A stretch of 64,000 nucleotides of DNA from Rhodocyclaceae bacterium. GTDB lineage: Bacteria; Pseudomonadota; Gammaproteobacteria; Burkholderiales; Ga0077523. The notes below the pieces were generated by a model. The model did not search any database. It was not told the origin of the DNA and saw nothing but the letters and a program-made list of their open reading frames with translations. Position 1 is the stretch's first letter. The number at the start of each line of letters is the position of its first letter. The DNA lies in contig JADCHQ010000002.1 of assembly GCA_020248405.1 (NCBI GenBank), positions 1 through 64,000 on the forward strand, in the 5' to 3' direction. A program made the position numbers and the translations under genes. Positions 1 to 64,000 of this stretch are shown piece after piece.

Positions 1-1
1 C

Positions 2-139
2 TTCACCAGCGTCAAGGACCTCGACAAGAAGCTCATGCGATACATCAGGGAACACAACAAGCACCCCAAGCCATTGAAGTGGATCTACGACAATCCTGAT
101 CATCGAATCCGGTGCAATTCATCTGGTTCGGTGGACTAG
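2..139 (+). CDS. IS630-family transposase, C-terminal fragment (runs off left edge)
   Basis: An open frame enters from the left edge and ends at TAG. It encodes about 45 residues. The opening FTSVKDLDKKL, then YIREHNK and KPLKWIYDNPDHRI, are typical of the C-terminus of IS630/Tc1-mariner DDE transposases. The catalytic DDE residues lie outside the window, so whether the element is intact cannot be judged. Its stop shares a CTAG palindrome with the stop of the oppositely oriented nucleotidyltransferase gene, so no terminal inverted repeat can be placed between them. Confidence 0.75.
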   Translation, partial: FTSVKDLDKKLMRYIREHNKHPKPLKWIYDNPDHRIRCNSSGSVD

Positions 140-714
140 TGCTGGCGAGCCAAGTCGTCCGGCGTATCCACGTCCGCCAGGATTCCGGCATCTTCCACTG
201 GCACGAGTAGCACGGAGTCGGTGTTTTCCTGAACCACGGCTCTCGCACCGGCGTCGCCGCGAAGCGCCAGCAGTGCGTCCCGAAAGCGCACGGAAAACCC
301 CACCGGGTGGCCACGTTGCCCTTGGTACGTAGGGATCGAGATTCCCGCGCCCGCTTCGAGGGCGCTTGCCACGGCAACAATCGAGCGTGGATCGATCCGG
401 GGCATGTCACCGAGCGCGATCAGCCAGCCGCTGGCAGGCTGTGCCGCGGATACGCCACAGGCCAAGCTGTGGCTCATGCCGAGAGCGGCCTGTTCGCAGG
501 GCACATGGGCAATGCCCTGGCTTTCGAACAACGTTTTGAGCTCGCTGTCCTCGGGCCGGTACACAGCGATGGAATGGGGAAGGACGGCCACGAGATTGCG
601 CCACGCCGAGAGCACCAGCGGAGTCGATGCGCCGGGCAGGCAATGGAGCAACTTGCCGCCACCGAAACGGCGCGCTGCTCCAGCCGCCAGGAGCACGCCG
701 CGCACAGGCGTCAT
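136..714 (-). CDS. MobA/MocA-like nucleotidyltransferase
   Basis: A protein of 192 residues. It begins with the nucleotide-binding signature LLAAGAARRFGGGKLL (LAAGxxxRxGxxK) and carries a central LGDMPR motif, both typical of the MobA-like NTP transferase family. Members such as MocA/MobA transfer CMP or GMP to molybdopterin in the cytoplasm. No xdh or coxL-type molybdoenzyme gene is nearby to choose between CMP and GMP transfer. The ATG at 714 is chosen because it is followed immediately by the Rossmann-like first strand; the upstream extension of the frame is low-quality Arg/Pro sequence. The gene starts 23 bp after amiC and is probably the last gene of lysR-tsaE-amiC-mocA. Confidence 0.8.
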   Translation of the reverse strand: MTPVRGVLLAAGAARRFGGGKLLHCLPGASTPLVLSAWRNLVAVLPHSIAVYRPEDSELKTLFESQGIAHVPCEQAALGMSHSLACGVSAAQPASGWLIALGDMPRIDPRSIVAVASALEAGAGISIPTYQGQRGHPVGFSVRFRDALLALRGDAGARAVVQENTDSVLLVPVEDAGILADVDTPDDLARQH

Positions 715-736
715 CGCGCTCACGGTGGGAAAGTGA

Positions 737-2488
737 TCAACTGCGCGCGGCGCTTCGCCGCGGTGCAGCTGCGCGTGACCGGATTTCGCAGCGCCCACGG
801 AGCTTGGGGCCCGCCTCGCATGCGGAAGGTCCTGTCGCGCTTGGACGGAAGCTTGTCTTGGAGGCCCGTGAGGCACCCGCCTGGGCTTTGGAGCGACCGG
901 TGTGGTGCACCACCGCTTTTTTGCTGCCCGGCGGTTGTGACTCGGTCCGGGCGCGCGATGGAGCGGGAACTGCGGCGACGGCGCGTTTCGGCGCCACGGA
1001 CGGGGTGGACGTCTGCAGCGACACACGCATCAGGCTACCGCGCTGCGCCGTATCGGTGAAGTACTGGCGAGCTGTGTCGAGTGCTTGTGTGGTTGGCCGC
1101 AGTGGCACGCCTGCTTGTGGGTTGGATTGTTGTGCCGCGATGCCCTCGGCAGTGGCCGCCTCGACGCCGGGTACGCGAGGGGAGTGTCGAGCGAGGTAGC
1201 GCTGCAGGCCTGCAAGCAGGGACGCTGCCATGCGTTTCTGGTAGTTGTCGTCGCGCAGCCTCTCCTCTTCCTCCGGATTGCTGATGAAAGCAGTCTCCAC
1301 GAGGATCGAGGGGATATCCGGGGCCTTGAGTACCGCGAACCCAGCCTGTTCCACTGCATGCTTGTGCAGCGTGTTGAGCTGCCCCAGTTCGTGCAGAACC
1401 GCACGTCCCAGCTTGAGACCGTCATTGATGGTGGCGGTCTGGGAAAGGTCCAGCAGCACCTGCTTTAGCATGGGGTCAGGCACGTCGATGTTTACGCCGC
1501 CGATGAGGTCGGCGTCATTCTCGCGCTTGGCCAGCCAACGGGCGGCTGCCGACGTGGCGCCGCGCTCGGACAGGGCAAACACGGACGAGCCGCGCGCGTG
1601 GGGTTTGATGAAGGCGTCCGCATGTATGGATACGAATACGTCGGCTTGTGCCGCCCGTGCCCTGGCAACGCGTTGATGCAGGGGCACGAAGTAATCTCCA
1701 TCCCGCACCAGGAAGGAACGCATCCCATCCGTGGCGTCCACCAATTCCTTCAAGCGCCGGGCAATGGCGAGGGTCACATCCTTCTCCTGCGTTCCCAAGC
1801 GTCCTCGGGCCCCGGGATCCTCGCCGCCGTGGCCAGCGTCGATGGCGATCAGGGCAATCCGGGTAGGTTCACGCACTGGGGCGGGGCGCCCGGGCGTGGC
1901 GGTGCTGTCACGTCCGCCAGGGGGGCGGTCTGCGCCTTCGAGGCCAGTAAGCGAGCCTGGGGGCGCAGGCGCTGGCTGTGCCTGGACGCCGTCGATGGCA
2001 GCCAAGGGCGCCGAAGATGCCACGTCGCGCCCGGAAGCAGCAGTGTCGTTCAGCAACTCCAGGATGGGATCCTGTGCTTGGACGGGGTACAGGTCCAGCA
2101 CCAACCGGTAGCCGTAGTCTCCCACCGGGCGCAGTAGAAAAGATTGCGGGCGCACATCCACCTTGAGGTCGAACACCAATCGCACCGCGCCGGGCTTGAA
2201 GCGGCCTGCGCGCAAGGTCCGCACGTGCGGGTCGTTGGGCGAAATTCGTGCAACCAGGCCATCGAGTACCGTGGATCCCTCCACCTCATCGAGATCTACG
2301 ATGAGCCTTGGGGGCGATTGGAGCATCGTCACCCTGTGAGAGATGGCTTCGGACGCCTCAAGCGTGATGCGGGTGTATTCGGCCGCGGGCCAGATCCGCG
2401 CAGCGCTAAGGGTCACCGCTGCCGTGCTAAGCGTGGGCACGGCGAAGGACAGGGTCGAGACCACAAGGGCCCTCGCCAAGGCCTTCAT
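737..2488 (-). CDS. amiC: N-acetylmuramoyl-L-alanine amidase with AMIN domain (AmiC type)
   Basis: A periplasmic zinc amidase that cleaves the amide bond between MurNAc and L-Ala in septal peptidoglycan to separate daughter cells. The 583-residue product has a signal peptide (about residues 1-24), an AMIN domain (about 25-135), a Pro-rich linker, and an Amidase_3 domain (about 210-435). Visible zinc ligands are H220 (DAGHGG), E235 (QEKD) and H289 (SIHAD); the catalytic Glu is E399 (LVETAFISN). The ATG at 2488 forms an ATGA overlap with the tsaE stop and begins a good signal peptide, so it is preferred over an upstream start at 2548. Unusually, about 145 residues of Ala/Pro/Ser/Arg-rich sequence follow the catalytic domain. 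Confidence 0.92.
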   Translation of the reverse strand: MKALARALVVSTLSFAVPTLSTAAVTLSAARIWPAAEYTRITLEASEAISHRVTMLQSPPRLIVDLDEVEGSTVLDGLVARISPNDPHVRTLRAGRFKPGAVRLVFDLKVDVRPQSFLLRPVGDYGYRLVLDLYPVQAQDPILELLNDTAASGRDVASSAPLAAIDGVQAQPAPAPPGSLTGLEGADRPPGGRDSTATPGRPAPVREPTRIALIAIDAGHGGEDPGARGRLGTQEKDVTLAIARRLKELVDATDGMRSFLVRDGDYFVPLHQRVARARAAQADVFVSIHADAFIKPHARGSSVFALSERGATSAAARWLAKRENDADLIGGVNIDVPDPMLKQVLLDLSQTATINDGLKLGRAVLHELGQLNTLHKHAVEQAGFAVLKAPDIPSILVETAFISNPEEEERLRDDNYQKRMAASLLAGLQRYLARHSPRVPGVEAATAEGIAAQQSNPQAGVPLRPTTQALDTARQYFTDTAQRGSLMRVSLQTSTPSVAPKRAVAAVPAPSRARTESQPPGSKKAVVHHTGRSKAQAGASRASKTSFRPSATGPSACEAGPKLRGRCEIRSRAAAPRRSAARS

Positions 2489-2955
2489 GAACTGCCACGC
2501 ATTCTTTCCAGGCAACGTCTTCCCTTTTCTGTGTGACTTTCCAACCAAGCAAGACGCCCGTTGTCTGCGGCGTGTTCCAGGCGTACTCCCAAATCAGGTG
2601 ATGGCAGCGCCGGGCCTGCTTTCTCCGGCCACTCCAGCAGGATCACTGCAGAGCCGTCGAAGTATTCATCGAGCCCCGTATCTGTCCATTCTTTTGGATC
2701 TTCGAATCTATAAAAATCAAAGTGGTACAAGGATAAACTAGAAAACAGGTAAGGTTCAACCAGTGTGAAGGTGGGGCTTTTGACCCGCCCTAGAAAACCC
2801 AGACTGCGGATCAGACCTCTCGCAAAGGTGGTTTTTCCCGCGCCCAGATCCCCGTGCAGGTGCACCACTAGCCCTGGCTCAAGGTGTGCTCCTAGGGCGG
2901 CGCCAAGCGAAAGGGTGGCCCGTTCGTCAGGTAGGCGCAGGCAGTCAATGGTCAT
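2485..2955 (-). CDS. tsaE: tRNA threonylcarbamoyladenosine biosynthesis ATPase TsaE
   Basis: A cytoplasmic ATPase that works with TsaB and TsaD to make the t6A37 modification of ANN-decoding tRNAs. The 156-residue product has the Walker A motif GDLGAGKTT at about residues 35-43, the family signature SPTFTLVEPY (60-69), and YHFDFYRF (77-84) containing the Walker B-like Asp. It sits between lysR and amiC with 4-bp ATGA overlaps on both sides, so translational coupling is likely. The partner tsaB is in the window at 39.05 kb, not adjacent. Confidence 0.95.
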   Translation of the reverse strand: MTIDCLRLPDERATLSLGAALGAHLEPGLVVHLHGDLGAGKTTFARGLIRSLGFLGRVKSPTFTLVEPYLFSSLSLYHFDFYRFEDPKEWTDTGLDEYFDGSAVILLEWPEKAGPALPSPDLGVRLEHAADNGRLAWLESHTEKGRRCLERMRGSS

Positions 2956-3890
2956 GGCGGGATTTCCCCGCCTTCGGGCACGAAACGGCGCGCTGTGGCC
3001 AGGAACAACTGAAGGGTGGCGAGGGCATCGTCCCGCCGCCAGGCGATCCCGATCTCGGTAACTGGGGACGTTTCCCGCAAAGGCTTGTAGGTAACCCCGG
3101 TACGGCCAAGATGTACCAGCGAGGCCGGGATCAACGCCACGCCCATGTCGGCCGACACGAGGCTGAGGATGGTTTGCATCTGCACAGCCTCCTGTTCCAC
3201 GCGCGGGCTGAAGCCGGCGGTGCGACACAGGCCCACGATATGGTCGTACAGGCCGGTGGCGAGTTCCCGCGGGAACAGGATGAATGGCTGGTCGGCAAGG
3301 CGCGCCATTGGCACAGGTCCGCGCCGTTTCGCCAACGGGTGTCGGGCAGGCAGCGCGGCCAGCAGCGGTTCGCGATGCGCCGGGCGGTAGGCAAGGCGCC
3401 CGTCCTGCACTGGAGGCAGCACGAAGCCCACGTCGAGTTGCCCCTGCACCAGCGCTTCGAGTTGACGGTCGGTGGTTGATTCGTGGAGCGTCAGGCGTAC
3501 CTCTGGCGCACGCTGGCGAAACTCTCTCAGCAGCGGTGGCAAGATGTTGTAGTCGGCCATGCTAACGAACCCCACGGCCAATTCACCCACCTCGCCACGG
3601 CTCACGCGCTGCGCCAGGCGACCGGCCGCTTCGAGCCGAGCCAGGATTTGCACGCTCTCGCGGAAAAAGGCTTCACCAGCCCGGGTGAGCGACACCTGCC
3701 GCTGCGTCCGAACCAACAACTGCACGCCCAGCGATCGCTCGAGAGCCTGGATCTGCATGGAGAGCGGCGGTTGAGACATGTGCAGCCGCTCAGCGGCACG
3801 GCCGAAATGCAGTTCCCGCGCGACCGCCACGAAGTAACGCAAATGACGAAGTTCGGGAGGGCGGGGCTCGCTATTGCGCGAAGTAGTCAT
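2952..3890 (-). CDS. LysR-family transcriptional regulator
   Basis: A 312-residue regulator with an N-terminal winged HTH (about residues 14-73; FGRAAERLHMSQPPLSMQI is the recognition region) and a LysR substrate-binding domain (about 95-300). It is divergent from ilvD across 140 bp, the classic arrangement for a LysR protein controlling its neighbour, so ilvD is a possible target. The SQPPLSMQI type is common among regulators of aromatic or carboxylic acid metabolism, and the inducer cannot be predicted. It overlaps tsaE by 4 bp, which ties a metabolic regulator to the t6A and cell-wall genes in one transcript. Confidence 0.9.
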   Translation of the reverse strand: MTTSRNSEPRPPELRHLRYFVAVARELHFGRAAERLHMSQPPLSMQIQALERSLGVQLLVRTQRQVSLTRAGEAFFRESVQILARLEAAGRLAQRVSRGEVGELAVGFVSMADYNILPPLLREFRQRAPEVRLTLHESTTDRQLEALVQGQLDVGFVLPPVQDGRLAYRPAHREPLLAALPARHPLAKRRGPVPMARLADQPFILFPRELATGLYDHIVGLCRTAGFSPRVEQEAVQMQTILSLVSADMGVALIPASLVHLGRTGVTYKPLRETSPVTEIGIAWRRDDALATLQLFLATARRFVPEGGEIPP

Positions 3891-3902
3891 ACTCGATAAA
3901 TA

Positions 3903-3916
3903 TCAATCATGGTTGA
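3903..3916. promoter_or_regulatory. Candidate LysR operator between lysR and ilvD
   Basis: An inverted repeat TCAA-N6-TTGA lies in an AT-rich patch 12 bp upstream of the lysR start. It is close to the T-N11-A pattern of LysR sites and sits in the only intergenic space shared by the divergent genes. Assignment is by position and symmetry only. Confidence 0.35.
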
Positions 3917-4030
3917 ACAATATATTTGACGAGGATTTCCGCGTCTACGAAACTTTGGCTGCTGCAGGCGGGCAGCGGGTAGAGGGACCGCGCTGCTTGA
4001 GTCCGGATAACGCACGAAGGAGAGCAGCCC

Positions 4031-5713
4031 ATGTCCGATAACTGGCGTTCAAAACTCATCACAAGTGGCGTCGCGCGCGCCCCCAATCGCGCCATGCTCC
4101 GCGCCGTGGGTTTTGGCGATGACGACTTCGTCAAACCCATCGTGGGTGTGGCCAATGGCCATTCCACCATGAACCCGTGCAATGCCGGCATCCAGCCTCT
4201 GGTGGACCGTGCCATGGCCGCCCTGGAGGCCGCTGGCGCCAAGCCGCAGGTGTTTGGCGTGCCCACGGTAACCGACGGCATCGGCATGGGCACCGAGGGC
4301 ATGAAGTATTCGCTCGTGTCTCGCGAAGTGATCGCCGACGCCATAGAGACTTCCACCAACGGCCAGATGATGGATGGCGTGCTGGTGGTGGGGGCCTGCG
4401 ACAAGAACATGCCCGGCGGCATGATGGCCATGGCGCGGATGAACGTTCCCTCCATCTACGTCTATGGTGGCACCATCAAGCCTGGCAAGTGGAAAGGGCA
4501 GGATCTCACCATTGCCAGTGCTTTCGAGGCGGTGGGTGCCTTCATGGCCGGCAAGATGTCCAAGGAGGACTACGACGGCATCGAGCGAAACGCCTGCCCC
4601 ACCGTGGGTGCCTGCGGCGGCATGTACACGGCCAACACCATGAGTTCGTCCTTCGAGGCGCTGGGCATGAGCCTGCTGGGCTCGTCCCAGATCGCCTCAC
4701 CCGACCCTGAAAAGGCAGACTCGGCCGCCGAGTCTGCCCTGGTACTGGTGGAGGCTATCCGCAAGGGAATCCGCCCACGCGACATCATTACGCGCAAGTC
4801 CATCGAAAACGTCTTCTCCCTCATCATGGCCACGGGCGGGTCCACCAACGCCGTATTGCACTACCTGGCCATCGCCTCGGCGGCGGAAGTGGAGTGGACC
4901 ATCGACGACGTGGAACGCATTCGCCTGCGTACGCCGGTGCTGTGCGACCTCAAGCCCTCCGGCAAGTACGTGGCCACCGATTTCCACCGTGCTGGCGGCG
5001 TGCCAGTGGTGCTGAAGATGCTTCTCGACCATGGCCTGCTACACGGCGACTGCATGACCATCACCGGCCGCACCATGGGCGAGGAACTCGCAGCGCTCAA
5101 TCCGGTTCGGCGCGCGGAGCAGGACGTGATCCGTCCCTGGGACGACCCCATGTACAAGCAGGGCCACCTGGCCATCCTCAAGGGCAACCTGGCCCCCGAG
5201 GGCTGCGTGGCCAAGATCACCGGTCTGAAGAATCCCGTCATCACCGGGCCCGCACGCTGTTTCGACTCCGAAAATGAAACCATGAACGCCATCATGGAAG
5301 GCAAGGTTAAGTCGGGCGACGTGGTTGTGATCCGCTACGAGGGCCCGAAGGGTGGTCCGGGCATGCAGGAGATGCTCGGGCCCACCGCGGCGCTCATCGG
5401 TGCGGGTCTGGGCGAGTCGGTAGGGCTGATCACCGACGGGCGCTTCTCCGGCGCCACTTGGGGCATGGTGGTGGGCCACGTGGCCCCAGAGGCCGCGGTG
5501 GGCGGTCCCATCGGGCTGGTGCGCGATGGCGACCTCATCACCATCGACGCCCACAAACAGTCCATTACCGTAGCCGTGTCCGATGAAGACCTGGCGCGGC
5601 GCCGAGCCGCTTGGCAGGCACCTGCTCCCAAGTACACCCGTGGCCTGATGGCGAAGTACGTGAAGCTGGTTTCCACCTCCTCCAGAGGGGCGGTGACCGA
5701 CCGATTCGAGTGA
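4031..5713 (+). CDS. ilvD: Dihydroxy-acid dehydratase
   Basis: Catalyses dehydration of 2,3-dihydroxyisovalerate and 2,3-dihydroxy-3-methylvalerate in valine/isoleucine synthesis, in the cytoplasm. The 560-residue length is normal for the IlvD/Edd family. Candidate Fe-S cysteines are C50 (MNPCNAG), C123 ([10 protein letters not shown]) and C195 ([14 protein letters not shown]). The C-terminal signature [11 protein letters not shown] is present. An AAGGAG ribosome site precedes the ATG. The closely related sugar-acid dehydratases share the fold, but the motifs fit IlvD best. Confidence 0.95.
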
Positions 5714-5744
5714 GCGTTGCGGCCATGGCGCCGGCGGCAAGACC

Positions 5745-6659
5745 GTGAAGGGTCTGCCCCCGGCGCTGCTGGCGGTGGGGGCTGCCGGGCTGTCCAGCTT
5801 CCTTGGCGGCTCGGCCATCGTGGCCACCCGCTTCGTGGTGCCCGAGGCAGGCGTGTTGCCGGTGGTGTTCCTGCGCTTTGCCGGCGCAAGCTTGTTGATG
5901 CTGGCCTTCACCTTGCCGAGGGCAGGACTACCAGTGAAGGGGGCCGACATGCCTGCATTGGTCGGGCTGGGGCTGGTCCAATTCGCGCTTTTCCCCTGGT
6001 TGTTCACTTCGTCCCTGGCGCTGATTCCCGCAGCGCGCGCTGCGTTGGTGCTGTCCACCCAGCCCCTGGTGACGCTGGCCTTCGCCGTGATCGCGGGCCG
6101 TGAGAGGCTTACCGTCGCCAAGTTGGCTGGCGGTCTGCTGGCGCTCGCCGCGGTGGGTTTCGCCCTGAGCGACCGGCTCTCCGATGCGGGGCTGCACGCC
6201 TGGCGCGGCGACGCGTACATGTTCGGAGCGGTGGTGTCCGGGTCGCTCTACAACGTTGCCTCCAGTTTTGCCCTTCGGCGCCACCGTGCACGCGTAGCTG
6301 GCGCGGTAATGGTGCCGGTGGGGGCCGTGGCGGCGGGGGTTGCCCTGTTGTGGCAGGGCGAAGCCGGGACAATCAGCCAAATCAGTGCCACCGGATGGCT
6401 GGCCCTGGCGTATCTGATGTCCTTGGGCGGGGCCGTCACATTTTTCCTGTGGATATGGGCGCTGGAGCACACAACGCCGTCGCGGGTGGCGCTGGCGGTG
6501 ACCCTCAATCCTGTCTCGGCGGCCATTCTTGGGGCCGCGGTGTTGGCGGAACCACTGGGGTGGCGGCTAGTGGTAGGCCTGGCCGGGATCGTCGCGGCAT
6601 TGGTTGTGGTGAACTGGCATGTGATTGCGGCCGGGTTGCGAAACCGCCCCGGCGGATGA
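5745..6659 (+). CDS. EamA/DMT-family transporter
   Basis: An inner-membrane protein of 304 residues with about ten hydrophobic helices arranged as two EamA repeats (roughly residues 12-145 and 160-295). The first repeat contains the usual FLRFAGASLLML motif and the second ends with EPLGWRLVVGLAGIVAALVV. Family members export metabolites or amino acids; the substrate is unknown here. The gene uses a GTG start 31 bp after ilvD and may be cotranscribed with it. Confidence 0.88.
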   Translation: MKGLPPALLAVGAAGLSSFLGGSAIVATRFVVPEAGVLPVVFLRFAGASLLMLAFTLPRAGLPVKGADMPALVGLGLVQFALFPWLFTSSLALIPAARAALVLSTQPLVTLAFAVIAGRERLTVAKLAGGLLALAAVGFALSDRLSDAGLHAWRGDAYMFGAVVSGSLYNVASSFALRRHRARVAGAVMVPVGAVAAGVALLWQGEAGTISQISATGWLALAYLMSLGGAVTFFLWIWALEHTTPSRVALAVTLNPVSAAILGAAVLAEPLGWRLVVGLAGIVAALVVVNWHVIAAGLRNRPGG

Positions 6660-6665
6660 GGGCTG

Positions 6666-7070
6666 CTACCAGCCGTACCAATAGGGCCATGGGCCCATCA
6701 TGGGGCGGTAGTAGGGTGGGTAGAAGCCCGGTGAGTACCACCCCTGGTAGCGCAGGCGGCTGTCCAGTTCCACCCGGGCGACGTAACTTCGCTGAATGAA
6801 ATCGAGCACCGCGTCATCGACGCCCTGTTCGCGCAATCTGGCGTAGCCCGAACCGGACAAGGCGAAGATTGTGCGGGACTCCGACAGGCGGTTGATGATG
6901 TGGTCGGCCGACTTGCCCTCGACTGACAGTTGCACCACTTGATCGAGGGTCATGGGCTCGCGTTTCTCGAATGCCGCGCAACCTCCCGTCACCAGGGCTG
7001 TCAGCACCAAGACGACCCGCAGGAGTTGGCGCAGATGCTCAGGTTTCGGTTGGCGAGGTTGCACTTGCAT
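6666..7070 (-). CDS. Small lipoprotein with aromatic/proline-rich C-terminus
   Basis: A 134-residue protein with a hydrophobic N-terminal segment followed by a lipobox-like VTGGC (Cys31), so probably an outer-membrane lipoprotein. Residues 40-100 form a helical region (VVQLSVEGKSADHIINRL ... GVDDAVLDFIQRSYV) resembling the small helical domain found in other uncharacterised lipoproteins. The last 25 residues are rich in Tyr, Trp and Pro and end PWPYWYGW. Function unknown. Its start overlaps the preceding membrane-protein gene by 32 bp. Confidence 0.7.
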   Translation of the reverse strand: MQVQPRQPKPEHLRQLLRVVLVLTALVTGGCAAFEKREPMTLDQVVQLSVEGKSADHIINRLSESRTIFALSGSGYARLREQGVDDAVLDFIQRSYVARVELDSRLRYQGWYSPGFYPPYYRPMMGPWPYWYGW

Positions 7071-7488
7071 GGGGATTGCTCCTGCGACATAGGATGGTTG
7101 CGACGGCGGCATGGACCGCCAGCAGCCCGTGCATGGGTAGTGGCGCAAGGGCGCTGGCGCCCCCCGCCAGCCGCGCCGCCGCCGAAAGGGTTTCTGCGAT
7201 GCCCAGCAGGGCGACGAAGCGCCACGGACTGGACAAAGGCGATCCATCCGTGCCCCCGCTTTGCGCCGAACGCAATTCGAGGGCGCGGCGCGCCAATGGA
7301 GCAGCCAAGCCCGGCGCCAGCAAGGCCACCAGCCCAAAGGGCGCGTACAGCGCGCCGGACAGACCCGCGGCTGGGGAGGCCTCCACTGCATTGCCCCAAA
7401 GAACCGCGCCGCCGAACGCCGCCACCTGACCCAGCAGGGCAAGCAATGCGCCAGTCAACAGAGTCTCCAGGGAGTGCGCCTTCATCAT
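7039..7488 (-). CDS. Hypothetical small membrane protein
   Basis: A 149-residue Ala/Leu/Gly-rich protein with about four predicted transmembrane segments (approximately 9-31, 45-65, 88-107, 118-133). No recognisable motif. Two adjacent ATG codons are possible starts. It overlaps the downstream lipoprotein gene by 32 bp, which suggests translational coupling and a shared envelope role. Function unknown. Confidence 0.6.
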   Translation of the reverse strand: MMKAHSLETLLTGALLALLGQVAAFGGAVLWGNAVEASPAAGLSGALYAPFGLVALLAPGLAAPLARRALELRSAQSGGTDGSPLSSPWRFVALLGIAETLSAAARLAGGASALAPLPMHGLLAVHAAVATILCRRSNPHASATSPTET

Positions 7489-7600
7489 TCGGGACTTAGA
7501 GACACGTCGATCGTCGAGGTTCGCGTGGGTCCATCGCCGGGCTTACACTTCCGGCGTTCATGAATGCCGTCCCGGCGTTCCCGATGATGGAGAGGTGCTC

Positions 7601-7885
7601 ATGTTTCGAAATTCTATTGTCGCCTCGATGGCGCTGCTTGGTGTGGTGGCCGTTTCGGCCCAAGCGGGCGATCTGGAGCGCGGCCGCGCGCTTCACGACA
7701 CCCACTGCCTCATGTGCCACGACCCCGGCATTTACAGCCGCCCCGATCGAATTGCCAACAGCTATCTCGAGATTCGCCAGCAAGTGCAGCGCTGGCAGGA
7801 CAACACCCGGCTGCGATGGACCCAGTACGACGTGGAAAGTGTCACCGACTGGCTCGCGGACAAGCACTACAGATTGCCCTACTGA
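7601..7885 (+). CDS. Periplasmic mono-haem cytochrome c-like protein
   Basis: A 94-residue protein with an N-terminal signal peptide (cleavage near AQAG) and one CxxCH haem motif (CLMCH, near residue 36). No Met-rich distal-ligand loop is obvious. The small size and the motif suggest a small electron carrier, in keeping with tiny cytochromes common in betaproteobacteria. ATG 7601 is preferred over GTG 7595 because a GAGAGG ribosome site lies 5 bp upstream. Partner enzymes are not evident. Confidence 0.8.
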   Translation: MFRNSIVASMALLGVVAVSAQAGDLERGRALHDTHCLMCHDPGIYSRPDRIANSYLEIRQQVQRWQDNTRLRWTQYDVESVTDWLADKHYRLPY

Positions 7886-8206
7886 CACCCGTAATGCCCT
7901 TCGATCCCCCGGACACGAAGCGATGCTTCAAGGGGTGAAGCTCATCCGTCCCGGGGAATGCCGCCGCTGCCCGGTTGCCCCCGTCATGGGTTGAAGTGCC
8001 TGCCGGGGCGTGCTGTGGACGCCGGCTGGCGTTTGCGCCGATTCGCGGTGCCCCCTTGCGGTAGCCACTGAACGGTATTTCCTGCGGTAAACCTTGCCGC
8101 CCACATCGGAGCCGGCTTGCCGTGCAGCCCGGGGAGTTGCCGGCGAGATGGCAGCGTTCTGGAGAAAAAACCATTTAAAACAAGACAATGGTTGCGGTGT
8201 GCAGCC
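7886..8206. other. Non-coding spacer upstream of the flagellar operon
   Basis: About 320 bp between the cytochrome gene and the sigma-54-like promoter of flgH. Short frames here lack family resemblance and ribosome sites. An A-rich stretch near 8163-8190 could be an upstream activator or UP-like element. No other feature is seen. Confidence 0.5.
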
Positions 8207-8223
8207 TGGCACGGACGCTGCAT
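8207..8223 (+). promoter_or_regulatory. Candidate sigma-54 (RpoN) promoter of flgHIJKL
   Basis: TGGCACGGACGCTGCAT has the -24 GG (8208-8209) and -12 GC (8220-8221) dinucleotides exactly 10 bp apart, and TGGCACG matches the sigma-54 consensus fully. It lies 33 bp before the flgH ATG. Middle flagellar operons are sigma-54 dependent in many proteobacteria, which fits. Confidence 0.6.
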
Positions 8224-8255
8224 CGGGATGGTGACCTTTCCAAGGACACTGCCCC

Positions 8256-8921
8256 ATGCGCCAACGACTCGCCATTCTTACCAGCCTGCTCGTCGCAGGT
8301 TGCGCCATGACTACACCCGGCACGTCGGTGCACCAGCCCATGAGTGTGCGCCCGGTGCCTCCTCAGCCTCTGGCGCGGGACGACGGTGCGATTTATCGCG
8401 CCGACGCCGCGCGGCTCGCGTTGTTCGAGGACCGTCGCGCGCGCTTCGTGGGCGACACGCTCACAGTGGTGCTGGAGGAACGCACCAACGCTTCCAAGCG
8501 CACTACGAGCCAGGCAAATCGGAAGGCGGATGTGAGCGTGGCTGTTCCCACCCTGACTGGTCTGCCTGGCGTCCCGTTGCAAGGCGCGGAGCTGGCCGCG
8601 TCGTCCGAGTCCACCTTCGATGGCGGCGGCAACAGTGCGGCCAACAACTCCTTCACCGGCACGTTGGCGGTCACGGTGATCGAGGTGTATCCCAATGGCA
8701 ACCTGCTCGTTAGTGGCGAGAAGCAGGTCACCATCAACCAGGGCACCGAGTTCATCCGCTTCTCCGGGGTGGTGAATCCCATCAACGTGGGCGCGCTCAA
8801 CTCGGTCTCTTCCACTCGGGTGGCGGACGCGCGCATCGAGTACAAGGGCCGTGGCTATCTCTCCGAGGCCCAGACCATGGGGTGGTTGCAGCGCTTCTTC
8901 CTCAGCGCCTCGCCGTTCTAA
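8256..8921 (+). CDS. flgH: Flagellar L-ring protein FlgH
   Basis: Outer-membrane lipoprotein that forms the L ring around the flagellar rod. The 221-residue product has a signal peptide with lipobox LLVAGC (Cys16) and the family core, including RARFVGDTLTVVLEERTNA, GTLAVTVIEVYPNGNLLVSGEK and the C-terminal DARIEYKGRGYLSEAQ. It opens the flgHIJKL operon, followed 16 bp later by flgI. flgA-G are not upstream. Confidence 0.96.
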   Translation: MRQRLAILTSLLVAGCAMTTPGTSVHQPMSVRPVPPQPLARDDGAIYRADAARLALFEDRRARFVGDTLTVVLEERTNASKRTTSQANRKADVSVAVPTLTGLPGVPLQGAELAASSESTFDGGGNSAANNSFTGTLAVTVIEVYPNGNLLVSGEKQVTINQGTEFIRFSGVVNPINVGALNSVSSTRVADARIEYKGRGYLSEAQTMGWLQRFFLSASPF

Positions 8922-8937
8922 GCCAGGGAGAACTCTC

Positions 8938-10065
8938 ATGTCCCGCATTGCTACCCGGATCGCTTTCGCGACCGCCATGGTCCTGACCCTGTCGGGCATG
9001 TTCGCCTCTCCGACCGTGCTGGCGCAACAACGAATCAAGGATCTGGCAACACTCGCCGGTGTGCGCGCAAACCAGTTGGTGGGCTATGGCGTTGTGGTGG
9101 GTCTCGACGGCACCGGCGACCAGACCACCCAGACCCCTTTCACCACCCAGAGCCTCGGGGCGATGTTGCAGCAACTCGGTGTGACCTTGCCTCCCGGCCT
9201 CAACCTGCAATTGCGCAACGTGGCGGCGGTCATGGTGACCGCACAACTGCCGCCTTTCGCCCGGCCCGGCCAGACCATCGATGTGACCGTTTCTTCCATG
9301 GGCAACGCCCGCAGCCTGCGCGGCGGCACGCTGTTGCTCACACCACTGCGCGGTGCCGACGGACAGATCTACGCCATCACCCAGGGCAATGTCCTGGTGG
9401 CCGGCGCGGGCGGGCAGTCCGGTGGCACCAGCGTGACGGTCAATCACCTCAACGTGGGACGCATTCCCCAGGGTGCCACGGTGGAGCGCGCCGTGCCCTC
9501 GTCCATCGCCCAAGGAGGCGAACTGGTGTTTCAGACCCTCGACACCGACTTCACCACTGCCACCCGAATGGTGGAGGCCATCAATGCCGCCCTCGGCCCT
9601 GGCATGGCCGTGGCTACCGACGCCCGTCAGGTACGGGTGCGGGCGCCGGAGGACCCGGCCCAGCGCGTGGCATTCGTGTCACGGCTGGAGAACCTGCTGG
9701 TCAACCCCGCGGAAGCCTCGCCTCGGGTGATCGTCAACAGCCGCACCGGCTCGGTGGTGATGAACACTCGTGTCCTGGTGAGCAACTGCGCCGTGGCGCA
9801 CGGCAACCTGTCGGTGACCATCCAGACTGAACCGATCATCAGCCAGCCCGGGGCGCTCTCGGGCGGGCGGACCGTGACCGCCGAACGGGCCAACGTGGAG
9901 GTGAAGTCCGACAAGGCGGGTCTAGTGGTGCTGCCCAACACCACCTCCCTGGCCGATGTGGTGCGTGCGCTAAATTCGGTGGGGGCAACGCCCATCGATC
10001 TTCTCGCGATCCTGCAGGCCATGAAAGCTGCCGGGGCCCTCAAGGCCGAACTGGAAGTCATCTAA
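8938..10065 (+). CDS. flgI: Flagellar P-ring protein FlgI
   Basis: Periplasmic protein that assembles into the P ring in the peptidoglycan layer. The 375-residue product has a Sec signal peptide ending near VLAQQ and the family opening RIKDLATLAGVRANQLVGYG. It ends with the conserved LVVLPNTTSLADVVRALNSVG region. ATG 8938, with AGGGAGAA just upstream, is the start; the frame is open further 5' but enters flgH. One Cys (SNCAVAHG) is conserved-looking. Confidence 0.96.
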   Translation: MSRIATRIAFATAMVLTLSGMFASPTVLAQQRIKDLATLAGVRANQLVGYGVVVGLDGTGDQTTQTPFTTQSLGAMLQQLGVTLPPGLNLQLRNVAAVMVTAQLPPFARPGQTIDVTVSSMGNARSLRGGTLLLTPLRGADGQIYAITQGNVLVAGAGGQSGGTSVTVNHLNVGRIPQGATVERAVPSSIAQGGELVFQTLDTDFTTATRMVEAINAALGPGMAVATDARQVRVRAPEDPAQRVAFVSRLENLLVNPAEASPRVIVNSRTGSVVMNTRVLVSNCAVAHGNLSVTIQTEPIISQPGALSGGRTVTAERANVEVKSDKAGLVVLPNTTSLADVVRALNSVGATPIDLLAILQAMKAAGALKAELEVI

Positions 10066-10080
10066 GGTCGGAGCAACCCC

Positions 10081-10410
10081 ATGAACCCCCTGGATGGCGC
10101 CAGTCTTGCCTTCGATCCGCGACGCACCGCGGCCTTGCTCGGAGATGCGAAGGGCGGCGACGCGGCGTCTCTGCGCAAGGTGGCGCAGGAGTTCGAGGCG
10201 CTATTACTGCAGCAGGTGCTCAAGGCGGCGCGCGCTGCGAATCCTGGTAACGAATACTTCGATAGCGAGGCCACGCGAACCTTCACCGGCATGCTCGACG
10301 AGCAGCATGCCCAGGCGCTGTCGCGCGGGCGAGGTATCGGGCTGGCCGACCTTATCGTCCGCCAGATGGAACTCGTCCAGGGGGTCAAGAAAACCCCCGT
10401 CTCTCCGTAA
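10081..10410 (+). CDS. flgJ: FlgJ-type rod-binding protein, N-terminal domain only
   Basis: A 109-residue protein corresponding to the rod-cap (Rod-binding) domain of FlgJ: LRKVAQEFEALLLQQVLKAAR, followed by the FTGMLDEQHAQALSRGRGIGLADLIVRQM signature. The C-terminal peptidoglycan-hydrolase (glucosaminidase) domain of two-domain FlgJ is absent, and the frame closes cleanly before flgK with no degenerate hydrolase remnant. A separate lytic enzyme must therefore open the wall for the rod. It sits between flgI and flgK, in the usual position. Confidence 0.93.
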   Translation: MNPLDGASLAFDPRRTAALLGDAKGGDAASLRKVAQEFEALLLQQVLKAARAANPGNEYFDSEATRTFTGMLDEQHAQALSRGRGIGLADLIVRQMELVQGVKKTPVSP

Positions 10411-10431
10411 ACGAATCGTCAGGGAACAGGG

Positions 10432-12333
10432 ATGAACACGGGTTCGGTCTTCAACATTGGCGTTTCCGGGTTGCAGGCGGCACAGGCTGGCCTGACCACC
10501 ACCAGCCATAACATCGCCAATGCCGGCACGGAAGGGTTCACGCGCCAGTCGGTGATTCAAGGCAGCCGCAACCCGCAGCCCACGGGCGCGGGCTTTTTTG
10601 GCCAAGGCGTTGCCATCAACACCGTTCGGCGCCAGTACAGCGAGTTTCTCGCCGGGCAGGTGTTGGCTGCCCAGACTCAGGCGAGTCATTTGAAGAGCTT
10701 TCTCGACCAAGCGTCCCAGTTGGACGGCATCCTCGCCGATCCGGCCGCCGGTATGTCGCCCGCCATTCAGGATTTCTTTGGCGGTGTTCAGGACGTGGCG
10801 GCCAACCCCGCATCAGTGCCATCGCGTCAAGCCATGATCAGTCTCGGGCAGTCCCTGGTGGCGCGCTTCCAGTCCTTGGACGACCGGTTCAGTGAAATCC
10901 GCGACGGCGTGAATTCAGCGATCGATGGCACGGTTCGCGAGATCAACGCCTTCGCTCAGCAAATTGCCAGGCTCAACAACCAGATACTGTCCTCCGGCAA
11001 CGCGCCGACCACTCCGGCCAATGACCTGCTCGATCAGCGCGACCAACTGGTATCGCAACTCAATGAACTGGTGCGCGTGAGCGTCGTGCCTCAGTCCGAT
11101 GGCAGCTACAACGTCTTCATCGGCACCGGCCAGAGCCTGGTGGTGGGCTCGCAAGCCCTGTCGCTCGAAGCCTCCGTCTCCCCGGAAGATCCGCAGGGCC
11201 GCGCCATCGGCTATGCCGTGGCTGGGACCAGTGTCTCGCTCCCGCCCAACAGCCTTCAGGGGGGGGCATTGGGGGGGCTGCTGGCCTTTCGCAGCGACGC
11301 CCTGGATCCCTCCGTGAATCAACTCGGGCGTGTGGCAGCGGTGCTCGCCAACACCTTCAATCAGCAGATGCGCCTCGGTCAAGACCTGAGGGGCAATCTG
11401 GGAGGTGATTTCTTTGCCGCACCCCAGGCAACGGTGCAGGCTCGCACCACCAACAGCGGCAGCGGGGTGCTGTCGGCGACGCTCTCCGATCCGGGTCAAC
11501 TGGTTGCCTCCGACTATCGCTTCACCTTTTCCGCGGGCAGCTGGATCGTGGACCGGCTCTCCGACGGCACTAGCCAGACCTTCGCCTCCCTTCCGCAGAC
11601 CCTCGACGGCGTCACCGTGAACCTCGCCTCCGGAACTCCGGCTGCGGGCGACAGCTTCATGGTGATGCCAACGCGCTACGTGGCGCGCGATATGCGCATT
11701 ATCATGACCGACACGGCGCGCATCGCCGCTGCCGTGCCGGTACGCACCGCGGTCACGCTGGGCAACCAGGGTGACGCGAGCATCAGCTCTGGCGTGGTGA
11801 CCAGCGTTGCCAACCTGCCCTTGGCTGGCGCCGTCACTCTCACCTACGTGCAGGGCACCAACGAATTCACCGTGGCCGGCGCCGTACCCGCCGCAGGGCC
11901 CTTTACCTACACCTCGGGTGGCACCATCGCCTTCAACGGCGTGGAGTTCCAGATCAGCGGCACACCCCGTAACGGCGATACCTTCACCCTCGCCAACAAC
12001 GCCAACGGCGTGGCCGACAACCGCAATGCGCTCAGACTTGCTGGGTTGCAGACCGCCAATACGGTGGCTGGCGGCACGGCCAGCTACCAGGGCGCCTACA
12101 GCAAGCTGGTGAGCGATGTGGGGATCCAGACGCGTGAGTCGCAAATCCAGTTCACGGCTCAGGAGTCGCTGCTCAAGCAGACCACCGTCGCCTTGCAAGG
12201 CGTCTCGGGAGTGAATCTTGACGAAGAGGCCGCGAACCTGGTGCGCTATCAGCAGGCCTACCAAGCTTCGGGCAAGGTATTGCAGATTGCGTCCACGCTG
12301 TTCGACACCCTGCTCGCACTGGGCGGCAGATAA
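10432..12333 (+). CDS. flgK: Flagellar hook-associated protein 1, FlgK
   Basis: Forms the first hook-filament junction ring; secreted through the flagellar type III system. The 633-residue product shows the N-terminal rod/hook motif GVSGLQAAQAGLTTTSHNIANAGTEGFTRQ (as separate conserved blocks) and the C-terminal heptad-rich end NLVRYQQAYQASGKVLQIA. The middle contains a variable Ala/Gly/Thr-rich domain. It lies 21 bp after flgJ and 13 bp before flgL. Confidence 0.95.
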   Translation: MNTGSVFNIGVSGLQAAQAGLTTTSHNIANAGTEGFTRQSVIQGSRNPQPTGAGFFGQGVAINTVRRQYSEFLAGQVLAAQTQASHLKSFLDQASQLDGILADPAAGMSPAIQDFFGGVQDVAANPASVPSRQAMISLGQSLVARFQSLDDRFSEIRDGVNSAIDGTVREINAFAQQIARLNNQILSSGNAPTTPANDLLDQRDQLVSQLNELVRVSVVPQSDGSYNVFIGTGQSLVVGSQALSLEASVSPEDPQGRAIGYAVAGTSVSLPPNSLQGGALGGLLAFRSDALDPSVNQLGRVAAVLANTFNQQMRLGQDLRGNLGGDFFAAPQATVQARTTNSGSGVLSATLSDPGQLVASDYRFTFSAGSWIVDRLSDGTSQTFASLPQTLDGVTVNLASGTPAAGDSFMVMPTRYVARDMRIIMTDTARIAAAVPVRTAVTLGNQGDASISSGVVTSVANLPLAGAVTLTYVQGTNEFTVAGAVPAAGPFTYTSGGTIAFNGVEFQISGTPRNGDTFTLANNANGVADNRNALRLAGLQTANTVAGGTASYQGAYSKLVSDVGIQTRESQIQFTAQESLLKQTTVALQGVSGVNLDEEAANLVRYQQAYQASGKVLQIASTLFDTLLALGGR

Positions 12334-12346
12334 ACGGAGCATTGCC

Positions 12347-13648
12347 ATGCGCGTGAGCACCGCCACCATCTATGACCAGGGTGTGTTCAACATCCAGCGT
12401 AACCAGTCGGAGCTTCTCAAGGTGCAGGAGCAGGTATCCACGGGGCGGCGGGTGCTCACGCCTGCGGATGATCCGGTGTCCGCCAGCCGCGCCCTGGAGG
12501 TCTCCCAAAGCAAGGCTATTACGGCCCAGTTCGCTCGTAACACCGAATCGGCCACCGCCGCCATCGGTCTCACCGAGAATTCCCTGCAGCGCTACACGAC
12601 CCTGCTGCAGGATGTGAAGGTCCTGGCGGTGAATGCTGGCAATGGCTCCCTCACACCCAATGACCGCAAGAGCATCGCCACAGAGTTGCGCGAGCGGTAC
12701 GGGGAATTGCTGGGCATCGCCAATACCACCGACAGCAACGGGTTGTTCCTGTTTTCGGGTTACCGGGGTGCCACCCAGCCTTTCACCGAGACAGCTCCCG
12801 GAACGGTGGCCTACAACGGCGATCAGGGCAGCCGCGAGATCCAGATAGGCGCCTCGGCCCAGGTCGCCGTGAGCGCGGCGGGCAGCGAGGTGTTCCAGCG
12901 CATCCGCACCGGCAATGGCACTTTTCAGACCGCGGCCGGTGCCGCCAACACCGGCACGGGTGTGGTGGATGCGGGGGTGGTGCGCGATGCGACCGCCTGG
13001 GCCGCGCCCGGCAATCCGGGCAGTTTCGAGGTGCGTTTCTTCCGGGACTCTGCCGTGCCGTCCGTGACCACCTATGACATCGTGGACACGGTGAACAATC
13101 TGTCTCTCACCACGGGCGCTGCGCCAGCCGCTGGTCCTTACCTGCGGACCTTCCAGCCGGGCGCCGCCATTGTCGGCGCCCGCCAGACGCCCCCGGACAC
13201 GAACCCTGCGCCCTTTGATTTTGGATTCCAGCTATCGGTGCAGGGCCAGCCCGCCACCGGCGATGCCTTCTCGGTAACCTCTTCCACCGAACAGGACGTC
13301 TTCAGCACCGTCTGGAACCTGATCCAGGCGCTCGAGTCCAGCCAGGCCGGCGCCACGGGAGCCACCCGGGTGACCAACGCCGTGAACACCGCGCTCACGG
13401 AGTTAGACAACGCCCTGGAGGTGAATCTGACCGTGCGGGCGGGCGTCGGGGCGCGCATGCGCCAGATCGATACTGCCAAGAGTGGCGCCGACGACCTGCA
13501 ATTGCAGTACGAACGCACCCTTTCCCAACTCACCGACCTGGACTACAACAAAGCCGTCAGCGAACTGACATTTCAGCAGGTCAGCCTCGAGGCGGCGCAA
13601 AAGTCCTTCCTGCGGGTGCAGGGCCTGAGCCTGTTCCAGTTTTTGTAA
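12347..13648 (+). CDS. flgL: Flagellar hook-associated protein 3, FlgL
   Basis: Second hook-filament junction protein, related to flagellin. The 433-residue product begins MRVSTATIYDQGV and has the flagellin-like N-terminal helix with VSTGRRVLTPADDPVSAS, plus a C-terminal coiled-coil helix ending QKSFLRVQGLSLFQFL. ATG 12347, with GGAG upstream, is preferred over in-frame codons inside flgK. It ends 7 bp from the convergent mfd stop. Confidence 0.95.
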   Translation: MRVSTATIYDQGVFNIQRNQSELLKVQEQVSTGRRVLTPADDPVSASRALEVSQSKAITAQFARNTESATAAIGLTENSLQRYTTLLQDVKVLAVNAGNGSLTPNDRKSIATELRERYGELLGIANTTDSNGLFLFSGYRGATQPFTETAPGTVAYNGDQGSREIQIGASAQVAVSAAGSEVFQRIRTGNGTFQTAAGAANTGTGVVDAGVVRDATAWAAPGNPGSFEVRFFRDSAVPSVTTYDIVDTVNNLSLTTGAAPAAGPYLRTFQPGAAIVGARQTPPDTNPAPFDFGFQLSVQGQPATGDAFSVTSSTEQDVFSTVWNLIQALESSQAGATGATRVTNAVNTALTELDNALEVNLTVRAGVGARMRQIDTAKSGADDLQLQYERTLSQLTDLDYNKAVSELTFQQVSLEAAQKSFLRVQGLSLFQFL

Positions 13649-13655
13649 AACGGCG

Positions 13656-16600
13656 CTAGCCCGGCTTTCGGGCTGTGGAGCCTGCGGGGGGCGGGCCGGT
13701 AACCCCGGCGACCGGGGCGGCAAGGTCCGCGAGCACCTGCTTCAACCGCGCCACCCGCATGCCTGGCTCCGAGAGCGCAGAATCAATGCGCAGGCGCTCC
13801 GGTCCGGACAGGCGCCAGCCCTTGCGCGTTTGAATGAGTTGCAGGATGCGCGCCGGGTCGATGGGCGGGCTGGGCCGGAATTGCAGCGTGAGGGCCTCGG
13901 GCGCCGCGTCGATTTTCGCCACGCCCAGGGGCTCGGCCAGGATGCGCAGCCGGTGGGTGTCCAGCAGTGCCTTCACGGCGTCCGCAGGACGGCCGAAGCG
14001 GTCCACCAGTTCCTCGGTCAGCGCGTCCAGGGCTTCGGTGCTCTCGCAGCCCGCCAGCCGCTTGTAGAGCACGAGGCGCTCGTGCACGTCGGTGCACCAG
14101 TCCGCCGGCAGCAGCGCGGGAGTATGCAGGCGGATCTCCACGCCGGCGTGCAGCGGCCCCTCCAGGTCGGGCTCGCGACCGGCCTTGAGCGATTTCACCG
14201 CGCGGTTGAGCAGATCGATGTAGAGGCTGAAGCCCACCTGCTGCATCTCGCCGCTCTGGTTTTCGCCCAGCACTTCACCCGCGCCGCGGATCTCCAGGTC
14301 GTGCATGGCCAGGTAGAAGCCTGCGCCCAGCTCATCCATCAGCGTGATGGCCTCGAGGCGCTTCTTCGCCTGCGCGCCGAGGGCGTCCTCGCCGGGGGTG
14401 AGCAGATAGGCGTAGGCCTGGTGGTGGGAGCGGCCCACGCGGCCGCGCAACTGGTGAAGTTGCGCCAGACCGAAGCGATCGGCGCGGTTGATGAGGATGG
14501 TGTTGGCGCTGGGCACGTCGATGCCCGTTTCGATGATGGTGGTGCACAACAGCACATTGAAGCGGCCAGCGTAAAAGTCCCGCATGGCGGCCTCCAGGTC
14601 GCGCTCGCCCATCTGCCCGTGGGCCACGCGGATGCGTGCTTCCGGCAGCAGTGCGGTGAGCTTGGCCTCCCAGTTGCCGATGGTTTCCACCTCGTTGTGA
14701 AGAAAATACACCTGCCCGCCGCGCTTGAGTTCGCGCAGCACCGCCTCGCGCACCAGCCCATCGGAGAAGCGCGACACGAAGGTCTTGATGGCGAGCCGCT
14801 TCTGGGGCGCCGTGGCGATCACCGAAAATTCGCGCAGCCCCTCCAGCGACAGCGCCAGCGTGCGCGGGATCGGCGTGGCGGTGAGGGTGAGCACGTCCAC
14901 CTCGGCGCGCAGCGCCTTGAGGCGCTCCTTCTGGCGAACGCCGAAGCGATGCTCCTCGTCGATGATCACCAAGCCCAGCCGCGCGAAGTTCACCCCTTCC
15001 GACAGCAGCTTGTGGGTGCCGATGACGATGTCCACCGTGCCGGCCGTGAGGCCTGCCAGCACCGTGGCCGATTCCTTCGCCGAGCGGAACCGCGACAGCT
15101 CTGCCACCTTCACCGGCCACTCGGAAAAGCGGTCGGCGAAGCTCTGGAAGTGCTGTTCGGCCAGCAGCGTGGTGGGCACCAGCACCGCCACCTGCTTGCC
15201 GTCCGCCACCGCCACGAAGGCCGCGCGCAGCGCCACCTCGGTCTTGCCGAAGCCCACGTCGCCGCAAATGAGGCGGTCCATGGGCCGGCCGCTTTCCAGG
15301 TCGGCAATGACCGCCTGGATGGCCGCCGCCTGGTCGGGCGTTTCCTCGAAGGGGAAACCCGCCGCGAAGGACTCGTAATCCTGATGCCGCAGCTTGAAGG
15401 CGTGGCCCGTGCGCGCCGCGCGCTGCGCGTACAGGTGCAGCAGCTCGGCGGCGGTGTCGCGCACCTGCCGCGCGGCGCGGCGGCGCGCCTTCTGCCAGTC
15501 GCCGCTGCCCAGCTTGTGTAGCGGCGCGTTCTCCGGCGACACCCCGGCGTAGCGGCTGATGAGCTGCAATTGCGACACCGGCACGTACAGCCGGTCGCCG
15601 CCCTCGTATTCGAGCAGCAGGAATTCCGCGGGCCCCTCGCCGTGCTCCATGGTGACCAGGCCGAGATAGCGGCCGATGCCATGGCTTTCGTGCACCACCG
15701 GGTCGCCCACCTTCACCTCGGAGAGATCGCGCAGCACGTTCTCCGCCGAGGTGCGGCGCTCGCGCTCGCGCGCCCCGCGACGGCGGGCAGTGGCTGCGTA
15801 CAACTCGGCCTCGGTGATCACCGCCAGAGCTTCGCCAGGCAGTACGAAGCCCTCGGCGAGCGGCGCCACGCACAGCGCCAGCGGCGCCGTGGCGCGGGCG
15901 AAGGCATCGAAGTCCTCCACCAGCGCGGGCGCCATGCCGTGCTCCGCCAGCAGTTCCAACATGGCTTCGCGCCGCCCGGGGCTGTCGGCAGCCAACAGCA
16001 CGCGCCCCGCGAAACTGCCCGTGAAGGCCCGCAATGCGCCCAGCGGATCCGCGGCGCGCCGGTCCACGGCCAACGGTGGCAACGCAGGGGCCGGCGAGTC
16101 CTGGTCCGCTGCCGACTGGGGCCGTAGCACCTCCAGCCGCGCGAAGGGCTTCACCATGCCGAAGAATTCGTCCTCGCGTAGGTACAGTGCCGCGGGCGGC
16201 AGCAGGGGCTGGTCGCCGTCTCCGCGCAGCAACTGGTAGCGCGACTGGGTATCGGCCCAGAAGCTGCGTAAGGCCGTGGCGGCGTCGCCGTGCAACACCA
16301 CCGTGGCCGAGGCGCCCAGGTAGTCGGCTAGCACCGCGGTGCCCTCGAAGAACAGCGGCAGGTAGTACTCCACGCCGGGCGGCGCCACGGCGTTGCCCAC
16401 GTCGCGATACACCCGGCGGCGCGAGGGATCGCCCTCGAACTCCTCGCGGAAGCGGCGCCTGAAGAGCGTGCGTCCGGCCTCGTCCATGGGAAACTCCCGC
16501 GCTGGCAGCAGCCGCACCTCGCGCACGGGATAAACCGAGCGCTGGGTATCCACGTCGAAGGCACGGATGGTCTCGATCTCCTCGTCCAGCAGATCGATGC

Positions 16601-17135
16601 GGTAGGGCAGCGCCGATCCCATGGGGAACAGATCGATCAGGCCGCCGCGAAAACTGAACTCGCCCGGCGCAACCACCTGGGACACGTGGCTGTACCCGGC
16701 CATGGCGAGCTGTTCGCGGAAGCGCGCTGAATCCAGGCGCTCGCCCTCGCGGAAAAAGAAGGTGTAGGCAGCCAGGTACTGTCGCGGCGGCAATCGCAAC
16801 AGCGCGGTGCTCAACGGCACGAGCACGGCGTCCACCTTGCCCTGGGAGAGCAGGTGCAGGGTTTCGAGCCGCTCCGACACCAGATCCTGGTGAGGCGAAA
16901 AACTGTCGTAGGGCAGCGTCTCCCAGTCGGGCAGCAGGTGCACTGCCAGGCCGGGTGCGAACCACCGCATTTCCTCCACCAGGCGGCGGGCGTCGGCGGC
17001 GTCGGCGGTGACGATGGCCAGCGGTCGCGCCCGCGCGGCCAGGCGCGCGAGCGCCAGGGCATCGGCTGACCCGGCCAGCGGCGCCGCGGTACCGCGTTGG
17101 CCGGTGGGCGGTGCGGCGAGCAAGGGAGCGTTCAC
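13656..17135 (-). CDS. mfd: Transcription-repair coupling factor Mfd
   Basis: A large cytoplasmic DNA translocase that removes stalled RNA polymerase at lesions and recruits UvrA. The product is about 1159 residues, near the usual 1150. It has UvrB-like N-terminal modules (DWETLPYDSFSPHQD, PGEFSFRGGLIDLFP) and a CarD-like RNA-polymerase interaction domain (GDPVVHESHGIGRYLG). The RecG-like helicase follows, with Walker A GDVGFGKTEVALRAAF, DEEH box, TATPIPRTLA, and the motif V/VI region. GTG 17135 is the most plausible start, since no ATG is available near the conserved N-terminus; a frame open further upstream lacks similarity. Confidence 0.93.
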   Translation of the reverse strand: MNAPLLAAPPTGQRGTAAPLAGSADALALARLAARARPLAIVTADAADARRLVEEMRWFAPGLAVHLLPDWETLPYDSFSPHQDLVSERLETLHLLSQGKVDAVLVPLSTALLRLPPRQYLAAYTFFFREGERLDSARFREQLAMAGYSHVSQVVAPGEFSFRGGLIDLFPMGSALPYRIDLLDEEIETIRAFDVDTQRSVYPVREVRLLPAREFPMDEAGRTLFRRRFREEFEGDPSRRRVYRDVGNAVAPPGVEYYLPLFFEGTAVLADYLGASATVVLHGDAATALRSFWADTQSRYQLLRGDGDQPLLPPAALYLREDEFFGMVKPFARLEVLRPQSAADQDSPAPALPPLAVDRRAADPLGALRAFTGSFAGRVLLAADSPGRREAMLELLAEHGMAPALVEDFDAFARATAPLALCVAPLAEGFVLPGEALAVITEAELYAATARRRGARERERRTSAENVLRDLSEVKVGDPVVHESHGIGRYLGLVTMEHGEGPAEFLLLEYEGGDRLYVPVSQLQLISRYAGVSPENAPLHKLGSGDWQKARRRAARQVRDTAAELLHLYAQRAARTGHAFKLRHQDYESFAAGFPFEETPDQAAAIQAVIADLESGRPMDRLICGDVGFGKTEVALRAAFVAVADGKQVAVLVPTTLLAEQHFQSFADRFSEWPVKVAELSRFRSAKESATVLAGLTAGTVDIVIGTHKLLSEGVNFARLGLVIIDEEHRFGVRQKERLKALRAEVDVLTLTATPIPRTLALSLEGLREFSVIATAPQKRLAIKTFVSRFSDGLVREAVLRELKRGGQVYFLHNEVETIGNWEAKLTALLPEARIRVAHGQMGERDLEAAMRDFYAGRFNVLLCTTIIETGIDVPSANTILINRADRFGLAQLHQLRGRVGRSHHQAYAYLLTPGEDALGAQAKKRLEAITLMDELGAGFYLAMHDLEIRGAGEVLGENQSGEMQQVGFSLYIDLLNRAVKSLKAGREPDLEGPLHAGVEIRLHTPALLPADWCTDVHERLVLYKRLAGCESTEALDALTEELVDRFGRPADAVKALLDTHRLRILAEPLGVAKIDAAPEALTLQFRPSPPIDPARILQLIQTRKGWRLSGPERLRIDSALSEPGMRVARLKQVLADLAAPVAGVTGPPPAGSTARKPG
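13658..13674. terminator. Hairpin at the flgL/mfd convergent junction
   Basis: AGCCCG, a 5-nt loop, then CGGGCT forms a 6-bp GC-rich stem over the mfd stop codon, 10 bp after the flgL stop. There is no strong T tract on either side. It may act as a weak bidirectional terminator. Confidence 0.3.
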
Positions 17136-17218
17136 GGCAGAGGAAAGCAGTTCAATGAGAGGGGGGCAAAAAAGGGCGCGGATTATAGACTCCAGCTCTG
17201 AACTGCCCTGCCGCGAGG

Positions 17219-17962
17219 TTGCGGGATAATCGCGCCATCTTGGATACCGCCAATTCCACTTCACCGCGCCTGCACGCGCTGGTGCCCGCCGCCGGCAGCG
17301 GCAGCCGCCTGGGCCATGCGATCCCCAAGCAGTACCTGCCGCTGGCAGGCAAGCCGCTGTTGCGACACACCCTCGATGCGCTGGCCTCCAGCCCCCGGCT
17401 CCATGCCATCCACGTGGTGCTGGCGCCCCACGACACGCTGTTCGAGGCCACCATGGGCAATGACCTGCATGCCCACGCACGGGCGCTGCGGGTGGGCGGT
17501 GCCACGCGTGCCGAGTCGGTGCGCAACGGCCTGCGCGCGTTGCGCGGCGAAGCGGCTGAATCCGATTGGGTGCTGGTGCACGATGCCGCGCGCCCGTGTC
17601 TGAGCGCCACGCTCATCCACCGGCTGGTGGAGGCTGTGCTGCCCGATGCCGTGGGTGGCATCCTGGCGCTGCCGGTGGCCGACACGGTCAAGGTCTCGGA
17701 CGAGGCACGGCGCATCGCTGGCACGGTGGATCGTCATGGTCTGTGGCTCGCCCAGACGCCGCAGATGTTCCGCTTCGGCTTGCTGCGCGAAGCGCTCGAA
17801 TCGGCCGATCCGGCCACAGTCACCGACGAAGCCTCGGCGGTGCAGGCGCTCGGGCATCGACCGTTGCTGGTGGAGGGAGACGTGACCAACCTGAAAGTGA
17901 CCTGGAGCGGCGATGCCGCGCTGGCGGCATGCATTCTCGCCGCCGCGGGAGCGCCCCCATGA
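17219..17962 (+). CDS. ispD: 2-C-methyl-D-erythritol 4-phosphate cytidylyltransferase
   Basis: Third step of the MEP isoprenoid pathway: joins CTP and MEP to give CDP-ME. About 240 residues, normal size. Contains the CTP-binding signature [11 protein letters not shown]...PKQYLPL (about residues 22-42), [10 protein letters not shown] and the [11 protein letters not shown] motif. No ATG is available; TTG at 17219 or the in-frame TTG at 17240 is the start. It faces mfd divergently and overlaps ispF by ATGA. Confidence 0.93.
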
Positions 17963-18441
17963 CCCAACTGCGCGTGGGGCAGGGGTTCGATGTCCATGCC
18001 CTGGTGCCTGGCAGGCCGCTGGTGATCGGTGGCGTCACCATCGACCACCCCCGCGGCCTGCTGGGCCACTCCGATGCCGATGTGCTGCTGCACGCACTGA
18101 CCGACGCGCTGCTGGGGGCCGCGGCGCTGGGCGATATCGGCCGCCATTTTCCCGACACCGATCCCGCCTGGGCAGGCGCCGACAGCCGCGCGCTGCTACG
18201 CCACGCCTGCGAGTTGGTGCGCGCCGCGGGCTGGCGGGTGGCCAATGCGGATTGCACCATCATTGCCCAGGCGCCGCGCATGGCGCCCCATGTGGTCGCC
18301 ATGGTGGCCAACATCGCCGCTGACCTGGGGCTCGCCCCGCATGAAGTGAACGTGAAGGCCAAGACCACCGAGCGTCTGGGCTTTACCGGCCGGGGCGAGG
18401 GTATCGCCGCCGAAGCGGTGGTTTTGCTGCGCCGCGACTGA
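17959..18441 (+). CDS. ispF: 2-C-methyl-D-erythritol 2,4-cyclodiphosphate synthase
   Basis: Converts CDP-ME 2-phosphate to the cyclic diphosphate in the MEP pathway. The 160-residue product carries metal-binding D-x-H (GFDVHAL), [11 protein letters not shown], the IGRHFPDTD signature and the C-terminal [20 protein letters not shown]. The 4-bp ATGA overlap with ispD indicates coupled translation. Confidence 0.97.
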
Positions 18442-18453
18442 GACCCCGCAAGG

Positions 18454-19005
18454 TTGGTCGAACCGGATGCCGCCCCTCGGGCGAGGGTCTTCTATGCCCT
18501 GTGGCCCGACGCCGGTCTGGCGTGCGCCATGGGGGCCCATGGCGCGCGGCTGGAAGCGGTGCTGGGCGGACGGCTCGCCCGTCCGGGAACGCTGCACCTC
18601 ACCCTGGCATTCCTGGGCGAGGTGGGATGCGCGAGCCTGGCACAACTCGCCGCCCCACCGCCCGCGGTGAGTGCGCCGTGCTTCGATCTGCGCCTGGATC
18701 GCTGCGGCGTGTGGCCCCACAACGGCATCGCCTGGCTGGCGCCGGCGAGCATGCCGCCGGCCCTAGCGCTGCTTCAGCAGCGTCTGTGGTCGTGGCTCGA
18801 ATCGCTGGGCTTCGCCTCCGACCCGCGCGCCTTTCGGCCCCATGTGAGCCTGCTGCGCCGGGTGCGCGCGCCGATGGCCGAAGGCGCGATCGAGCCGCTG
18901 GCCTGGTCCGTGCGGCACTGGTGCCTGGTGCGCTCGCGCCTGTCGCCCCAGGGCGCCGATTACGAACCCCTGGCGCGTTTTGCCCTCCAAGGCGAGGATC
19001 GCTGA
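18454..19005 (+). CDS. thpR: RNA 2',3'-cyclic phosphodiesterase (ThpR/LigT family)
   Basis: A 2H-phosphoesterase of 183 residues with the two required HxTx-type motifs: HLTLAFLG near residue 48 and HVSLLRR near residue 130. FYALWPD near the N-terminus is also typical. Family members hydrolyse 2',3'-cyclic phosphate RNA ends. The assigned start is TTG 18454; no ATG lies before the conserved region, so the exact start is uncertain. It follows ispF by 12 bp. Confidence 0.85.
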   Translation: MVEPDAAPRARVFYALWPDAGLACAMGAHGARLEAVLGGRLARPGTLHLTLAFLGEVGCASLAQLAAPPPAVSAPCFDLRLDRCGVWPHNGIAWLAPASMPPALALLQQRLWSWLESLGFASDPRAFRPHVSLLRRVRAPMAEGAIEPLAWSVRHWCLVRSRLSPQGADYEPLARFALQGEDR

Positions 19006-19043
19006 CCAGTCCCGGCAGCGGGTGAACGGCGAAGGACAGGCCC

Positions 19044-19472
19044 ATGGAAAAAATCCGCAAGACCGACGCGCAATGGCGCGCCCAGCTCACGCCCGAGCAG
19101 TTTCATGTCACCCGGCGGCAGGGAACCGAGCGCCCCTTCTGCGGTGCGTTCTGGGATCACCACGGCCGGGGCATCTTCCGCTGCGTGTGCTGTGGCTTGC
19201 CGTTGTTCGACGCCGCCGCAAAGTTCGACTCCGGCACCGGATGGCCCAGCTTCACGGCGCCCCTGGACCCTGGTCACGTGGACAACCATCGCGACCTCTC
19301 CCACGGCATGGAGCGCGTGGAAGTCACCTGCGCGCGCTGCGATGCCCACTTAGGGCATGTGTTCCCGGACGGCCCGCCGCCCACCGGGTTGCGTTACTGC
19401 CTCAATTCACTGTCGCTGCGGTTCGAGGCCCATGGGGATGAAGGAAAGGCCGGGCAGCCCCAGCTTCCCTGA
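19044..19472 (+). CDS. msrB: Peptide-methionine (R)-S-oxide reductase
   Basis: Repairs R-methionine sulfoxide in proteins. The 142-residue cytoplasmic form has zinc ligands C47/C50 (CVCC) and C96/C99 (CARC), the GTGWPSF core and the catalytic cysteine C119 in RYCLNSLSL. An AAGGA element precedes the ATG. It is convergent with the histidine kinase gene. Confidence 0.95.
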
Positions 19473-19516
19473 CGCGTTTTGAAGCGGGCTGGGCTTGACG
19501 TCGCCCTGGGGCGCCC

Positions 19517-20854
19517 TCAGGCGGGCACGGGCAGTTCCACACGCACTTCCAGCCCGCCACCCTGCCTTTGGGCCAGTTGAACCCGGCCCCCGTGCATGCG
19601 TGCCACCCGATCCACGATGGCCAAACCGAGCCCGGCGCCCTGCACGTCGCTGCGCGCCTGATCAAGGCGTGTGAAGGGTTGCATCACGCGCTCCACGTCC
19701 TGTTCCGGGATGCCAGGGCCACGGTCGAGCACCTTGAGCACCGCCACCGCACCGTCCTGGCTGGTTTCGATCTCCACATCGCCGGCACCGTAGCGCAAGG
19801 CGTTGTCCACCAGGTTGGTGATCATGCGCTGCATCGCCATGGGCTTTAGTTCCAGGGGCGGGAGCGCCGAGAGCTGCGTTTGCACTGGCTGGCCGCGGCG
19901 GCGGTAGCGATCGGCCAAGGCTTGCACCAGGGCGTTGAGGTCGGCGCGCGCTTGCGGCTGCTCTGCTGCCGCCTCACGGGCGAAATCCAGGAACTGGTTG
20001 ATGATGGCGTCCATGTCCTCGATATCCGCCTGCATGCCTTCGCGTACCGAGGGATCGATACCCGCGCGGCTCAGCTCCAGCGCCAGGCGCAGGCGTGACA
20101 GGGGTGTGCGCAGGTCGTGGGAGACCCCGGCCAGCAGCACCGCGCGGTTGGACTCCTGTGCGCGCAGCGCACCGCTCATGCGGTTGAAGGCCTGGGACAG
20201 GGTGCGGATCTCCGAGGGGCCGAGCTCGGGCAGGGGAGCGGGTGTCTTGCCCTCGGCAATGTCTGCGGCCGCCTTGGTGAGAGCCCGCAGCGGCCGGTTC
20301 ACGCGTAGCATCAGCGCGAGCCCCCCAGCCAGGGCCAGCGCCAGACTCACCACGCTCCAGCCGGCCCAGGCGGCAGCCGGACCTAGCCCGAGGGCTTCGG
20401 CCGGGAATACCACCCACCAGGCCTGGTTTCGCACCTGCAGCTTGACCCACAGGGCGCGTTCGGAGTCTTCGAGAACGGCGATCACCTGAGCGCTGCCGCC
20501 GCGGCCGTGCAATTGCTCGCTGATGGGTGCCAGCAGGGGCGATTGCGGCACCGCCACTTCGTCCACGTCCCAGGTGGTGGCCGGCAGGAGCCGCACGTTC
20601 TGCATGGCCGCTGGCAGCTTTTCGATGAACCTGCGGCGCGATGCCGCTGGCATGCTCTCCAGAGCCACGGCGACGGTGTTGAGCACCGAGGCCACGGTCG
20701 AGGCGATCTGCGCCGACTGGCTGCGCTGCGCGGACAGGCGCGTGAACTCGATCCATGCCAGCTGGCTCGCGATCAGGATGGCGCTGATCAGCAGCACCGA
20801 CCGCGCCAGCAACGACTGCGGCAGAACCCGCGGGAGCGGCCACCGCCAGGGCAT
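19517..20854 (-). CDS. EnvZ-type sensor histidine kinase
   Basis: Inner-membrane sensor of 445 residues with TM1 at about 17-37, a periplasmic region of about 110 residues, TM2 near 150-175, a HAMP domain, and HisKA with the phospho-acceptor in VSHDLRTPLSR. The HATPase_c domain shows N box NLVDNALRYG, G1 DRGPGIP and G2 GLGLAIV. ATG 20854 overlaps the end of the upstream regulator gene by a few bases, so a coupled start is likely. The pair resembles EnvZ/OmpR of betaproteobacteria. Confidence 0.9.
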   Translation of the reverse strand: MPWRWPLPRVLPQSLLARSVLLISAILIASQLAWIEFTRLSAQRSQSAQIASTVASVLNTVAVALESMPAASRRRFIEKLPAAMQNVRLLPATTWDVDEVAVPQSPLLAPISEQLHGRGGSAQVIAVLEDSERALWVKLQVRNQAWWVVFPAEALGLGPAAAWAGWSVVSLALALAGGLALMLRVNRPLRALTKAAADIAEGKTPAPLPELGPSEIRTLSQAFNRMSGALRAQESNRAVLLAGVSHDLRTPLSRLRLALELSRAGIDPSVREGMQADIEDMDAIINQFLDFAREAAAEQPQARADLNALVQALADRYRRRGQPVQTQLSALPPLELKPMAMQRMITNLVDNALRYGAGDVEIETSQDGAVAVLKVLDRGPGIPEQDVERVMQPFTRLDQARSDVQGAGLGLAIVDRVARMHGGRVQLAQRQGGGLEVRVELPVPA

Positions 20855-20856
20855 GC

Positions 20857-21624
20857 TCAGTCCCCGCCGGGGACGAAAACGTAGCCGTGCCCCCAAACCG
20901 TCTGCAGGAATCGCGGGTGCGAGGGGTCGTCCTCGATAAGCCTGCGCAGGCGCGATACCTGCACGTCGATGGTGCGGTCGAGAAGGCCGATTTCGCGGCC
21001 GCGGGCAAGCTCCATGAGCCGCTCCCGGGAAAGCGTGGCGCCCGCGTGGGCCGTCATGGCCTTGAGCAGGGCAAACTCGCCAGAGGTGAGGGATACCGTT
21101 TCGCCGTCGCGGGTGAGCTGGCGCGTGCCGAGGTTGAGCACGAAGCGGCCGAAGCGAATCTCGGTTTCGCGTTCCATGGGCGCCGCTGGCGGAGGGTGGA
21201 CGGCCGCGCGTCGCAGCACCGCGTGCATGCGTGCCACCAGTTCGCGCGGGTTGAATGGCTTGGCCAGATAGTCGTCCGCGCCCTCGTCCAGCCCGGCGAT
21301 GCGATCAGTCTCGTCCCCTTTTGCGGTGAGCATGATCACGGCGACCCGCTGGCCACTGGCGCGCAACCGCCGGCAGATGGCCATTCCATCTTCGCCGGGA
21401 AGCATGAGGTCGAGCACCACGAGGTCCACACTGCCCGCGGCGAGTTCTCTGTCCAGTCCTGCCCCGTCGGGTACGGATTGAACAGCAAAGCCCTCGGAGC
21501 GAAGGTACCGCTCCAGCAGTTCGCGCAGCCGCCGATCATCATCCACCACGACCACCTGGGGCCGCGATTGCGTCGGCTGCACCCCGCTGCTTCCGCGCGT
21601 GCTCAAGGCGTCCCCTCGCGGCAT
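20857..21624 (-). CDS. ompR: OmpR-family response regulator
   Basis: Cytoplasmic two-component regulator, about 255 residues. The receiver domain has the acidic pair VVVDDD, phospho-acceptor Asp in LVVLDLMLPGEDG, and K in YLAKPFNPREL. The winged-helix DNA-binding domain ends with TVWGHGYVFVPGGD. ATG 21624 with a G-rich upstream element gives a normal length; the frame is open to 21705. The kinase follows directly. The symbol is by resemblance to OmpR and the EnvZ-like partner. Confidence 0.85.
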   Translation of the reverse strand: MPRGDALSTRGSSGVQPTQSRPQVVVVDDDRRLRELLERYLRSEGFAVQSVPDGAGLDRELAAGSVDLVVLDLMLPGEDGMAICRRLRASGQRVAVIMLTAKGDETDRIAGLDEGADDYLAKPFNPRELVARMHAVLRRAAVHPPPAAPMERETEIRFGRFVLNLGTRQLTRDGETVSLTSGEFALLKAMTAHAGATLSRERLMELARGREIGLLDRTIDVQVSRLRRLIEDDPSHPRFLQTVWGHGYVFVPGGD

Positions 21625-21658
21625 GCGCCCCCAGGCCGCGGGCGCTTGGGAGAACGGC

Positions 21659-22798
21659 TCAAGACGCTGCCGCGCCAGCCGGCTGGAGTGCCGGCGTGGT
21701 GGCATGCAGGAACCAGCTATCGATGACCACCTTGCGGGCGAACCACGGGTTGCTCATGAGTCGGGCGCCCAGCAGTCGCTTGAGACCCTCGGGCAGGTAG
21801 TCCGAGGCCGATTTGGCCATGCGCGCGCCGAAGCGCTCCCGCATGCGGTGCTCATAGGGGTCGAGGCGTGCCAGGGAGTAGTCGCCGCCGGCCTGGGTGA
21901 TTACCTCCGCGGCAATCAGGGCAGACTCCACGGCCGGTCGAATGCCTTCCCCGCTCTGCGGGTAAGCCAGGCCCGCCGCATCTCCGATGAGCACTGCGCC
22001 ATCGGCGACGAAGGGGCGTGGAGCATGGTTGTAGAGCAGATAGGCGTGACCGCCCAACTTCTCGGGCGAATCCGCTGGTACGCGGCCCTCGGACTTGAGC
22101 CAGCGCAGAAACGCGCTCACGTGCTCGGAGAGCTTGTGATTGTCCTCGCGGCCCAGTCCCACGTTCAGGAAGCCGCCCTTGCGGAACACCCAACCATAGC
22201 CCTTCAGGTCGGGGCAGAAATACAGTTCGGGCACCTCGCCCACGGCGGCGCACTGGCGTGCCTGGGCGTCGGAGAGCGGAAACTCCACCTCCTGCGCGGC
22301 CACCACGGTCTCTGCCTGGCCAAGTTGCGCCCCCAGGCAACGCGCCACGGGGCAGAAGTGGCCGCCCGCGCCCACCACCATGGCGGCCGACAGGGTGCCG
22401 TTGGCGATCCAGCCTCGATCACCACGCTCAAGCGACTTCAGTGGCGCTGGCTCTGCGAGCCGCACGCCGGCGCGCGCCAGCAGATAGGCGTCGAATTCGT
22501 GGCGGCGGATGCCGTAGCTCACCGGTTCATCGTAGGTGGTGTTCACCACCTTCGCCCCGATGATGCCGGTGCGAAAGCCGGTGATGGGTTGCAGGGTACG
22601 GCCGTCGGCGCGGTAGCGGTCCAGGTCCAGTTGCAGTTCGTCCACCACGGCAGGGGTGACCCAGCCAGCACAGATCTTGTCGCGGGGAAAGGCTTTCCTG
22701 TCGAGCACCATCACGTCCACGCCGGCCTCACGCAACCGCCACGCACAGGTGGACCCCGCCGGACCACCTCCCACCACCAGGACCTCGCAGCGTTGCAT
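21659..22798 (-). CDS. Geranylgeranyl-reductase-family FAD-dependent oxidoreductase
   Basis: A 379-residue flavoprotein with the dinucleotide-binding GGGPAGSTCAWRL at the N-terminus, the second FAD motif VLIGDAAGLAYPQSGEGI (about 285-302), and the family PRDKICAGW motif. Members saturate isoprenoid chains or act on other lipids. It starts 1-2 bp after the cyclopropane-synthase stop (ATG 22798; ATG 22810 is also possible), so the two enzymes are translated together and may act in succession on a lipid. The substrate is not known. Confidence 0.82.
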   Translation of the reverse strand: MQRCEVLVVGGGPAGSTCAWRLREAGVDVMVLDRKAFPRDKICAGWVTPAVVDELQLDLDRYRADGRTLQPITGFRTGIIGAKVVNTTYDEPVSYGIRRHEFDAYLLARAGVRLAEPAPLKSLERGDRGWIANGTLSAAMVVGAGGHFCPVARCLGAQLGQAETVVAAQEVEFPLSDAQARQCAAVGEVPELYFCPDLKGYGWVFRKGGFLNVGLGREDNHKLSEHVSAFLRWLKSEGRVPADSPEKLGGHAYLLYNHAPRPFVADGAVLIGDAAGLAYPQSGEGIRPAVESALIAAEVITQAGGDYSLARLDPYEHRMRERFGARMAKSASDYLPEGLKRLLGARLMSNPWFARKVVIDSWFLHATTPALQPAGAAAS

Positions 22799-22799
22799 G

Positions 22800-24053
22800 T
22801 CAGTGCCCATACAGGTGTTGCCGGGTGAGGGGCACGCTGTTGTCGCCAGACCTTGCGAACACGATCTGGAACAGTTGCAGCGCGCCCATGAGGAAGGAGG
22901 CCTCGGAGCCCGCGAGATAAAGACGCCAGGTACGCACGAAGCGTTCGTCGTACAGGGCGCGTACCGCGTCGGCCTCGGCCTCGAAGCGTTCACGCCAGTG
23001 GGCCAGGGTACGCGCGTAGTGCAGGCGCAAATTCTCGATGTCTAGCACGGAGAACTTGTGATCCTCGAAGATACGCATCATCTCAGAGAGGCTGGCGGGA
23101 TAGGCGCCTGGGAAAATGCGCTTCTCGATCCAGGCATTCATGGGGGCGGGGCGGTTGCGGCCAATGGAGTGGATCAGGCCGCGTCCCCGGGGGGCGAGCA
23201 CGCGGTGGATCACCTTACCCAGCACGGGATAGTTTTCCACGCCCACGTGCTCCAGCATGCCCACCGAGACGAAGGCGTCACATTGACCGCTCATGTTGCG
23301 ATAGTCGTCGAGCACATACTCCACACGGCCCTCCAGACCTTCGCGCCGGGCTTGTTCCCGGGCAAACTTGACCTGTTCCTCGGAGATGTTGAAGGCGCGC
23401 ACGGTGACCCCGTAGCTTGCGGCGAAGTGTCGCGCGAGCCCGCCCCAACCACAGCCCGCTTCGTAGACCACCTGTCCCGGGACGAGTTGCAGTTTGCGGG
23501 CCACGTGATCGAGCTTGGCGAGTTGGGCCTGCTCCAGGGTTAAATCGGGGCGGGCGTAGTAGGCGCAGGTGTATTGCATGTGCCCGGCGTCGAGCCAAAG
23601 CCGGTAGAAGTCGTTCCCCAGGTCGTAGTGGTGGTGGACATTGGCCCTGGAGCCTGCAAGGGTGTTGGGCCGAGGCTTGTTCATCCAGCGCAGCAAACGC
23701 GCCTTGAAGGAGTTCTCCGGGAGGTTTTCCAGGCTGTTGTAGATGGTCTCCAGGCATCCCACGAAGTCGCCCTCGATGTCCACCTTGCCTGTGGCGTAGT
23801 CATCGCCGGTGTAGAGCTCCGGGTTGACCACCATGCGCAGCAGGGCGCCACGGTCCCGCACGTGGATGCGCGCCAGGGGTGTGCCCGCCACGGGCGAGAA
23901 ATCCTCGCCGTTCCAGAGGGCCACGGCTAGGGGCGGATTGCCGGCCGCAGCCATCATCCGGCGAAGCAGCCTGCGCTCGAAGCCGCTGGCGTTGCTGCGG
24001 TCGGCAGCCCGCGTGGCGCCTTCCATCTGCGCTTTGCCGTCGTTTTGATCCAT
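22800..24053 (-). CDS. Cyclopropane-fatty-acyl-phospholipid synthase family methyltransferase
   Basis: SAM-dependent enzyme of 417 residues that adds methylene/methyl to unsaturated phospholipid acyl chains at the membrane. Has ANVHHHYDLGNDFYRLWLD, SAM motif YEAGCGWGGLA, and SVGMLEHVGVENY. ATG 24053 follows AGGAG. At the position of the catalytic-loop Cys of E. coli Cfa the sequence reads LAGSEASF, i.e. Ser replaces Cys, as in some family members. Coupling to a flavin reductase raises the alternative that it makes a methyl-branched rather than cyclopropane product. Confidence 0.87.
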   Translation of the reverse strand: MDQNDGKAQMEGATRAADRSNASGFERRLLRRMMAAAGNPPLAVALWNGEDFSPVAGTPLARIHVRDRGALLRMVVNPELYTGDDYATGKVDIEGDFVGCLETIYNSLENLPENSFKARLLRWMNKPRPNTLAGSRANVHHHYDLGNDFYRLWLDAGHMQYTCAYYARPDLTLEQAQLAKLDHVARKLQLVPGQVVYEAGCGWGGLARHFAASYGVTVRAFNISEEQVKFAREQARREGLEGRVEYVLDDYRNMSGQCDAFVSVGMLEHVGVENYPVLGKVIHRVLAPRGRGLIHSIGRNRPAPMNAWIEKRIFPGAYPASLSEMMRIFEDHKFSVLDIENLRLHYARTLAHWRERFEAEADAVRALYDERFVRTWRLYLAGSEASFLMGALQLFQIVFARSGDNSVPLTRQHLYGH

Positions 24054-24169
24054 GGTCGAACTCCTGGAGGAAACGGGGGGCAGAGACTGGCCGATTTTGA
24101 CGCAATGCCGAGGTCGCGCCAATGGTGCGCGCAACGCCACGGCCGATGGTTACGCGGGCTGCGGCACCG

Positions 24170-25246
24170 TCAGCTGTGTGGCACCCGCCGAAGCGCCTTC
24201 AGCACAGCCCGGGTGACGTCGGCGGAGCGAGCGGTGCCCCCCAGGTCGGGGGTGAACACCCGGGCCTCGGTGGCCGCCTCGATGGCCCGCATGAGCCGCC
24301 GGGCCGCCCCGGCCTCTCCCAGGTGATCGAGCATCATGACCGCCGTCCAGAAGGTGGCGATGGGGTTGGCGATGCCCTTGCCCTGGATGTCCCAGGCCGA
24401 GCCGTGGATGGGCTCGAACATGGAGGGATAGCGTCGCAGCGGGTCGAGATTGGCCGTGGGGGCGATGCCCAGGCTGCCGGACAGCGCCGCGGCCAGGTCG
24501 GACAGGATGTCCGCGTGCAGGTTGGTGGCCACCATCACGTCCAGCGAGCCGGGTTTGAGCACCATGCGCTGGGTGGCGGCATCCACCAGCACCTTGTCGG
24601 TGGCCACGTCCGGGAAGTCCCGGGCCACCTGGGCGAACACTTCGTCCCACAGCACCAGGCCGTGGCGCTGGGCGTTGGACTTGGTGACCAATGTCAGGCG
24701 GCGGCGCGGGCGGCCACGGGCCAGCTCGAAGGCGAAGCGGTGGATGCGCTCCACCCCGGCACGGGTGAAGATGGACACCTCGGTGGCCACCTCCTCCGGC
24801 AAGCCGCGGTGCGAGCGACCGCCCTGTCCGGAGTACTCGCCCTCTGAGTTCTCGCGCACGATCACCCAGTCGATGTCCGCCGGGCTGGACAGCCGCAGTG
24901 GCGGATCGATGCCGGGCAGCACGCGGGTGGGCCGCACGTTGGCGTACTGGTCGAAGCCCTGGCAGATGGCGAGGCGCAGCCCCCACAGCGAGACGTGGTC
25001 CGGCACTTCCAGGGAGCCCACGGCGCCGAAGAAGATGGCGTCGAAGCCCCTCAGGCGCTCGAGGCCGTCCTCGTCCATCATCCGGCCGTGGGACAGGTAC
25101 CAGGCGCTGCCCCAGGGAAAGTGCTCGAACTGCAGCGCGAAGCCGCCGTCGGCGGCAGCCAGCGCCTCAAGCACCTCGATGCCGGCGGCGATCACCTCGG
25201 TGCCGATGCCGTCTCCGGGGATGGCGGCGATGCGGTGGATTCGCAC
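24170..25246 (-). CDS. Tartrate/D-malate-type decarboxylating dehydrogenase
   Basis: Member of the isocitrate/isopropylmalate dehydrogenase superfamily, 358 residues, most like tartrate dehydrogenase: AAIPGDGIGTEV at the N-terminus, FGAVG, VRENSEGEYSGQGGR, VTKSNAQRHG and SMFEPIHGSAWDIQGKGIANP. It would oxidise a 2-hydroxy dicarboxylate with NAD(P) and decarboxylate. GTG 25246 lies 2 bp after the BKACE stop. Last gene of a four-gene leftward operon. Confidence 0.87.
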   Translation of the reverse strand: MRIHRIAAIPGDGIGTEVIAAGIEVLEALAAADGGFALQFEHFPWGSAWYLSHGRMMDEDGLERLRGFDAIFFGAVGSLEVPDHVSLWGLRLAICQGFDQYANVRPTRVLPGIDPPLRLSSPADIDWVIVRENSEGEYSGQGGRSHRGLPEEVATEVSIFTRAGVERIHRFAFELARGRPRRRLTLVTKSNAQRHGLVLWDEVFAQVARDFPDVATDKVLVDAATQRMVLKPGSLDVMVATNLHADILSDLAAALSGSLGIAPTANLDPLRRYPSMFEPIHGSAWDIQGKGIANPIATFWTAVMMLDHLGEAGAARRLMRAIEAATEARVFTPDLGGTARSADVTRAVLKALRRVPHS

Positions 25247-25248
25247 GG

Positions 25249-26181
25249 TCAGAACGCCACGTTGGCGCCGCCCTTCAGCTTGAGGATGGCCCGGGCGTCG
25301 TCGGGCGTGGCCACCTCCAGGCCGAGTTCCTCGAGAATGCGGCGGATCTTGGACACCTGCTGGGCATTGCTCTCGGCCAGGCGGCCGCGGCCGATCCACA
25401 GGCTGTCCTCCAGGCCCACGCGCACATTCCCGCCCATCACCGCGGATTGGGCCGCCACGTACATCTGGTTGGCCCCGGCGCCCAGCACCGACCAATGGTA
25501 GTCATGGCCGAACAGGCGGTCGGCGGTACGCTTCATGTGCATCACGTCCTCCGGGTGCGGGCCGATGCCGCCGCGCAGTCCGAACACGCTCTGGATGAAC
25601 AGCGGCGGCTTCACTAGGCCCCGGTCGAGGAAGTGGGCGGCGGTGTAGAGGTGGCCGATGTCGTAGCACTCGATCTCGAAGCGCGTGCCGTTGCCGCTGC
25701 ACGACTCCAGGATGTGGGCGATGTCCTTGAAGGTGTTCTTGAAGATGCGGTCGTCCGACCCTGCCAGGTAGGGCCTCTCCCAGTCGTGCCTGAAGTCCTT
25801 GTAGCGGTTCAGCATCTCGTAGAGGCCGAAGTTCATGGACCCCATGTTGAGCGACGCCACCTCGGGCTTGAGCTGCAGCGCGGGTTGCAGGCGCTCCTCC
25901 ACCAGCATGGTGGGTGCGCCACCGGTGGTGAGGTTGATGACCACGTCGGAGGCCGCCTTGATGGCTGGCAGGAAGCGCCGGAACATGTCCGGGTCCTGGG
26001 TGGGCAGCCCGTCCTCGGGCATGCGGGCGTGCAGGTGGACGATGGCCGCGCCGGCCTGGGCCGCGCCGATGGCCGCCGCGGCGATTTCTTCGGGCGTCAC
26101 CGGCAGGTGCGGAGACATGGAGGGCGTGTGGATGGCGCCGGTGACGGCGCAGGTGATGATGACCTTGCGTGGCTGTGCCAT
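25249..26181 (-). CDS. Beta-keto acid cleavage enzyme (BKACE, DUF849)
   Basis: A 310-residue zinc TIM-barrel enzyme. The family converts a beta-keto acid plus acetyl-CoA into acetoacetate and a new CoA ester. It shows the N-terminal VIITCAVTGAIHTPSMSP, metal ligands in IVHLHAR (near residue 48), NLTTGG, and C-terminal GGNVRVGLEDSLW. BKACE specificity varies with the operon partners, here a 3-hydroxyacid dehydrogenase and an SDR, so a 3-hydroxy acid is presumably first oxidised to the beta-keto substrate. Confidence 0.92.
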   Translation of the reverse strand: MAQPRKVIITCAVTGAIHTPSMSPHLPVTPEEIAAAAIGAAQAGAAIVHLHARMPEDGLPTQDPDMFRRFLPAIKAASDVVINLTTGGAPTMLVEERLQPALQLKPEVASLNMGSMNFGLYEMLNRYKDFRHDWERPYLAGSDDRIFKNTFKDIAHILESCSGNGTRFEIECYDIGHLYTAAHFLDRGLVKPPLFIQSVFGLRGGIGPHPEDVMHMKRTADRLFGHDYHWSVLGAGANQMYVAAQSAVMGGNVRVGLEDSLWIGRGRLAESNAQQVSKIRRILEELGLEVATPDDARAILKLKGGANVAF

Positions 26182-26223
26182 GGAAACTGGGCTCCGTGTG
26201 GGGGTCGGGTGCGGGCGCCGCCT

Positions 26224-27162
26224 TCAGCGGTGCCCCCTGTCTTGCTCACGCTTGTGGGCCACCAGCGCCATGAGCCGCCGGTCGCGCCACGCTTCGCGGG
26301 CGGCGTGCTGGTCCTGCGGCATGAGGGTGCGACGCTGCGCTTCCACGTTGCGCACCAGCTCTCCTTCCCAGCGCGGCGGCACCGAGGCCTTCATCATGGC
26401 GTGCATTTTGCCGCCGAAGCGCGCCGCGTAGTCGGCCACGCCGCCGGGCGCGTTCAGGTCGATGGTCTCGAAGGGGCCCATGAAGGCCCAGCGCAGGCCC
26501 AGGCCGTCGCGGATGCACTTGTCCACGTCGTCCACGGAAACCACACCCTGGTCCACCAGCGACCAGGCCTCCAGCAGCAAGGCCGCCTGCAGGCGGTTGA
26601 GAACGAAACCCTCGACCTCGCGATTCACCATCACCGGCACCTGGCCCACGCGCTGCTGCAGCGAGCGGGTGCGCTCCACCACCTCGGGGCTGGTGAAGGG
26701 CGCGGGGGAGATTTCCACCACCGGCACCAGGTGCGGCGGGTTGACCGGATGGGCCACGATGCAGCGCGCGCGCCCGGGCACGTGGCCGGCGAAACGCGAG
26801 GTCTGGATGGTGGAGGTGGAGGAGGCGAGGATGCAGTGCGGTGGCGCGGCGGCGTCCAGGGCCGAGAACACCGACTGCTTCACCGCTTCGTCCTCGGAGG
26901 TGTTCTCCTGCACGTAGTCGGCCTGGGCCACGGCCGCCTCCAGGCTGGGCGCGGCGGTGATCCGCGCGGCCACCGCTGCCGGGGCCTCGTCCACCAGGCC
27001 GGCGCGACGCAGGTCGTGCAGGCCTTCGAGGATCAGGCCCAGGGCCTTGTCCACGGCCCCGGGGGCCGAGTCGTACAGCTTCACCGGATGTCCGGCACGG
27101 GAGTAGACGGTGGCCCAGGCCCGGCCGATGAGTCCCGAGCCGATGATGGCGATGTGTTCCAT
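26224..27162 (-). CDS. 3-hydroxyacyl-CoA/L-carnitine-type dehydrogenase
   Basis: A 312-residue NAD-dependent enzyme: Rossmann GxGxxG in IAIIGSGLIGRAWA, ADYVQENTSEDEAVK, SSTSTIQTS, AHPVNPPHLVPVVE, and the C-terminal 3HCDH helical part with EGFVLNRLQAALLLEAW. Closest in kind to lambda-crystallin/L-carnitine dehydrogenase proteins, which often sit beside BKACE genes. GAGGAAAA precedes ATG 27162. The true substrate could be L-carnitine or another 3-hydroxy acid. Confidence 0.87.
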   Translation of the reverse strand: MEHIAIIGSGLIGRAWATVYSRAGHPVKLYDSAPGAVDKALGLILEGLHDLRRAGLVDEAPAAVAARITAAPSLEAAVAQADYVQENTSEDEAVKQSVFSALDAAAPPHCILASSTSTIQTSRFAGHVPGRARCIVAHPVNPPHLVPVVEISPAPFTSPEVVERTRSLQQRVGQVPVMVNREVEGFVLNRLQAALLLEAWSLVDQGVVSVDDVDKCIRDGLGLRWAFMGPFETIDLNAPGGVADYAARFGGKMHAMMKASVPPRWEGELVRNVEAQRRTLMPQDQHAAREAWRDRRLMALVAHKREQDRGHR

Positions 27163-27170
27163 GGTTTTCC

Positions 27171-27953
27171 TCAGGCGAGGGTTTCGAGGTTGCCGCACAC
27201 GGGTATGGCCTGCCCGCTGATGTGCTGCCCGGCATCCGAGGCCAGGAACAGTGCGGTGTTGGCGATGTCCTGGGCGGTGACCATGGTGCGCATGGAGACG
27301 GCCTGCACCATGCGCCGCTTCTGGTCCTCCACCGCAATGCCCAGCGCGCCCGCCTTGGCCGCGGCCACGCGGTCGATGCGATCGCCCTCGACGATGCCGG
27401 GCTGGATGCAGTTCACGCGCACCTGGTCGGGGCCGGCCTCGATGGCCAGGCTGGCGGTGTAGCCCACCACTCCCCACTTGGCCGCCGCATAGGGCGAGCG
27501 CAGTGGAAATCCCAGCCGCCCCGCGGAGGAGGAGAGATTGATGATGCTGCCCCCGCCGGCGGCCTTGATCATGGGCATGGCCAGGTGCGTGCACAGGAAC
27601 ATGCCGTCCAGGTTCACGGCCAGGCAGCGGCGCCAGTCCTCGAAGGCGATGTCCTCCACCCGGCCCGTGGGTCCGGCCACGCCGGCGTTGTTCACCAGCA
27701 CGTCGAGGCCGCCCAGGATGCGCTTCACGTCGCCGAACAGCGCCTCCACCTGGGCGGGGTCGGACACGTCGCAGGCGCTGGTGCTGATGGCGGGCCGTGC
27801 CCTGGCTAAGGACTTCAGCGCCGCCTCGTCCACGTCGCAGACGTGCACCTGGGCGCCGGCGTCGGCGAAGGTCTCGGCGATCACGCGCCCGATGCCGCCG
27901 GCGCCCGCGGTGACCAGCACCCGCTTGCCGGTGACCGAAAGGTCAGGTTTCAT
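27171..27953 (-). CDS. Short-chain dehydrogenase/reductase
   Basis: A 260-residue classical SDR: cofactor motif TAGAGGIGRVI (TGxxxGxG variant with Ala), NNAGVAG, catalytic Ser in NLSSSAG, YAAAK, and PGIVEGDR. First gene of the leftward operon, 9 bp before the hydroxyacid dehydrogenase. It probably oxidises an alcohol or hydroxy acid in the same pathway. Substrate unknown. Confidence 0.88.
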   Translation of the reverse strand: MKPDLSVTGKRVLVTAGAGGIGRVIAETFADAGAQVHVCDVDEAALKSLARARPAISTSACDVSDPAQVEALFGDVKRILGGLDVLVNNAGVAGPTGRVEDIAFEDWRRCLAVNLDGMFLCTHLAMPMIKAAGGGSIINLSSSAGRLGFPLRSPYAAAKWGVVGYTASLAIEAGPDQVRVNCIQPGIVEGDRIDRVAAAKAGALGIAVEDQKRRMVQAVSMRTMVTAQDIANTALFLASDAGQHISGQAIPVCGNLETLA

Positions 27954-28028
27954 GGCTTTCTCCCTGGATTGCCGCTGGTCTGTGAACGGGCAGCATTTTA
28001 GGCCCAGACCTTACGTGAGCCCAGGTGG

Positions 28029-29027
28029 CTACGTTGCGCCGTCTGCGTGAACGTCGCACGGCTCATCGGTGCAGAGGAAGACCTCCACCGTCACGTGGCC
28101 GAGCCCCTCCACGTCCCGGAGCAGCGCCTTGTAGTGCTCGGCTGATCTCGGGCGGTGCGTGGCAACGGACAGAATCAACGCGCGGCTCTCCCCCCCAATG
28201 TTCCACAGTCTGAGGTCGGCCACCACGTTGTCAGCATCGGCCTCGATGCGGCGCACTATCTCGGATCGCAGCGCTCCCTCGTCCTCGGCGTCGAGCAGCA
28301 CCCTGCCAGTGACGCGCAACAGCCCCCACGCCCACCAGCCGATGAGCATGGATGCCGCGATGGCTACAGCGGGGTCCAGCCACACCCAGCCGCGGAACCT
28401 GCCGGCCAGCAGGGCGGCAATGGCGAGCACCGACGTGAGCGCGTCAGCGATGACGTGCAGATAGGCGGCGCGCAGGTTGTGGTCGTGGTGATGCACGTGC
28501 GGGTGACGATGGCCGTGTCCCGCGTTGTGGTCATGGGAGCTGCGCCCGTGATAGGCGCCGGGCCCGGCCAGCAGCAGCGCGCTTGCCACGTTGACCGCTA
28601 GCCCGATGACGGCGACCACGATGGCTTCGTCGAAACGAACTCCCACGGGTTGCAGGAGCCGTCCGGCGGACTCCACCGCCATCAGGACCGCGACCACGGC
28701 GAGCAGCAGTGCGCTGGAGAAGCCCGCGAGCGCCCCCACCTTGCCCGTTCCGAAGCTAAACCGTTCGCTCAAGGCATGGCGCCTAGCAAAGGTGTAGGCA
28801 AAGGCGGAGATCCCCAGGGCGGCCGCGTGGGAGCCCATGTGCCACCCGTCCGCCGTGAGCGCCATCGAGCCGGTCAGCCATCCGGCCACCAGTTCCACCA
28901 GCATGGTGATGACGGTGAGCGCGAACACTGCCTTCGCGCGCCGCTCTGCGCCGTGTTGGTGGCCCGACAGGCCGGTCCTGGCCTGCCGCCAGCGCCTCAG
29001 GGAGGCATGCTCGTGGTTGGAATCCAT
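28029..29027 (-). CDS. dmeF: CDF-family divalent-metal exporter (DmeF type)
   Basis: An inner-membrane cation/proton antiporter of 332 residues with about six TM helices. The TM2 metal motif TADGWHMGSHAAALG and TM5 HVIADALTSVLA carry the conserved H/D ligands. A His-rich cytosolic loop (HDHNAGHGHRHPHVHHHDHN) lies between TM4 and TM5, followed by a C-terminal cytoplasmic domain. DmeF proteins export Co/Ni and often Zn. It borders the metal island, but no TGCAA-N5-TTGCA palindrome is seen in its upstream 180 bp, so it may be regulated differently. Confidence 0.87.
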   Translation of the reverse strand: MDSNHEHASLRRWRQARTGLSGHQHGAERRAKAVFALTVITMLVELVAGWLTGSMALTADGWHMGSHAAALGISAFAYTFARRHALSERFSFGTGKVGALAGFSSALLLAVVAVLMAVESAGRLLQPVGVRFDEAIVVAVIGLAVNVASALLLAGPGAYHGRSSHDHNAGHGHRHPHVHHHDHNLRAAYLHVIADALTSVLAIAALLAGRFRGWVWLDPAVAIAASMLIGWWAWGLLRVTGRVLLDAEDEGALRSEIVRRIEADADNVVADLRLWNIGGESRALILSVATHRPRSAEHYKALLRDVEGLGHVTVEVFLCTDEPCDVHADGAT

Positions 29028-29210
29028 GGGCCGCAGATTCTATCCGGTTGCCCCGCAGGCGGTCGCGGCCCACCCGGGGCCTGGACGATGCGCAACGCGG
29101 AGCCCGCCGCCCGCGTGGCCCCCTGCTTGCAGGACGAACCGCGGATCCGCGCGTTCGGGCCTGCGCCGCGTGGTGCCTGAGTGAGGCCCGCCAGGCGCGG
29201 ACGCGTCGGT

Positions 29211-30221
29211 TCAGGAAAGGGCGGTTTCCGCTGGCGCCTCGGCTCCCGCCACGCAGAGGGCGAGGCCTTTCTCGAACACTTCGCGAGGAAGGCTTCGTCC
29301 GATGAACACCATGACGCTCTCCCGGGGCTCGTCAGGTAGCCACGGCCGGCCCATGTCGGCCCCGAAAAGCATGTGCACACCCTGAAACACCGTGCGGCAG
29401 TCCCGGCCCTCCACATGGAGCACGCCCTTGTACCGCAGCATCTTCGTCCCGAAGTGCTGGATCAGCAGGTCCATGAACAGCTCCAGGCGGGAGAGGTCGA
29501 AGGGCCTGCTGTCCCGGTAGACGAAGGAGCTGATCTCGTCGTCGTGGTCGTGGGCGGTGTCGTCCAGAAAACCGGGGTCGATGGCGAGGATGGCGTCGAG
29601 ATCGAACCCGCGAATGTCGAGGAGCTCACTGATCGCCGTGCGGCCGAAGTCCGCGCGCCGCAGCGGGGCGCGCGGATTCATGGACCGCAGGCGGGATTCG
29701 AGCGAGGCCAACGCCTCCTCCGTTGCGAGGTCGGTCTTCGAGATGAGGATTCGGTCGGCAAAGCCTACCTGCTCCTGCGCTTCGTGATGCTCGCTGAGCT
29801 GGAGCGGGCCATGGACTGCATCGACCACCGTGATGATGGCGTCCAGCACGTAATGGCGGTGAATGTCGGCATCCGCGAAAAACGTCTGTGCCACCGGTGC
29901 CGGGTCGGCGAGCCCGGTAGTTTCGATGATGACGCGTTCGAAGGCGATGCCACCGGCGTCGCGGCGCTGCCTCAGTTCACCGAGGATTCGAACCAGATCC
30001 CCGCGCACAGTGCAGCAGATGCAGCCGTTGTTCATCTCCACGATCTGCTCGCTGTTATCGTGCAAAAGCAGTTCGTTGTCGATGCCAGCCTCGCCGAACT
30101 CGTTTTCGATCACGGCGACGCGCCCGCCATGCTGTTCGGAGAGTATCCGGTTCAGCAATGTCGTCTTGCCGCTGCCGAGAAAGCCGGTGAGGATGGTGAC
30201 GGGAATGGGGGAAGGGGTCAT
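29211..30221 (-). CDS. COG0523/G3E-family GTPase metallochaperone
   Basis: A 336-residue CobW-like GTPase. Walker [10 protein letters not shown] (13-21), the metal motif GCICC (C67, C69, C70), [10 protein letters not shown], NKxD equivalent ISKTDL, and a CobW C-terminal domain with [14 protein letters not shown] and [10 protein letters not shown] short Asp/His-rich stretch (AHDHDDE, near 220) could bind metal. Family members load zinc or other metals onto clients; the island context favours zinc scarcity. ATG 30221 starts the conserved N-terminus. Its upstream region, shared with the divergent paralogue, holds two operator-like palindromes. Confidence 0.9.
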
Positions 30222-30372
30222 GGCGGGCTTCGTTGGGGGCTTGGTTGGAGTGAAGGGTGGGCCGCGGCTTTCAGGGTCAAACAGCCGCTTTCGGACAGCG
30301 AGCCAGCGCACGGCGGCGGGTTAGCGTCGCGCGCCGGGCGCGGATAACGGCGCCGCCCCCCCCGGCATAAAA

Positions 30373-30387
30373 TGCAACTTCGTTGCA
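30373..30387. promoter_or_regulatory. Candidate Zur operator 1 (TGCAA-N5-TTGCA)
   Basis: TGCAACTTCGTTGCA is a perfect palindrome with a 5-nt centre, located between the divergent G3E GTPase (start 30221) and the degenerate paralogue (start 30478). The same pattern recurs upstream of other genes of the island. Assignment to Zur is inferred from gene content. Confidence 0.6.
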
Positions 30388-30429
30388 ATTATCGAAGTGT
30401 AGCCGGAAAACGGCGCTATGGCGTGAAGA

Positions 30430-30444
30430 CGCAACTGCATTGCA
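30430..30444. promoter_or_regulatory. Candidate Zur operator 2
   Basis: CGCAACTGCATTGCA matches the TGCAA-N5-TTGCA pattern at 9 of 10 half-site positions and lies 33 bp before the start of the degenerate G3E gene. A second TTGCA follows at 30450-30454, so the site may be compound. Confidence 0.5.
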
Positions 30445-30477
30445 TAATCTTGCAACAGATGGCTGAGCGGGGGGGCG

Positions 30478-31545
30478 ATGCTGGATTTCGAGAGCGACAC
30501 CGGCGGAGGGCGTGTCCCGGTGACGGTTGTGGCCGGCGCATCGGAAGGCGCCTGCGTGCGCCTACTGGGGCGGCTGGATTTCGAAGCGGCGGGTGGCGGC
30601 GTCCTTGCGATTGTAAACGGGCCGATGAAGCAGGCGCCGGCAGTGGCTGGGCTTGTGGAGCACATCGGCGGCAGGATGGTTCCCCACGCCGTGGGTTGTC
30701 TGTGTTGCGCGGGACGGTCGCCGCTCACCGATGCCCTGCGCCGCCACTACGCCCGGCGTTCCCATGGGGAGAGCCGGTTTGCGCGGGTGGTGATCGAGCT
30801 CGAGCCGGGGGACGATCCCGCTCCGGTCCTGCAGACGCTTCTCAACAACGCGCTGGTGACCCAGTACTACCGGCTGGATGGACTGGTGGCGGTTCTGAAC
30901 GGCGCGGCCTCAACCTCTTTGCAGGCAGGCGTACGCAAAGCCGTCGCCATGGCTGATCGTGTGCTGTGGGTCGGCGAACAGCCCCTGCCGCCGTCGCTTG
31001 CCCATGAGGTTGCGGTGCTCGCGCCCGCGGCGATGCCGGTGATTGCCGAGACCGCTCCCCGACTGGGCGAGAGGTTGACCGGCTGCGGTTATCACGACGC
31101 GGTGCGGGACGGAAACGGGTTAGGCCGTTGGCTTGGCGCAGAATCCCTGGAGCAAGCCGGACCCGGGGCGCCGGGCGAGCGCGTCCAGCGTTTTTGCGTC
31201 GATCTGCCATCGCGGATGGGGTGGGAGGGTTTTCACACCTGGATCGACGCTGGCATGCGCATGAACGGGGATGTGATCTGGAGGGTTCGCGGAGTGGTTG
31301 CGCTGGAGGGCGAAGACGGGCCGATTCTGGTGCAAGGGGTTCAGCAAGTGCTTCAGCCGCCTGTCCGCTTGCCCGCCTGGGGCGACCTTCCGCGCCGCAG
31401 CCGCCTCAGTTTCGTGACCTGCGATCTGGATCGCGCGGCGGTGGTGGAAAGTCTTGCTCGCGACCTCCCGGTCTTCGATGCGCAAGCGCGCGAGCGGCAG
31501 CAGCGAAGAATCCGGGCCATGGCGGACCCGTCCCTGCCCGCCTAG
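30478..31545 (+). CDS. Degenerate COG0523/G3E paralogue lacking GTPase motifs
   Basis: A 355-residue protein that aligns by eye along its length with the G3E GTPases of the island but has lost nucleotide-binding residues. GFLGSGKTT is replaced by GASEGACVR (20-28), ETTGLADP by ELEPGDDP, and the NKxD equivalent by WVGEQP. The metal-binding motif is kept as GCLCC (C74, C76, C77), as is the CobW C-terminal domain (VIWRVRGVVALEGED, VQGVQQV). The frame is intact, so it is not a decayed gene. It probably binds metal or partners with an active GTPase without hydrolysing GTP. Convergent with zur, 15 bp apart. Confidence 0.8.
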   Translation: MLDFESDTGGGRVPVTVVAGASEGACVRLLGRLDFEAAGGGVLAIVNGPMKQAPAVAGLVEHIGGRMVPHAVGCLCCAGRSPLTDALRRHYARRSHGESRFARVVIELEPGDDPAPVLQTLLNNALVTQYYRLDGLVAVLNGAASTSLQAGVRKAVAMADRVLWVGEQPLPPSLAHEVAVLAPAAMPVIAETAPRLGERLTGCGYHDAVRDGNGLGRWLGAESLEQAGPGAPGERVQRFCVDLPSRMGWEGFHTWIDAGMRMNGDVIWRVRGVVALEGEDGPILVQGVQQVLQPPVRLPAWGDLPRRSRLSFVTCDLDRAAVVESLARDLPVFDAQARERQQRRIRAMADPSLPA

Positions 31546-31560
31546 GCAGTTGCGGCGCCA

Positions 31561-32067
31561 TCAGCCCGCTCGGTCGGGCCGGCGCCGCGAGGCGAAGCCG
31601 AGCAGCGCGGTGCGGCAGCGGGCGCACAGCCCCGTCAGCTCCACCACTGCGCCGCTCACCGAAAACCCCACTGCCTTGGCGGCGGCGGAAAGGCGCGCCA
31701 TGGCGGTCCGGGACTGCACCTCGGCGGTGGTGCCGCAGTCGGTGCAGATGAGCAATTGGCAATCGTGGTGGGCTTCAGGATTCACGCACGCAAGAAAGGC
31801 GTTGCGGGATTCAACGCGGTGCACCAGGTGCTGCTGCTGGAGGAAATCGAGAGCCCGGTACACGGTCGGGGGCCCGGATTCCCGGCCGGACGTGAGCACC
31901 CGATCGAGGATCTGATAGGCGGTCATCGGGCTGCGGGCGTGAGCGAGGATGGTGAACACCTCCCTGCGCACCGGTGTGAACCGCTGGCCGCGCCGGGCGC
32001 ACAACCGCTCCGCCACCGCCACGAGCGCCTCGGGGCTGTCCTTCTCGCCTGGATTGCCACAGTCCAC
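31561..32067 (-). CDS. zur: Fur-family regulator, probable zinc regulator Zur
   Basis: A 168-residue Fur-family repressor with an N-terminal winged helix (RFTPVRREVF ... TVYRALDFLQQ) and a dimerisation domain. Structural-zinc cysteines are in LICTDCG and GLCARC, and metal ligands in NPEAHHDCQ. The C-terminal GLCARC pair and the COG0523 neighbours favour Zur over Fur. The start is GTG 32067 with AGGAGAGG upstream. A degenerate copy of the island palindrome lies 37 bp upstream, so autoregulation is possible. Confidence 0.8.
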   Translation of the reverse strand: MDCGNPGEKDSPEALVAVAERLCARRGQRFTPVRREVFTILAHARSPMTAYQILDRVLTSGRESGPPTVYRALDFLQQQHLVHRVESRNAFLACVNPEAHHDCQLLICTDCGTTAEVQSRTAMARLSAAAKAVGFSVSGAVVELTGLCARCRTALLGFASRRRPDRAG

Positions 32068-32103
32068 CAGCCCCTCTCCTGCGACGCGCGCCGGGCGTCA
32101 CTT

Positions 32104-32118
32104 TGCAATGTTGTTCCA
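32104..32118. promoter_or_regulatory. Degenerate Zur operator upstream of zur
   Basis: TGCAATGTTGTTCCA matches the left half-site perfectly and the right at 4 of 5 positions, with the same 5-nt spacing. It is 37 bp before the zur GTG. Weak on its own, but supported by the nearby better copy at 32148. Confidence 0.35.
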
Positions 32119-32147
32119 CAAGGCTCGGGGCGTAGTCTAGGAACAAT

Positions 32148-32162
32148 CGCAATGCTGTTGCA
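32148..32162. promoter_or_regulatory. Candidate Zur operator between zur and the cyclase gene
   Basis: CGCAATGCTGTTGCA has the island pattern with one half-site deviation, identical in type to the copy at 30430. It lies 63 bp before the cyclase-family gene and 81 bp before zur, so it could serve both directions. Confidence 0.55.
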
Positions 32163-32224
32163 AGTGCGTCTGTGCAGCATGGCGCGATGTTGCTGTGCCC
32201 CATCAAAACGGAGGAGAGTCTCAA

Positions 32225-33346
32225 ATGGATCAGGATTTCGACCAAGAAGCCGCTGCCCAGCAACCCGATTCGCCGCCGCGGCGCGATTTCATCCGCGGGG
32301 CGGCTGCTGCCACCGCCGCGGTGGGCGCCGTCACCGTGGCGATGCACGAGCTTGATCTGGTCAAGCGCGCCGAGGCTGCCGACGGCACCATCGACGGGAC
32401 TCCGATGGCTGACCGCTGGTGGCCGTCGCGCTGGGGCAAGGACGATCAGATCGGCGCCACCAACTGGATGGGTCCGAAGACTACGCTCGACGCCGTGGCC
32501 CAGATCAAGACTGGCAAGGTCTATAGCCTTGGCAGGGTGTACGAGTTCGGGATGCCGCTGTTCGGGCAACGCGCCTGGGTGCTGCGCATTCCCGGGAATC
32601 CCACCGGGGGCGCGTACGGCAAGAACCAGGTCATCTGGCACGACGAGATCCTCAGCACCGAAATCGGCCAGGTGGGCACGCAGTTCGACGGTCTTGGACA
32701 CATCGGGTGCCGCACCGGAAAGCCGGGCGACAAGACGCAGGAGGTCTACTACAACGGAGTCACTGGCACGGATCTGCATGACAGCGGCGGCGGCCCTGGC
32801 AGCACCACCGGAGCTTACGGGCTGCTCAAGCTCGGGGTTGAGAACGTGCGGCCGTTCTTCTGCCGGGGAGTGCTTTTTGACGTGGCAGGGCTAAAGGGGC
32901 GCATGCTCGACAAGGGCGAGGAAATCACCGTTGCCGACCTCAAGGCCTGCCTCGCCCGCCAGGGAATGACCGAGGCCGACATCACCGAGGGCTGCGCGGT
33001 GATGTGGCGCACGGGCTGGGGAGAAAATCTCTGGATGAAGGACAACGCCCGCTTCAACTCTGGCGAGCCGGGGATCGGTGTGGAGGCGGCGAAGTGGCTC
33101 GCCGCCAAGGGGGTCTCGGTGGGCGCGGCCGATTGCTGGGCCATCGAAGTGGTACCGAATCCGGACCCGAACCTCGCTTTCCCCGTGCACCAGATTTTCC
33201 TTACCCGCAACGGCATCCACATCCTGGAGAACATCCGTCTGGATCACTTGGCAGCTGACAAGGTGTTCAAGTTCGCCTTCGTGATGGCGCCGTTGCCCAT
33301 GAAGGGCGCCACGGGTTCTCCGGCCGCGCCCATCGCGGTGGCCTGA
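32225..33346 (+). CDS. Tat-exported cyclase-family (kynurenine formamidase-like) protein
   Basis: A 373-residue protein with a twin-arginine signal (RRDFIRGAAAA, residues 19-29), hence periplasmic after folding. The body is the Cyclase (PF04199-type) fold related to KynB metal hydrolases. The usual HxGTHxDxPxH metal signature appears as QVGTQFDGLGH: Q149 and Q153 replace two histidines, while D155 and H159 remain. ATG 32225, with GGAGGAGAG upstream, is the start. Placement beside zur and under an operator-like site suggests expression during zinc shortage. The substrate is unknown. Confidence 0.82.
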   Translation: MDQDFDQEAAAQQPDSPPRRDFIRGAAAATAAVGAVTVAMHELDLVKRAEAADGTIDGTPMADRWWPSRWGKDDQIGATNWMGPKTTLDAVAQIKTGKVYSLGRVYEFGMPLFGQRAWVLRIPGNPTGGAYGKNQVIWHDEILSTEIGQVGTQFDGLGHIGCRTGKPGDKTQEVYYNGVTGTDLHDSGGGPGSTTGAYGLLKLGVENVRPFFCRGVLFDVAGLKGRMLDKGEEITVADLKACLARQGMTEADITEGCAVMWRTGWGENLWMKDNARFNSGEPGIGVEAAKWLAAKGVSVGAADCWAIEVVPNPDPNLAFPVHQIFLTRNGIHILENIRLDHLAADKVFKFAFVMAPLPMKGATGSPAAPIAVA

Positions 33347-33391
33347 GGCGGCGGGGAGTTGTCCCGGGAGGGGGCTAACCTCCTCCCGGAT

Positions 33392-34402
33392 CTACCGGCG
33401 CTGCGCGGGGGGCGCCGCGACGATTGCCACCGCGCCGTCGCTGCGCGATGCCGCTAGGTTGGAACCGTCGCCGGACCATGCCAGAGCCGTGATCGATGCT
33501 CCGGCGGACTCCCACAAGGTGATGTCGTGGCCGGAGTCTGCGAGAGCCGCGAGTACGACACGGCCGTCCCCGCATCCGATGGCCACACGATCGCCACAGG
33601 GGTCGCAGGCCACCGCCGTTACCAGCGTCTCTGTGAACGGTCCGACCATGCGCGGCGGCTTGCCCTTCGGCCCGGCCCCGGCGAAATCCCACGCGATGGC
33701 CGCGTCGGCGCCGCTCGTCACGAGCCAACGCGCGTCACGGGACCACGACAGGTGCCTGACTTTCAGGTGGTAGCCGCTCATGCGCATGTCGCTGCCGTCG
33801 CGAAGGCGCCAGACATGCAGCTCCTTTTCCTGAGTGCTCGTGGCCACATGCGCCCCGTCGGGGCTCCAGGAAACATCCAGGTGCGAACCGGCGTACGTGA
33901 GCGACACCGGCGTCTGCCCGGCGCCAGCGCGGGCATCCCAGATGGTCACGCCGTTGTAGTGACAGGCGGCCACGGCGGTTCCTTGCGGCGAAAAGGCGAT
34001 GCCAGAAACAGTGCTCGGGAGCCCCGGCAGAACGAGGAGTTCCGAGGATGTCATCCAGTGGAGGCTCCGGCCCGCGGCAAACGCCTCACCCCCGACGCGG
34101 TGGCTGGCCACTGCTTCTACCCAGCCCGCCGGGTCGGGGCCAGCCAGACCGGGATCCGCGCCGGGCCCCAGATACCAGGCCCCCTGGTCGGTCGCCACCA
34201 GGAAGCCGTCCTCGCCGCGAGGCGCGATTGCACCGGTGTGCAGCGCCTGCAGACGCACGGGTTGGCTCCGTGCCCCATCGATCAGCCATACGCAGGCGTC
34301 GGCATCGGTGACCGCGATACAGGTGCCGTTGCGGTTCCAGGCAATGGCATTCGGGTGCCCGCCGATGGCGACTACCGGCGGATTGGTGCGCGAGTTCGAC
34401 AT
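33392..34402 (-). CDS. WD40-repeat beta-propeller protein
   Basis: A 336-residue protein built of about seven WD40-like repeats, visible as IAWNRNGTCIAVTD, IAFSPQGTAVAACHYNG, VSWSPDGAHVATSTQ, LSWSRDARWLVTSGAD, VACDPCGDRVAIGCGDG and LAWSGDGSNLAASRSDG. No signal peptide, so it is cytoplasmic, and likely a scaffold or binding platform. It is divergent from a G3E GTPase across 144 bp. I recall such WD40 genes next to COG0523 genes in proteobacteria. Partner and function unknown. Confidence 0.82.
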   Translation of the reverse strand: MSNSRTNPPVVAIGGHPNAIAWNRNGTCIAVTDADACVWLIDGARSQPVRLQALHTGAIAPRGEDGFLVATDQGAWYLGPGADPGLAGPDPAGWVEAVASHRVGGEAFAAGRSLHWMTSSELLVLPGLPSTVSGIAFSPQGTAVAACHYNGVTIWDARAGAGQTPVSLTYAGSHLDVSWSPDGAHVATSTQEKELHVWRLRDGSDMRMSGYHLKVRHLSWSRDARWLVTSGADAAIAWDFAGAGPKGKPPRMVGPFTETLVTAVACDPCGDRVAIGCGDGRVVLAALADSGHDITLWESAGASITALAWSGDGSNLAASRSDGAVAIVAAPPAQRR

Positions 34403-34546
34403 GGGGCCGCGGGGAGGAGTCAGGAAAGAGGTCTGAAACGGCTACCAGTGGAATCTTACATGCAACACAACAGCACTTGCGACAAAATGGCGTAACCGGT
34501 AGCCTCGTCGTTCGATACGTGGAGAGGCTCGCCGGAGGAGAATTCA

Positions 34547-35896
34547 GTGACCGCGCCGAAGATTCCAGTAACGGTTCTCACCGGCTTTCTTGGAGCCGGC
34601 AAAACCACACTGCTCAATCGAATACTGAGCGAGAACCACGGCCGCCGCATCGCTGTGGTGGAAAACGAGTTCGGCGAAATCGGGGTGGATCAGGACCTGG
34701 TCATTCGCGCCGACGAGGAAGTCTTCGAGATGAACAACGGCTGCATCTGTTGCACGGTCCGTGGCGACCTGATCCGCATCCTGGGCAGCCTGATGAAGCG
34801 CCGGGACCGCTTCGACCGCATCCTGATCGAGACCACTGGGCTGGCCGATCCCGGACCTGTGGCGCAGACGTTCTTCGTCGATGACGACATGCGCGAGGCC
34901 ATGAGCCTGGACGCCGTGGTGACGGTGGTGGACGCACGGCATCTGGGGCAGCACCTCGACACCAGTGACGAGGCCCGTGCCCAGGTGGCGTTCGCCGACG
35001 TAATCCTCCTGAACAAGATGGACCTCGTCACCCCAGCCGAGGCGGATGCGCTCGAGGCGCGCTTGCGTGGAATGAACGGCATGGCCCGGGTGCGGCGCGT
35101 ACACATGGCCCAGGCCCCCATGGAGGACGTGCTTGACATCGGCGGGTTCGACATTGAGCGCGCGCTTTCGATCAAGCCAACGTTTCTGGACCCCGAGTAT
35201 CCCTTTGAGTGGGTGGGTGCGGTGGACATCCCTTCCGACGGCGCACTGTTGCGGCTTGCTCAGGGACCGGACCCCTCCATGAGGGTGTTGTGTGCGAGGC
35301 TGCTGCCAGGCGAGACGCTCGAGGAGGCGGCGGAGCGCATTCTCCCGGCGTTCTCGGGGCCTGCCGGCGCTTGCTCGATTGGCGCCTCGGTCTCGCCGGA
35401 TGGCAGACCCGTGGTGCTCGACCTCGGCGGGCACGCGTCCAGCAGCTTCCATCTCCAGGGGGAGGGTGGCGGCCGGTTCGGCCTCTTCACAGAGCACCTG
35501 CCCGAGGAGTTCGACTTGGCCCTCCAGACTGCGGCGGGCACGCCACTGCCGCCCGCTGAGCAACGACGCTTCGCCGCCGCCCACGAGCACGACGCGGCGG
35601 TCACTTCGGTGGGCATCGAGTTCCGTGGTGCGCTCGACAGCGGGCGGGTCAATACTTGGCTGTCGAAGCTGCTGCAAACACGGGGGGCGGACATCTACCG
35701 AATGAAGGGGCTCCTGGATATCGCGGGAGAGTCGGAGCGGTTCGTGTTCCAGGGAGTGCACATGCTGTTTGACGGCCAGCCTGGAGGCGGTTGGGGAACC
35801 GATGGCCGCGTCAACCGCCTAGTGTTCATCGGCCGCGGGCTTGACCGCGAGGAACTGGAGTCCGGACTACGCAGTTGCCTGGTGCGGCAGGCGTAG
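34547..35896 (+). CDS. COG0523/G3E-family GTPase with internal insertion
   Basis: A 449-residue CobW-like GTPase: Walker [10 protein letters not shown] (13-21), GCICC (C66, C68, C69), [10 protein letters not shown], and NKxD as LLNKMDL. It is about 110 residues longer than the paralogue at 29.2 kb because of an insertion at roughly residues 215-350, before the C-terminal [20 protein letters not shown] block. HEHDA within it could bind metal. GTG 34547 follows CGGAGGAG. It is divergent from the WD40 gene; the shared spacer has only a very degenerate operator-like sequence. Confidence 0.9.
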
Positions 35897-35993
35897 GAGC
35901 CGGCGCCGCCTCTCCGGGGTCGCGGGGGGCCGTATATGGAGCGTGCCGCAGCGCCCGGGAGTCGGGTAGGCGAAGCGTTCCCCGGTTTGGGTT

Positions 35994-36809
35994 CTAGGGC
36001 TTCGCGCCCGGCCGGGCGTGGGGGGCGCTGCGAAGACGCCAGATGAGCCAGGCGTAGACGCCAACCACAGGAGCCACCAGGGTTGCTCCCACCAGCGTCC
36101 AGGCGTTGGGTTCTGGCATCAGCTCCGGCGAAATCCTGAGAGCCGCACCAGCCCCGGCCATCAACAGGGACAGCGCCACGATGCACCAGCCGAGCGTGCG
36201 CCGAAAGGCGTGCCGGCTCTGCTCGTCCGCATTGCGCAGGATGCCGAACAGCAGGCGGCTGTCGAGGGTGTCCGGAATGATCATGCCGGCCGTGAAGGCA
36301 ACACCCGCAAGCAGCGCAGCTGGCACGCCTCCCTGGGCGTTCGCCACGTAGCCCCAGGCGGCGGCCTGGCTGGCAGTGTCGAATACCAGCGCGAAAACCA
36401 CGCCGGCAGCGATGATGCCCGAGGGGTTGCCGGCCCTGGCCAGCGGACCCGCGAGGCGTAGCACAGGTGTGGCCGATGCGGACGTTCTGGTCCGCAACAG
36501 GGACACGAGATTGGCAATCCCGATGGCGGCGAGCAGCGCCACGGGTAACCAGCCGGCAAGCTGCTGCACGAGCACTGGCCATTTCATCGGAACGTTCACC
36601 AGGCTCACCAGCACCGCGACGATGGTAATCAAGATGCCGTGGCCTATGGAGAACAACGTGCCGGTCCATGGGGCGACTGCCGGCCGCGTGCGGGAGCAGT
36701 GCAGGGTCAGCGCGTCAATGACAGCCACATGGTCCGGGTCGAGGCCGTGTCTGAACCCCAGCAGAAGCATCAGGCCGACCCCGGTGGTGGAAATGGTTTC
36801 GACGCTCAA
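35994..36809 (-). CDS. NiCoT-family divalent metal permease
   Basis: An inner-membrane protein of 271 residues, about seven or eight TM helices. TM1-2 carries the HX4DH metal signature of NiCoT transporters (RHGLDPDHVAVID, H21, D26, H27). Second-motif equivalents are GHGILITIV and FDTASQAAAW. NiCoT proteins import Ni or Co; in a Zur-type island a zinc role is also possible. The start is TTG 36809 with GAGG upstream. A strong promoter overlapping an operator-like palindrome lies 160 bp upstream, separated from the gene by an intrinsic terminator. Confidence 0.8.
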   Translation of the reverse strand: MSVETISTTGVGLMLLLGFRHGLDPDHVAVIDALTLHCSRTRPAVAPWTGTLFSIGHGILITIVAVLVSLVNVPMKWPVLVQQLAGWLPVALLAAIGIANLVSLLRTRTSASATPVLRLAGPLARAGNPSGIIAAGVVFALVFDTASQAAAWGYVANAQGGVPAALLAGVAFTAGMIIPDTLDSRLLFGILRNADEQSRHAFRRTLGWCIVALSLLMAGAGAALRISPELMPEPNAWTLVGATLVAPVVGVYAWLIWRLRSAPHARPGAKP

Positions 36810-36842
36810 CGCCGCACCTCGCCGGCCCGCGGATGAAACCCG

Positions 36843-36873
36843 AAAAAAAGGGGCATCCGTCGCCGGACGCCCC
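36843..36873 (-). terminator. Intrinsic terminator in the leader of the NiCoT gene
   Basis: On the minus strand GGGGCGTCCG, loop GCGA, CGGATGCCCC forms a 10-bp stem with one G-U pair, followed by seven T. It stands 33 bp before the permease TTG start and about 95 bp after the expected transcription start near 36968. It either ends a small RNA or the upstream fur-type transcript, or acts as an attenuator of the permease. Confidence 0.8.
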
Positions 36874-36975
36874 GTGCATGAGCCGAAGCGGAGAGAGCGC
36901 TACACCCCGGCCGGTCAAGGAGCCGGCGCGATTTCCCGGAACTGGCCGGAAAGCGGGCGGTCTCGACTTGGCCGA

Positions 36976-37004
36976 ATATTATTGCCACTCGGAAAGAAAT
37001 GCAA
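36976..37004 (-). promoter_or_regulatory. Sigma-70 promoter overlapping a Zur-type operator
   Basis: Minus strand: -35 TTGCAT (37004-36999), exactly 17 bp, then -10 TAATAT (36981-36976). The -35 hexamer is embedded in the palindrome at 37000-37014, so a bound repressor would block polymerase. Expected start of transcription is near 36968. Confidence 0.65.
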
Positions 37005-37014
37005 GCGAGTTGCA
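37000..37014. promoter_or_regulatory. Candidate Zur operator upstream of the NiCoT gene
   Basis: TGCAAGCGAGTTGCA, a perfect TGCAA-N5-TTGCA palindrome like that at 30373, placed over the -35 region of the minus-strand promoter and just past the end of the second Fur-family gene. Confidence 0.6.
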
Positions 37015-37075
37015 AAACAGAAACCGACACGGGTGCGGAGCGTACTCGGATGGAATCAAGCGGCTGCGCGGGCGT

Positions 37076-37582
37076 TCAGCCCGACACCGGGTTGCGGCGG
37101 GTGCGCACGGCACGACGATAAAGTCCGTGCTTGCGGGGGTCGTGGGCCTTGTTGGAAGGGGAGCAGACCGCGCAGAGGCCCTTGATGGTGAGGTCCACTT
37201 CCTGGGGAGTAAACCCGGCGGGCAGAGCTGGTGTCCAGCCTGAACCCAGGTCGTCCAGGCAGGTGACCGCCTGGCAGCAGGTGCACTTGAAGTGGGCGTG
37301 ATTGTGGGCCGACTGCTCCGCTGCGGTGTTGAACCGCCAGACACGGTCGTCACCGCTGATCTTGTGGGCCAGCCCCTCACCGGTGAGCCACTCCAGAACG
37401 CGGTAGACGGTGACCCTGTCGATCCCCGCGGCCTGGGGAAGCCGCGACTCGATCTCTGCGTGGGAGAGTGCGTTGTCAGCCTTCAGCAGAAGCGCCAGGA
37501 TTTCGATGCGCGCGTTTGTGACGCGCGCCCCGGTATTGCGGATCAGTTCCTGCGCGGCGGTGCGGTAGCTGGCGGTGGCCAT
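37076..37582 (-). CDS. Second Fur-family regulator
   Basis: A 168-residue Fur-family protein: DNA-binding part with ARVTNARIEILALLL and DRVTVYRVLEWL, dimerisation part with NHAHFKCTCCQAVTC and IKGLCAVC. Both CxxC pairs of structural zinc are present. It is clearly divergent from the Zur-like protein at 31.6 kb, so the island encodes two sensors; which one binds the palindromes cannot be told. It follows the ABC binding-protein gene by 28 bp on the same strand and precedes the metal permease. Confidence 0.85.
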   Translation of the reverse strand: MATASYRTAAQELIRNTGARVTNARIEILALLLKADNALSHAEIESRLPQAAGIDRVTVYRVLEWLTGEGLAHKISGDDRVWRFNTAAEQSAHNHAHFKCTCCQAVTCLDDLGSGWTPALPAGFTPQEVDLTIKGLCAVCSPSNKAHDPRKHGLYRRAVRTRRNPVSG

Positions 37583-37610
37583 GGATTCGTGTCCGTCGGG
37601 GTTTTCGGGC

Positions 37611-38891
37611 TCAGCGCTTGAAGCCTGCGCGGATCCAGTCGATGCTCTTCACGCCATCCGGCGGACTCACCTTGTCGGGCGCGTAGTAGCGCACGTTGGT
37701 GAGGGTGGGCTTGCCATCCACCATGCGCAGCGTGCCGTAGGGCACCCCCTGCACGGCCTGGTGTCCCCTGCCCAGGGACATGTCCACGATTCCCGCCACC
37801 GACTCGAACTTGTTGTATTCAAAGGCGGCGATGATCTGCTCGTCGCTGGGCGCGGCCGTCTTGAATTTCTTTTGCGCTGCCTCGTAGGCGCTCTTGGCGC
37901 CCAGGAATGCCGTGGCCATGTGGTAGGAGGAATACACGGGAATGGCCTTGAACTGGTCCTGGAAGGACTTCCGGAACCAGTTGTTGAGCTTGGTGGCCGG
38001 CGCGAAGGGGCCGTTGGGGCCTCGGGCGCCGATCATGGTGCCGTCGGGCAGTTGGCTCCCCAGGCGCTCGAGGATGGTGTCGCCGCAGATGATGATGTTG
38101 GGGCTTTTCTTGAGCAGTCCGCGCGGCGCCGCCTGCAGCACGAAGGCCTCCAGGTCGCCGCCCCACAGGGAGTTCTGCATGATCTCGGCATTGCTGCCGA
38201 TCAGGGCCGAGACCTCGGTGCCGTACTGGCCAGCGCCCAGCTTGGGCGTCATGTTGGTGGCAATCTGCGCCGCGGGCAGCAGGACCTTCAGCGATTCCGT
38301 AAAGTCGCTCCATGCGTCCTGGCCCCATGCATAGTTCGGGTTGACGCCCGAAAACGTCTTGAGGTTGGGGTACATCTCCGCGATGTAGCGCGCCGCGGCC
38401 ACGTTTTCCTGGGTGGCCATGGTGGTGGTGCGGAACACGTACTTGTAGCTGGCTTCCTCGAAGATGCGATTGGTGGAGCAGTCGAACAGCACCGTGATCT
38501 TCTTCGATTCCTCGGCCACGGGCGCAACCGCCAGGCAGTCGCCGCTGGAGATGACGCCGATCACCATGTCCACGTTCTGGCGCGACACCAGGTTGCGGTA
38601 TTCCGTCACCACCTTGGTGGGGCCGCCAGCTTCGTCCACGTACACCACCTCGATGGGACGGCCGCCAAAGCCCTTTTGCTCGTAGCCTGGCACGATGCCG
38701 CCCTTGTTAAAGGTGTCCACCAGCAGGTCAGCGGCGTTCTTGGCCGGGACGCCGAAGGGCCCCGCGGCGGGGCCCGAGAGGAAAGTGATCACACCGATAC
38801 GCAGCGGGCGGTTGTCCTGGGCGGTGGCAACGCCGGCGAAGGCGGCTGCCGCGAGAAACACCGCGGCACGCCGGAGCAATTGGGGCAACAT
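37611..38891 (-). CDS. ABC transporter substrate-binding protein (branched-chain amino acid type)
   Basis: A 426-residue periplasmic binding protein with signal peptide (cleavage near VATAQD) and the Peripla_BP_6 pattern: IGVITFLSGPAAGPFG, VDMVIGVISSGDCLAVAP, YVFRTTTMATQENVAAARY and PNYAWGQDAW. No permease or ATPase genes adjoin, so it is an orphan receptor whose transporter is elsewhere. The ligand is unknown. It shares strand and close spacing with the downstream Fur-type gene, possibly by chance. Confidence 0.88.
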   Translation of the reverse strand: MLPQLLRRAAVFLAAAAFAGVATAQDNRPLRIGVITFLSGPAAGPFGVPAKNAADLLVDTFNKGGIVPGYEQKGFGGRPIEVVYVDEAGGPTKVVTEYRNLVSRQNVDMVIGVISSGDCLAVAPVAEESKKITVLFDCSTNRIFEEASYKYVFRTTTMATQENVAAARYIAEMYPNLKTFSGVNPNYAWGQDAWSDFTESLKVLLPAAQIATNMTPKLGAGQYGTEVSALIGSNAEIMQNSLWGGDLEAFVLQAAPRGLLKKSPNIIICGDTILERLGSQLPDGTMIGARGPNGPFAPATKLNNWFRKSFQDQFKAIPVYSSYHMATAFLGAKSAYEAAQKKFKTAAPSDEQIIAAFEYNKFESVAGIVDMSLGRGHQAVQGVPYGTLRMVDGKPTLTNVRYYAPDKVSPPDGVKSIDWIRAGFKR

Positions 38892-39051
38892 GGGCTTTCC
38901 TCCTGGGGTCGTATCCTTGTGGCGGGGGTAGCCGGCGCCTGCCGCGCAAGCCTGAGTCCAGGAAAGATTATAGCGATGGGGTTGCTTTGCGGGCCGCTAC
39001 AATCCGGCGGGAACGGAACGCGACACCGCCCCGTAATCCTTGTGCCCCCGA

Positions 39052-39723
39052 TTGAAGCTCCTCGCCCTCGAAACCTCTTCCGAATACTGCTCCGCCGCCT
39101 TGCTGGTGAACGGTGAGGCGCTGCAGCGCCTGGAGCGCGCCGGCCAGCGTCATTCCGAGCTGTTGCTGCCCATGGTGCAGGGGCTGCTGGCCGAGGCGGG
39201 TCTGCCACTGGGTGCCCTCGATGCGCTGGCGTGCGCGGTAGGGCCGGGTTCCTTCACCGGCCTGCGCATCGCCACCGCCGTGGCCCAGGGTCTCGCCTTT
39301 GGCGCTGACTTGCCGGTGATTCCCGTGGGCACGCTCGAGGCGCTCGCCGCCGGAGCGCAGGCTCCGCGGGTGATTGCGTGCCTGGATGCGCGCATGGGTG
39401 AGGTCTACGCGGCAGCCTACGAGATGCACGAAGGCGTTCTGCCGTGCGCGTTGCAGGCGCCGAGGGTTTGTGCGCCGGTGGCGCTGCGGCTGCCGGCGGG
39501 CGATCAGTGGATCGGGTGCGGCAGCGGTTTTGCCCGGCACGGCGAGGCGTTGGCCAGCGTGCTGGGTGCGCTCGATCAGGTGCGTCCTGACAGTGTTCCC
39601 GAGGCGCGCTGGGTGGCGGGGCTTGCCGCGGCGCGTTTCGCGGCCGGAGAGCGCCATCCACCCGAGGCGCTGGCGCCGGTGTACCTGCGCGACAAGGTGG
39701 CCCTGACCCGGGCGGAGCGATGA
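39052..39723 (+). CDS. tsaB: tRNA threonylcarbamoyladenosine biosynthesis protein TsaB
   Basis: A 223-residue ASKHA-fold protein that forms the t6A complex with TsaD and TsaE. Opening KLLALETSSEYCSAAL, then AVGPGSFTGLRIATAVAQGLA and VIACLDARMGEVY are diagnostic. TTG 39052 is chosen because TsaB proteins begin close to MKLLALDTS; TTG 39040 is the alternative. Overlaps rimI by ATGA. Confidence 0.92.
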   Translation: MKLLALETSSEYCSAALLVNGEALQRLERAGQRHSELLLPMVQGLLAEAGLPLGALDALACAVGPGSFTGLRIATAVAQGLAFGADLPVIPVGTLEALAAGAQAPRVIACLDARMGEVYAAAYEMHEGVLPCALQAPRVCAPVALRLPAGDQWIGCGSGFARHGEALASVLGALDQVRPDSVPEARWVAGLAAARFAAGERHPPEALAPVYLRDKVALTRAER

Positions 39724-40196
39724 GCGCGCAAACGCAATGTGTGCCACGGCTGCGTCCCATGCGAGAGACGGACCTGGATGCCGTGGTCGCCGTGGAGCAC
39801 GAAATCTATTCCCATCCCTGGACGCGGGGAAACTTCGAGGATTCCTTGCGCTCGGGCTACCCGGCGTGGGTCCTGGAGAGCGCCGGCGAGTTGCGTGCCT
39901 ACGGTGTATTGATGATGGGCGTGGGCGAAGCGCACCTGCTCAATCTGAGCGTGGCGCGGTCCTGGCAACGCCGCGGCATCGGACGGGACTTGCTTGCGTT
40001 CCTGGCGGCCCGGGCTCGGGAGATGGGTGCCGCCACTTTGCTGCTGGAAGTGCGGCCCTCCAATGGGGCCGCGCGTGCTCTGTACGCTGCCGAGGGATTC
40101 CGCCCGCTGGCAGTGCGCCGCAACTACTATCCAGCCCATGGCGGACGGGAGGACGCAGTGATCATGGAGCTTTCCCTGGCGGTAACTGCGCCGTGA
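39720..40196 (+). CDS. rimI: Ribosomal protein S18 alanine N-acetyltransferase
   Basis: A 158-residue GNAT enzyme acetylating the N-terminal Ala of S18. It has LRPMRETDLDAVVAVEHEIYSHPWTRGNF, the acetyl-CoA loop RRGIGRDLL, LEVRPSNGAARALYAAEGF, and a Tyr-rich YYPAHGGREDAVIME end. 4-bp overlap with tsaB and GTGA overlap with the glycosylase gene, a common betaproteobacterial arrangement. Confidence 0.95.
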   Translation: MSAQTQCVPRLRPMRETDLDAVVAVEHEIYSHPWTRGNFEDSLRSGYPAWVLESAGELRAYGVLMMGVGEAHLLNLSVARSWQRRGIGRDLLAFLAARAREMGAATLLLEVRPSNGAARALYAAEGFRPLAVRRNYYPAHGGREDAVIMELSLAVTAP

Positions 40197-40966
40197 CCAG
40201 GGAACCTCGGGTGTCGCCGGAGGTTCTCGAGGCCCTGGGCCTGGGTCCCGCATGGGTGCTGCGCCAAGGGACTGCCCCGGCAACGGCGGTCGCCGCCGGC
40301 GCGGCGGTGGCGGGCCCGTCCGCCACGCTGATTGCCGAGCCCGAGGGCGATGAGGGCGCGCTGCGAGTCAGGGCCGGTGCCATCGCCGCCATGGACTGGC
40401 CGTCGCTGGAAGAGGCCGTGTCCAGCTGCAATGCCTGCGCCTTGGCGCGAACCCGCACCAGGACGGTGTTCGGCGTGGGAGATCGCGCTGCCCGCTGGCT
40501 GTTCGTGGGCGAGGGGCCGGGCGCCGAGGAGGACGCCCGGGGCGAGCCTTTCGTGGGCAAGGCCGGACAATTGCTGGACGCCATGCTGGCCGCCATTGGT
40601 CTGAGGCGCGGACAGGGCGTGTTCATCGCCAACGTGGTGAAATGCCGGCCGCCGGGCAATCGCAACCCCGCGCCCGAAGAAACCGCCTGCTGCATGCCCT
40701 TCCTGCAACGGCAGGTGGAATTGATCCGCCCGCGGTTGATCGTGGCACTGGGCAAGGTGGCCGCTGTGACCCTTCTGGGACAGGAGGTGGCGGTGGCGGC
40801 GCTGCGCGGCCGGATTCATGAATATCGCGGCATTCCACTGCTGGTGACCTACCATCCGGCTTACCTGCTTCGCAATCTGCCCGACAAGGCCAAGGCATGG
40901 GAGGACCTGTGTCTGGCCCGCGACACCATGGCTCGCATCGAGGCTGGCAACTTGCACGACGGTTGA
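40193..40966 (+). CDS. Family 4 uracil-DNA glycosylase (4Fe-4S)
   Basis: A 257-residue DNA repair enzyme removing uracil. An N-terminal Ala/Pro-rich region of about 65 residues precedes the catalytic domain with GEGPGAEEDARGEPFVGKAG and HPAYLLR. Candidate Fe-S cysteines are C79, C82 (CNAC), C151 (KCRPPGNRNP) and C166, with the family spacing. GTG 40193 overlaps the rimI stop as GTGA. Confidence 0.92.
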   Translation: MTREPRVSPEVLEALGLGPAWVLRQGTAPATAVAAGAAVAGPSATLIAEPEGDEGALRVRAGAIAAMDWPSLEEAVSSCNACALARTRTRTVFGVGDRAARWLFVGEGPGAEEDARGEPFVGKAGQLLDAMLAAIGLRRGQGVFIANVVKCRPPGNRNPAPEETACCMPFLQRQVELIRPRLIVALGKVAAVTLLGQEVAVAALRGRIHEYRGIPLLVTYHPAYLLRNLPDKAKAWEDLCLARDTMARIEAGNLHDG

Positions 40967-41037
40967 ATTCCCGTCCCGCCGTCCCAATGTCCACCGTGTT
41001 CCGTCGCGATTTCTATTGGCGCAAAGGAGAACCCCTC

Positions 41038-41652
41038 ATGTGGCACCGCCCCTGGAACCTGCTGCTGCTTGCCATCGCCGCCCTGCTGCCGGGCTGCGGC
41101 TACAACACGATCCAGTCCCAGGATGAGGACGTGAAGGCCGCTTGGAGCGAGGTGGTCAACCAGTACCAGCGCCGCGCCGACCTGATCCCCAATCTGGTGA
41201 AAACCGTCCAGGGCTACGCCGAGCAGGAAAAGGATGTCCTGCTGGGCGTGACCGAGGCGCGCGCCCGGGTGGGCTCCATCCAGGCCACGCCGGAACTGGT
41301 GAACGATCCGGCCGCGCTGGACCGGTTCGTCAAGGCGCAGGGCGAAATGACGTCGGCGCTGTCGCGCCTGCTGGTGGTGGCCGAAAACTATCCGAACCTC
41401 AAGTCCGACCAGAACTTCCGCGATCTGCAAGCGCAACTCGAGGGCACGGAAAACCGCATCACCGTGGCGCGCAAGCGCTACATCGACGCCGTGAAGACCT
41501 ACAACATCACGGTGCGCCAGTTCCCCGTCAACCTCACTGCCATGGCCTTCGGTTACAAGGAGAAGGCCAGTTTCACCGTGGAGAACGAGGCGGCCATCGC
41601 CAAGCCGCCAGTGGTGGATTTTTCCAAACCCGCCGGCATGCCCGCCAAGTAA
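41038..41652 (+). CDS. lemA: LemA-family protein
   Basis: A 204-residue protein with a hydrophobic N-terminus and lipobox-like LLPGC (Cys20), then the LemA core of long helices: NQYQRRADLIPNLVKTVQGYA, ENRITVARKRYIDAVKTYN and a C-terminal FGYKEKASF. Function of LemA is unclear; it nearly always travels with TPM-domain genes, as here. An AAAGGAGA element precedes the ATG. Confidence 0.92.
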   Translation: MWHRPWNLLLLAIAALLPGCGYNTIQSQDEDVKAAWSEVVNQYQRRADLIPNLVKTVQGYAEQEKDVLLGVTEARARVGSIQATPELVNDPAALDRFVKAQGEMTSALSRLLVVAENYPNLKSDQNFRDLQAQLEGTENRITVARKRYIDAVKTYNITVRQFPVNLTAMAFGYKEKASFTVENEAAIAKPPVVDFSKPAGMPAK

Positions 41653-42516
41653 GTGGGCACAGCCTGGGGCTCCCGGGGCCTCATCGCCCTGTTGCTGCTC
41701 ACAGCCCTGGCGGCCATGGCACCCGCTCGCGCGCAGGTGCCCGTGCCGCCGGTGGCGCGGGTTACCGACCTGGCCGGCGCGCTGCCGGCGGCCGTGCAGC
41801 AGGCCCTGGCGCAGCGGCTTGCCGACCTGGAGGCGCGCAAGGGCAGCCAATTGGCGGTGCTGGTGATCCCCTCCACACAACCCGAGGTCATCGAGCAATA
41901 CGGGATCCGCGTGGCCGAGGCCTGGAAGCTCGGCCGAAAGGGCGTGGACGACGGCGCCATCCTGCTGGTGGCCCGCGACGACCGCGCGGTGCGCATCGAG
42001 GTGGGCTACGGACTGGAGGGCGCGCTCTCGGACCTGGTAACCAAGCGCATTATCGACGAGGTGATATTGCCGCGATTCCGGCAGGGCGACCTGGCCGGCG
42101 GCGTAGAGGCGGGCATGGACCGCATGATCCGCGTGGTGGATGGCGAAGCCCTGCCCGAGCCGCCTGCGCGGCGCGGCCCATCCGGTGGCATGGGCAATAT
42201 CGAAGCGCTGTTCGTGGTCGGCATGGTGCTGGTGATCGTGGTGGGCGGCATCCTGCGCACGCTCATCGGCCGTGTGCCGGCGGCCGCCGTGGTAGGTGGG
42301 CTGGCGGGCGGCGCGGCCATGCTCATCGCCGGCGCGCTGCTGGTGGCGCTGGTGGTGGCAGTGCTGGCGTTCCTGTTCACTCTGGGCGGCAACTCTCGCC
42401 CCGGACGCGGTGGCTGGCACGGTGGCGGCTCCGGTTGGGGCGGCGGTGGCGGAGGCGGAAGCTGGGGTGGGGGTGGTGGCGGCTTCGGGGGCGGTGGCGC
42501 CTCCGGGCGGTGGTGA
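41653..42516 (+). CDS. TPM-domain membrane protein with glycine-rich tail (YgcG type)
   Basis: A 287-residue protein: signal peptide, then a TPM domain (about residues 30-165; VTDLAGALPAAVQQALAQRLADLE, VRIEVGYGLEGALSDLVTKRII), two or three TM helices (190-250) and a Gly/Ser/Trp-rich tail. The GTG start directly follows the lemA stop. TPM domains have been linked to protein quality control in the envelope. The Gly-rich tail is usual for the family. Confidence 0.88.
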   Translation: MGTAWGSRGLIALLLLTALAAMAPARAQVPVPPVARVTDLAGALPAAVQQALAQRLADLEARKGSQLAVLVIPSTQPEVIEQYGIRVAEAWKLGRKGVDDGAILLVARDDRAVRIEVGYGLEGALSDLVTKRIIDEVILPRFRQGDLAGGVEAGMDRMIRVVDGEALPEPPARRGPSGGMGNIEALFVVGMVLVIVVGGILRTLIGRVPAAAVVGGLAGGAAMLIAGALLVALVVAVLAFLFTLGGNSRPGRGGWHGGGSGWGGGGGGGSWGGGGGGFGGGGASGRW

Positions 42517-42526
42517 GGCAATCTCC

Positions 42527-43027
42527 ATGAATGCTTTCTCCCGGAGGTTGAAGCACTTGCTCACTGGCCAGGCTGCCGTGCGCCGCGCCTTCCCGGCCGC
42601 GTCGCTGGCGGCCATCGAATCCGCCATCGCCGCGGCTGAGCAGACCCATGCCGGTCAGATCCGGTTCGCCGTGGAGGCCTCGCTGGAAGGCTCGGCGCTG
42701 CTGGCGGGACAGAGTGCCCGCGAGCGGGCGGTGGACGTGTTCTCGCTGCTGCGCGTCTGGGATACCGCGCACAACAACGGCGTGCTGATCTATCTGCTGC
42801 TGGCCGACCGAGACGTGGAAATCGTGGCCGACCGTGGCATCCACATTCGCTGTGGCGCAGCCGTGTGGGAGTCCATCTGCCAGAGCATGGAGGCCTGCTT
42901 CCGCCAGGGGCGTTTCGAGCAGGGCGCGCTGGAGGGTATCGCTGCCGTGGGAGCCCTGCTCGCACAGCACTTCCCGCCGGGCGGGCCAACCGGCAATGAA
43001 CTGCCTGACCGGCCCGTGCTGCTCTGA
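42527..43027 (+). CDS. Second TPM-domain protein
   Basis: A 166-residue protein without a signal peptide or TM helix, carrying a TPM domain with HAGQIRFAVEASL, ARERAVDVFSLLRVWDTAHNNGVLIYLLLADRDVEIVADRGI. Conserved RVWDT...NNGVL is typical of the short companion of the LemA-TPM pair. Starts 10 bp after the previous gene and is convergent with lplT. Confidence 0.88.
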   Translation: MNAFSRRLKHLLTGQAAVRRAFPAASLAAIESAIAAAEQTHAGQIRFAVEASLEGSALLAGQSARERAVDVFSLLRVWDTAHNNGVLIYLLLADRDVEIVADRGIHIRCGAAVWESICQSMEACFRQGRFEQGALEGIAAVGALLAQHFPPGGPTGNELPDRPVLL

Positions 43028-43031
43028 CGGG

Positions 43032-44273
43032 TCAGCTGGCCGGCGGCACGTCCTGGTCGTGGCGGTGACGCCGCCAGATGAGCGTCATGGTGCCGGCGAC
43101 GAATACTCCGAACAGCACGATCACCACCCATAGGGGCAGTGCGGCCTTCAGCATCAGTGCGTAACAGCCCAGCATGGCGAGGATGCTGAGGTTCTCGTTG
43201 AAATTCTGCACCGCAATGGAGTGACCGGCGCCCATGAGCAGGTGGCCACGGTGCTGCAACAGGGCGTTCATGGGCACCACGAAGAATCCACCCATGGCGC
43301 CGGTGGCGATCAGCAGCACCACCGCCAGACGCCAGTCATGCACCAGGGCCATGCCGCAGACCAGCAGACCCATGGCAATGCCCACGGGCAGAACCTTGAT
43401 GGATCGCTCCAGGGTGACGAGCTTGGCCGCCAGCACCGAGCCGATGGCGATGCCCACCGCCACCACGGCGGTGAGCTGCGTGGCCTGCTCGAGACTGAAG
43501 TTCAGGTTGAGGGCGGCCCAGGACAGCACGATCAGGCGCAGCGTGGCGCCCGCGCCCCAGAACAGGGTGGTCACCGCCAGGGACACCTGACCCAGCGGGT
43601 CTCGCCATAGCAGCCGGAGGCTGTGCCAGAAATCCTGCAGCAGGAACAGCGGGTCGCGGCGCGGCAGCCGGTGGTCGATGGCCACGCGCGGGATGTAGAG
43701 GTTGACGAGCGCCGCCACCAGATAGAGCAGCAGTATCACCAGGATCGCCAGTTCGGGTGCGCTGTCCAGCCGGGGCAGGTCGCCCAGCAGGGGGAAGTTC
43801 CCGAACATCCAGTCCGAGAAATGGTCGCCCACCATGATGCCGCCGACGATGGCGCCCAGGATGATGGATGCCACGGTGAGGCCTTCCATCCATCCGTTGG
43901 CCAGCACCAGCTTGGAGGGCGGCAGGAATTCGGTGAGGATGCCGTACTTGGCGGGGGAGTACATGGCGGCACCGATGCCCACGATGCCGTAGGCGTAGAG
44001 CGGGTGCAGGCCCGCCAGCATGCCCGCGCAGCCGCCGATCTTCACCGCGTTGCTCACGAACATCACGCGGCCCTTGGGCAGCGAATCGGCGAAGGGCCCC
44101 ACGAAGGGCGCCAGCGCGATGTAGGCGAACACGAAGAACTGCTGCAGCACCGGCGTCTGCCAGTCTGGTGCAGTGAGTTCCTTGAGCAACGCGATCGCCG
44201 CGAACAGCAGCGCGTTGTCAGCGAGGGCGGAGAAAAATTGGGCCGCGAGGATCGTATAGAAGCCGCGATTCAT
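43032..44273 (-). CDS. lplT: Lysophospholipid transporter LplT (MFS)
   Basis: A 413-residue, twelve-helix MFS protein that flips lysophospholipids inward for re-acylation. Begins MNRGFYTILAAQFFSALADNALLFAAI and contains PFVGPFADSLPKGRVM and YSPAKYGILTEFLPPSKLVLANGWMEG, hallmarks of LplT. ATG 44273 is preferred over distant upstream codons. No aas acyltransferase fusion or neighbour is present; in betaproteobacteria lplT beside alr is common. Confidence 0.93.
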   Translation of the reverse strand: MNRGFYTILAAQFFSALADNALLFAAIALLKELTAPDWQTPVLQQFFVFAYIALAPFVGPFADSLPKGRVMFVSNAVKIGGCAGMLAGLHPLYAYGIVGIGAAMYSPAKYGILTEFLPPSKLVLANGWMEGLTVASIILGAIVGGIMVGDHFSDWMFGNFPLLGDLPRLDSAPELAILVILLLYLVAALVNLYIPRVAIDHRLPRRDPLFLLQDFWHSLRLLWRDPLGQVSLAVTTLFWGAGATLRLIVLSWAALNLNFSLEQATQLTAVVAVGIAIGSVLAAKLVTLERSIKVLPVGIAMGLLVCGMALVHDWRLAVVLLIATGAMGGFFVVPMNALLQHRGHLLMGAGHSIAVQNFNENLSILAMLGCYALMLKAALPLWVVIVLFGVFVAGTMTLIWRRHRHDQDVPPAS

Positions 44274-44435
44274 CGGGCGTGCGAGGCGTGACTGTGGGTC
44301 GGCGTTATCGTGGGCGCGGCGATGCCGGCGCACCGGCTTTATAGCATGTTTGATCGCTCCAACCGTCCCGTGGCCAGGGCGCGAAGCTAAAATCCGGCGT
44401 GCGGCACGTCTTACCGCGACCCCGGAAATTCGAGC

Positions 44436-45518
44436 ATGCCCCGCCCCTTGCGCGCCCGCGTGGACCTCGCTGCCATTGCCGCGAACCTGGCCGTGCTGCG
44501 CCGCCATGCAGGCGCTGCGCGGCTCATGGCCGTTGCGAAAGCCGATGCCTACGGGCACGGCCTCCAGCGCTGTTTGCCCGCGCTGCGGGCGGCCGACGGC
44601 GTCGCCGTGGTGGAGATCGCCCAGGCCATGGGGCTGCGGGAGGCAGGCTTCCAGGGCACGGTATTGCTGCTGGAGGGCGCCTTCGACGAGCACGAGCTCA
44701 CCGTGTGCGCGCATCACCGCCTTGCGGTGGTGGTGCACGAGGCAACGCAGCTAGATCACCTGAGCCGCGCGCGCCTGCCGCGACCGTTGCAGGTGTGGCT
44801 GAAGCTGAACAGCGGCATGAACCGGCTGGGCTTCAGGCCCGGGGCCTTCACGCGGGCGCGCGCGGTCCTTGAGACTGCCGTCAACGTGGAATCGCTGGTG
44901 CTCATGACCCACTTCGCAAGCGCCGACCGGGTCGATGGCGTGGCCGATGCGCTGGCTTTGTTCGAGCGCGCCTGTGCCGGCGCGCCGGTGCCGCGCTCCT
45001 GCGCCAACTCCGCCGCCTTGCTGCGCCATCCTGCCGCGCGGGGCGACTGGGTGCGGCCAGGCATCGCGGTGTACGGCGCCTCGCCCTTCGAGCAAGACGA
45101 TGACCCGGCTGCCCTTGGGCTGAGGCCGGTCATGGAGCTGGTTTCGGAGGTGATTTCGGTGCAGGCGCTCGAGCGCGGCGATGCCGTGGGCTATGGCGGC
45201 GCCTTCGTGGCCGACCGCCCCATGCGCGTGGGCATCGTGGCCTGCGGCTATGCCGACGGTTATCCGCGCCATGCGCCCACCGGCACGCCGGTGGTGGTGG
45301 CGGGCGCGATCACGGGCACGCTGGGCCGGGTATCCATGGACCTTCTGGCGGTGGACCTCACGCCGCTGCCGGAGGCGGGCGTCGGGTCGCCGGTGGAGTT
45401 GTGGGGCCCTAACCTGTCGGTAGACACCGTGGCCCGGGCGGCCGGCACGGTGGGCTATGAATTGCTGTGCGCGCTGGCCCCGCGGGTGCCCGTGTCCGTG
45501 GTGTCCGCTCCGGATTGA
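44436..45518 (+). CDS. alr: Alanine racemase
   Basis: PLP enzyme of 360 residues that makes D-Ala for peptidoglycan. PLP lysine K35 in AVAKADAYGHG, WLKLNSGMNRLGF, ANSAALL, and catalytic Tyr region VACGYADGYPR. Its 3' end overlaps the convergent metallopeptidase gene by 64 bp. Confidence 0.96.
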   Translation: MPRPLRARVDLAAIAANLAVLRRHAGAARLMAVAKADAYGHGLQRCLPALRAADGVAVVEIAQAMGLREAGFQGTVLLLEGAFDEHELTVCAHHRLAVVVHEATQLDHLSRARLPRPLQVWLKLNSGMNRLGFRPGAFTRARAVLETAVNVESLVLMTHFASADRVDGVADALALFERACAGAPVPRSCANSAALLRHPAARGDWVRPGIAVYGASPFEQDDDPAALGLRPVMELVSEVISVQALERGDAVGYGGAFVADRPMRVGIVACGYADGYPRHAPTGTPVVVAGAITGTLGRVSMDLLAVDLTPLPEAGVGSPVELWGPNLSVDTVARAAGTVGYELLCALAPRVPVSVVSAPD

Positions 45519-46036
45519 ACAGACGGTCGCCTGCGCGGCTGCGGCGGCCCGGCGATCTGGTTGAGCAGGTGCGACTCGCGCTTGTAGAAGCCCTCGGTGT
45601 GAAAGGTCTCGGGGAGCCCGAAATGCTCGTAGTCCAGGTGGTGGCAGAACTCGTGCACCAGGGTGCGCAGGAAGGTGCGCGGCGCCACCACCCTGGCCCT
45701 CATGGCAGTGCGCATCCAAAGCTCGATGCGCGCCGCGGCGCCATCTTCCAGCGGAAAGTACATGCCGTGCAGCTCCCCCCAGTCGCCGCTGGGGCGCACC
45801 GCGTACACCCTGGCACGCAGCCGCGGCACCCGGAAGCGCGCGGCGAGATCGTCCAGCAATACTTGGCAGGCCTGCTGTACCGGCGCCTCGCGCTCGGACT
45901 GCAGCGCCTGCGAGATGGCCTGGGCAGCGGGACGCGGGTCTGGTCCCTCGGGAAGCGCGAGTTCCACAATGGAGTCGCTGCGCGCGTAGGTACGCTGGCG
46001 CGGTGCGCTCAAGCGGTCGTAGAACGCGAAGGGCAT
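45455..46036 (-). CDS. SprT-like zinc metallopeptidase-fold protein
   Basis: A 193-residue cytoplasmic protein with an HExxH motif (LVHEFCHHLDY, H128, E129, H132) preceded by a conserved RTFLRTL helix; a third ligand may be H144 or E147 in the FHTEGFYKRES stretch. Size and motif resemble SprT-like or WLM-type minimal metallopeptidases. The last 25 residues are antisense to the end of alr, so the real C-terminus may be a recent extension. Substrate unknown. Confidence 0.75.
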   Translation of the reverse strand: MPFAFYDRLSAPRQRTYARSDSIVELALPEGPDPRPAAQAISQALQSEREAPVQQACQVLLDDLAARFRVPRLRARVYAVRPSGDWGELHGMYFPLEDGAAARIELWMRTAMRARVVAPRTFLRTLVHEFCHHLDYEHFGLPETFHTEGFYKRESHLLNQIAGPPQPRRRPSVQSGADTTDTGTRGASAHSNS

Positions 46037-46136
46037 GGTGCGATTATCCGCCCGCCCGGGCCCGCCGCGGGGGTGGTGCGGTTGATGGGATAGACTGCCT
46101 GCTCCACCACCGTTCGCGCCAGTTCCTGCCGCCACC

Positions 46137-47495
46137 ATGGCCAAACCCAAGACCGCCTATGCCTGCACCGAGTGCGGCGGCGAATCGCCCAAATGGCAGG
46201 GGCAATGTCCGAACTGCGGCGCGTGGAACACACTGGTGGAGGGCGTGGCCGAGGGTGCGCCCGCCCGCTATCAGGGCGTGGCCCCTACGAGCCGCGTGAC
46301 TCGGCTGTCGGAAGTGGATGCCGGTGAGCAGCCCCGCCGGCCCACGGGCGTTGCCGAACTGGATCGCGTGTTGGGCGGCGGCCTCGTGGCGGGCGCCGTC
46401 GTGCTGATCGGCGGCGACCCGGGCATCGGCAAGTCGACCCTGCTGCTGCAGGCGCTGGCCGCCCTGGGCGGCGCGGCCCGGGTGCTGTACGTGAGCGGCG
46501 AGGAATCCGCCCGCCAGGTGGCGCTGCGGGCGCGGCGGCTGGGCGTGGATGCGGGCGCCGTGGAACTGCTCGCGGAGATCCAGCTCGAGCGTGTGCTGGC
46601 CGAGTTGCAGGCCCGCGCGCCGGAAGTCGCGGTGATCGATTCCATCCAGACTCTGTATTCCGAAGCGCTGGCATCGGCGCCCGGAAGCGTGTCTCAAGTG
46701 CGCGAGTGCGCCGCCCAGCTCACGCGCTTTGCCAAGGCCTCCGGTACCGCGCTGCTGCTGGTGGGGCACGTCACCAAGGAGGGTGCCATCGCCGGACCGC
46801 GCGTGCTCGAGCACATCGTGGACTGCGTGCTCTATTTCGAAGGCGATACGCACTCGAGCTTCCGGCTGGTGCGTGCCATCAAGAACCGCTTCGGCGCGGT
46901 CAACGAACTGGGCGTGTTCGCAATGACGGAGAAGGGCCTGAAGGGCGTATCCAATCCCTCGGCACTGTTCCTGTCCCAGCATGGTCAGGAAGTGGCCGGC
47001 TCGTGCGTCATGGTCACTCAAGAGGGCACACGGCCGCTTCTGGTGGAGATCCAGGCGCTGGTGGACGAAAGTCCGCTGTCAAACCCCCGCCGGCTCACCG
47101 TGGGCCTGGAGCAGAACCGGCTCGCCATGTTGTTGGCGGTGCTGCACCGTCATGCCGGCGTGGCGGCCCGTGATCAGGATGTGTTCGTCAATGCCGTGGG
47201 CGGCGTGAAGATCGACGAGCCCGCCGCCGACTTGCCGGTGCTGCTGGCCATCGTCTCGTCGTTGCGCGGACGTCCCCTTCCACCCAAGATGGTGGCCTTC
47301 GGCGAAGTGGGCCTGGCGGGCGAGGTGCGTCCAGTGCAGCGGGGCCAGGAACGGCTGCGCGAGGCGTCCAAGCTGGGTTTCACCCAGGCCCTGGTCCCGC
47401 ACGCCAACCGGCCGCGCTCGCCCATCGAGGGCATGGAGATCATCGCCGTGTCGCGTATCGATGAGGCCGTTCAGGCGTTGCGGGAGCGGGGGTGA
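46137..47495 (+). CDS. radA: DNA repair protein RadA
   Basis: A RecA-like branch-migration ATPase, 452 residues. N-terminal zinc finger C10/C13/C24/C27 (CTEC ... CPNC), Walker A GGDPGIGKSTLL, RadA signature KNRFG, and a Lon-protease-like C-terminal domain with FVNAVGGVKIDEPAADL and FGEVGLAGEVRPV. Complete, normal length. Confidence 0.97.
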   Translation: MAKPKTAYACTECGGESPKWQGQCPNCGAWNTLVEGVAEGAPARYQGVAPTSRVTRLSEVDAGEQPRRPTGVAELDRVLGGGLVAGAVVLIGGDPGIGKSTLLLQALAALGGAARVLYVSGEESARQVALRARRLGVDAGAVELLAEIQLERVLAELQARAPEVAVIDSIQTLYSEALASAPGSVSQVRECAAQLTRFAKASGTALLLVGHVTKEGAIAGPRVLEHIVDCVLYFEGDTHSSFRLVRAIKNRFGAVNELGVFAMTEKGLKGVSNPSALFLSQHGQEVAGSCVMVTQEGTRPLLVEIQALVDESPLSNPRRLTVGLEQNRLAMLLAVLHRHAGVAARDQDVFVNAVGGVKIDEPAADLPVLLAIVSSLRGRPLPPKMVAFGEVGLAGEVRPVQRGQERLREASKLGFTQALVPHANRPRSPIEGMEIIAVSRIDEAVQALRERG

Positions 47496-47947
47496 GGGGC
47501 TGTGGCATCGACCTCCATCAAGGCGCAGACCGCCCGCTTCCGGTCGAGCGGGGGGGCGCGATCGACTACCGTGATAAATTTCTGAGACTTGGGAATTTTA
47601 TTTAGTTTTTTGTCTGAGCAGACTATCGTTGTAAAAGCTTGCTTTTCTTGCTGCGCGGGAAGGTTTTCCTTTGCCACCCCAGCGGGCTTGGGCCTGGCCC
47701 CCCGGGTATTGGAGACGAGCGAATTAGCCGCTGGCTTGGGTTTTGGTACTGCAGTTCCGCTCAAGGGCCGTCGGGCAGTCGGCATCATGTCTATGCCTTC
47801 AGCTTGCTCGGAGGCCGGGCGGCACGGGCCAACTTGGCGGGTAGAGTCAGGCTGGAGATGTGGCCCAGAGACCGTTCACAATCCGGTGATGGTCGTGGCA
47901 CATGGCGCAGCTGTCATTTGCGACCTGGAACAGTTTTGGAGTCCGCG
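47496..47947. other. Gene-poor spacer between radA and the accessory cluster
   Basis: 452 bp. The stretch about 47565-47650 is markedly AT-rich for this genome (for example TTTTATTTAGTTTTTTG) and may hold the promoter of the cluster or mark an insertion boundary. Short frames on both strands (105 codons leftward, 120 rightward) lack recognisable motifs or good ribosome sites. No tRNA or repeat seen. Confidence 0.5.
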
Positions 47948-49291
47948 GTGAGCATTCTTGCTTCGTTTTTCCGTCGTGAACGCGAGCGCGCAAGCCCGAC
48001 GCCCGACACACCACCCATGGTGCTTCCACCGGTCAGGCAACAGCGGGGTGGAACGGTGATCTGCTTTACGGGGGACAGCGAAGGCAATGCTCTCCGCGAG
48101 CATTCACGTTGGTCTCTCGCGCCCTTTGAATCCCTGGCCTCGCGGGTGGTCTTGATCGACTGGAGCGATCCGCGACGGGATGAGCAACTGCTTGAAGCGC
48201 TTTCCGGGCCGGTATGGTTTGCCGCCAGCATGTTTGGTCTGGGACAGGAAATCAGCGTGACTAACGGTCACGAAAGCGGAAATTACTGGTCGGTGTTTGG
48301 CATCCCCTTCGTTCGCATGTTCGGAGATCTTCCAGCCTATTTCCCGGATCGGCATGTGGCGGCTTTTCCGAATTCCATCAATTTTTATGGGGATCCCGTC
48401 CAGACGGCCTTCTACAACCGGTGGTTCAGTAGCCCCGCCCTTGCGATAACCGCGCCACCCCTGGTGCTGGACCGTATCCCGACGCAATCCCTGGACCTGT
48501 CCTCAAAAAAGACGGGTCGAATACTGTTTCCGAAAAACGGCAATTCGGTGGACCGACTGACAAGGTATTGGCATGAATCGCTCCCAGAAAGTGTGGCCGA
48601 TGCCCTCGATGCCATGGCGGAAGAGAGCACGCAATGGGCGCGACTCAATGGCAGGCCAAGGTTCGACGATCTGGTCGTCAGTTATTTCGCGGCCATCGGT
48701 CTCGACGTGGGCGCGAACCGTCCGTTGCTCTGTTTCCTGGTGGCACAGTTGGACGACTACCTGCGTCGATTCAAGAGCCGGATGATTGCAGAGGCTCTGC
48801 TCGATCTTCCGGTGATCATCCGGGGGCGCTTCTGGGACCACGTGGATTTCAGCGGCAAGCGGGCGATCTACGATCCGGACTCGGACGCTGCCAGCACGAG
48901 GGATCTTATAGATCAGGCGCCCGCGGTGATCGATATGTCGCCGAACACGCAAGACATTCCCCATGACCGTGTGCGGCGCGCGATTGGGCGTTGCACAGCT
49001 TTTCTGACGAACCGGATGGCTTGTTTCGACGGAGTGGGAATGGAGTCAAAGCGGTTCACGTTCGACTTCTCGCCGGAGTCGATCCACGATCTTGTGGAGC
49101 AATATGTCTTGCGTCCATCGGACGCCGTGGAACTCGGGATGGAGCAAAGCCGTGTGTTCCTCGCGCGCTACCGGGATGAATGCTATGCCGAGGCCCTTGC
49201 GACCGTTGTCGACTTGTGCGCCCTGAGAATTGGAGAACGCCCCCGGGGGACACAGGACTTCGTCGTGTTTCCGCCAGCGTCGTATGGTTGA
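47948..49291 (+). CDS. Uncharacterised protein, possibly GT-B glycosyltransferase-like
   Basis: A 447-residue protein, no signal peptide. I do not recognise a firm family. The C-terminal half (PVIIRGRFWDHVDF ... IDMSPNTQDIPHDRVRRAIGRCTAFLTNR, then an Arg/Glu-rich helix) has the look of CgeB-type or other GT-B glycosyltransferases, in which a late motif binds a nucleotide sugar. Rich in Phe and aromatic pairs. GTG 47948 with TTGGAG upstream is the start; the frame is open 300 bp earlier without plausible coding. First gene of a rightward five-gene cluster, overlapping closely with the next. Confidence 0.65.
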   Translation: MSILASFFRRERERASPTPDTPPMVLPPVRQQRGGTVICFTGDSEGNALREHSRWSLAPFESLASRVVLIDWSDPRRDEQLLEALSGPVWFAASMFGLGQEISVTNGHESGNYWSVFGIPFVRMFGDLPAYFPDRHVAAFPNSINFYGDPVQTAFYNRWFSSPALAITAPPLVLDRIPTQSLDLSSKKTGRILFPKNGNSVDRLTRYWHESLPESVADALDAMAEESTQWARLNGRPRFDDLVVSYFAAIGLDVGANRPLLCFLVAQLDDYLRRFKSRMIAEALLDLPVIIRGRFWDHVDFSGKRAIYDPDSDAASTRDLIDQAPAVIDMSPNTQDIPHDRVRRAIGRCTAFLTNRMACFDGVGMESKRFTFDFSPESIHDLVEQYVLRPSDAVELGMEQSRVFLARYRDECYAEALATVVDLCALRIGERPRGTQDFVVFPPASYG

Positions 49292-49303
49292 GTGCAGCTT
49301 GCC

Positions 49304-50419
49304 ATGGCATCGCCGGTCTATGTCACCCAGCCGTTTCTCCCGCCTCTGGAGGAGTTGCAGCCGCTCCTAGAGGAAATCTGGCGCTCCCGCAGGTTGACCA
49401 ACGGCGGACCGTTTCACGAACGGCTCGAGCGCGCGCTCTGCGATTACCTGGGCGTCAAACACATCTCGCTGTTCGCGAACGGCACCCTCGGTCTCGTGAC
49501 TGCGCTGCAATCACTGCGCATCACGGGCGAGGTTATCACAACGCCGTTCAGTTTCGTGGCCACAGCGCACGCGTTGCTTTGGAACGGCATCCGGCCAGTG
49601 TTCGTGGATATCCACCCGGAGAGCCTGAATCTGGACCCCGAGCAGGTGGAGGCTGCCATCACGCCCCTCACGACCGCAATTCTTCCGGTGCACGTCTATG
49701 GGCGGCCCTGCGACACCAGTGCTCTGCAGTCCATCGCCGACCGCTACGGCCTGAGGCTCATCTATGACGCCGCCCATGCCTTTGCGGTAGAAGATGAAGG
49801 CGGTAGCGTCCTGCGTCACGGGGACTTATCGGTGCTTAGTTTCCACGCCACCAAAGTTTTCACCACCTTTGAAGGCGGTGCGATCGTAAGCCGAGACCCA
49901 CAAGCCAAAAGGCGCATCGATTTCCTGAAGAATTTCGGATTCACGGATGAAGTGACGGTGGTGGCCCCAGGCATCAACGGGAAGTTGAACGAACTCCAGG
50001 CGGCTGTGGGTCTTGTACAGCTTGGACATGTTGATACCGCCCTTGAGCGCCGTGCCGCGGTTGATGAGGCGTATCGATGCGGTCTCGAGGATGTTGGCGG
50101 CATTCGTTGCCTCGGCAGGCCAAAATCGCGGCGACACAACTACTCTTATTTTCCAATCCTCGTGGATGCCGAGTTTCCCATCGGCCGCGACGCGCTCTAT
50201 GAACACCTTCGCTCAAGTGGGATCTTTGCGCGCCGCTATTTCTATCCGCTCATCACTGATTTCCCCATGTATCGATCGCTGCCCTCGGCAGACAAGGCCC
50301 GTTTACCCGTGGCGGCCCAAGTCGCAAGCCAGGTGCTATGTCTTCCGATCTATCCCGACATGAGCGAAGAAGAGACGAGCCGTATCGTCGCTGTGATCTC
50401 TGCCGTAGCTGTCCGATAG
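49304..50419 (+). CDS. DegT/DnrJ/EryC1/StrS-family aminotransferase
   Basis: A 371-residue PLP enzyme that typically aminates a 3- or 4-keto nucleotide sugar. Contains LTNGGPFHERLE, ANGTLGLVTALQSL, TTPFSFVATAHALLWNGIRPVF, YDAAHAFAV, and the PLP lysine in SFHATKVFTTFEGGAI. Resembles VioA-type sugar aminotransferases, suggesting an amino sugar product. ATG 49304 (or GTG 49292) starts directly after the previous gene. Confidence 0.88.
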   Translation: MASPVYVTQPFLPPLEELQPLLEEIWRSRRLTNGGPFHERLERALCDYLGVKHISLFANGTLGLVTALQSLRITGEVITTPFSFVATAHALLWNGIRPVFVDIHPESLNLDPEQVEAAITPLTTAILPVHVYGRPCDTSALQSIADRYGLRLIYDAAHAFAVEDEGGSVLRHGDLSVLSFHATKVFTTFEGGAIVSRDPQAKRRIDFLKNFGFTDEVTVVAPGINGKLNELQAAVGLVQLGHVDTALERRAAVDEAYRCGLEDVGGIRCLGRPKSRRHNYSYFPILVDAEFPIGRDALYEHLRSSGIFARRYFYPLITDFPMYRSLPSADKARLPVAAQVASQVLCLPIYPDMSEEETSRIVAVISAVAVR

Positions 50420-51372
50420 TGAATGTTCTCGTAACCTCGGTAGGGTCAATGTCCGCCGAAGCTGTCATTAGCGCCCTTCGGGCTGCGGGGGTCGATACCG
50501 TCGTTGGTTGCGATATCCACCCACGGGCATGGCTTGCCACTGCCTCATTGGTGGATGCTTTCGTGCAAGTGCCATTGGCGGCGGACGTCGGCGCCTATCT
50601 GAAAGCGATCGACACAATGTGTCGTGAGCACCGTGTCGAGCTGATCATGCCGCTCACGGACCCCGAGGTGGACTTCTACGCCGCGCACTGGGTTGAAGGA
50701 GCGGGCGGTGGCGCAATTCCAACGATCAGCAAGCCGCAGGCCGTTTCCCTTTGCCGGGACAAGTGGTTGCTCCATAACGCTCTTGTGAACCACCCCGAGA
50801 TCCGAGTGATTCCAACACGTCGCGTTCTTGAAAGCGATCTAGCCGTGCAGGACCTGCCAGCGATTGCAAAACCCCGTCGAGGCCGAAGCAGTGAGGGCGT
50901 TTTGCGCTTCACGCTTGATGGCGGTTTCGAGCGCATCGCTCTTGGTGCCCGCTGCACCGATTACATCGTGCAGCCGTTGATCAAGGGAGACGTGTACACC
51001 GTCGATGTCGTGCGCCAGGCGGAGCGCGGCGAAACTGCCGCCGTCGCTCGCAGGGAGTTGATCCGATCTTCCAATGGCGCGGGGTTGACCGTTGAAGTCG
51101 GACAGAATCCACGCTTGGAAACGCTCTCGCGGCGCCTGGCAACGGATCTTGATCTCCGGGGTTGCGTCAACTTTGAATTCATTCGTCACGGAAATGAGTA
51201 CTTCTTGATGGATGTAAATCCAAGAGTCTCGGCGGGTGTGGGATTCACCCAAATTGCGGGTTACGAGCCCGTCGTAAATCACGTCCGGTGTTTCCTTGGG
51301 GCCGCCATCGAGTTTCCACCGGCTATACCCACCGTGATTCTTTCGAAGCGGTATCGCGAGTTTCGGTGTTAG
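50419..51372 (+). CDS. ATP-grasp ligase (CarB-like)
   Basis: A 317-residue ATP-grasp enzyme. N-terminal pre-ATP-grasp Rossmann part (VNVLVTSVGSMSAEAVISALRAAG, VVGCDIHP), central ATP-binding lobe with PAIAKPRRGRSSEGVLRF, and the Mg site FEFIRHGNEYFLMDVNPRVSAG. It would ligate a carboxylate to an amine or thiol via an acyl phosphate. GTG 50419 overlaps the aminotransferase stop by 1 bp, indicating coupling. An amide link to the aminated sugar is an attractive guess. Confidence 0.85.
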   Translation: MNVLVTSVGSMSAEAVISALRAAGVDTVVGCDIHPRAWLATASLVDAFVQVPLAADVGAYLKAIDTMCREHRVELIMPLTDPEVDFYAAHWVEGAGGGAIPTISKPQAVSLCRDKWLLHNALVNHPEIRVIPTRRVLESDLAVQDLPAIAKPRRGRSSEGVLRFTLDGGFERIALGARCTDYIVQPLIKGDVYTVDVVRQAERGETAAVARRELIRSSNGAGLTVEVGQNPRLETLSRRLATDLDLRGCVNFEFIRHGNEYFLMDVNPRVSAGVGFTQIAGYEPVVNHVRCFLGAAIEFPPAIPTVILSKRYREFRC

Positions 51373-51385
51373 GGAGGGCTGGTGC

Positions 51386-52090
51386 ATGCTTAGATCCGCG
51401 CAAGACTGGGACACAAAATGGGACGCCATATTCGACAGCTATCAGAAAGACATACGGCATGCGCATTACATCAATGCCGTGCGCAGGAAAAATGAGAACA
51501 AGATCCTGGAGATAGCTGCCGGAAGTTTCAGGGATGTTGCAGCCCTCAACCGCTGGGGCATTGATTGTGCAGGGTTCGATTTTTCCGAAAGTGCGGTTCA
51601 CCAAGCCAGGGCGCGATTCCCAGGCCTTGAGGACAAGTTGTCATGCCGGGATGCGTTCGACACAGGATTTCACGACAAGTCCTTTGACCTGACCTACCAC
51701 AATGGATTCTGGGTGCTGTTTAAAGACGATGGAGACGTGCAACGCCTCTTGTCGGAACAGATCCGTCTCACTCGGCGCAGGGTCGTGGCGACCGTTCATA
51801 ACGGCCACAATCGTCAGTTCGTCGATTACTTCCGTCGCCGGGTGGACGCAGGCGAGGACCTGTTTGAAGTCCGGTTTTTTCGCTGTAACGAGATCATGGA
51901 GATCATGAGCTCAAGGTGCCGCAACGTAGCGGTGATCCCGGTCGGGAAAGCATACCGAGCCCACGAGGACTGGCTTATTCGTGCTGGTTTGGGGAACCGT
52001 GCCGTGTTGCGAAGTTATTTCGGTATCGCGGGTCAGATGTTTTTGTCGTCGAGCGAGCGGCTCTTGTGCATCGGTGACGTTCGGGATTGA
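51386..52090 (+). CDS. Class I SAM-dependent methyltransferase
   Basis: A 234-residue methyltransferase: motif I ILEIAAGSFRDVAAL, GFDFSESAVHQAR (motif II Asp), and DLTYHNGFWVLF (motif IV region). The Gly-rich loop is unusual (EIAAGSFRD rather than ExGxGxG) but preserved in spirit. Substrate unknown; probably a small molecule made by the cluster. 13 bp after the ATP-grasp gene. Confidence 0.8.
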   Translation: MLRSAQDWDTKWDAIFDSYQKDIRHAHYINAVRRKNENKILEIAAGSFRDVAALNRWGIDCAGFDFSESAVHQARARFPGLEDKLSCRDAFDTGFHDKSFDLTYHNGFWVLFKDDGDVQRLLSEQIRLTRRRVVATVHNGHNRQFVDYFRRRVDAGEDLFEVRFFRCNEIMEIMSSRCRNVAVIPVGKAYRAHEDWLIRAGLGNRAVLRSYFGIAGQMFLSSSERLLCIGDVRD

Positions 52091-52221
52091 AGATCGTCAC
52101 GGCATTTTTACGCGAGGGGGGCTGTGGGGCAGCCGGGAGGGCGTTTCAAGTGGGCGTCAACAGGAAGGGCTCGGGTAGTTGGTCGTTCGTGCTGGACCGG
52201 TGATGGGTGCCGGGAGGTGTG

Positions 52222-52856
52222 GTGAAGCACTTGGCTGAAGAGCTTGAGCGGCGCGGCATCTTCGCGAAACACGGGCTTTCCCCGAGTGAACTCATGCGGC
52301 GTTGCGTTGACGAGGTAACGGTGGAGTGCGGGCTGGGCCAACAGGCAAAGCGGGTCGACGGTGACAGAATTTATATTCGAACCCAAAACGGACGACAGCT
52401 GTTGGACAAATGCCCTGCCGTCGCTGAAGTCCATGCCTTGCTGCGCGAGGCGCTCGGGCAAAGCATTTTCAGCCTGGTGAATCTCGAGGACCTACGAATC
52501 GGCGTTAGAGCGAACTGCATCGAGGGCGCCCAGGATGGTTTCAGGCTTCACTTCGATCGAATCCAATTGACGGCGGTTGTCTATCTGGACCAATGCGACG
52601 ACTTTCCGTTTGTCATCTATCGCAACGTGCGCCGTGATCCGAAGGGAACAATCACGGCGGACAGATTCGATCCGACTCGGCTCGAGTGTCAAAAATCTAC
52701 CCGAGAGAGAACCTGACGGTGATCTTTTTCGACAGAAGAAGTTTCCACGGAGTGTTGAACGAGCCTGCGGGTGCAGGTCAGGCGAGATACTCCCTGCAGT
52801 TCGCGTTCGATTTCGGGGTCAACGACTATCGTGGAACGAAATACTACGGAGAGTGA
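52222..52856 (+). pseudogene. 2OG-Fe(II) oxygenase, split by a -1 frameshift
   Basis: The first 158 codons, from GTG 52222 after GGGAGG, carry the first half of the metal triad as LHFDR (H110, D112). They run into TGA just after an A5 run at 52691-52695. Reading on in the -1 frame from that run gives a further 53 residues: the distal His in RRSFHGVL (H176), the 2OG-binding Arg in QARYSLQF (R189), and a natural stop at 52854. H-x-D ... H ... R at these spacings is the prolyl-hydroxylase-like dioxygenase pattern. An ancestral A6 run restores one 211-residue protein. The gene is either inactivated, slippage-decoded, or affected by a sequencing error. Confidence 0.75.
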
Positions 52857-52866
52857 GGCGGCGGAA

Positions 52867-53769
52867 TCAGGCGGCGCGCTGAACGCCACCGAGCGCCTCC
52901 ACCAGGTCCGTCAGCATGTTGCTCACCAGCCCCGTCATGAGCGCGAAGTCGGCATCGAATCGGTCATCGTCGTTCCCTGCATGATTGTCCGTATCGGCGC
53001 GCGCCAGGTCGAGGAAAGCGACCCGCTTCACTGCAAGGGTGTCGGTCAGGGCGAAGGATACGCGGTCGCTCCACGAGAGGGCGAGGCGCGTCACCTGCTT
53101 TCCGTCGGCCAGATGGGCGCGAACCTCCGGGGTGTCTAGCGGGTGGTTGGCATAGCGCACCCGTTGGGATTCCTGCAGGGCCGCGCGCAATTCGCAGTCC
53201 CCTTCAATGCTGAATCGGCCCGGGGCATCGGCCGCCGCCAGCCATTGCGCCATGGCGGAGGCAGGTGAGAGGTTGCAGGCCAGCGGGGTGAAGGGGAATG
53301 TGTCCAGGCAGCGGCGCAGGGCGGTGAGAAACTCTTCGCCCTTTTTCGGGCTGGCAGCGTCCAGCACCAGCCAGCCGCCAGCGCGGTCGATCCACGCAAA
53401 GGTAGTCCGGTAGCGGCTGAAGGCGCGTGGGACGAGTTCGCCGATGACCTCTTCCTTCAGTTCCTTCATGCGGCGGCGGCCAGGCTTCACGCCCATGCGG
53501 CGCTCTATTTCCACGGCGCGGTTATTGACCTCCTGGCGGATGACCGATGGGGGCAGAAGCTTCTGTTCCGCGCCCAGGGCGATCAGCCAGTGGCCTTGCG
53601 CCGTGTGCACGAACCGGTCGTCGCCGCGGGGGGAGATCCAACCCTGGGATTCCATGGCATAGGCCCCGGCGGGCTGGAAGGCGGCCTGACGCAGTTGACG
53701 ATCCAGTTCATCCGCGCTGAAAGACGGGTCTGTCTCGGCGCACAGGATTTGAAGGTTGCGAAACCACAT
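52867..53769 (-). CDS. rdgC: Recombination-associated protein RdgC
   Basis: A 300-residue ring-forming DNA-binding protein that modulates RecA. Begins MWFRNLQILCAET and holds GWISPRGDD, PPSVIRQEVNNRAVEIERRMG, GRRRMKELKEEVIGELVPRAF and the C-terminal FDADFALMTG segment, all characteristic. Convergent with the accessory cluster, 10 bp from the end of the oxygenase frame. Confidence 0.96.
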   Translation of the reverse strand: MWFRNLQILCAETDPSFSADELDRQLRQAAFQPAGAYAMESQGWISPRGDDRFVHTAQGHWLIALGAEQKLLPPSVIRQEVNNRAVEIERRMGVKPGRRRMKELKEEVIGELVPRAFSRYRTTFAWIDRAGGWLVLDAASPKKGEEFLTALRRCLDTFPFTPLACNLSPASAMAQWLAAADAPGRFSIEGDCELRAALQESQRVRYANHPLDTPEVRAHLADGKQVTRLALSWSDRVSFALTDTLAVKRVAFLDLARADTDNHAGNDDDRFDADFALMTGLVSNMLTDLVEALGGVQRAA

Positions 53770-53775
53770 GGTGTG

Positions 53776-55401
53776 TCAGCTTGCCAGGGCTTCGAGTACA
53801 AGGCCGGCATGCTCGCGCTGGACATGGAATCGCACCTTTGGCCACATGTCCTGCACCACCTGCATCTCGTAGCGGCTGGCGGTAAGCACCGCCGGGGCAT
53901 CTGCTGCATCGAGAGCGATGCGGCCGGCGTTGGCGTCCATGAAGCGCGACAGTTCTGCGGGATCGCCTGCGGTCACCCAACGTGCGCAGGCGTAGGTTGC
54001 TGGCAGGATGCGCACCTCGGCGCCATACTCCGTGCGCAACCGGTGGGCCGCCACCTCGAACTGCAGCACGCCCACTGCGCCCAGAAGCAGCACCGTGCCC
54101 CGCAACGGGCGGAATACCTGGATCGCACCCTCCTCGCCGAGCTGGGCGAGGCCGGTGCGCAGCTGCTTTGTCCTGAGTGGATTCACGGCCTCCACGCTGC
54201 GGAAGATCTCGGGCGCGAAGAAGGGCAGGCCGGTGAACTGCAGCGGCTCGGCGGTCTCGGTAAGCGTATCGCCCAGCTGGATGCCCCCGTGCGTGGGGAT
54301 GCCGATGATGTCGCCGCCGAAGGCCTCGTCCAGCAACTCGCGGCGCTGCGAGAGAAAGGACACCACTGTGCTGGGGCGCAGTTCCTTGCCGGTGCGCTGC
54401 AATTTCATGCGCATGCCGCGCTGGAAGCGTCCGGAGCACACCCTTACGAACACCACGCGGTCGCGGTGCGCCGGATCCATGTTGGCCTGGATCTTGAAAA
54501 CCACGCCGGAGAATTTGAGATCTTCGGGCGACACCGGGCCCTGCAGCGCCACGCGGGGCTGGGGCGGGGGGGCGATGTCCACCAGGGCGTCGAGCACTTC
54601 GCGCACGCCGAAGTTGTTGATGGCCGAACCGAAGAACACCGGGGTCTGGCGGCCGGTGAGAAACGCCTCGCGCGAGAACTCGGGGGTTGCGCCGCGCAGC
54701 AGTTCGATGTCGTTGCGTGCCTGCTCGAAGTCCGCGCCGAAGCGCTCGGGCAGCACCGGGTTGTCGAGCCCCTCGATGACTTCTAGCTCGCCCACCCGGT
54801 CTTCACCGGGCTGGAACACTCGGATGCGGTCGGCAGCCAGGTCGTACACGCCGCGAAAGCCCTTGCCCATGCCGATGGGCCAGGAAAATGGCACGGCGGT
54901 CATGCCCAGGGTGCGCTCGATCTCGTCGATGAGATCCAGCGGCGGGCGCACCTCCCGGTCCATCTTGTTGATGAAGGTGATGATGGGCGTGTTGCGCGAG
55001 CGGCACACTTCCAGCAGGCGCAGGGTCTGTTCCTCCACGCCGTTCGCGGCATCGATCACCATGAGCGCCGAGTCCACGGCGGTGAGCACGCGGTAGGTGT
55101 CCTCGGAGAAGTCCTGGTGGCCGGGGGTGTCGAGCAGGTTGATGACTCGGTCGCGATAGTCCATCTGCATGACCGAGCTGGCCACCGAGATGCCGCGCTG
55201 CTTCTCGATCTCCATCCAGTCGGAGGTGGCGTGGCGGGCGGCCTTTCGCGCCTTGACGCTGCCCGCGATCTGGATGGCGCCCGCGTAGAGCAGCAGCTTT
55301 TCCGTGAGCGTGGTCTTGCCCGCGTCCGGGTGGGAGATGATGGCGAAGGTGCGACGCCGGGCCACTTGCCCGGCGAGCGCCTCGCGCGAGATGTCGCTCA
55401 T
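53776..55401 (-). CDS. prfC: Peptide chain release factor 3
   Basis: GTPase of 541 residues that recycles RF1/RF2. G1 SHPDAGKTTL, G2 RGISVASSVMQ, G3 DTPGHQDF, G4 NKMD, and the RF3 domain II/III. ATG 55401 gives the standard N-terminus (MSDISREALAGQVARRRTFAIISH as separate blocks). It is just ahead of rdgC (6 bp). A GC-rich hairpin followed by four T sits in its leader. Confidence 0.97.
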   Translation of the reverse strand: MSDISREALAGQVARRRTFAIISHPDAGKTTLTEKLLLYAGAIQIAGSVKARKAARHATSDWMEIEKQRGISVASSVMQMDYRDRVINLLDTPGHQDFSEDTYRVLTAVDSALMVIDAANGVEEQTLRLLEVCRSRNTPIITFINKMDREVRPPLDLIDEIERTLGMTAVPFSWPIGMGKGFRGVYDLAADRIRVFQPGEDRVGELEVIEGLDNPVLPERFGADFEQARNDIELLRGATPEFSREAFLTGRQTPVFFGSAINNFGVREVLDALVDIAPPPQPRVALQGPVSPEDLKFSGVVFKIQANMDPAHRDRVVFVRVCSGRFQRGMRMKLQRTGKELRPSTVVSFLSQRRELLDEAFGGDIIGIPTHGGIQLGDTLTETAEPLQFTGLPFFAPEIFRSVEAVNPLRTKQLRTGLAQLGEEGAIQVFRPLRGTVLLLGAVGVLQFEVAAHRLRTEYGAEVRILPATYACARWVTAGDPAELSRFMDANAGRIALDAADAPAVLTASRYEMQVVQDMWPKVRFHVQREHAGLVLEALAS

Positions 55402-55421
55402 GCGTGGAGGCTGCCCGATGG

Positions 55422-55444
55422 AAAAGGCCCCGCGGGGCGGGGCC
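55422..55444 (-). terminator. Terminator-like hairpin in the prfC leader
   Basis: Minus strand GGCCCCGC, 3-nt loop, GCGGGGCC, then TTTT: an 8-bp all-GC stem ending about 20 bp before the prfC ATG. Since prfC is transcribed leftward through it, it would act as an attenuator or leader structure rather than a gene end. The T tract is short, so efficiency is uncertain. Confidence 0.45.
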
Positions 55445-55581
55445 GTGAATAAATGATCGCGCATTGTAACTGCCCGGCGGGCAGCCCCGTCAGTCAGCGC
55501 GGAGACCGCTCCATTCGATTCGAGGTTTGGCGATTCCCGCTGCCGCGGATCGGTACCCCTTGAACTGTTGGCTTTGATCAA

Positions 55582-55597
55582 ATATCGTGCATGATAT
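55582..55597. promoter_or_regulatory. Candidate GntR operator
   Basis: ATATCGTGCATGATAT is a near-perfect palindrome (14 of 16 positions symmetrical) in an AT-rich patch about 90 bp before the gntR gene. It fits the size of FadR/VanR-type GntR operators. Likely autoregulatory; assignment is by position. Confidence 0.45.
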
Positions 55598-55687
55598 ATC
55601 TTTTGTTGGTGGACCGAATTCCATGACTGACATGGCAAATCCGCGGGGCGTGAGTTGAGGCTGGCCTCCCAGAGTGCGAGCGATGGC

Positions 55688-56386
55688 ATGGCCGACGCCG
55701 GAAAAATCGACCGCGCCAACCTGTCCGAGATCGCCTATCGGCGCATTCGCATGGCGCTCATGAGCGGGCAGTACCCGCCAGGAGAACGGCTGCGGATAGG
55801 GGCGATCGCGGAGCAGTTCGGCGTCAGCGTCACTCCCGTCCGGGAGGCGATCTTCCGGCTGGTAAGCGAGGGTGCATTGGACATGCGGGCAGCCACGGCC
55901 ATCTCCGTCCCCCTGCTCGGGGTGGACCAGCTGCGGCAGATACAGCTGGCCCGCAGTCTGCTCGAAGGTGCGCTGGCCGAACGGGCGGCGACGCTGATCG
56001 CGCCAGCGGCCATCGATGCGCTGGAGAAAACCCATCGAGCTTTTGTCCGCGCCTGGGGACGCGACCCGCGGGAGGCCAGCCACCACAACCGGGAGTTTCA
56101 TTTCGCTCTGGCTGCCGCCGGTGACATGCCGCTGCTCTACGCCGTTGTCGAGCGCATGTGGGCCATGATGGGGCCGAGCATTCACATGCTCCACACCGGG
56201 CTCAAGCCTCGCCGGGTGAGCGTGGAAACCCACCCGCACTGGGCGGTGCTTAAGGCATTGGAATGCGGCGACGGCCCTGCTGCCCGCCTGGCCATCCAGG
56301 CCGATATCGGCTTGTCCGACGCCGTCATCGAGTGGGCGCAATCCGGTCAGGCCGTGGATCAGGGCCGGTCTGCCCGGGGCGGTTGA
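55688..56386 (+). CDS. GntR-family regulator (FadR/FCD type)
   Basis: A 232-residue regulator with an N-terminal wHTH (LSEIAYRRIRMALMSGQYPPGERL, FGVSVTPVREAIFRLVSEGAL) and an FCD ligand domain, with possible metal-binding HHNREFHFAL and ETHPHWAVL. Typically represses carboxylate or sugar-acid catabolic genes. ATG 55688 is chosen; TTG 55655 is possible. It heads the catabolic locus to its right. Confidence 0.85.
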   Translation: MADAGKIDRANLSEIAYRRIRMALMSGQYPPGERLRIGAIAEQFGVSVTPVREAIFRLVSEGALDMRAATAISVPLLGVDQLRQIQLARSLLEGALAERAATLIAPAAIDALEKTHRAFVRAWGRDPREASHHNREFHFALAAAGDMPLLYAVVERMWAMMGPSIHMLHTGLKPRRVSVETHPHWAVLKALECGDGPAARLAIQADIGLSDAVIEWAQSGQAVDQGRSARGG

Positions 56387-56476
56387 TCCGCCATCCGCCG
56401 GGCTCCTGCCTGCACGGCTCCGCCTCCCAATCGACAACGCTTCTTTGCTGCGAGATTGCAAAGGGAAGCCTCCGCC

Positions 56477-57415
56477 ATGCCTTGCCATTCCATCCTCATC
56501 ATTGGCGCAAATGGTTTCGTCGGATCGCACGCGGCCCGAGCGCTTGTGGCCGCGGGACACCGCGTCACCGGTTTCGGCCTTCCCATGTCCGTTGACCTCA
56601 TGCCGGATCTCGCCAGTACGGTCCGGATGGTGACCGGTTCGGCCGAGGTGATTGCCGACATCGAGTCGGCCTTCGAGGCGGCGGCACCGGACGTGGTCAT
56701 CTGGTCGGCTGGGCACAATGCCAATGCCGCAGGTCTTGCCGCCACTGGCGAGACCGATCCTGCCCGGGCCATGGGCGTCAACACCATCGGCCTGTTCAAC
56801 GTGCTGGAGGCGGCGCGCCGCCGCGGTGTCCGGCGCGCCCTGGTGACTGGCTCGCTCGTGGCCTTCGGTCCGGCAGCCCTGTATGCCGAGACACACATTG
56901 ACGAGACCGCGGCGCCGCATCCCACCACGGGCTATGGACTGTCCAAGACCATGGGGGAGCAGGTAGCCCAGTACTTCATCGACCGGTACGGCATGGAAGT
57001 GATCACCTTCCGGTTGTCCGTGGTGTTCGGCCCGGGCCGCTGGTACGGCGGCGTGATCGCGGCCCTCAACGGGTTGCTGGCGGATGCCGCCCCCGGCAGG
57101 AAGGACAGCATCCAGGTGCCCGCCGAGCCCTTTGATCTGGTGCATGTGAAGGATGTGGCCACGGCTCTGCGGCTGGCGGTGGATGCCGGCCGGCCGCTGG
57201 AACGGCTTTACCACCTGAACAGCTTCACCACCACCTACGCCGAGTTGGTGCGTGCCATCGAACGCCAGGTGCCTGGATACGAGGTGGCCTGCACCACCAC
57301 GCCGGCGCCGATCGTGTTCCCGCTGATGAACTTCGACCGCATCCGGCGTGACCTTGGCTACGTTCCCGCCTATGACGTGGACCTGGCCATCGCCGACTGC
57401 CTGAAGGCTCGCTGA
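56477..57415 (+). CDS. NAD-dependent epimerase/dehydratase family protein
   Basis: A 312-residue extended SDR: GxxGxxG in ILIIGANGFVGSHAARAL, ILWSAG-like VIWSAGHNANAAG, catalytic YGLSK (YxxxK), and VVFGPGRWYGG. May be a sugar epimerase or a hydroxyacid/uronate dehydrogenase. The start is ATG 56477, after AAGGGAAG. The catabolic setting favours a dehydrogenase role. Confidence 0.83.
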   Translation: MPCHSILIIGANGFVGSHAARALVAAGHRVTGFGLPMSVDLMPDLASTVRMVTGSAEVIADIESAFEAAAPDVVIWSAGHNANAAGLAATGETDPARAMGVNTIGLFNVLEAARRRGVRRALVTGSLVAFGPAALYAETHIDETAAPHPTTGYGLSKTMGEQVAQYFIDRYGMEVITFRLSVVFGPGRWYGGVIAALNGLLADAAPGRKDSIQVPAEPFDLVHVKDVATALRLAVDAGRPLERLYHLNSFTTTYAELVRAIERQVPGYEVACTTTPAPIVFPLMNFDRIRRDLGYVPAYDVDLAIADCLKAR

Positions 57416-57447
57416 GCCGCCACACCCGAACTGCCGCAGGAGAGGCC

Positions 57448-58230
57448 ATGAAGCCCGAGTTACTGGAGAAGCTGGGAGACGCGCTGTTTGACGCGTGGCG
57501 CATGCGGCAGCCTGTGGCGCCGCTGACGCAGGCGCACCCGGAGATGACCATCGACGACGCCTATGCCGTGCAGCAGCGCATGATCGCCCGCCGGCGCGAC
57601 TCCGGGCCCCGGGTGGTGGGCAAGAAGATCGGCCTTACCAGCAAGGTCGTGCAGAGCATGCTCGGGGTGGACCAACCGGACTTCGGCTACCTGTTGTCGG
57701 ACATCGTGTGCGCCGATGGCGATGCCATTTCGGCGCAGGCGTTGATCGCCCCGAAGATCGAGGGAGAAATCGCATTCGTGCTCAAGAGCACGCTCGCGGG
57801 GCCCGGCGTAGGCTCGGCGGACGTCCTGAGGGCCACCGAGTTCGTGGCGCCGTGCTTTGAGGTGGTGGATTCGCGCATCCTGGACTGGAAGATCCGCATC
57901 CAGGATACCGTTGCCGACAACGCCTCCGCAGGGCTGTTCGTGCTCGGAGGCACCGTCGCCGATCCGCGCCGCCTGGACCTCGCGCTGTGCGGCATGGTGA
58001 TCGAGAAGAACGGCGAGGTCGTGGCCACCGGCGCCGGTGCCGCGGCACTGGGCTCGCCCGTGAACGCCGTGGCGTGGCTGGCCAACCGCCTGGGGCAACT
58101 GGGCATCGCGCTGGAGGCGGGGGAAGTAATCCTGTCCGGATCGCTCGCAGCGATGCTGCCGGCCAGGACCGGGGACATCTTCCGGTGCAGCCTCGGGGGC
58201 ATCGGGACCGTGTCCACTCGTTTCGCGTGA
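57448..58230 (+). CDS. 2-keto-4-pentenoate hydratase (FAH superfamily)
   Basis: A 260-residue member of the hydratase/decarboxylase branch of the FAH superfamily: DDAYAVQQRMIARR, GKKIGLTS, metal-binding PKIEGEIAFVLK, and FEVVDSRILDWKIRIQDTVADNASA. It would hydrate a 2-oxo-4-enoate. It is paralogous to the next gene, which is more like the decarboxylase. An AGGAGAGG element precedes the ATG. Confidence 0.87.
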   Translation: MKPELLEKLGDALFDAWRMRQPVAPLTQAHPEMTIDDAYAVQQRMIARRRDSGPRVVGKKIGLTSKVVQSMLGVDQPDFGYLLSDIVCADGDAISAQALIAPKIEGEIAFVLKSTLAGPGVGSADVLRATEFVAPCFEVVDSRILDWKIRIQDTVADNASAGLFVLGGTVADPRRLDLALCGMVIEKNGEVVATGAGAAALGSPVNAVAWLANRLGQLGIALEAGEVILSGSLAAMLPARTGDIFRCSLGGIGTVSTRFA

Positions 58231-58243
58231 CCGGAGGGCCACG

Positions 58244-59035
58244 ATGGCACTCACCGTCGACGTCATTGAGCAGCTCGCCGCCGAACTGGACGCAGCCCAT
58301 CAGGAGCGCAGGGAGATCGTCAAGATCACGGAGAATCAGCCCGCGCTCGACGAGAAGGACGCCTACGACATCCAGTACGCCATCCGCCGGCGGCGCCTGG
58401 CGCGCGGGCACCGCGTGGCGGGGCTGAAGATGGGCCTGACCTCGCGGGCCAAGATGAAGCAGATGGGGGTCGAGAAGCCGATCTTCGGTTTCATGACGGA
58501 GGACTTCGCGCTGGCACCGGGCGCAGAGGTACCGGTGGGGCGCTACATCCATCCAAGCGTCGAGCCTGAGATCGTGTTCGTGACCCGGCCGGCGCTGCGG
58601 GGTCCAGGCTGCCACGCGGCTTCGGTGCTCGCCGCCACCGATTTCGTCGCTGCCGGGATCGAGCTGCTGGATTCCCGCTATCGGGACTTCAAGTTCGACC
58701 TGAACAGCGTGATCGCGGACAACACCTCCGCCGCGGGATTCGCGGTGGGCGACTGCGTCCGGGATGCCCGTGAGCTGGACCTGGCCACGCTCGGCGTGGT
58801 GTTCGAGAAGAACGGCGAGATCGTCGCCGTCGGCGCCGGCGCTGCTGTGCTCGGCAACCCGGCCGCCAGCGTCGCGATGCTCGCCAACATGCTCGCCGAG
58901 CGCGGCGAGGAGCTTCCCGCCGGCAGCATGCTGCTGACCGGTGGCATCACCGAGGCCATCGCCGTCGCGCCGGGGGACCACGTCTGCCTCCGGGTCCAGA
59001 ACCTGGGGCCGGTTTCGCTGCGCTTCGTGCCGTGA
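58244..59035 (+). CDS. 4-oxalocrotonate (2-oxo-3-hexenedioate) decarboxylase-like protein
   Basis: A 263-residue FAH-superfamily enzyme: DEKDAYDIQYAIRRRRLARGHRVAGLKMGLTSRAKMKQMGV (split blocks), PSVEPEIVFVTRP with metal-ligand Glu residues, and FVAAGIELLDSRYRDFKF. Most similar in kind to DmpH/XylI decarboxylases, which pair with DmpE/XylJ hydratases. The 13-bp spacing to the upstream hydratase suggests one functional unit. Confidence 0.87.
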   Translation: MALTVDVIEQLAAELDAAHQERREIVKITENQPALDEKDAYDIQYAIRRRRLARGHRVAGLKMGLTSRAKMKQMGVEKPIFGFMTEDFALAPGAEVPVGRYIHPSVEPEIVFVTRPALRGPGCHAASVLAATDFVAAGIELLDSRYRDFKFDLNSVIADNTSAAGFAVGDCVRDARELDLATLGVVFEKNGEIVAVGAGAAVLGNPAASVAMLANMLAERGEELPAGSMLLTGGITEAIAVAPGDHVCLRVQNLGPVSLRFVP

Positions 59036-59117
59036 ACGTCCGGACTGAGCCCCGTCCCGGGGCGGGCAAGGCACCGAGCCCGCCGAAAGACCGCGGTTGA
59101 CCTGCCGAGGGCGCCCG

Positions 59118-60110
59118 ATGGCACGAATCCAGGACATCCGTACTACGCCCGTGCTGGCACCCCTCGCCCGACCTCTGCGCAGCGCCTCGGGGTTCATCGA
59201 GAAGATGCCGCTGGTCATCATCGACGTGGTCACCGACGAGGGCGCGGAGGGCACTGCCTACGCCCAGGTGTACTTCCCGGAACTGCTTCCGGCGCTCGAT
59301 CGCACCATCGCCGGCATGGCCGGCATGATTGCGGGCATGCCGCTCGTGCCGCGCGACCTGCAAGCCCTTCTCCGCCGGCGCTGCCGACTGTTCGGTCTCA
59401 AGAATCTCATGGGGGCTGCGCTCGGCGGGCTCGACCTGACGCTGTGGGATGCCTGGGCGAGAAGCCTGGGGCAGCCCCTCGCCGCGGCCATCGGTGCCAG
59501 TCCGCGCCCCCACAGGAATTACCACAGCACGGGCATGTACGACGAGCACACCGTGGCCGCGATCGCGGCGGAGACCCTCGATCGCGGGTTCGCCGGCCTC
59601 AAGGTCAAGATGGGCTTTTCCGATTTCGCGCTGGACCTCGCGGTGGTAAGCGCCGCACGCCGCCGGCTGGGCGACGGCGGCGCCCTCATGATCGACTACA
59701 ACCAGTCTCTTGATCCGGTGGAGGCGTTACGGCGCTGTCGGGCGCTGGATGACGAGGGCCTGGAGTGGATCGAGGAGCCCGTCGCTGCCGACGACCTCGA
59801 AGGCTGTGCGCGCATCGCCGCGGCCGTGAAGACCCCGATCCAGATCGGGGAGAGCTTCCACGCACCCCAGGAGATGCTGCTGGCGATCCGGGAACAGGCC
59901 ATGGACCTCGTGATGCCCGACGCCCAGCTGATCCACGGGGTGACCGGATTCCTGGAGGCGTCGGCACTGGCGGACACCGCCGGCATTCCCATGTCGTCCC
60001 ACATGTTCGTTGAGGCGAGCGCCCATCTGCCGTGCGCCACGCCCACGGCGCACTGGCTGGAATACATGGACGTGGCTGGCCTGCTGCAGCGGCAGACGAT
60101 CGTGGTCTAG
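59118..60110 (+). CDS. Mandelate racemase-type enolase-superfamily enzyme, cut by an in-frame TAG
   Basis: A 330-residue protein: capping domain, then the barrel with KxK base (LKVKMG, K162/K164), metal ligands D193 (IDYNQ), E219-E220 (WIEEPV) and E245 (GES), and H295 (SSHMF) of the mandelate racemase subgroup. Candidate reactions are acid-sugar dehydration or racemisation. The frame stops at TAG 60108-60110. Reading on in the same frame gives 26 more codons with the usual family C-terminus (VVVPRGPGMGIDWD, RVERHRL) and a second stop at 60189-60191. The full-length protein would be 357 residues. ATG 59118. Confidence 0.85.
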   Translation: MARIQDIRTTPVLAPLARPLRSASGFIEKMPLVIIDVVTDEGAEGTAYAQVYFPELLPALDRTIAGMAGMIAGMPLVPRDLQALLRRRCRLFGLKNLMGAALGGLDLTLWDAWARSLGQPLAAAIGASPRPHRNYHSTGMYDEHTVAAIAAETLDRGFAGLKVKMGFSDFALDLAVVSAARRRLGDGGALMIDYNQSLDPVEALRRCRALDDEGLEWIEEPVAADDLEGCARIAAAVKTPIQIGESFHAPQEMLLAIREQAMDLVMPDAQLIHGVTGFLEASALADTAGIPMSSHMFVEASAHLPCATPTAHWLEYMDVAGLLQRQTIVV

Positions 60111-60220
60111 GAGGGCGTGGTGGTGCCGCGCGGGCCCGGCATGGGTATCGATTGGGACCGGGAACGGGTCGAGCGGCATCGACTCGCCTAGGGGACATGG
60201 GTCCGCCCGGCCCCACGAAG

Positions 60221-61540
60221 CTACTGCATCAGCCGAACCAGCCAGAGCGAGAGGGCGGGGAAGAACACCAGCAGCAGCACCCGGCAGGCATCCGACACCA
60301 GGAAGGGCGCCACGCCGCGGAAGGCGGTGGCCATGGGGATGTCGCGGGCGATGCCTGTGATGATGTAGACGTTCATGCCCACGGGGGGGGTGATCAGGCC
60401 GATCTCCACCACCATGAGCGCCAGCACGCCGAACCACACCGCCTTTTCCGTGGGCGCAAGACCCCACAGGTCCAGTCCCATGATCATGGGAAAGAAGATT
60501 GGGATGGTCAGCAGGATCATGGACAGGCTGTCCATGACGCAGCCGAGCACCACGTAGACGGCGATTACCGCCAGCAACACCGCCAGTGGCGGCAATCCCG
60601 CACCCTGCACGGCGGCCGCCAGGTTGGCCGGCAGCTGCGACAGCGCCAGGAAGGCATTGAGCAGGTCGGCACCCAGCAGGATGAGGAAGATCATGCCCGT
60701 GGATTGGGCGGTGGACAGCATGGCGTCCGCCAGTGCGCGCAGCCCGAGCCCGCGCGCCACGGCCAGCACCAGCGTGGCCGCGGTGCCGATGGCCGCGCCC
60801 TCGGTGGCGTTGAACCAGCCTAGATACATGCCGCCCAGCATCACGGCGAAGATCGCCGCGATGGGCCAGACCTGCCCTAACGCGGCCAGTCGTTCCTGCC
60901 CCGAGTGTCGCGGCCCGGCCGGGCCGCTGCCGGGCTTCAGGCGGACCACGACGGCGATGGTGGCGAGGTAGCCGGCGGCGGCCAGCAGTCCGGGGATGAA
61001 GGCCGCCGTGAACAGGACCGCGATGTTCTGCTCGGCCAGGATGGCGTAGATCGCGAGCACGATGGACGGCGGGATCAGGATGCCGAGCGTGCCGCCGGCG
61101 GCCAGGGTACCGGCCGCGAGCCCCGGGTCGTAGCGGTAGCGACGCAGTTCGGGCAGCGCCACCTGGCCCATGGTGGCTGCCGTTGCCAGCGAGGAGCCGC
61201 AGATGGCGCCGAACGCCGCGCAGGCGCCCACCGCCGCCATGGCGATGCCGCCACGGAAGTGGCCGATGAAGGCATTGGCCGCGCGGAACAGCGCTGCGGA
61301 CAGGCCGCCGCGCGAGGCGAGGTTGCCCATCAGCAGGAACAGCGGCACCACCGAGAGATCGTAGTTTGCGAAGCGGCCGAAGGGCGCCGACTTGAGATGG
61401 GCGAGCAGCGGATCCCAGCCCTGCAGCGTGGCGTAGCCGCCCAGGCCGCCGGCGAGCATGGCGATGGCGATGGGCACCCGTAGCGCCAGCAGGGCCAGCA
61501 TGCCCCCCAGAACCCACAGGGCCAGCGCATTACCGCTCAA
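60221..61540 (-). CDS. dctM: TRAP transporter large permease (DctM)
   Basis: An inner-membrane protein of 439 residues with about twelve TM helices: LLMGNLASRGGLS, GSSLATAATMGQVALPELRRYRYDPGLAAGTLAAGGTLGILIPPSI (in blocks), and the C-terminal GLITPPVGMNVYII. Works with DctQ and DctP, driven by the sodium or proton gradient. The start is TTG 61540, overlapping the dctQ stop as TTGA. Confidence 0.92.
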   Translation of the reverse strand: MSGNALALWVLGGMLALLALRVPIAIAMLAGGLGGYATLQGWDPLLAHLKSAPFGRFANYDLSVVPLFLLMGNLASRGGLSAALFRAANAFIGHFRGGIAMAAVGACAAFGAICGSSLATAATMGQVALPELRRYRYDPGLAAGTLAAGGTLGILIPPSIVLAIYAILAEQNIAVLFTAAFIPGLLAAAGYLATIAVVVRLKPGSGPAGPRHSGQERLAALGQVWPIAAIFAVMLGGMYLGWFNATEGAAIGTAATLVLAVARGLGLRALADAMLSTAQSTGMIFLILLGADLLNAFLALSQLPANLAAAVQGAGLPPLAVLLAVIAVYVVLGCVMDSLSMILLTIPIFFPMIMGLDLWGLAPTEKAVWFGVLALMVVEIGLITPPVGMNVYIITGIARDIPMATAFRGVAPFLVSDACRVLLLVFFPALSLWLVRLMQ

Positions 61541-62061
61541 GACCGCGGCGCCCCATGGAAGGCGGTGTAGAGGCCTGTCAGCGCCAGCAGCGCGAAGCAC
61601 GGCACCATGCCCGCGTAGGCGATCCACAGCGGGATCCCCAGGAGCATGCTTTCCTCGCCGCTGGCGCGCATGGCCAGCACGCCGGCGCCGAGGCGCCAGG
61701 CGAGCAGCGCGGCGCAGCCGGCCAACAGCGACGCGCCCAGGGCATCGAGGCTGCGCCTGAAGGGCGCGGGCGCCCGCAGGGTGAAGAAGTCCACGATCAC
61801 GTGGCCACGCAGCATCTGGGTGAGCGGCAGGAAAGCGCTCACGCAAACGGCCATCCCGAGTTGCACCCACTCGTAGTCGCCCACCACGGGCGCGTCGAAC
61901 AGCCGCCGGCCTATGATGCTACACACCGAAAGGCCCATCATGGCCAGCAGCAGCGCAGCGCCAGCCATCGCCAGCGCCTGGCTCAGGCGCAGCAGCATTC
62001 TCCCGGCGGGACCGGTCGGCAGTTCGCTGGACAGGTCCTGCGCCGGGGTGGCGTCCTGCAC
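61537..62061 (-). CDS. dctQ: TRAP transporter small permease (DctQ)
   Basis: A 174-residue four-helix membrane protein: SQALAMAGAALLLAMMGLSVCSIIGRRLFDAPVVGDYEWVQ (in blocks) and LRGHVIVDFF, a DctQ hallmark. GTG 62061, 12 bp after the dctP stop, is chosen. Overlaps dctM by 4 bp. Confidence 0.88.
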   Translation of the reverse strand: MQDATPAQDLSSELPTGPAGRMLLRLSQALAMAGAALLLAMMGLSVCSIIGRRLFDAPVVGDYEWVQLGMAVCVSAFLPLTQMLRGHVIVDFFTLRAPAPFRRSLDALGASLLAGCAALLAWRLGAGVLAMRASGEESMLLGIPLWIAYAGMVPCFALLALTGLYTAFHGAPRS

Positions 62062-62072
62062 AGCGCGGTTGC

Positions 62073-63092
62073 CTAGCGGCTGCGCTTGGCGATCAGCTCG
62101 CGCGCGGTGGCGAGCAGGGCGGCTCCATCGGCGCCGCGGCCGTTCATGTCCTTCACCCAGCCGTCGGTGACCGGCTGGGCGGCCTTGCGCCACGCCTCCA
62201 CCTCCGCGGCGGGGATGGTGAGGATGGTGTTGCCCGAGGCGCTGGCGCGGCCGTTGGCGTCTGACTCCACAAAGGCGCGCGCGGCCCGGGCGGACAGCTC
62301 GGGGCCGCTCTCGGCGTCGATGATCTTCTTCAGGTCTGGCGGCAGTGAGGCGTAGCGCCCCTTGTTCATGGCAAGCAGGAACACAGTGGTGTAGAGCGCC
62401 GGCTGGGATTTGTCGAACTCGGAGTGGAACTTCACCAGTTCCTGCACCTTCAGCGCCGGCACCACCTCCCAGGGCAGCACGGCGCCGTCGATCACGCCCT
62501 TGGATAGCGACTCGGCCACCTGGGGCACGGGCATGCCCACGGGCGTGGCGCCGAAGGCGGCCAGCATCCGGGTCGTGAGCCGGGTGGGTGCGCGCAGCTT
62601 CAGGCCCCGGAAGTCGGCCAGCGTGCGCACCGGCTTCTTCGCCACGTGCAGCACGCCGCCGCCGTGGGGGTGCAGGGCGAGCACCTTCACGTCGGCGAAC
62701 TCCTCGGCCGCCGGGCCGGCGGCGAAGTCCCACATGGCCCGGGCGGTGGCCTCGGCGTCGGTCATGATAAAGGGCAGCTCGAACACCTCGGTCTTCGGGA
62801 AGCGGCCGGCTGTGTAGCCGGTGACCGTCCACACCACGTCCGCCACCCCGTCCTTCGCCTGATCGTAGAGCCGGGCGGGCGTGCCGCCCATTTGCATGGC
62901 AGGGAATACCTGGCACTTCATGCGTCCGGCGGAGGCCTTCTCGATACGCTCGCACCAGGGCAGCACCACCTTCTGGTGGCCGGTGGAAGGCGGCGGCAGG
63001 AAGTGGTGTACCTTGAGGGTCACCTCCTGGGCGGCGGCGGGCACGGCAGCGAGCAGCGCGGCCAGGAAGGCCGCGCGCAGCGGGTGGTTCAC
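62073..63092 (-). CDS. dctP: TRAP transporter substrate-binding protein (DctP)
   Basis: A 339-residue periplasmic receptor with signal peptide (cleavage near AAAQEV), the DctP motif YTAGRFPKTEVFELPF, LRAPTRLTTRML and GVIDGAVLPWEVVPALKV. Conserved Arg in LKLRAP binds a carboxylate, so a carboxylic acid ligand is expected, matching the hydratase/enolase genes. GTG start with GGAGG. Confidence 0.93.
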   Translation of the reverse strand: MNHPLRAAFLAALLAAVPAAAQEVTLKVHHFLPPPSTGHQKVVLPWCERIEKASAGRMKCQVFPAMQMGGTPARLYDQAKDGVADVVWTVTGYTAGRFPKTEVFELPFIMTDAEATARAMWDFAAGPAAEEFADVKVLALHPHGGGVLHVAKKPVRTLADFRGLKLRAPTRLTTRMLAAFGATPVGMPVPQVAESLSKGVIDGAVLPWEVVPALKVQELVKFHSEFDKSQPALYTTVFLLAMNKGRYASLPPDLKKIIDAESGPELSARAARAFVESDANGRASASGNTILTIPAAEVEAWRKAAQPVTDGWVKDMNGRGADGAALLATARELIAKRSR

Positions 63093-63126
63093 GGATGTTC
63101 CTCCGGTTGACGATGCGACCTCGAGG

Positions 63127-63717
63127 TCACATCGGGCAGGTGTCCTTGTAGATGGAGTTCTTCGGCTGCGCGAACAGGCGCCGCACCATGGGCTCGAAGA
63201 ACTCCAGCGGCGCGCAGTCCACGTGGGGATCGAAGGCGCGGTTGTCGTACAGGTCCACGAAGCGCGCCGTGCGCTCGAAACAGGTATGGCCGCGAAACTG
63301 CTCGCGCATGTTGCGGTCCAGCCCGATGTGGTGGAAGAAGTTGTAGCCCTGGAAGATGCCGTGCTTCTCCACCATCCAGTGGTTCTCCGCGGACACGAAG
63401 GCCTTGAGGATGGAGGCGCTCACGTCGGGGTGGTTCCACGAGCCCAGCGTGTCGCCGATGTCGTGCAGCAGCGCGCACACCACGGTTTCCTCGTCCTCGC
63501 CGTTGCGATGGGCGAGGGTGGCCGTGAGCAGGGAATGCTGCAGCCGGTCCACGGCGAAGCCGCCGCTGTCTCCGCCCAGCAGCCTGAGGTGGGCGAGGAT
63601 CCGGTCGGGCAGCTCGCGCGCGAAGGGCACGTAGCGGGTGGTGATGATCTCCCAGTCGGCCTTCGTGCTTTCGGACATGGTGTGGAACGAAGCCTTGGCG
63701 TCGAGCAGATCGCCCAT
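63127..63717 (-). CDS. HD-domain phosphohydrolase-fold protein
   Basis: A 196-residue HD-domain protein: DRLQHSLLTATLAHRNGEDEETVVCALLHDIGDTLG carries the HD pair (LLHDIGD), with further His in NHPDVSASIL and GYNFFHHIG. Size and companions resemble small HD oxygenases/hydrolases (for example PhnZ-like) found in catabolic operons. It precedes dctPQM on the same strand by 34 bp, so it is probably co-transcribed. Reaction unknown. Confidence 0.8.
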   Translation of the reverse strand: MGDLLDAKASFHTMSESTKADWEIITTRYVPFARELPDRILAHLRLLGGDSGGFAVDRLQHSLLTATLAHRNGEDEETVVCALLHDIGDTLGSWNHPDVSASILKAFVSAENHWMVEKHGIFQGYNFFHHIGLDRNMREQFRGHTCFERTARFVDLYDNRAFDPHVDCAPLEFFEPMVRRLFAQPKNSIYKDTCPM

Positions 63718-63826
63718 GTTGCACCTCCCTGGATCTCGTTATCGTGGCCGAAGTATAGCCGTGGCCTTGACGGCGGCGGCGGGCTTGGGCAGGGTGCGCC
63801 ACTTTCCGCCATCGGACTCTCTTGCC

Positions 63827-64000
63827 ATGACCCTCGCCACTGCCGCCCCGGCCACCACCAGCGTGGCCCAGCGCCTGCGCAGCCAGCTCTCCATCCCCGT
63901 GGTGGGGGCGCCGCTGTTCATCATCTCCAATCCGGATCTTGTCATCGCCCAGTGCATCGGCGGGGTGGTGGGCTCGTTTCCAGCCCTCAACGCGCGGCCC
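63827..64000 (+). CDS. Nitronate monooxygenase (2-nitropropane dioxygenase family), N-terminal part
   Basis: The first 58 residues only; continues beyond the right edge. SQLSIPVVGAPLFIISNPDLVIAQCIGGVVGSFPALNARP (in blocks) is typical of the FMN-binding N-terminus of this family. Family members oxidise alkyl nitronates or act as enoate-type oxidoreductases. It is divergent from the HD gene across 109 bp. Confidence 0.88.
   Translation, partial: MTLATAAPATTSVAQRLRSQLSIPVVGAPLFIISNPDLVIAQCIGGVVGSFPALNARP

Follow-up and report, generated by a model that had tools for sequence, protein, structure and literature searches.

The region upstream of nicO, a NicO-family permease gene in the window (the whole 64,000-nucleotide stretch of DNA analysed here), is best explained as a metal-repressed promoter followed by a strong leader terminator, probably unconditional and lineage-specific, from which an RNA of about 125 nt would be released. 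We give this reading a probability of roughly 0.45, somewhat below an even chance. The operator, the hairpin, their geometry and the pattern of conservation are read directly from the DNA (Table 1).

Table 1. Features around the nicO leader and copies of its operator; positions are those of the window except for C7:102947.
Feature	Position	Strand	Basis or remark
NicO-family permease gene nicO, 271 aa, TTG start	35994..36809	-	PF03824, E 1.1e-11
nicO Shine-Dalgarno, GAGGTG	36815..36820	-	sequence
T7 tract directly after hairpin	36843..36849	-	sequence
Intrinsic terminator hairpin GGGGCGTCCG-GCGA-CGGATGCCCC; 10-bp GC-rich stem, GCGA loop	36850..36873	-	pair probabilities at least 0.99
Predicted terminated leader RNA, about 125 nt	36843..36968	-	start near 36968 inferred; end at T-run
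-10-like TAATAT (overlaps AATAAT)	36976..36981	-	4/6 matches; G/C-free 9-mer
-35-like TTGCAT, within operator	36999..37004	-	3/6 consensus matches
Predicted Fur-family operator TTGCAACTCGCTTGCAT (Nur-box-like TGCAA-N5-TTGCA)	36999..37015	-	sequence; near copy 5' of nicO orthologue, L068
Divergent Fur-family regulator gene	37076..37582	-	present in 12/12 genus genomes
Periplasmic substrate-binding protein (SBP) gene	37611..38891	-	regulator's upstream neighbour in genus-mates
Second perfect operator copy, between COG0523 GTPase gene and divergent G3E-like gene	30372..30388 (palindrome 30373)
Third perfect operator copy, just 5' of TonB-dependent receptor gene	C7:102947
Near operator copy	30429
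Near operator copy, between Zur-like gene (31561-32067) and cyclase gene	32147..32163

The operator and the predicted promoter

The earlier note described a TTGCAT-N17-TAATAT promoter overlapping a perfect TGCAA-N5-TTGCA palindrome, and inspection of the minus strand confirmed both elements. The palindrome lies inside TTGCAACTCGCTTGCAT (37014-37000), the operator overlaps the predicted -35, and the spacer between TTGCAT and TAATAT is 17 nt. The hexamers are weak. The pair agrees with the consensus at 7 of 12 positions, a score that occurs about 1.15 times per kb per strand, and was not listed in a stricter promoter scan. The -10 sits in AATAATATT, and G/C-free 9-mers number only nine in the window. 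By themselves the promoter hexamers are not significant, and the start near 36968 is predicted. The weakness of the hexamers counts against the main reading, as does the likely promoter register, which differs from that in L068, the locus of a nicO orthologue.

Perfect matches to the palindrome number three in the 3.7-Mb genome against two for a reversed-pattern control, so the number by itself is not above chance and the location is the informative part. The 17-bp operator form with at most one mismatch has four forward and five reverse matches, against none in the control. Metal genes adjoin all three perfect sites, namely this nicO, a COG0523 GTPase gene and a TonB receptor gene. At the nicO orthologue (L068, genome G002; 51% identical), a near operator, TTGCCACTCGATTGCAT, stands about 131 nt upstream of the start. 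Because the perfect copies adjoin only metal genes and a near copy holds a similar place at the orthologue, we regard the palindrome as very probably a genuine operator. A palindromic operator common to several metal genes is the pattern of a Fur-family promoter of the Zur/Nur type, and the metal genes beside the operator copies support the proposed control of this promoter by metal through a Fur-family protein.

Operator-related sites with 2-3 mismatches were found in five genus-mates (L058, L060, L062, L064 and L066), 22-127 nt past the regulator stop codon and 5' of a dmeF- or cobW-like gene. In most genus-mates (L057-L067), the next gene after the divergent regulator, or the one beyond, for example, cobW, encodes a DmeF-type CDF efflux protein, and an operator-like site often stands between regulator and dmeF; the dmeF of the window is displaced to 28029-29027. 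Packed into 7 kb of the window (29211-35896) are two complete COG0523 GTPase genes together with a divergent G3E-like gene (30478-31545). Operator-like palindromes were further seen 5' of His/Asp-rich PEP-CTERM proteins (DDHDHSGHSDI, DDDDHDHGGHSDI; L113:1501 and L114:1501), which are possibly metal-binding surface proteins.

The terminator before nicO

The 10-bp stem and T7 reported just before the permease start are present, with 33 nt between the end of the T7 and the nicO TTG. Hairpins of this class (stem of at least 9, at least 7 GC pairs, at least 6 T of 8) did not occur in 40 dinucleotide shuffles of the window, and the outer stem with its T-run (GGGGC-N8..22-GCCCC-T6) occurs once in the 3.7-Mb genome. 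The hairpin is thus far beyond chance.

The hairpin lies 203 nt past the regulator stop codon. Calibration used 788 kb (0.79 Mb) of the 3.7-Mb genome, which is a limited sample, and a rough gene caller; most strong intrinsic terminators located outside genes stood 20-50 nt past a same-strand stop. There were two other apparent distance outliers; one follows rpmA, which is too small for the gene caller, and the other ends tmRNA. The atypical distance therefore favours the hairpin as the end of a transcript that starts between regulator and nicO, and it supports the earlier view that the terminator is placed to end the RNA of the operator promoter and not for the usual closure of the regulator gene. 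Downstream of the regulator gene, no terminator was found before this hairpin, and elsewhere in the genome terminators stand 12-20 nt before a same-strand gene. Both facts would suit a terminator that merely closes the SBP-regulator transcript, nicO having a separate promoter, but the operator stands upstream of the terminator, inspection of the 33 nt after the T-run revealed no promoter-like sequence, and no comparable terminator follows the regulator in the 11 genus-mates examined. We consider such a closure distinctly unlikely, and the absence from the genus-mates indicates that the terminator is probably not an inherited gene-end terminator.

The terminator is also absent at the nicO orthologue of G002, and none of 54 nicO upstream regions had a comparable one or one as near the start. 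It looks specific to the lineage with the nicO cluster behind the regulator. At two genus-mate loci, L062 and L064, a GC-rich hairpin stands between the SBP gene and nicO, close behind the former. We rejected it as a counterpart since its T-run is short or broken and set off from the stem, and no operator was found upstream of it; it resembles a usual terminator of the SBP gene.

A junction restricted to one lineage could be the residue of a rearrangement that joined the nicO cluster behind the regulator, leaving a non-functional terminator that nearly silences nicO. In G002 the cyclase-WD40-cobW-nicO cluster is indeed on a different contig from the regulator, and in the other genus-mates the gene after the regulator is dmeF or cobW, with a different gene in a single case. 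The nicO open frame is nevertheless intact, with a good Shine-Dalgarno, and we regard a mere leftover as highly improbable. Support for TTG as the nicO start comes from the orthologue, whose N-terminus is similarly laid out and also begins at a TTG.

The predicted leader RNA and the search for a switch

An intrinsic terminator in a leader just before a gene, here just before the nicO Shine-Dalgarno, is the arrangement of a transcription attenuator, the leader start being predicted. The earlier note accordingly offered conditional termination, riboswitch-like or by a leader peptide. If a metal, a protein or leader translation prevented the hairpin, nicO would have two control layers, and such dual control is described for another metal gene, E. 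coli mntP, by transcriptional regulators and a yybP-ykoY riboswitch (PMC11647493). The searches gave this idea no support. No Rfam covariance match (cobalamin, NiCo, yybP-ykoY and others) was obtained for the leader, and the hairpin is nearly always formed in the predicted leader. Neither an antiterminator structure nor a leader peptide was found: the upstream leader is no more complementary to either hairpin arm than shuffled sequences are (0.90 and 0.75 of the shuffles do as well), the fold of the pre-terminator leader is no more structured than shuffles (z -0.34), and no frame after the predicted start has a Shine-Dalgarno. Just one frame, GTG-TAG, lies wholly between the predicted start and the hairpin. 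A small protein gene from TTG (37004-36915) was dismissed, its start lying inside the operator and upstream of the -10, with no Shine-Dalgarno. One open frame, beginning at TTG 36918 or ATG 36879, spans the hairpin, which its translation could melt; read-through dependent on leader translation is possible with this frame, and a protein- or translation-dependent switch may exist even in a leader without a recognisable one. Neither the leader, across 11 genus-mates, nor the terminator is conserved in the relatives examined. Conditional attenuation thus appears unlikely.

The expected product of the promoter and terminator geometry is an RNA of about 125 nt with no contained ORF, its start being predicted; to this extent the metal-controlled RNA of the earlier note stands as a predicted transcript, but a function as a small RNA does not follow. 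A trans-acting, metal-controlled small RNA would leave the downstream nicO served by read-through only. It has a precedent in a Fur-family-controlled transcript, Nur and s-SodF (PMC3919588), and a second strong terminator of this genome that is remote from stop codons ends an RNA, tmRNA. Such a function is, in our judgement, rather improbable, as the leader belongs to no Rfam family, is not conserved in the genus-mates, and has longest exact matches at chance level in the part of its own genome searched for target complementarity (about 0.79 Mb). The search for a conserved leader gave a single match, of 26 nt and antisense inside the selO gene of a genus-mate (L086:5023-5048), which was taken as chance because the SelO of the window genome is only 43% identical to that of the genus-mate.

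We therefore return to the metal-repressed promoter with an unconditional terminator. A metal-loaded Fur-family repressor (the 37076-37582 regulator or the Zur-like 31561-32067 protein) would bind TGCAA-N5-TTGCA over the -35 region and shut off the promoter starting near 36968. When metal is scarce, the promoter would fire, and the terminator would end most transcripts near 36843, about 125 nt downstream, while also catching read-through from the SBP-regulator genes. As transcripts from both sources should end there, nicO would depend on read-through, and NicO would be made from that fraction. The terminator would act as a fixed insulator and damper of nicO, and the RNA would be a by-product. 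Repression, the start site, the efficiency of termination and the terminator's lack of regulation of its own are what we infer here. Against this explanation stands the cost that a strong, unconditional terminator would impose ahead of an import gene.

Candidate regulators and known systems

Two Fur-family regulators are encoded 5 kb apart, a Zur-like one (31561-32067) and the divergent one (37076-37582), in a cluster where the same operator occurs several times, and either protein could be the reader of the operator. The divergent regulator, which in the genus genomes lies next to or near the same SBP gene, scored 43.4 bits against a curated Zur model with a cut-off of 167 and does not qualify as a Zur orthologue; the 31561-32067 protein came nearer, at 116.5 bits, and is the clearer Zur relative (E 1.8e-34 to 7dh7). 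The profile matches of the divergent regulator are all remote, the nearest being E. coli Zur (E 1.4e-9), followed by Xanthomonas Zur, a Fur and Nur (3eyy, E 1.7e-7). In its HxHxH motif, all three His are invariant across the genus.

Zur boxes often overlap the -35, and Zur regulons include COG0523 genes (PMC6103462). The locus resembles Zur/Fur-repressed metal-import promoters in that a palindromic operator overlaps the predicted -35 of an import gene and copies of this operator also stand at COG0523 and TonB receptor genes, and it differs from them in the strong intrinsic terminator between promoter and gene. The operator also matches the Streptomyces Nur box, tTGCaa-N5-ttGCAA (PMC3919588), a consensus from a different bacterial group. 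As with Streptomyces Nur, the gene that would be controlled is of the NicO (nickel transport) family, and the adjacent regulator has an HxHxH motif; unlike in Streptomyces, this regulator has just a remote likeness to Nur and a slightly closer one to E. coli Zur. With E. coli mntP, the shared idea is control of a metal transporter by a transcription factor and at the leader. The nicO leader, in contrast, is without an aptamer, Rfam match or conservation, and the gene serves import, not export. The wider claim, that a terminator bypassed conditionally behind a Fur-family metal-repressed promoter, or a terminated leader of about 125 nt acting as a small RNA, forms a new RNA-level layer in nickel/zinc import control, is doubtful.

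Were the terminator conditional, a metal importer with a putative Fur-family repressor would gain a further layer of control at the RNA level. As a promoter-leader unit the nicO locus is clearly delimited and simple to test. It also records a set of Nur-box-like operators in a genome with two Fur-family regulators, either of which could read them.
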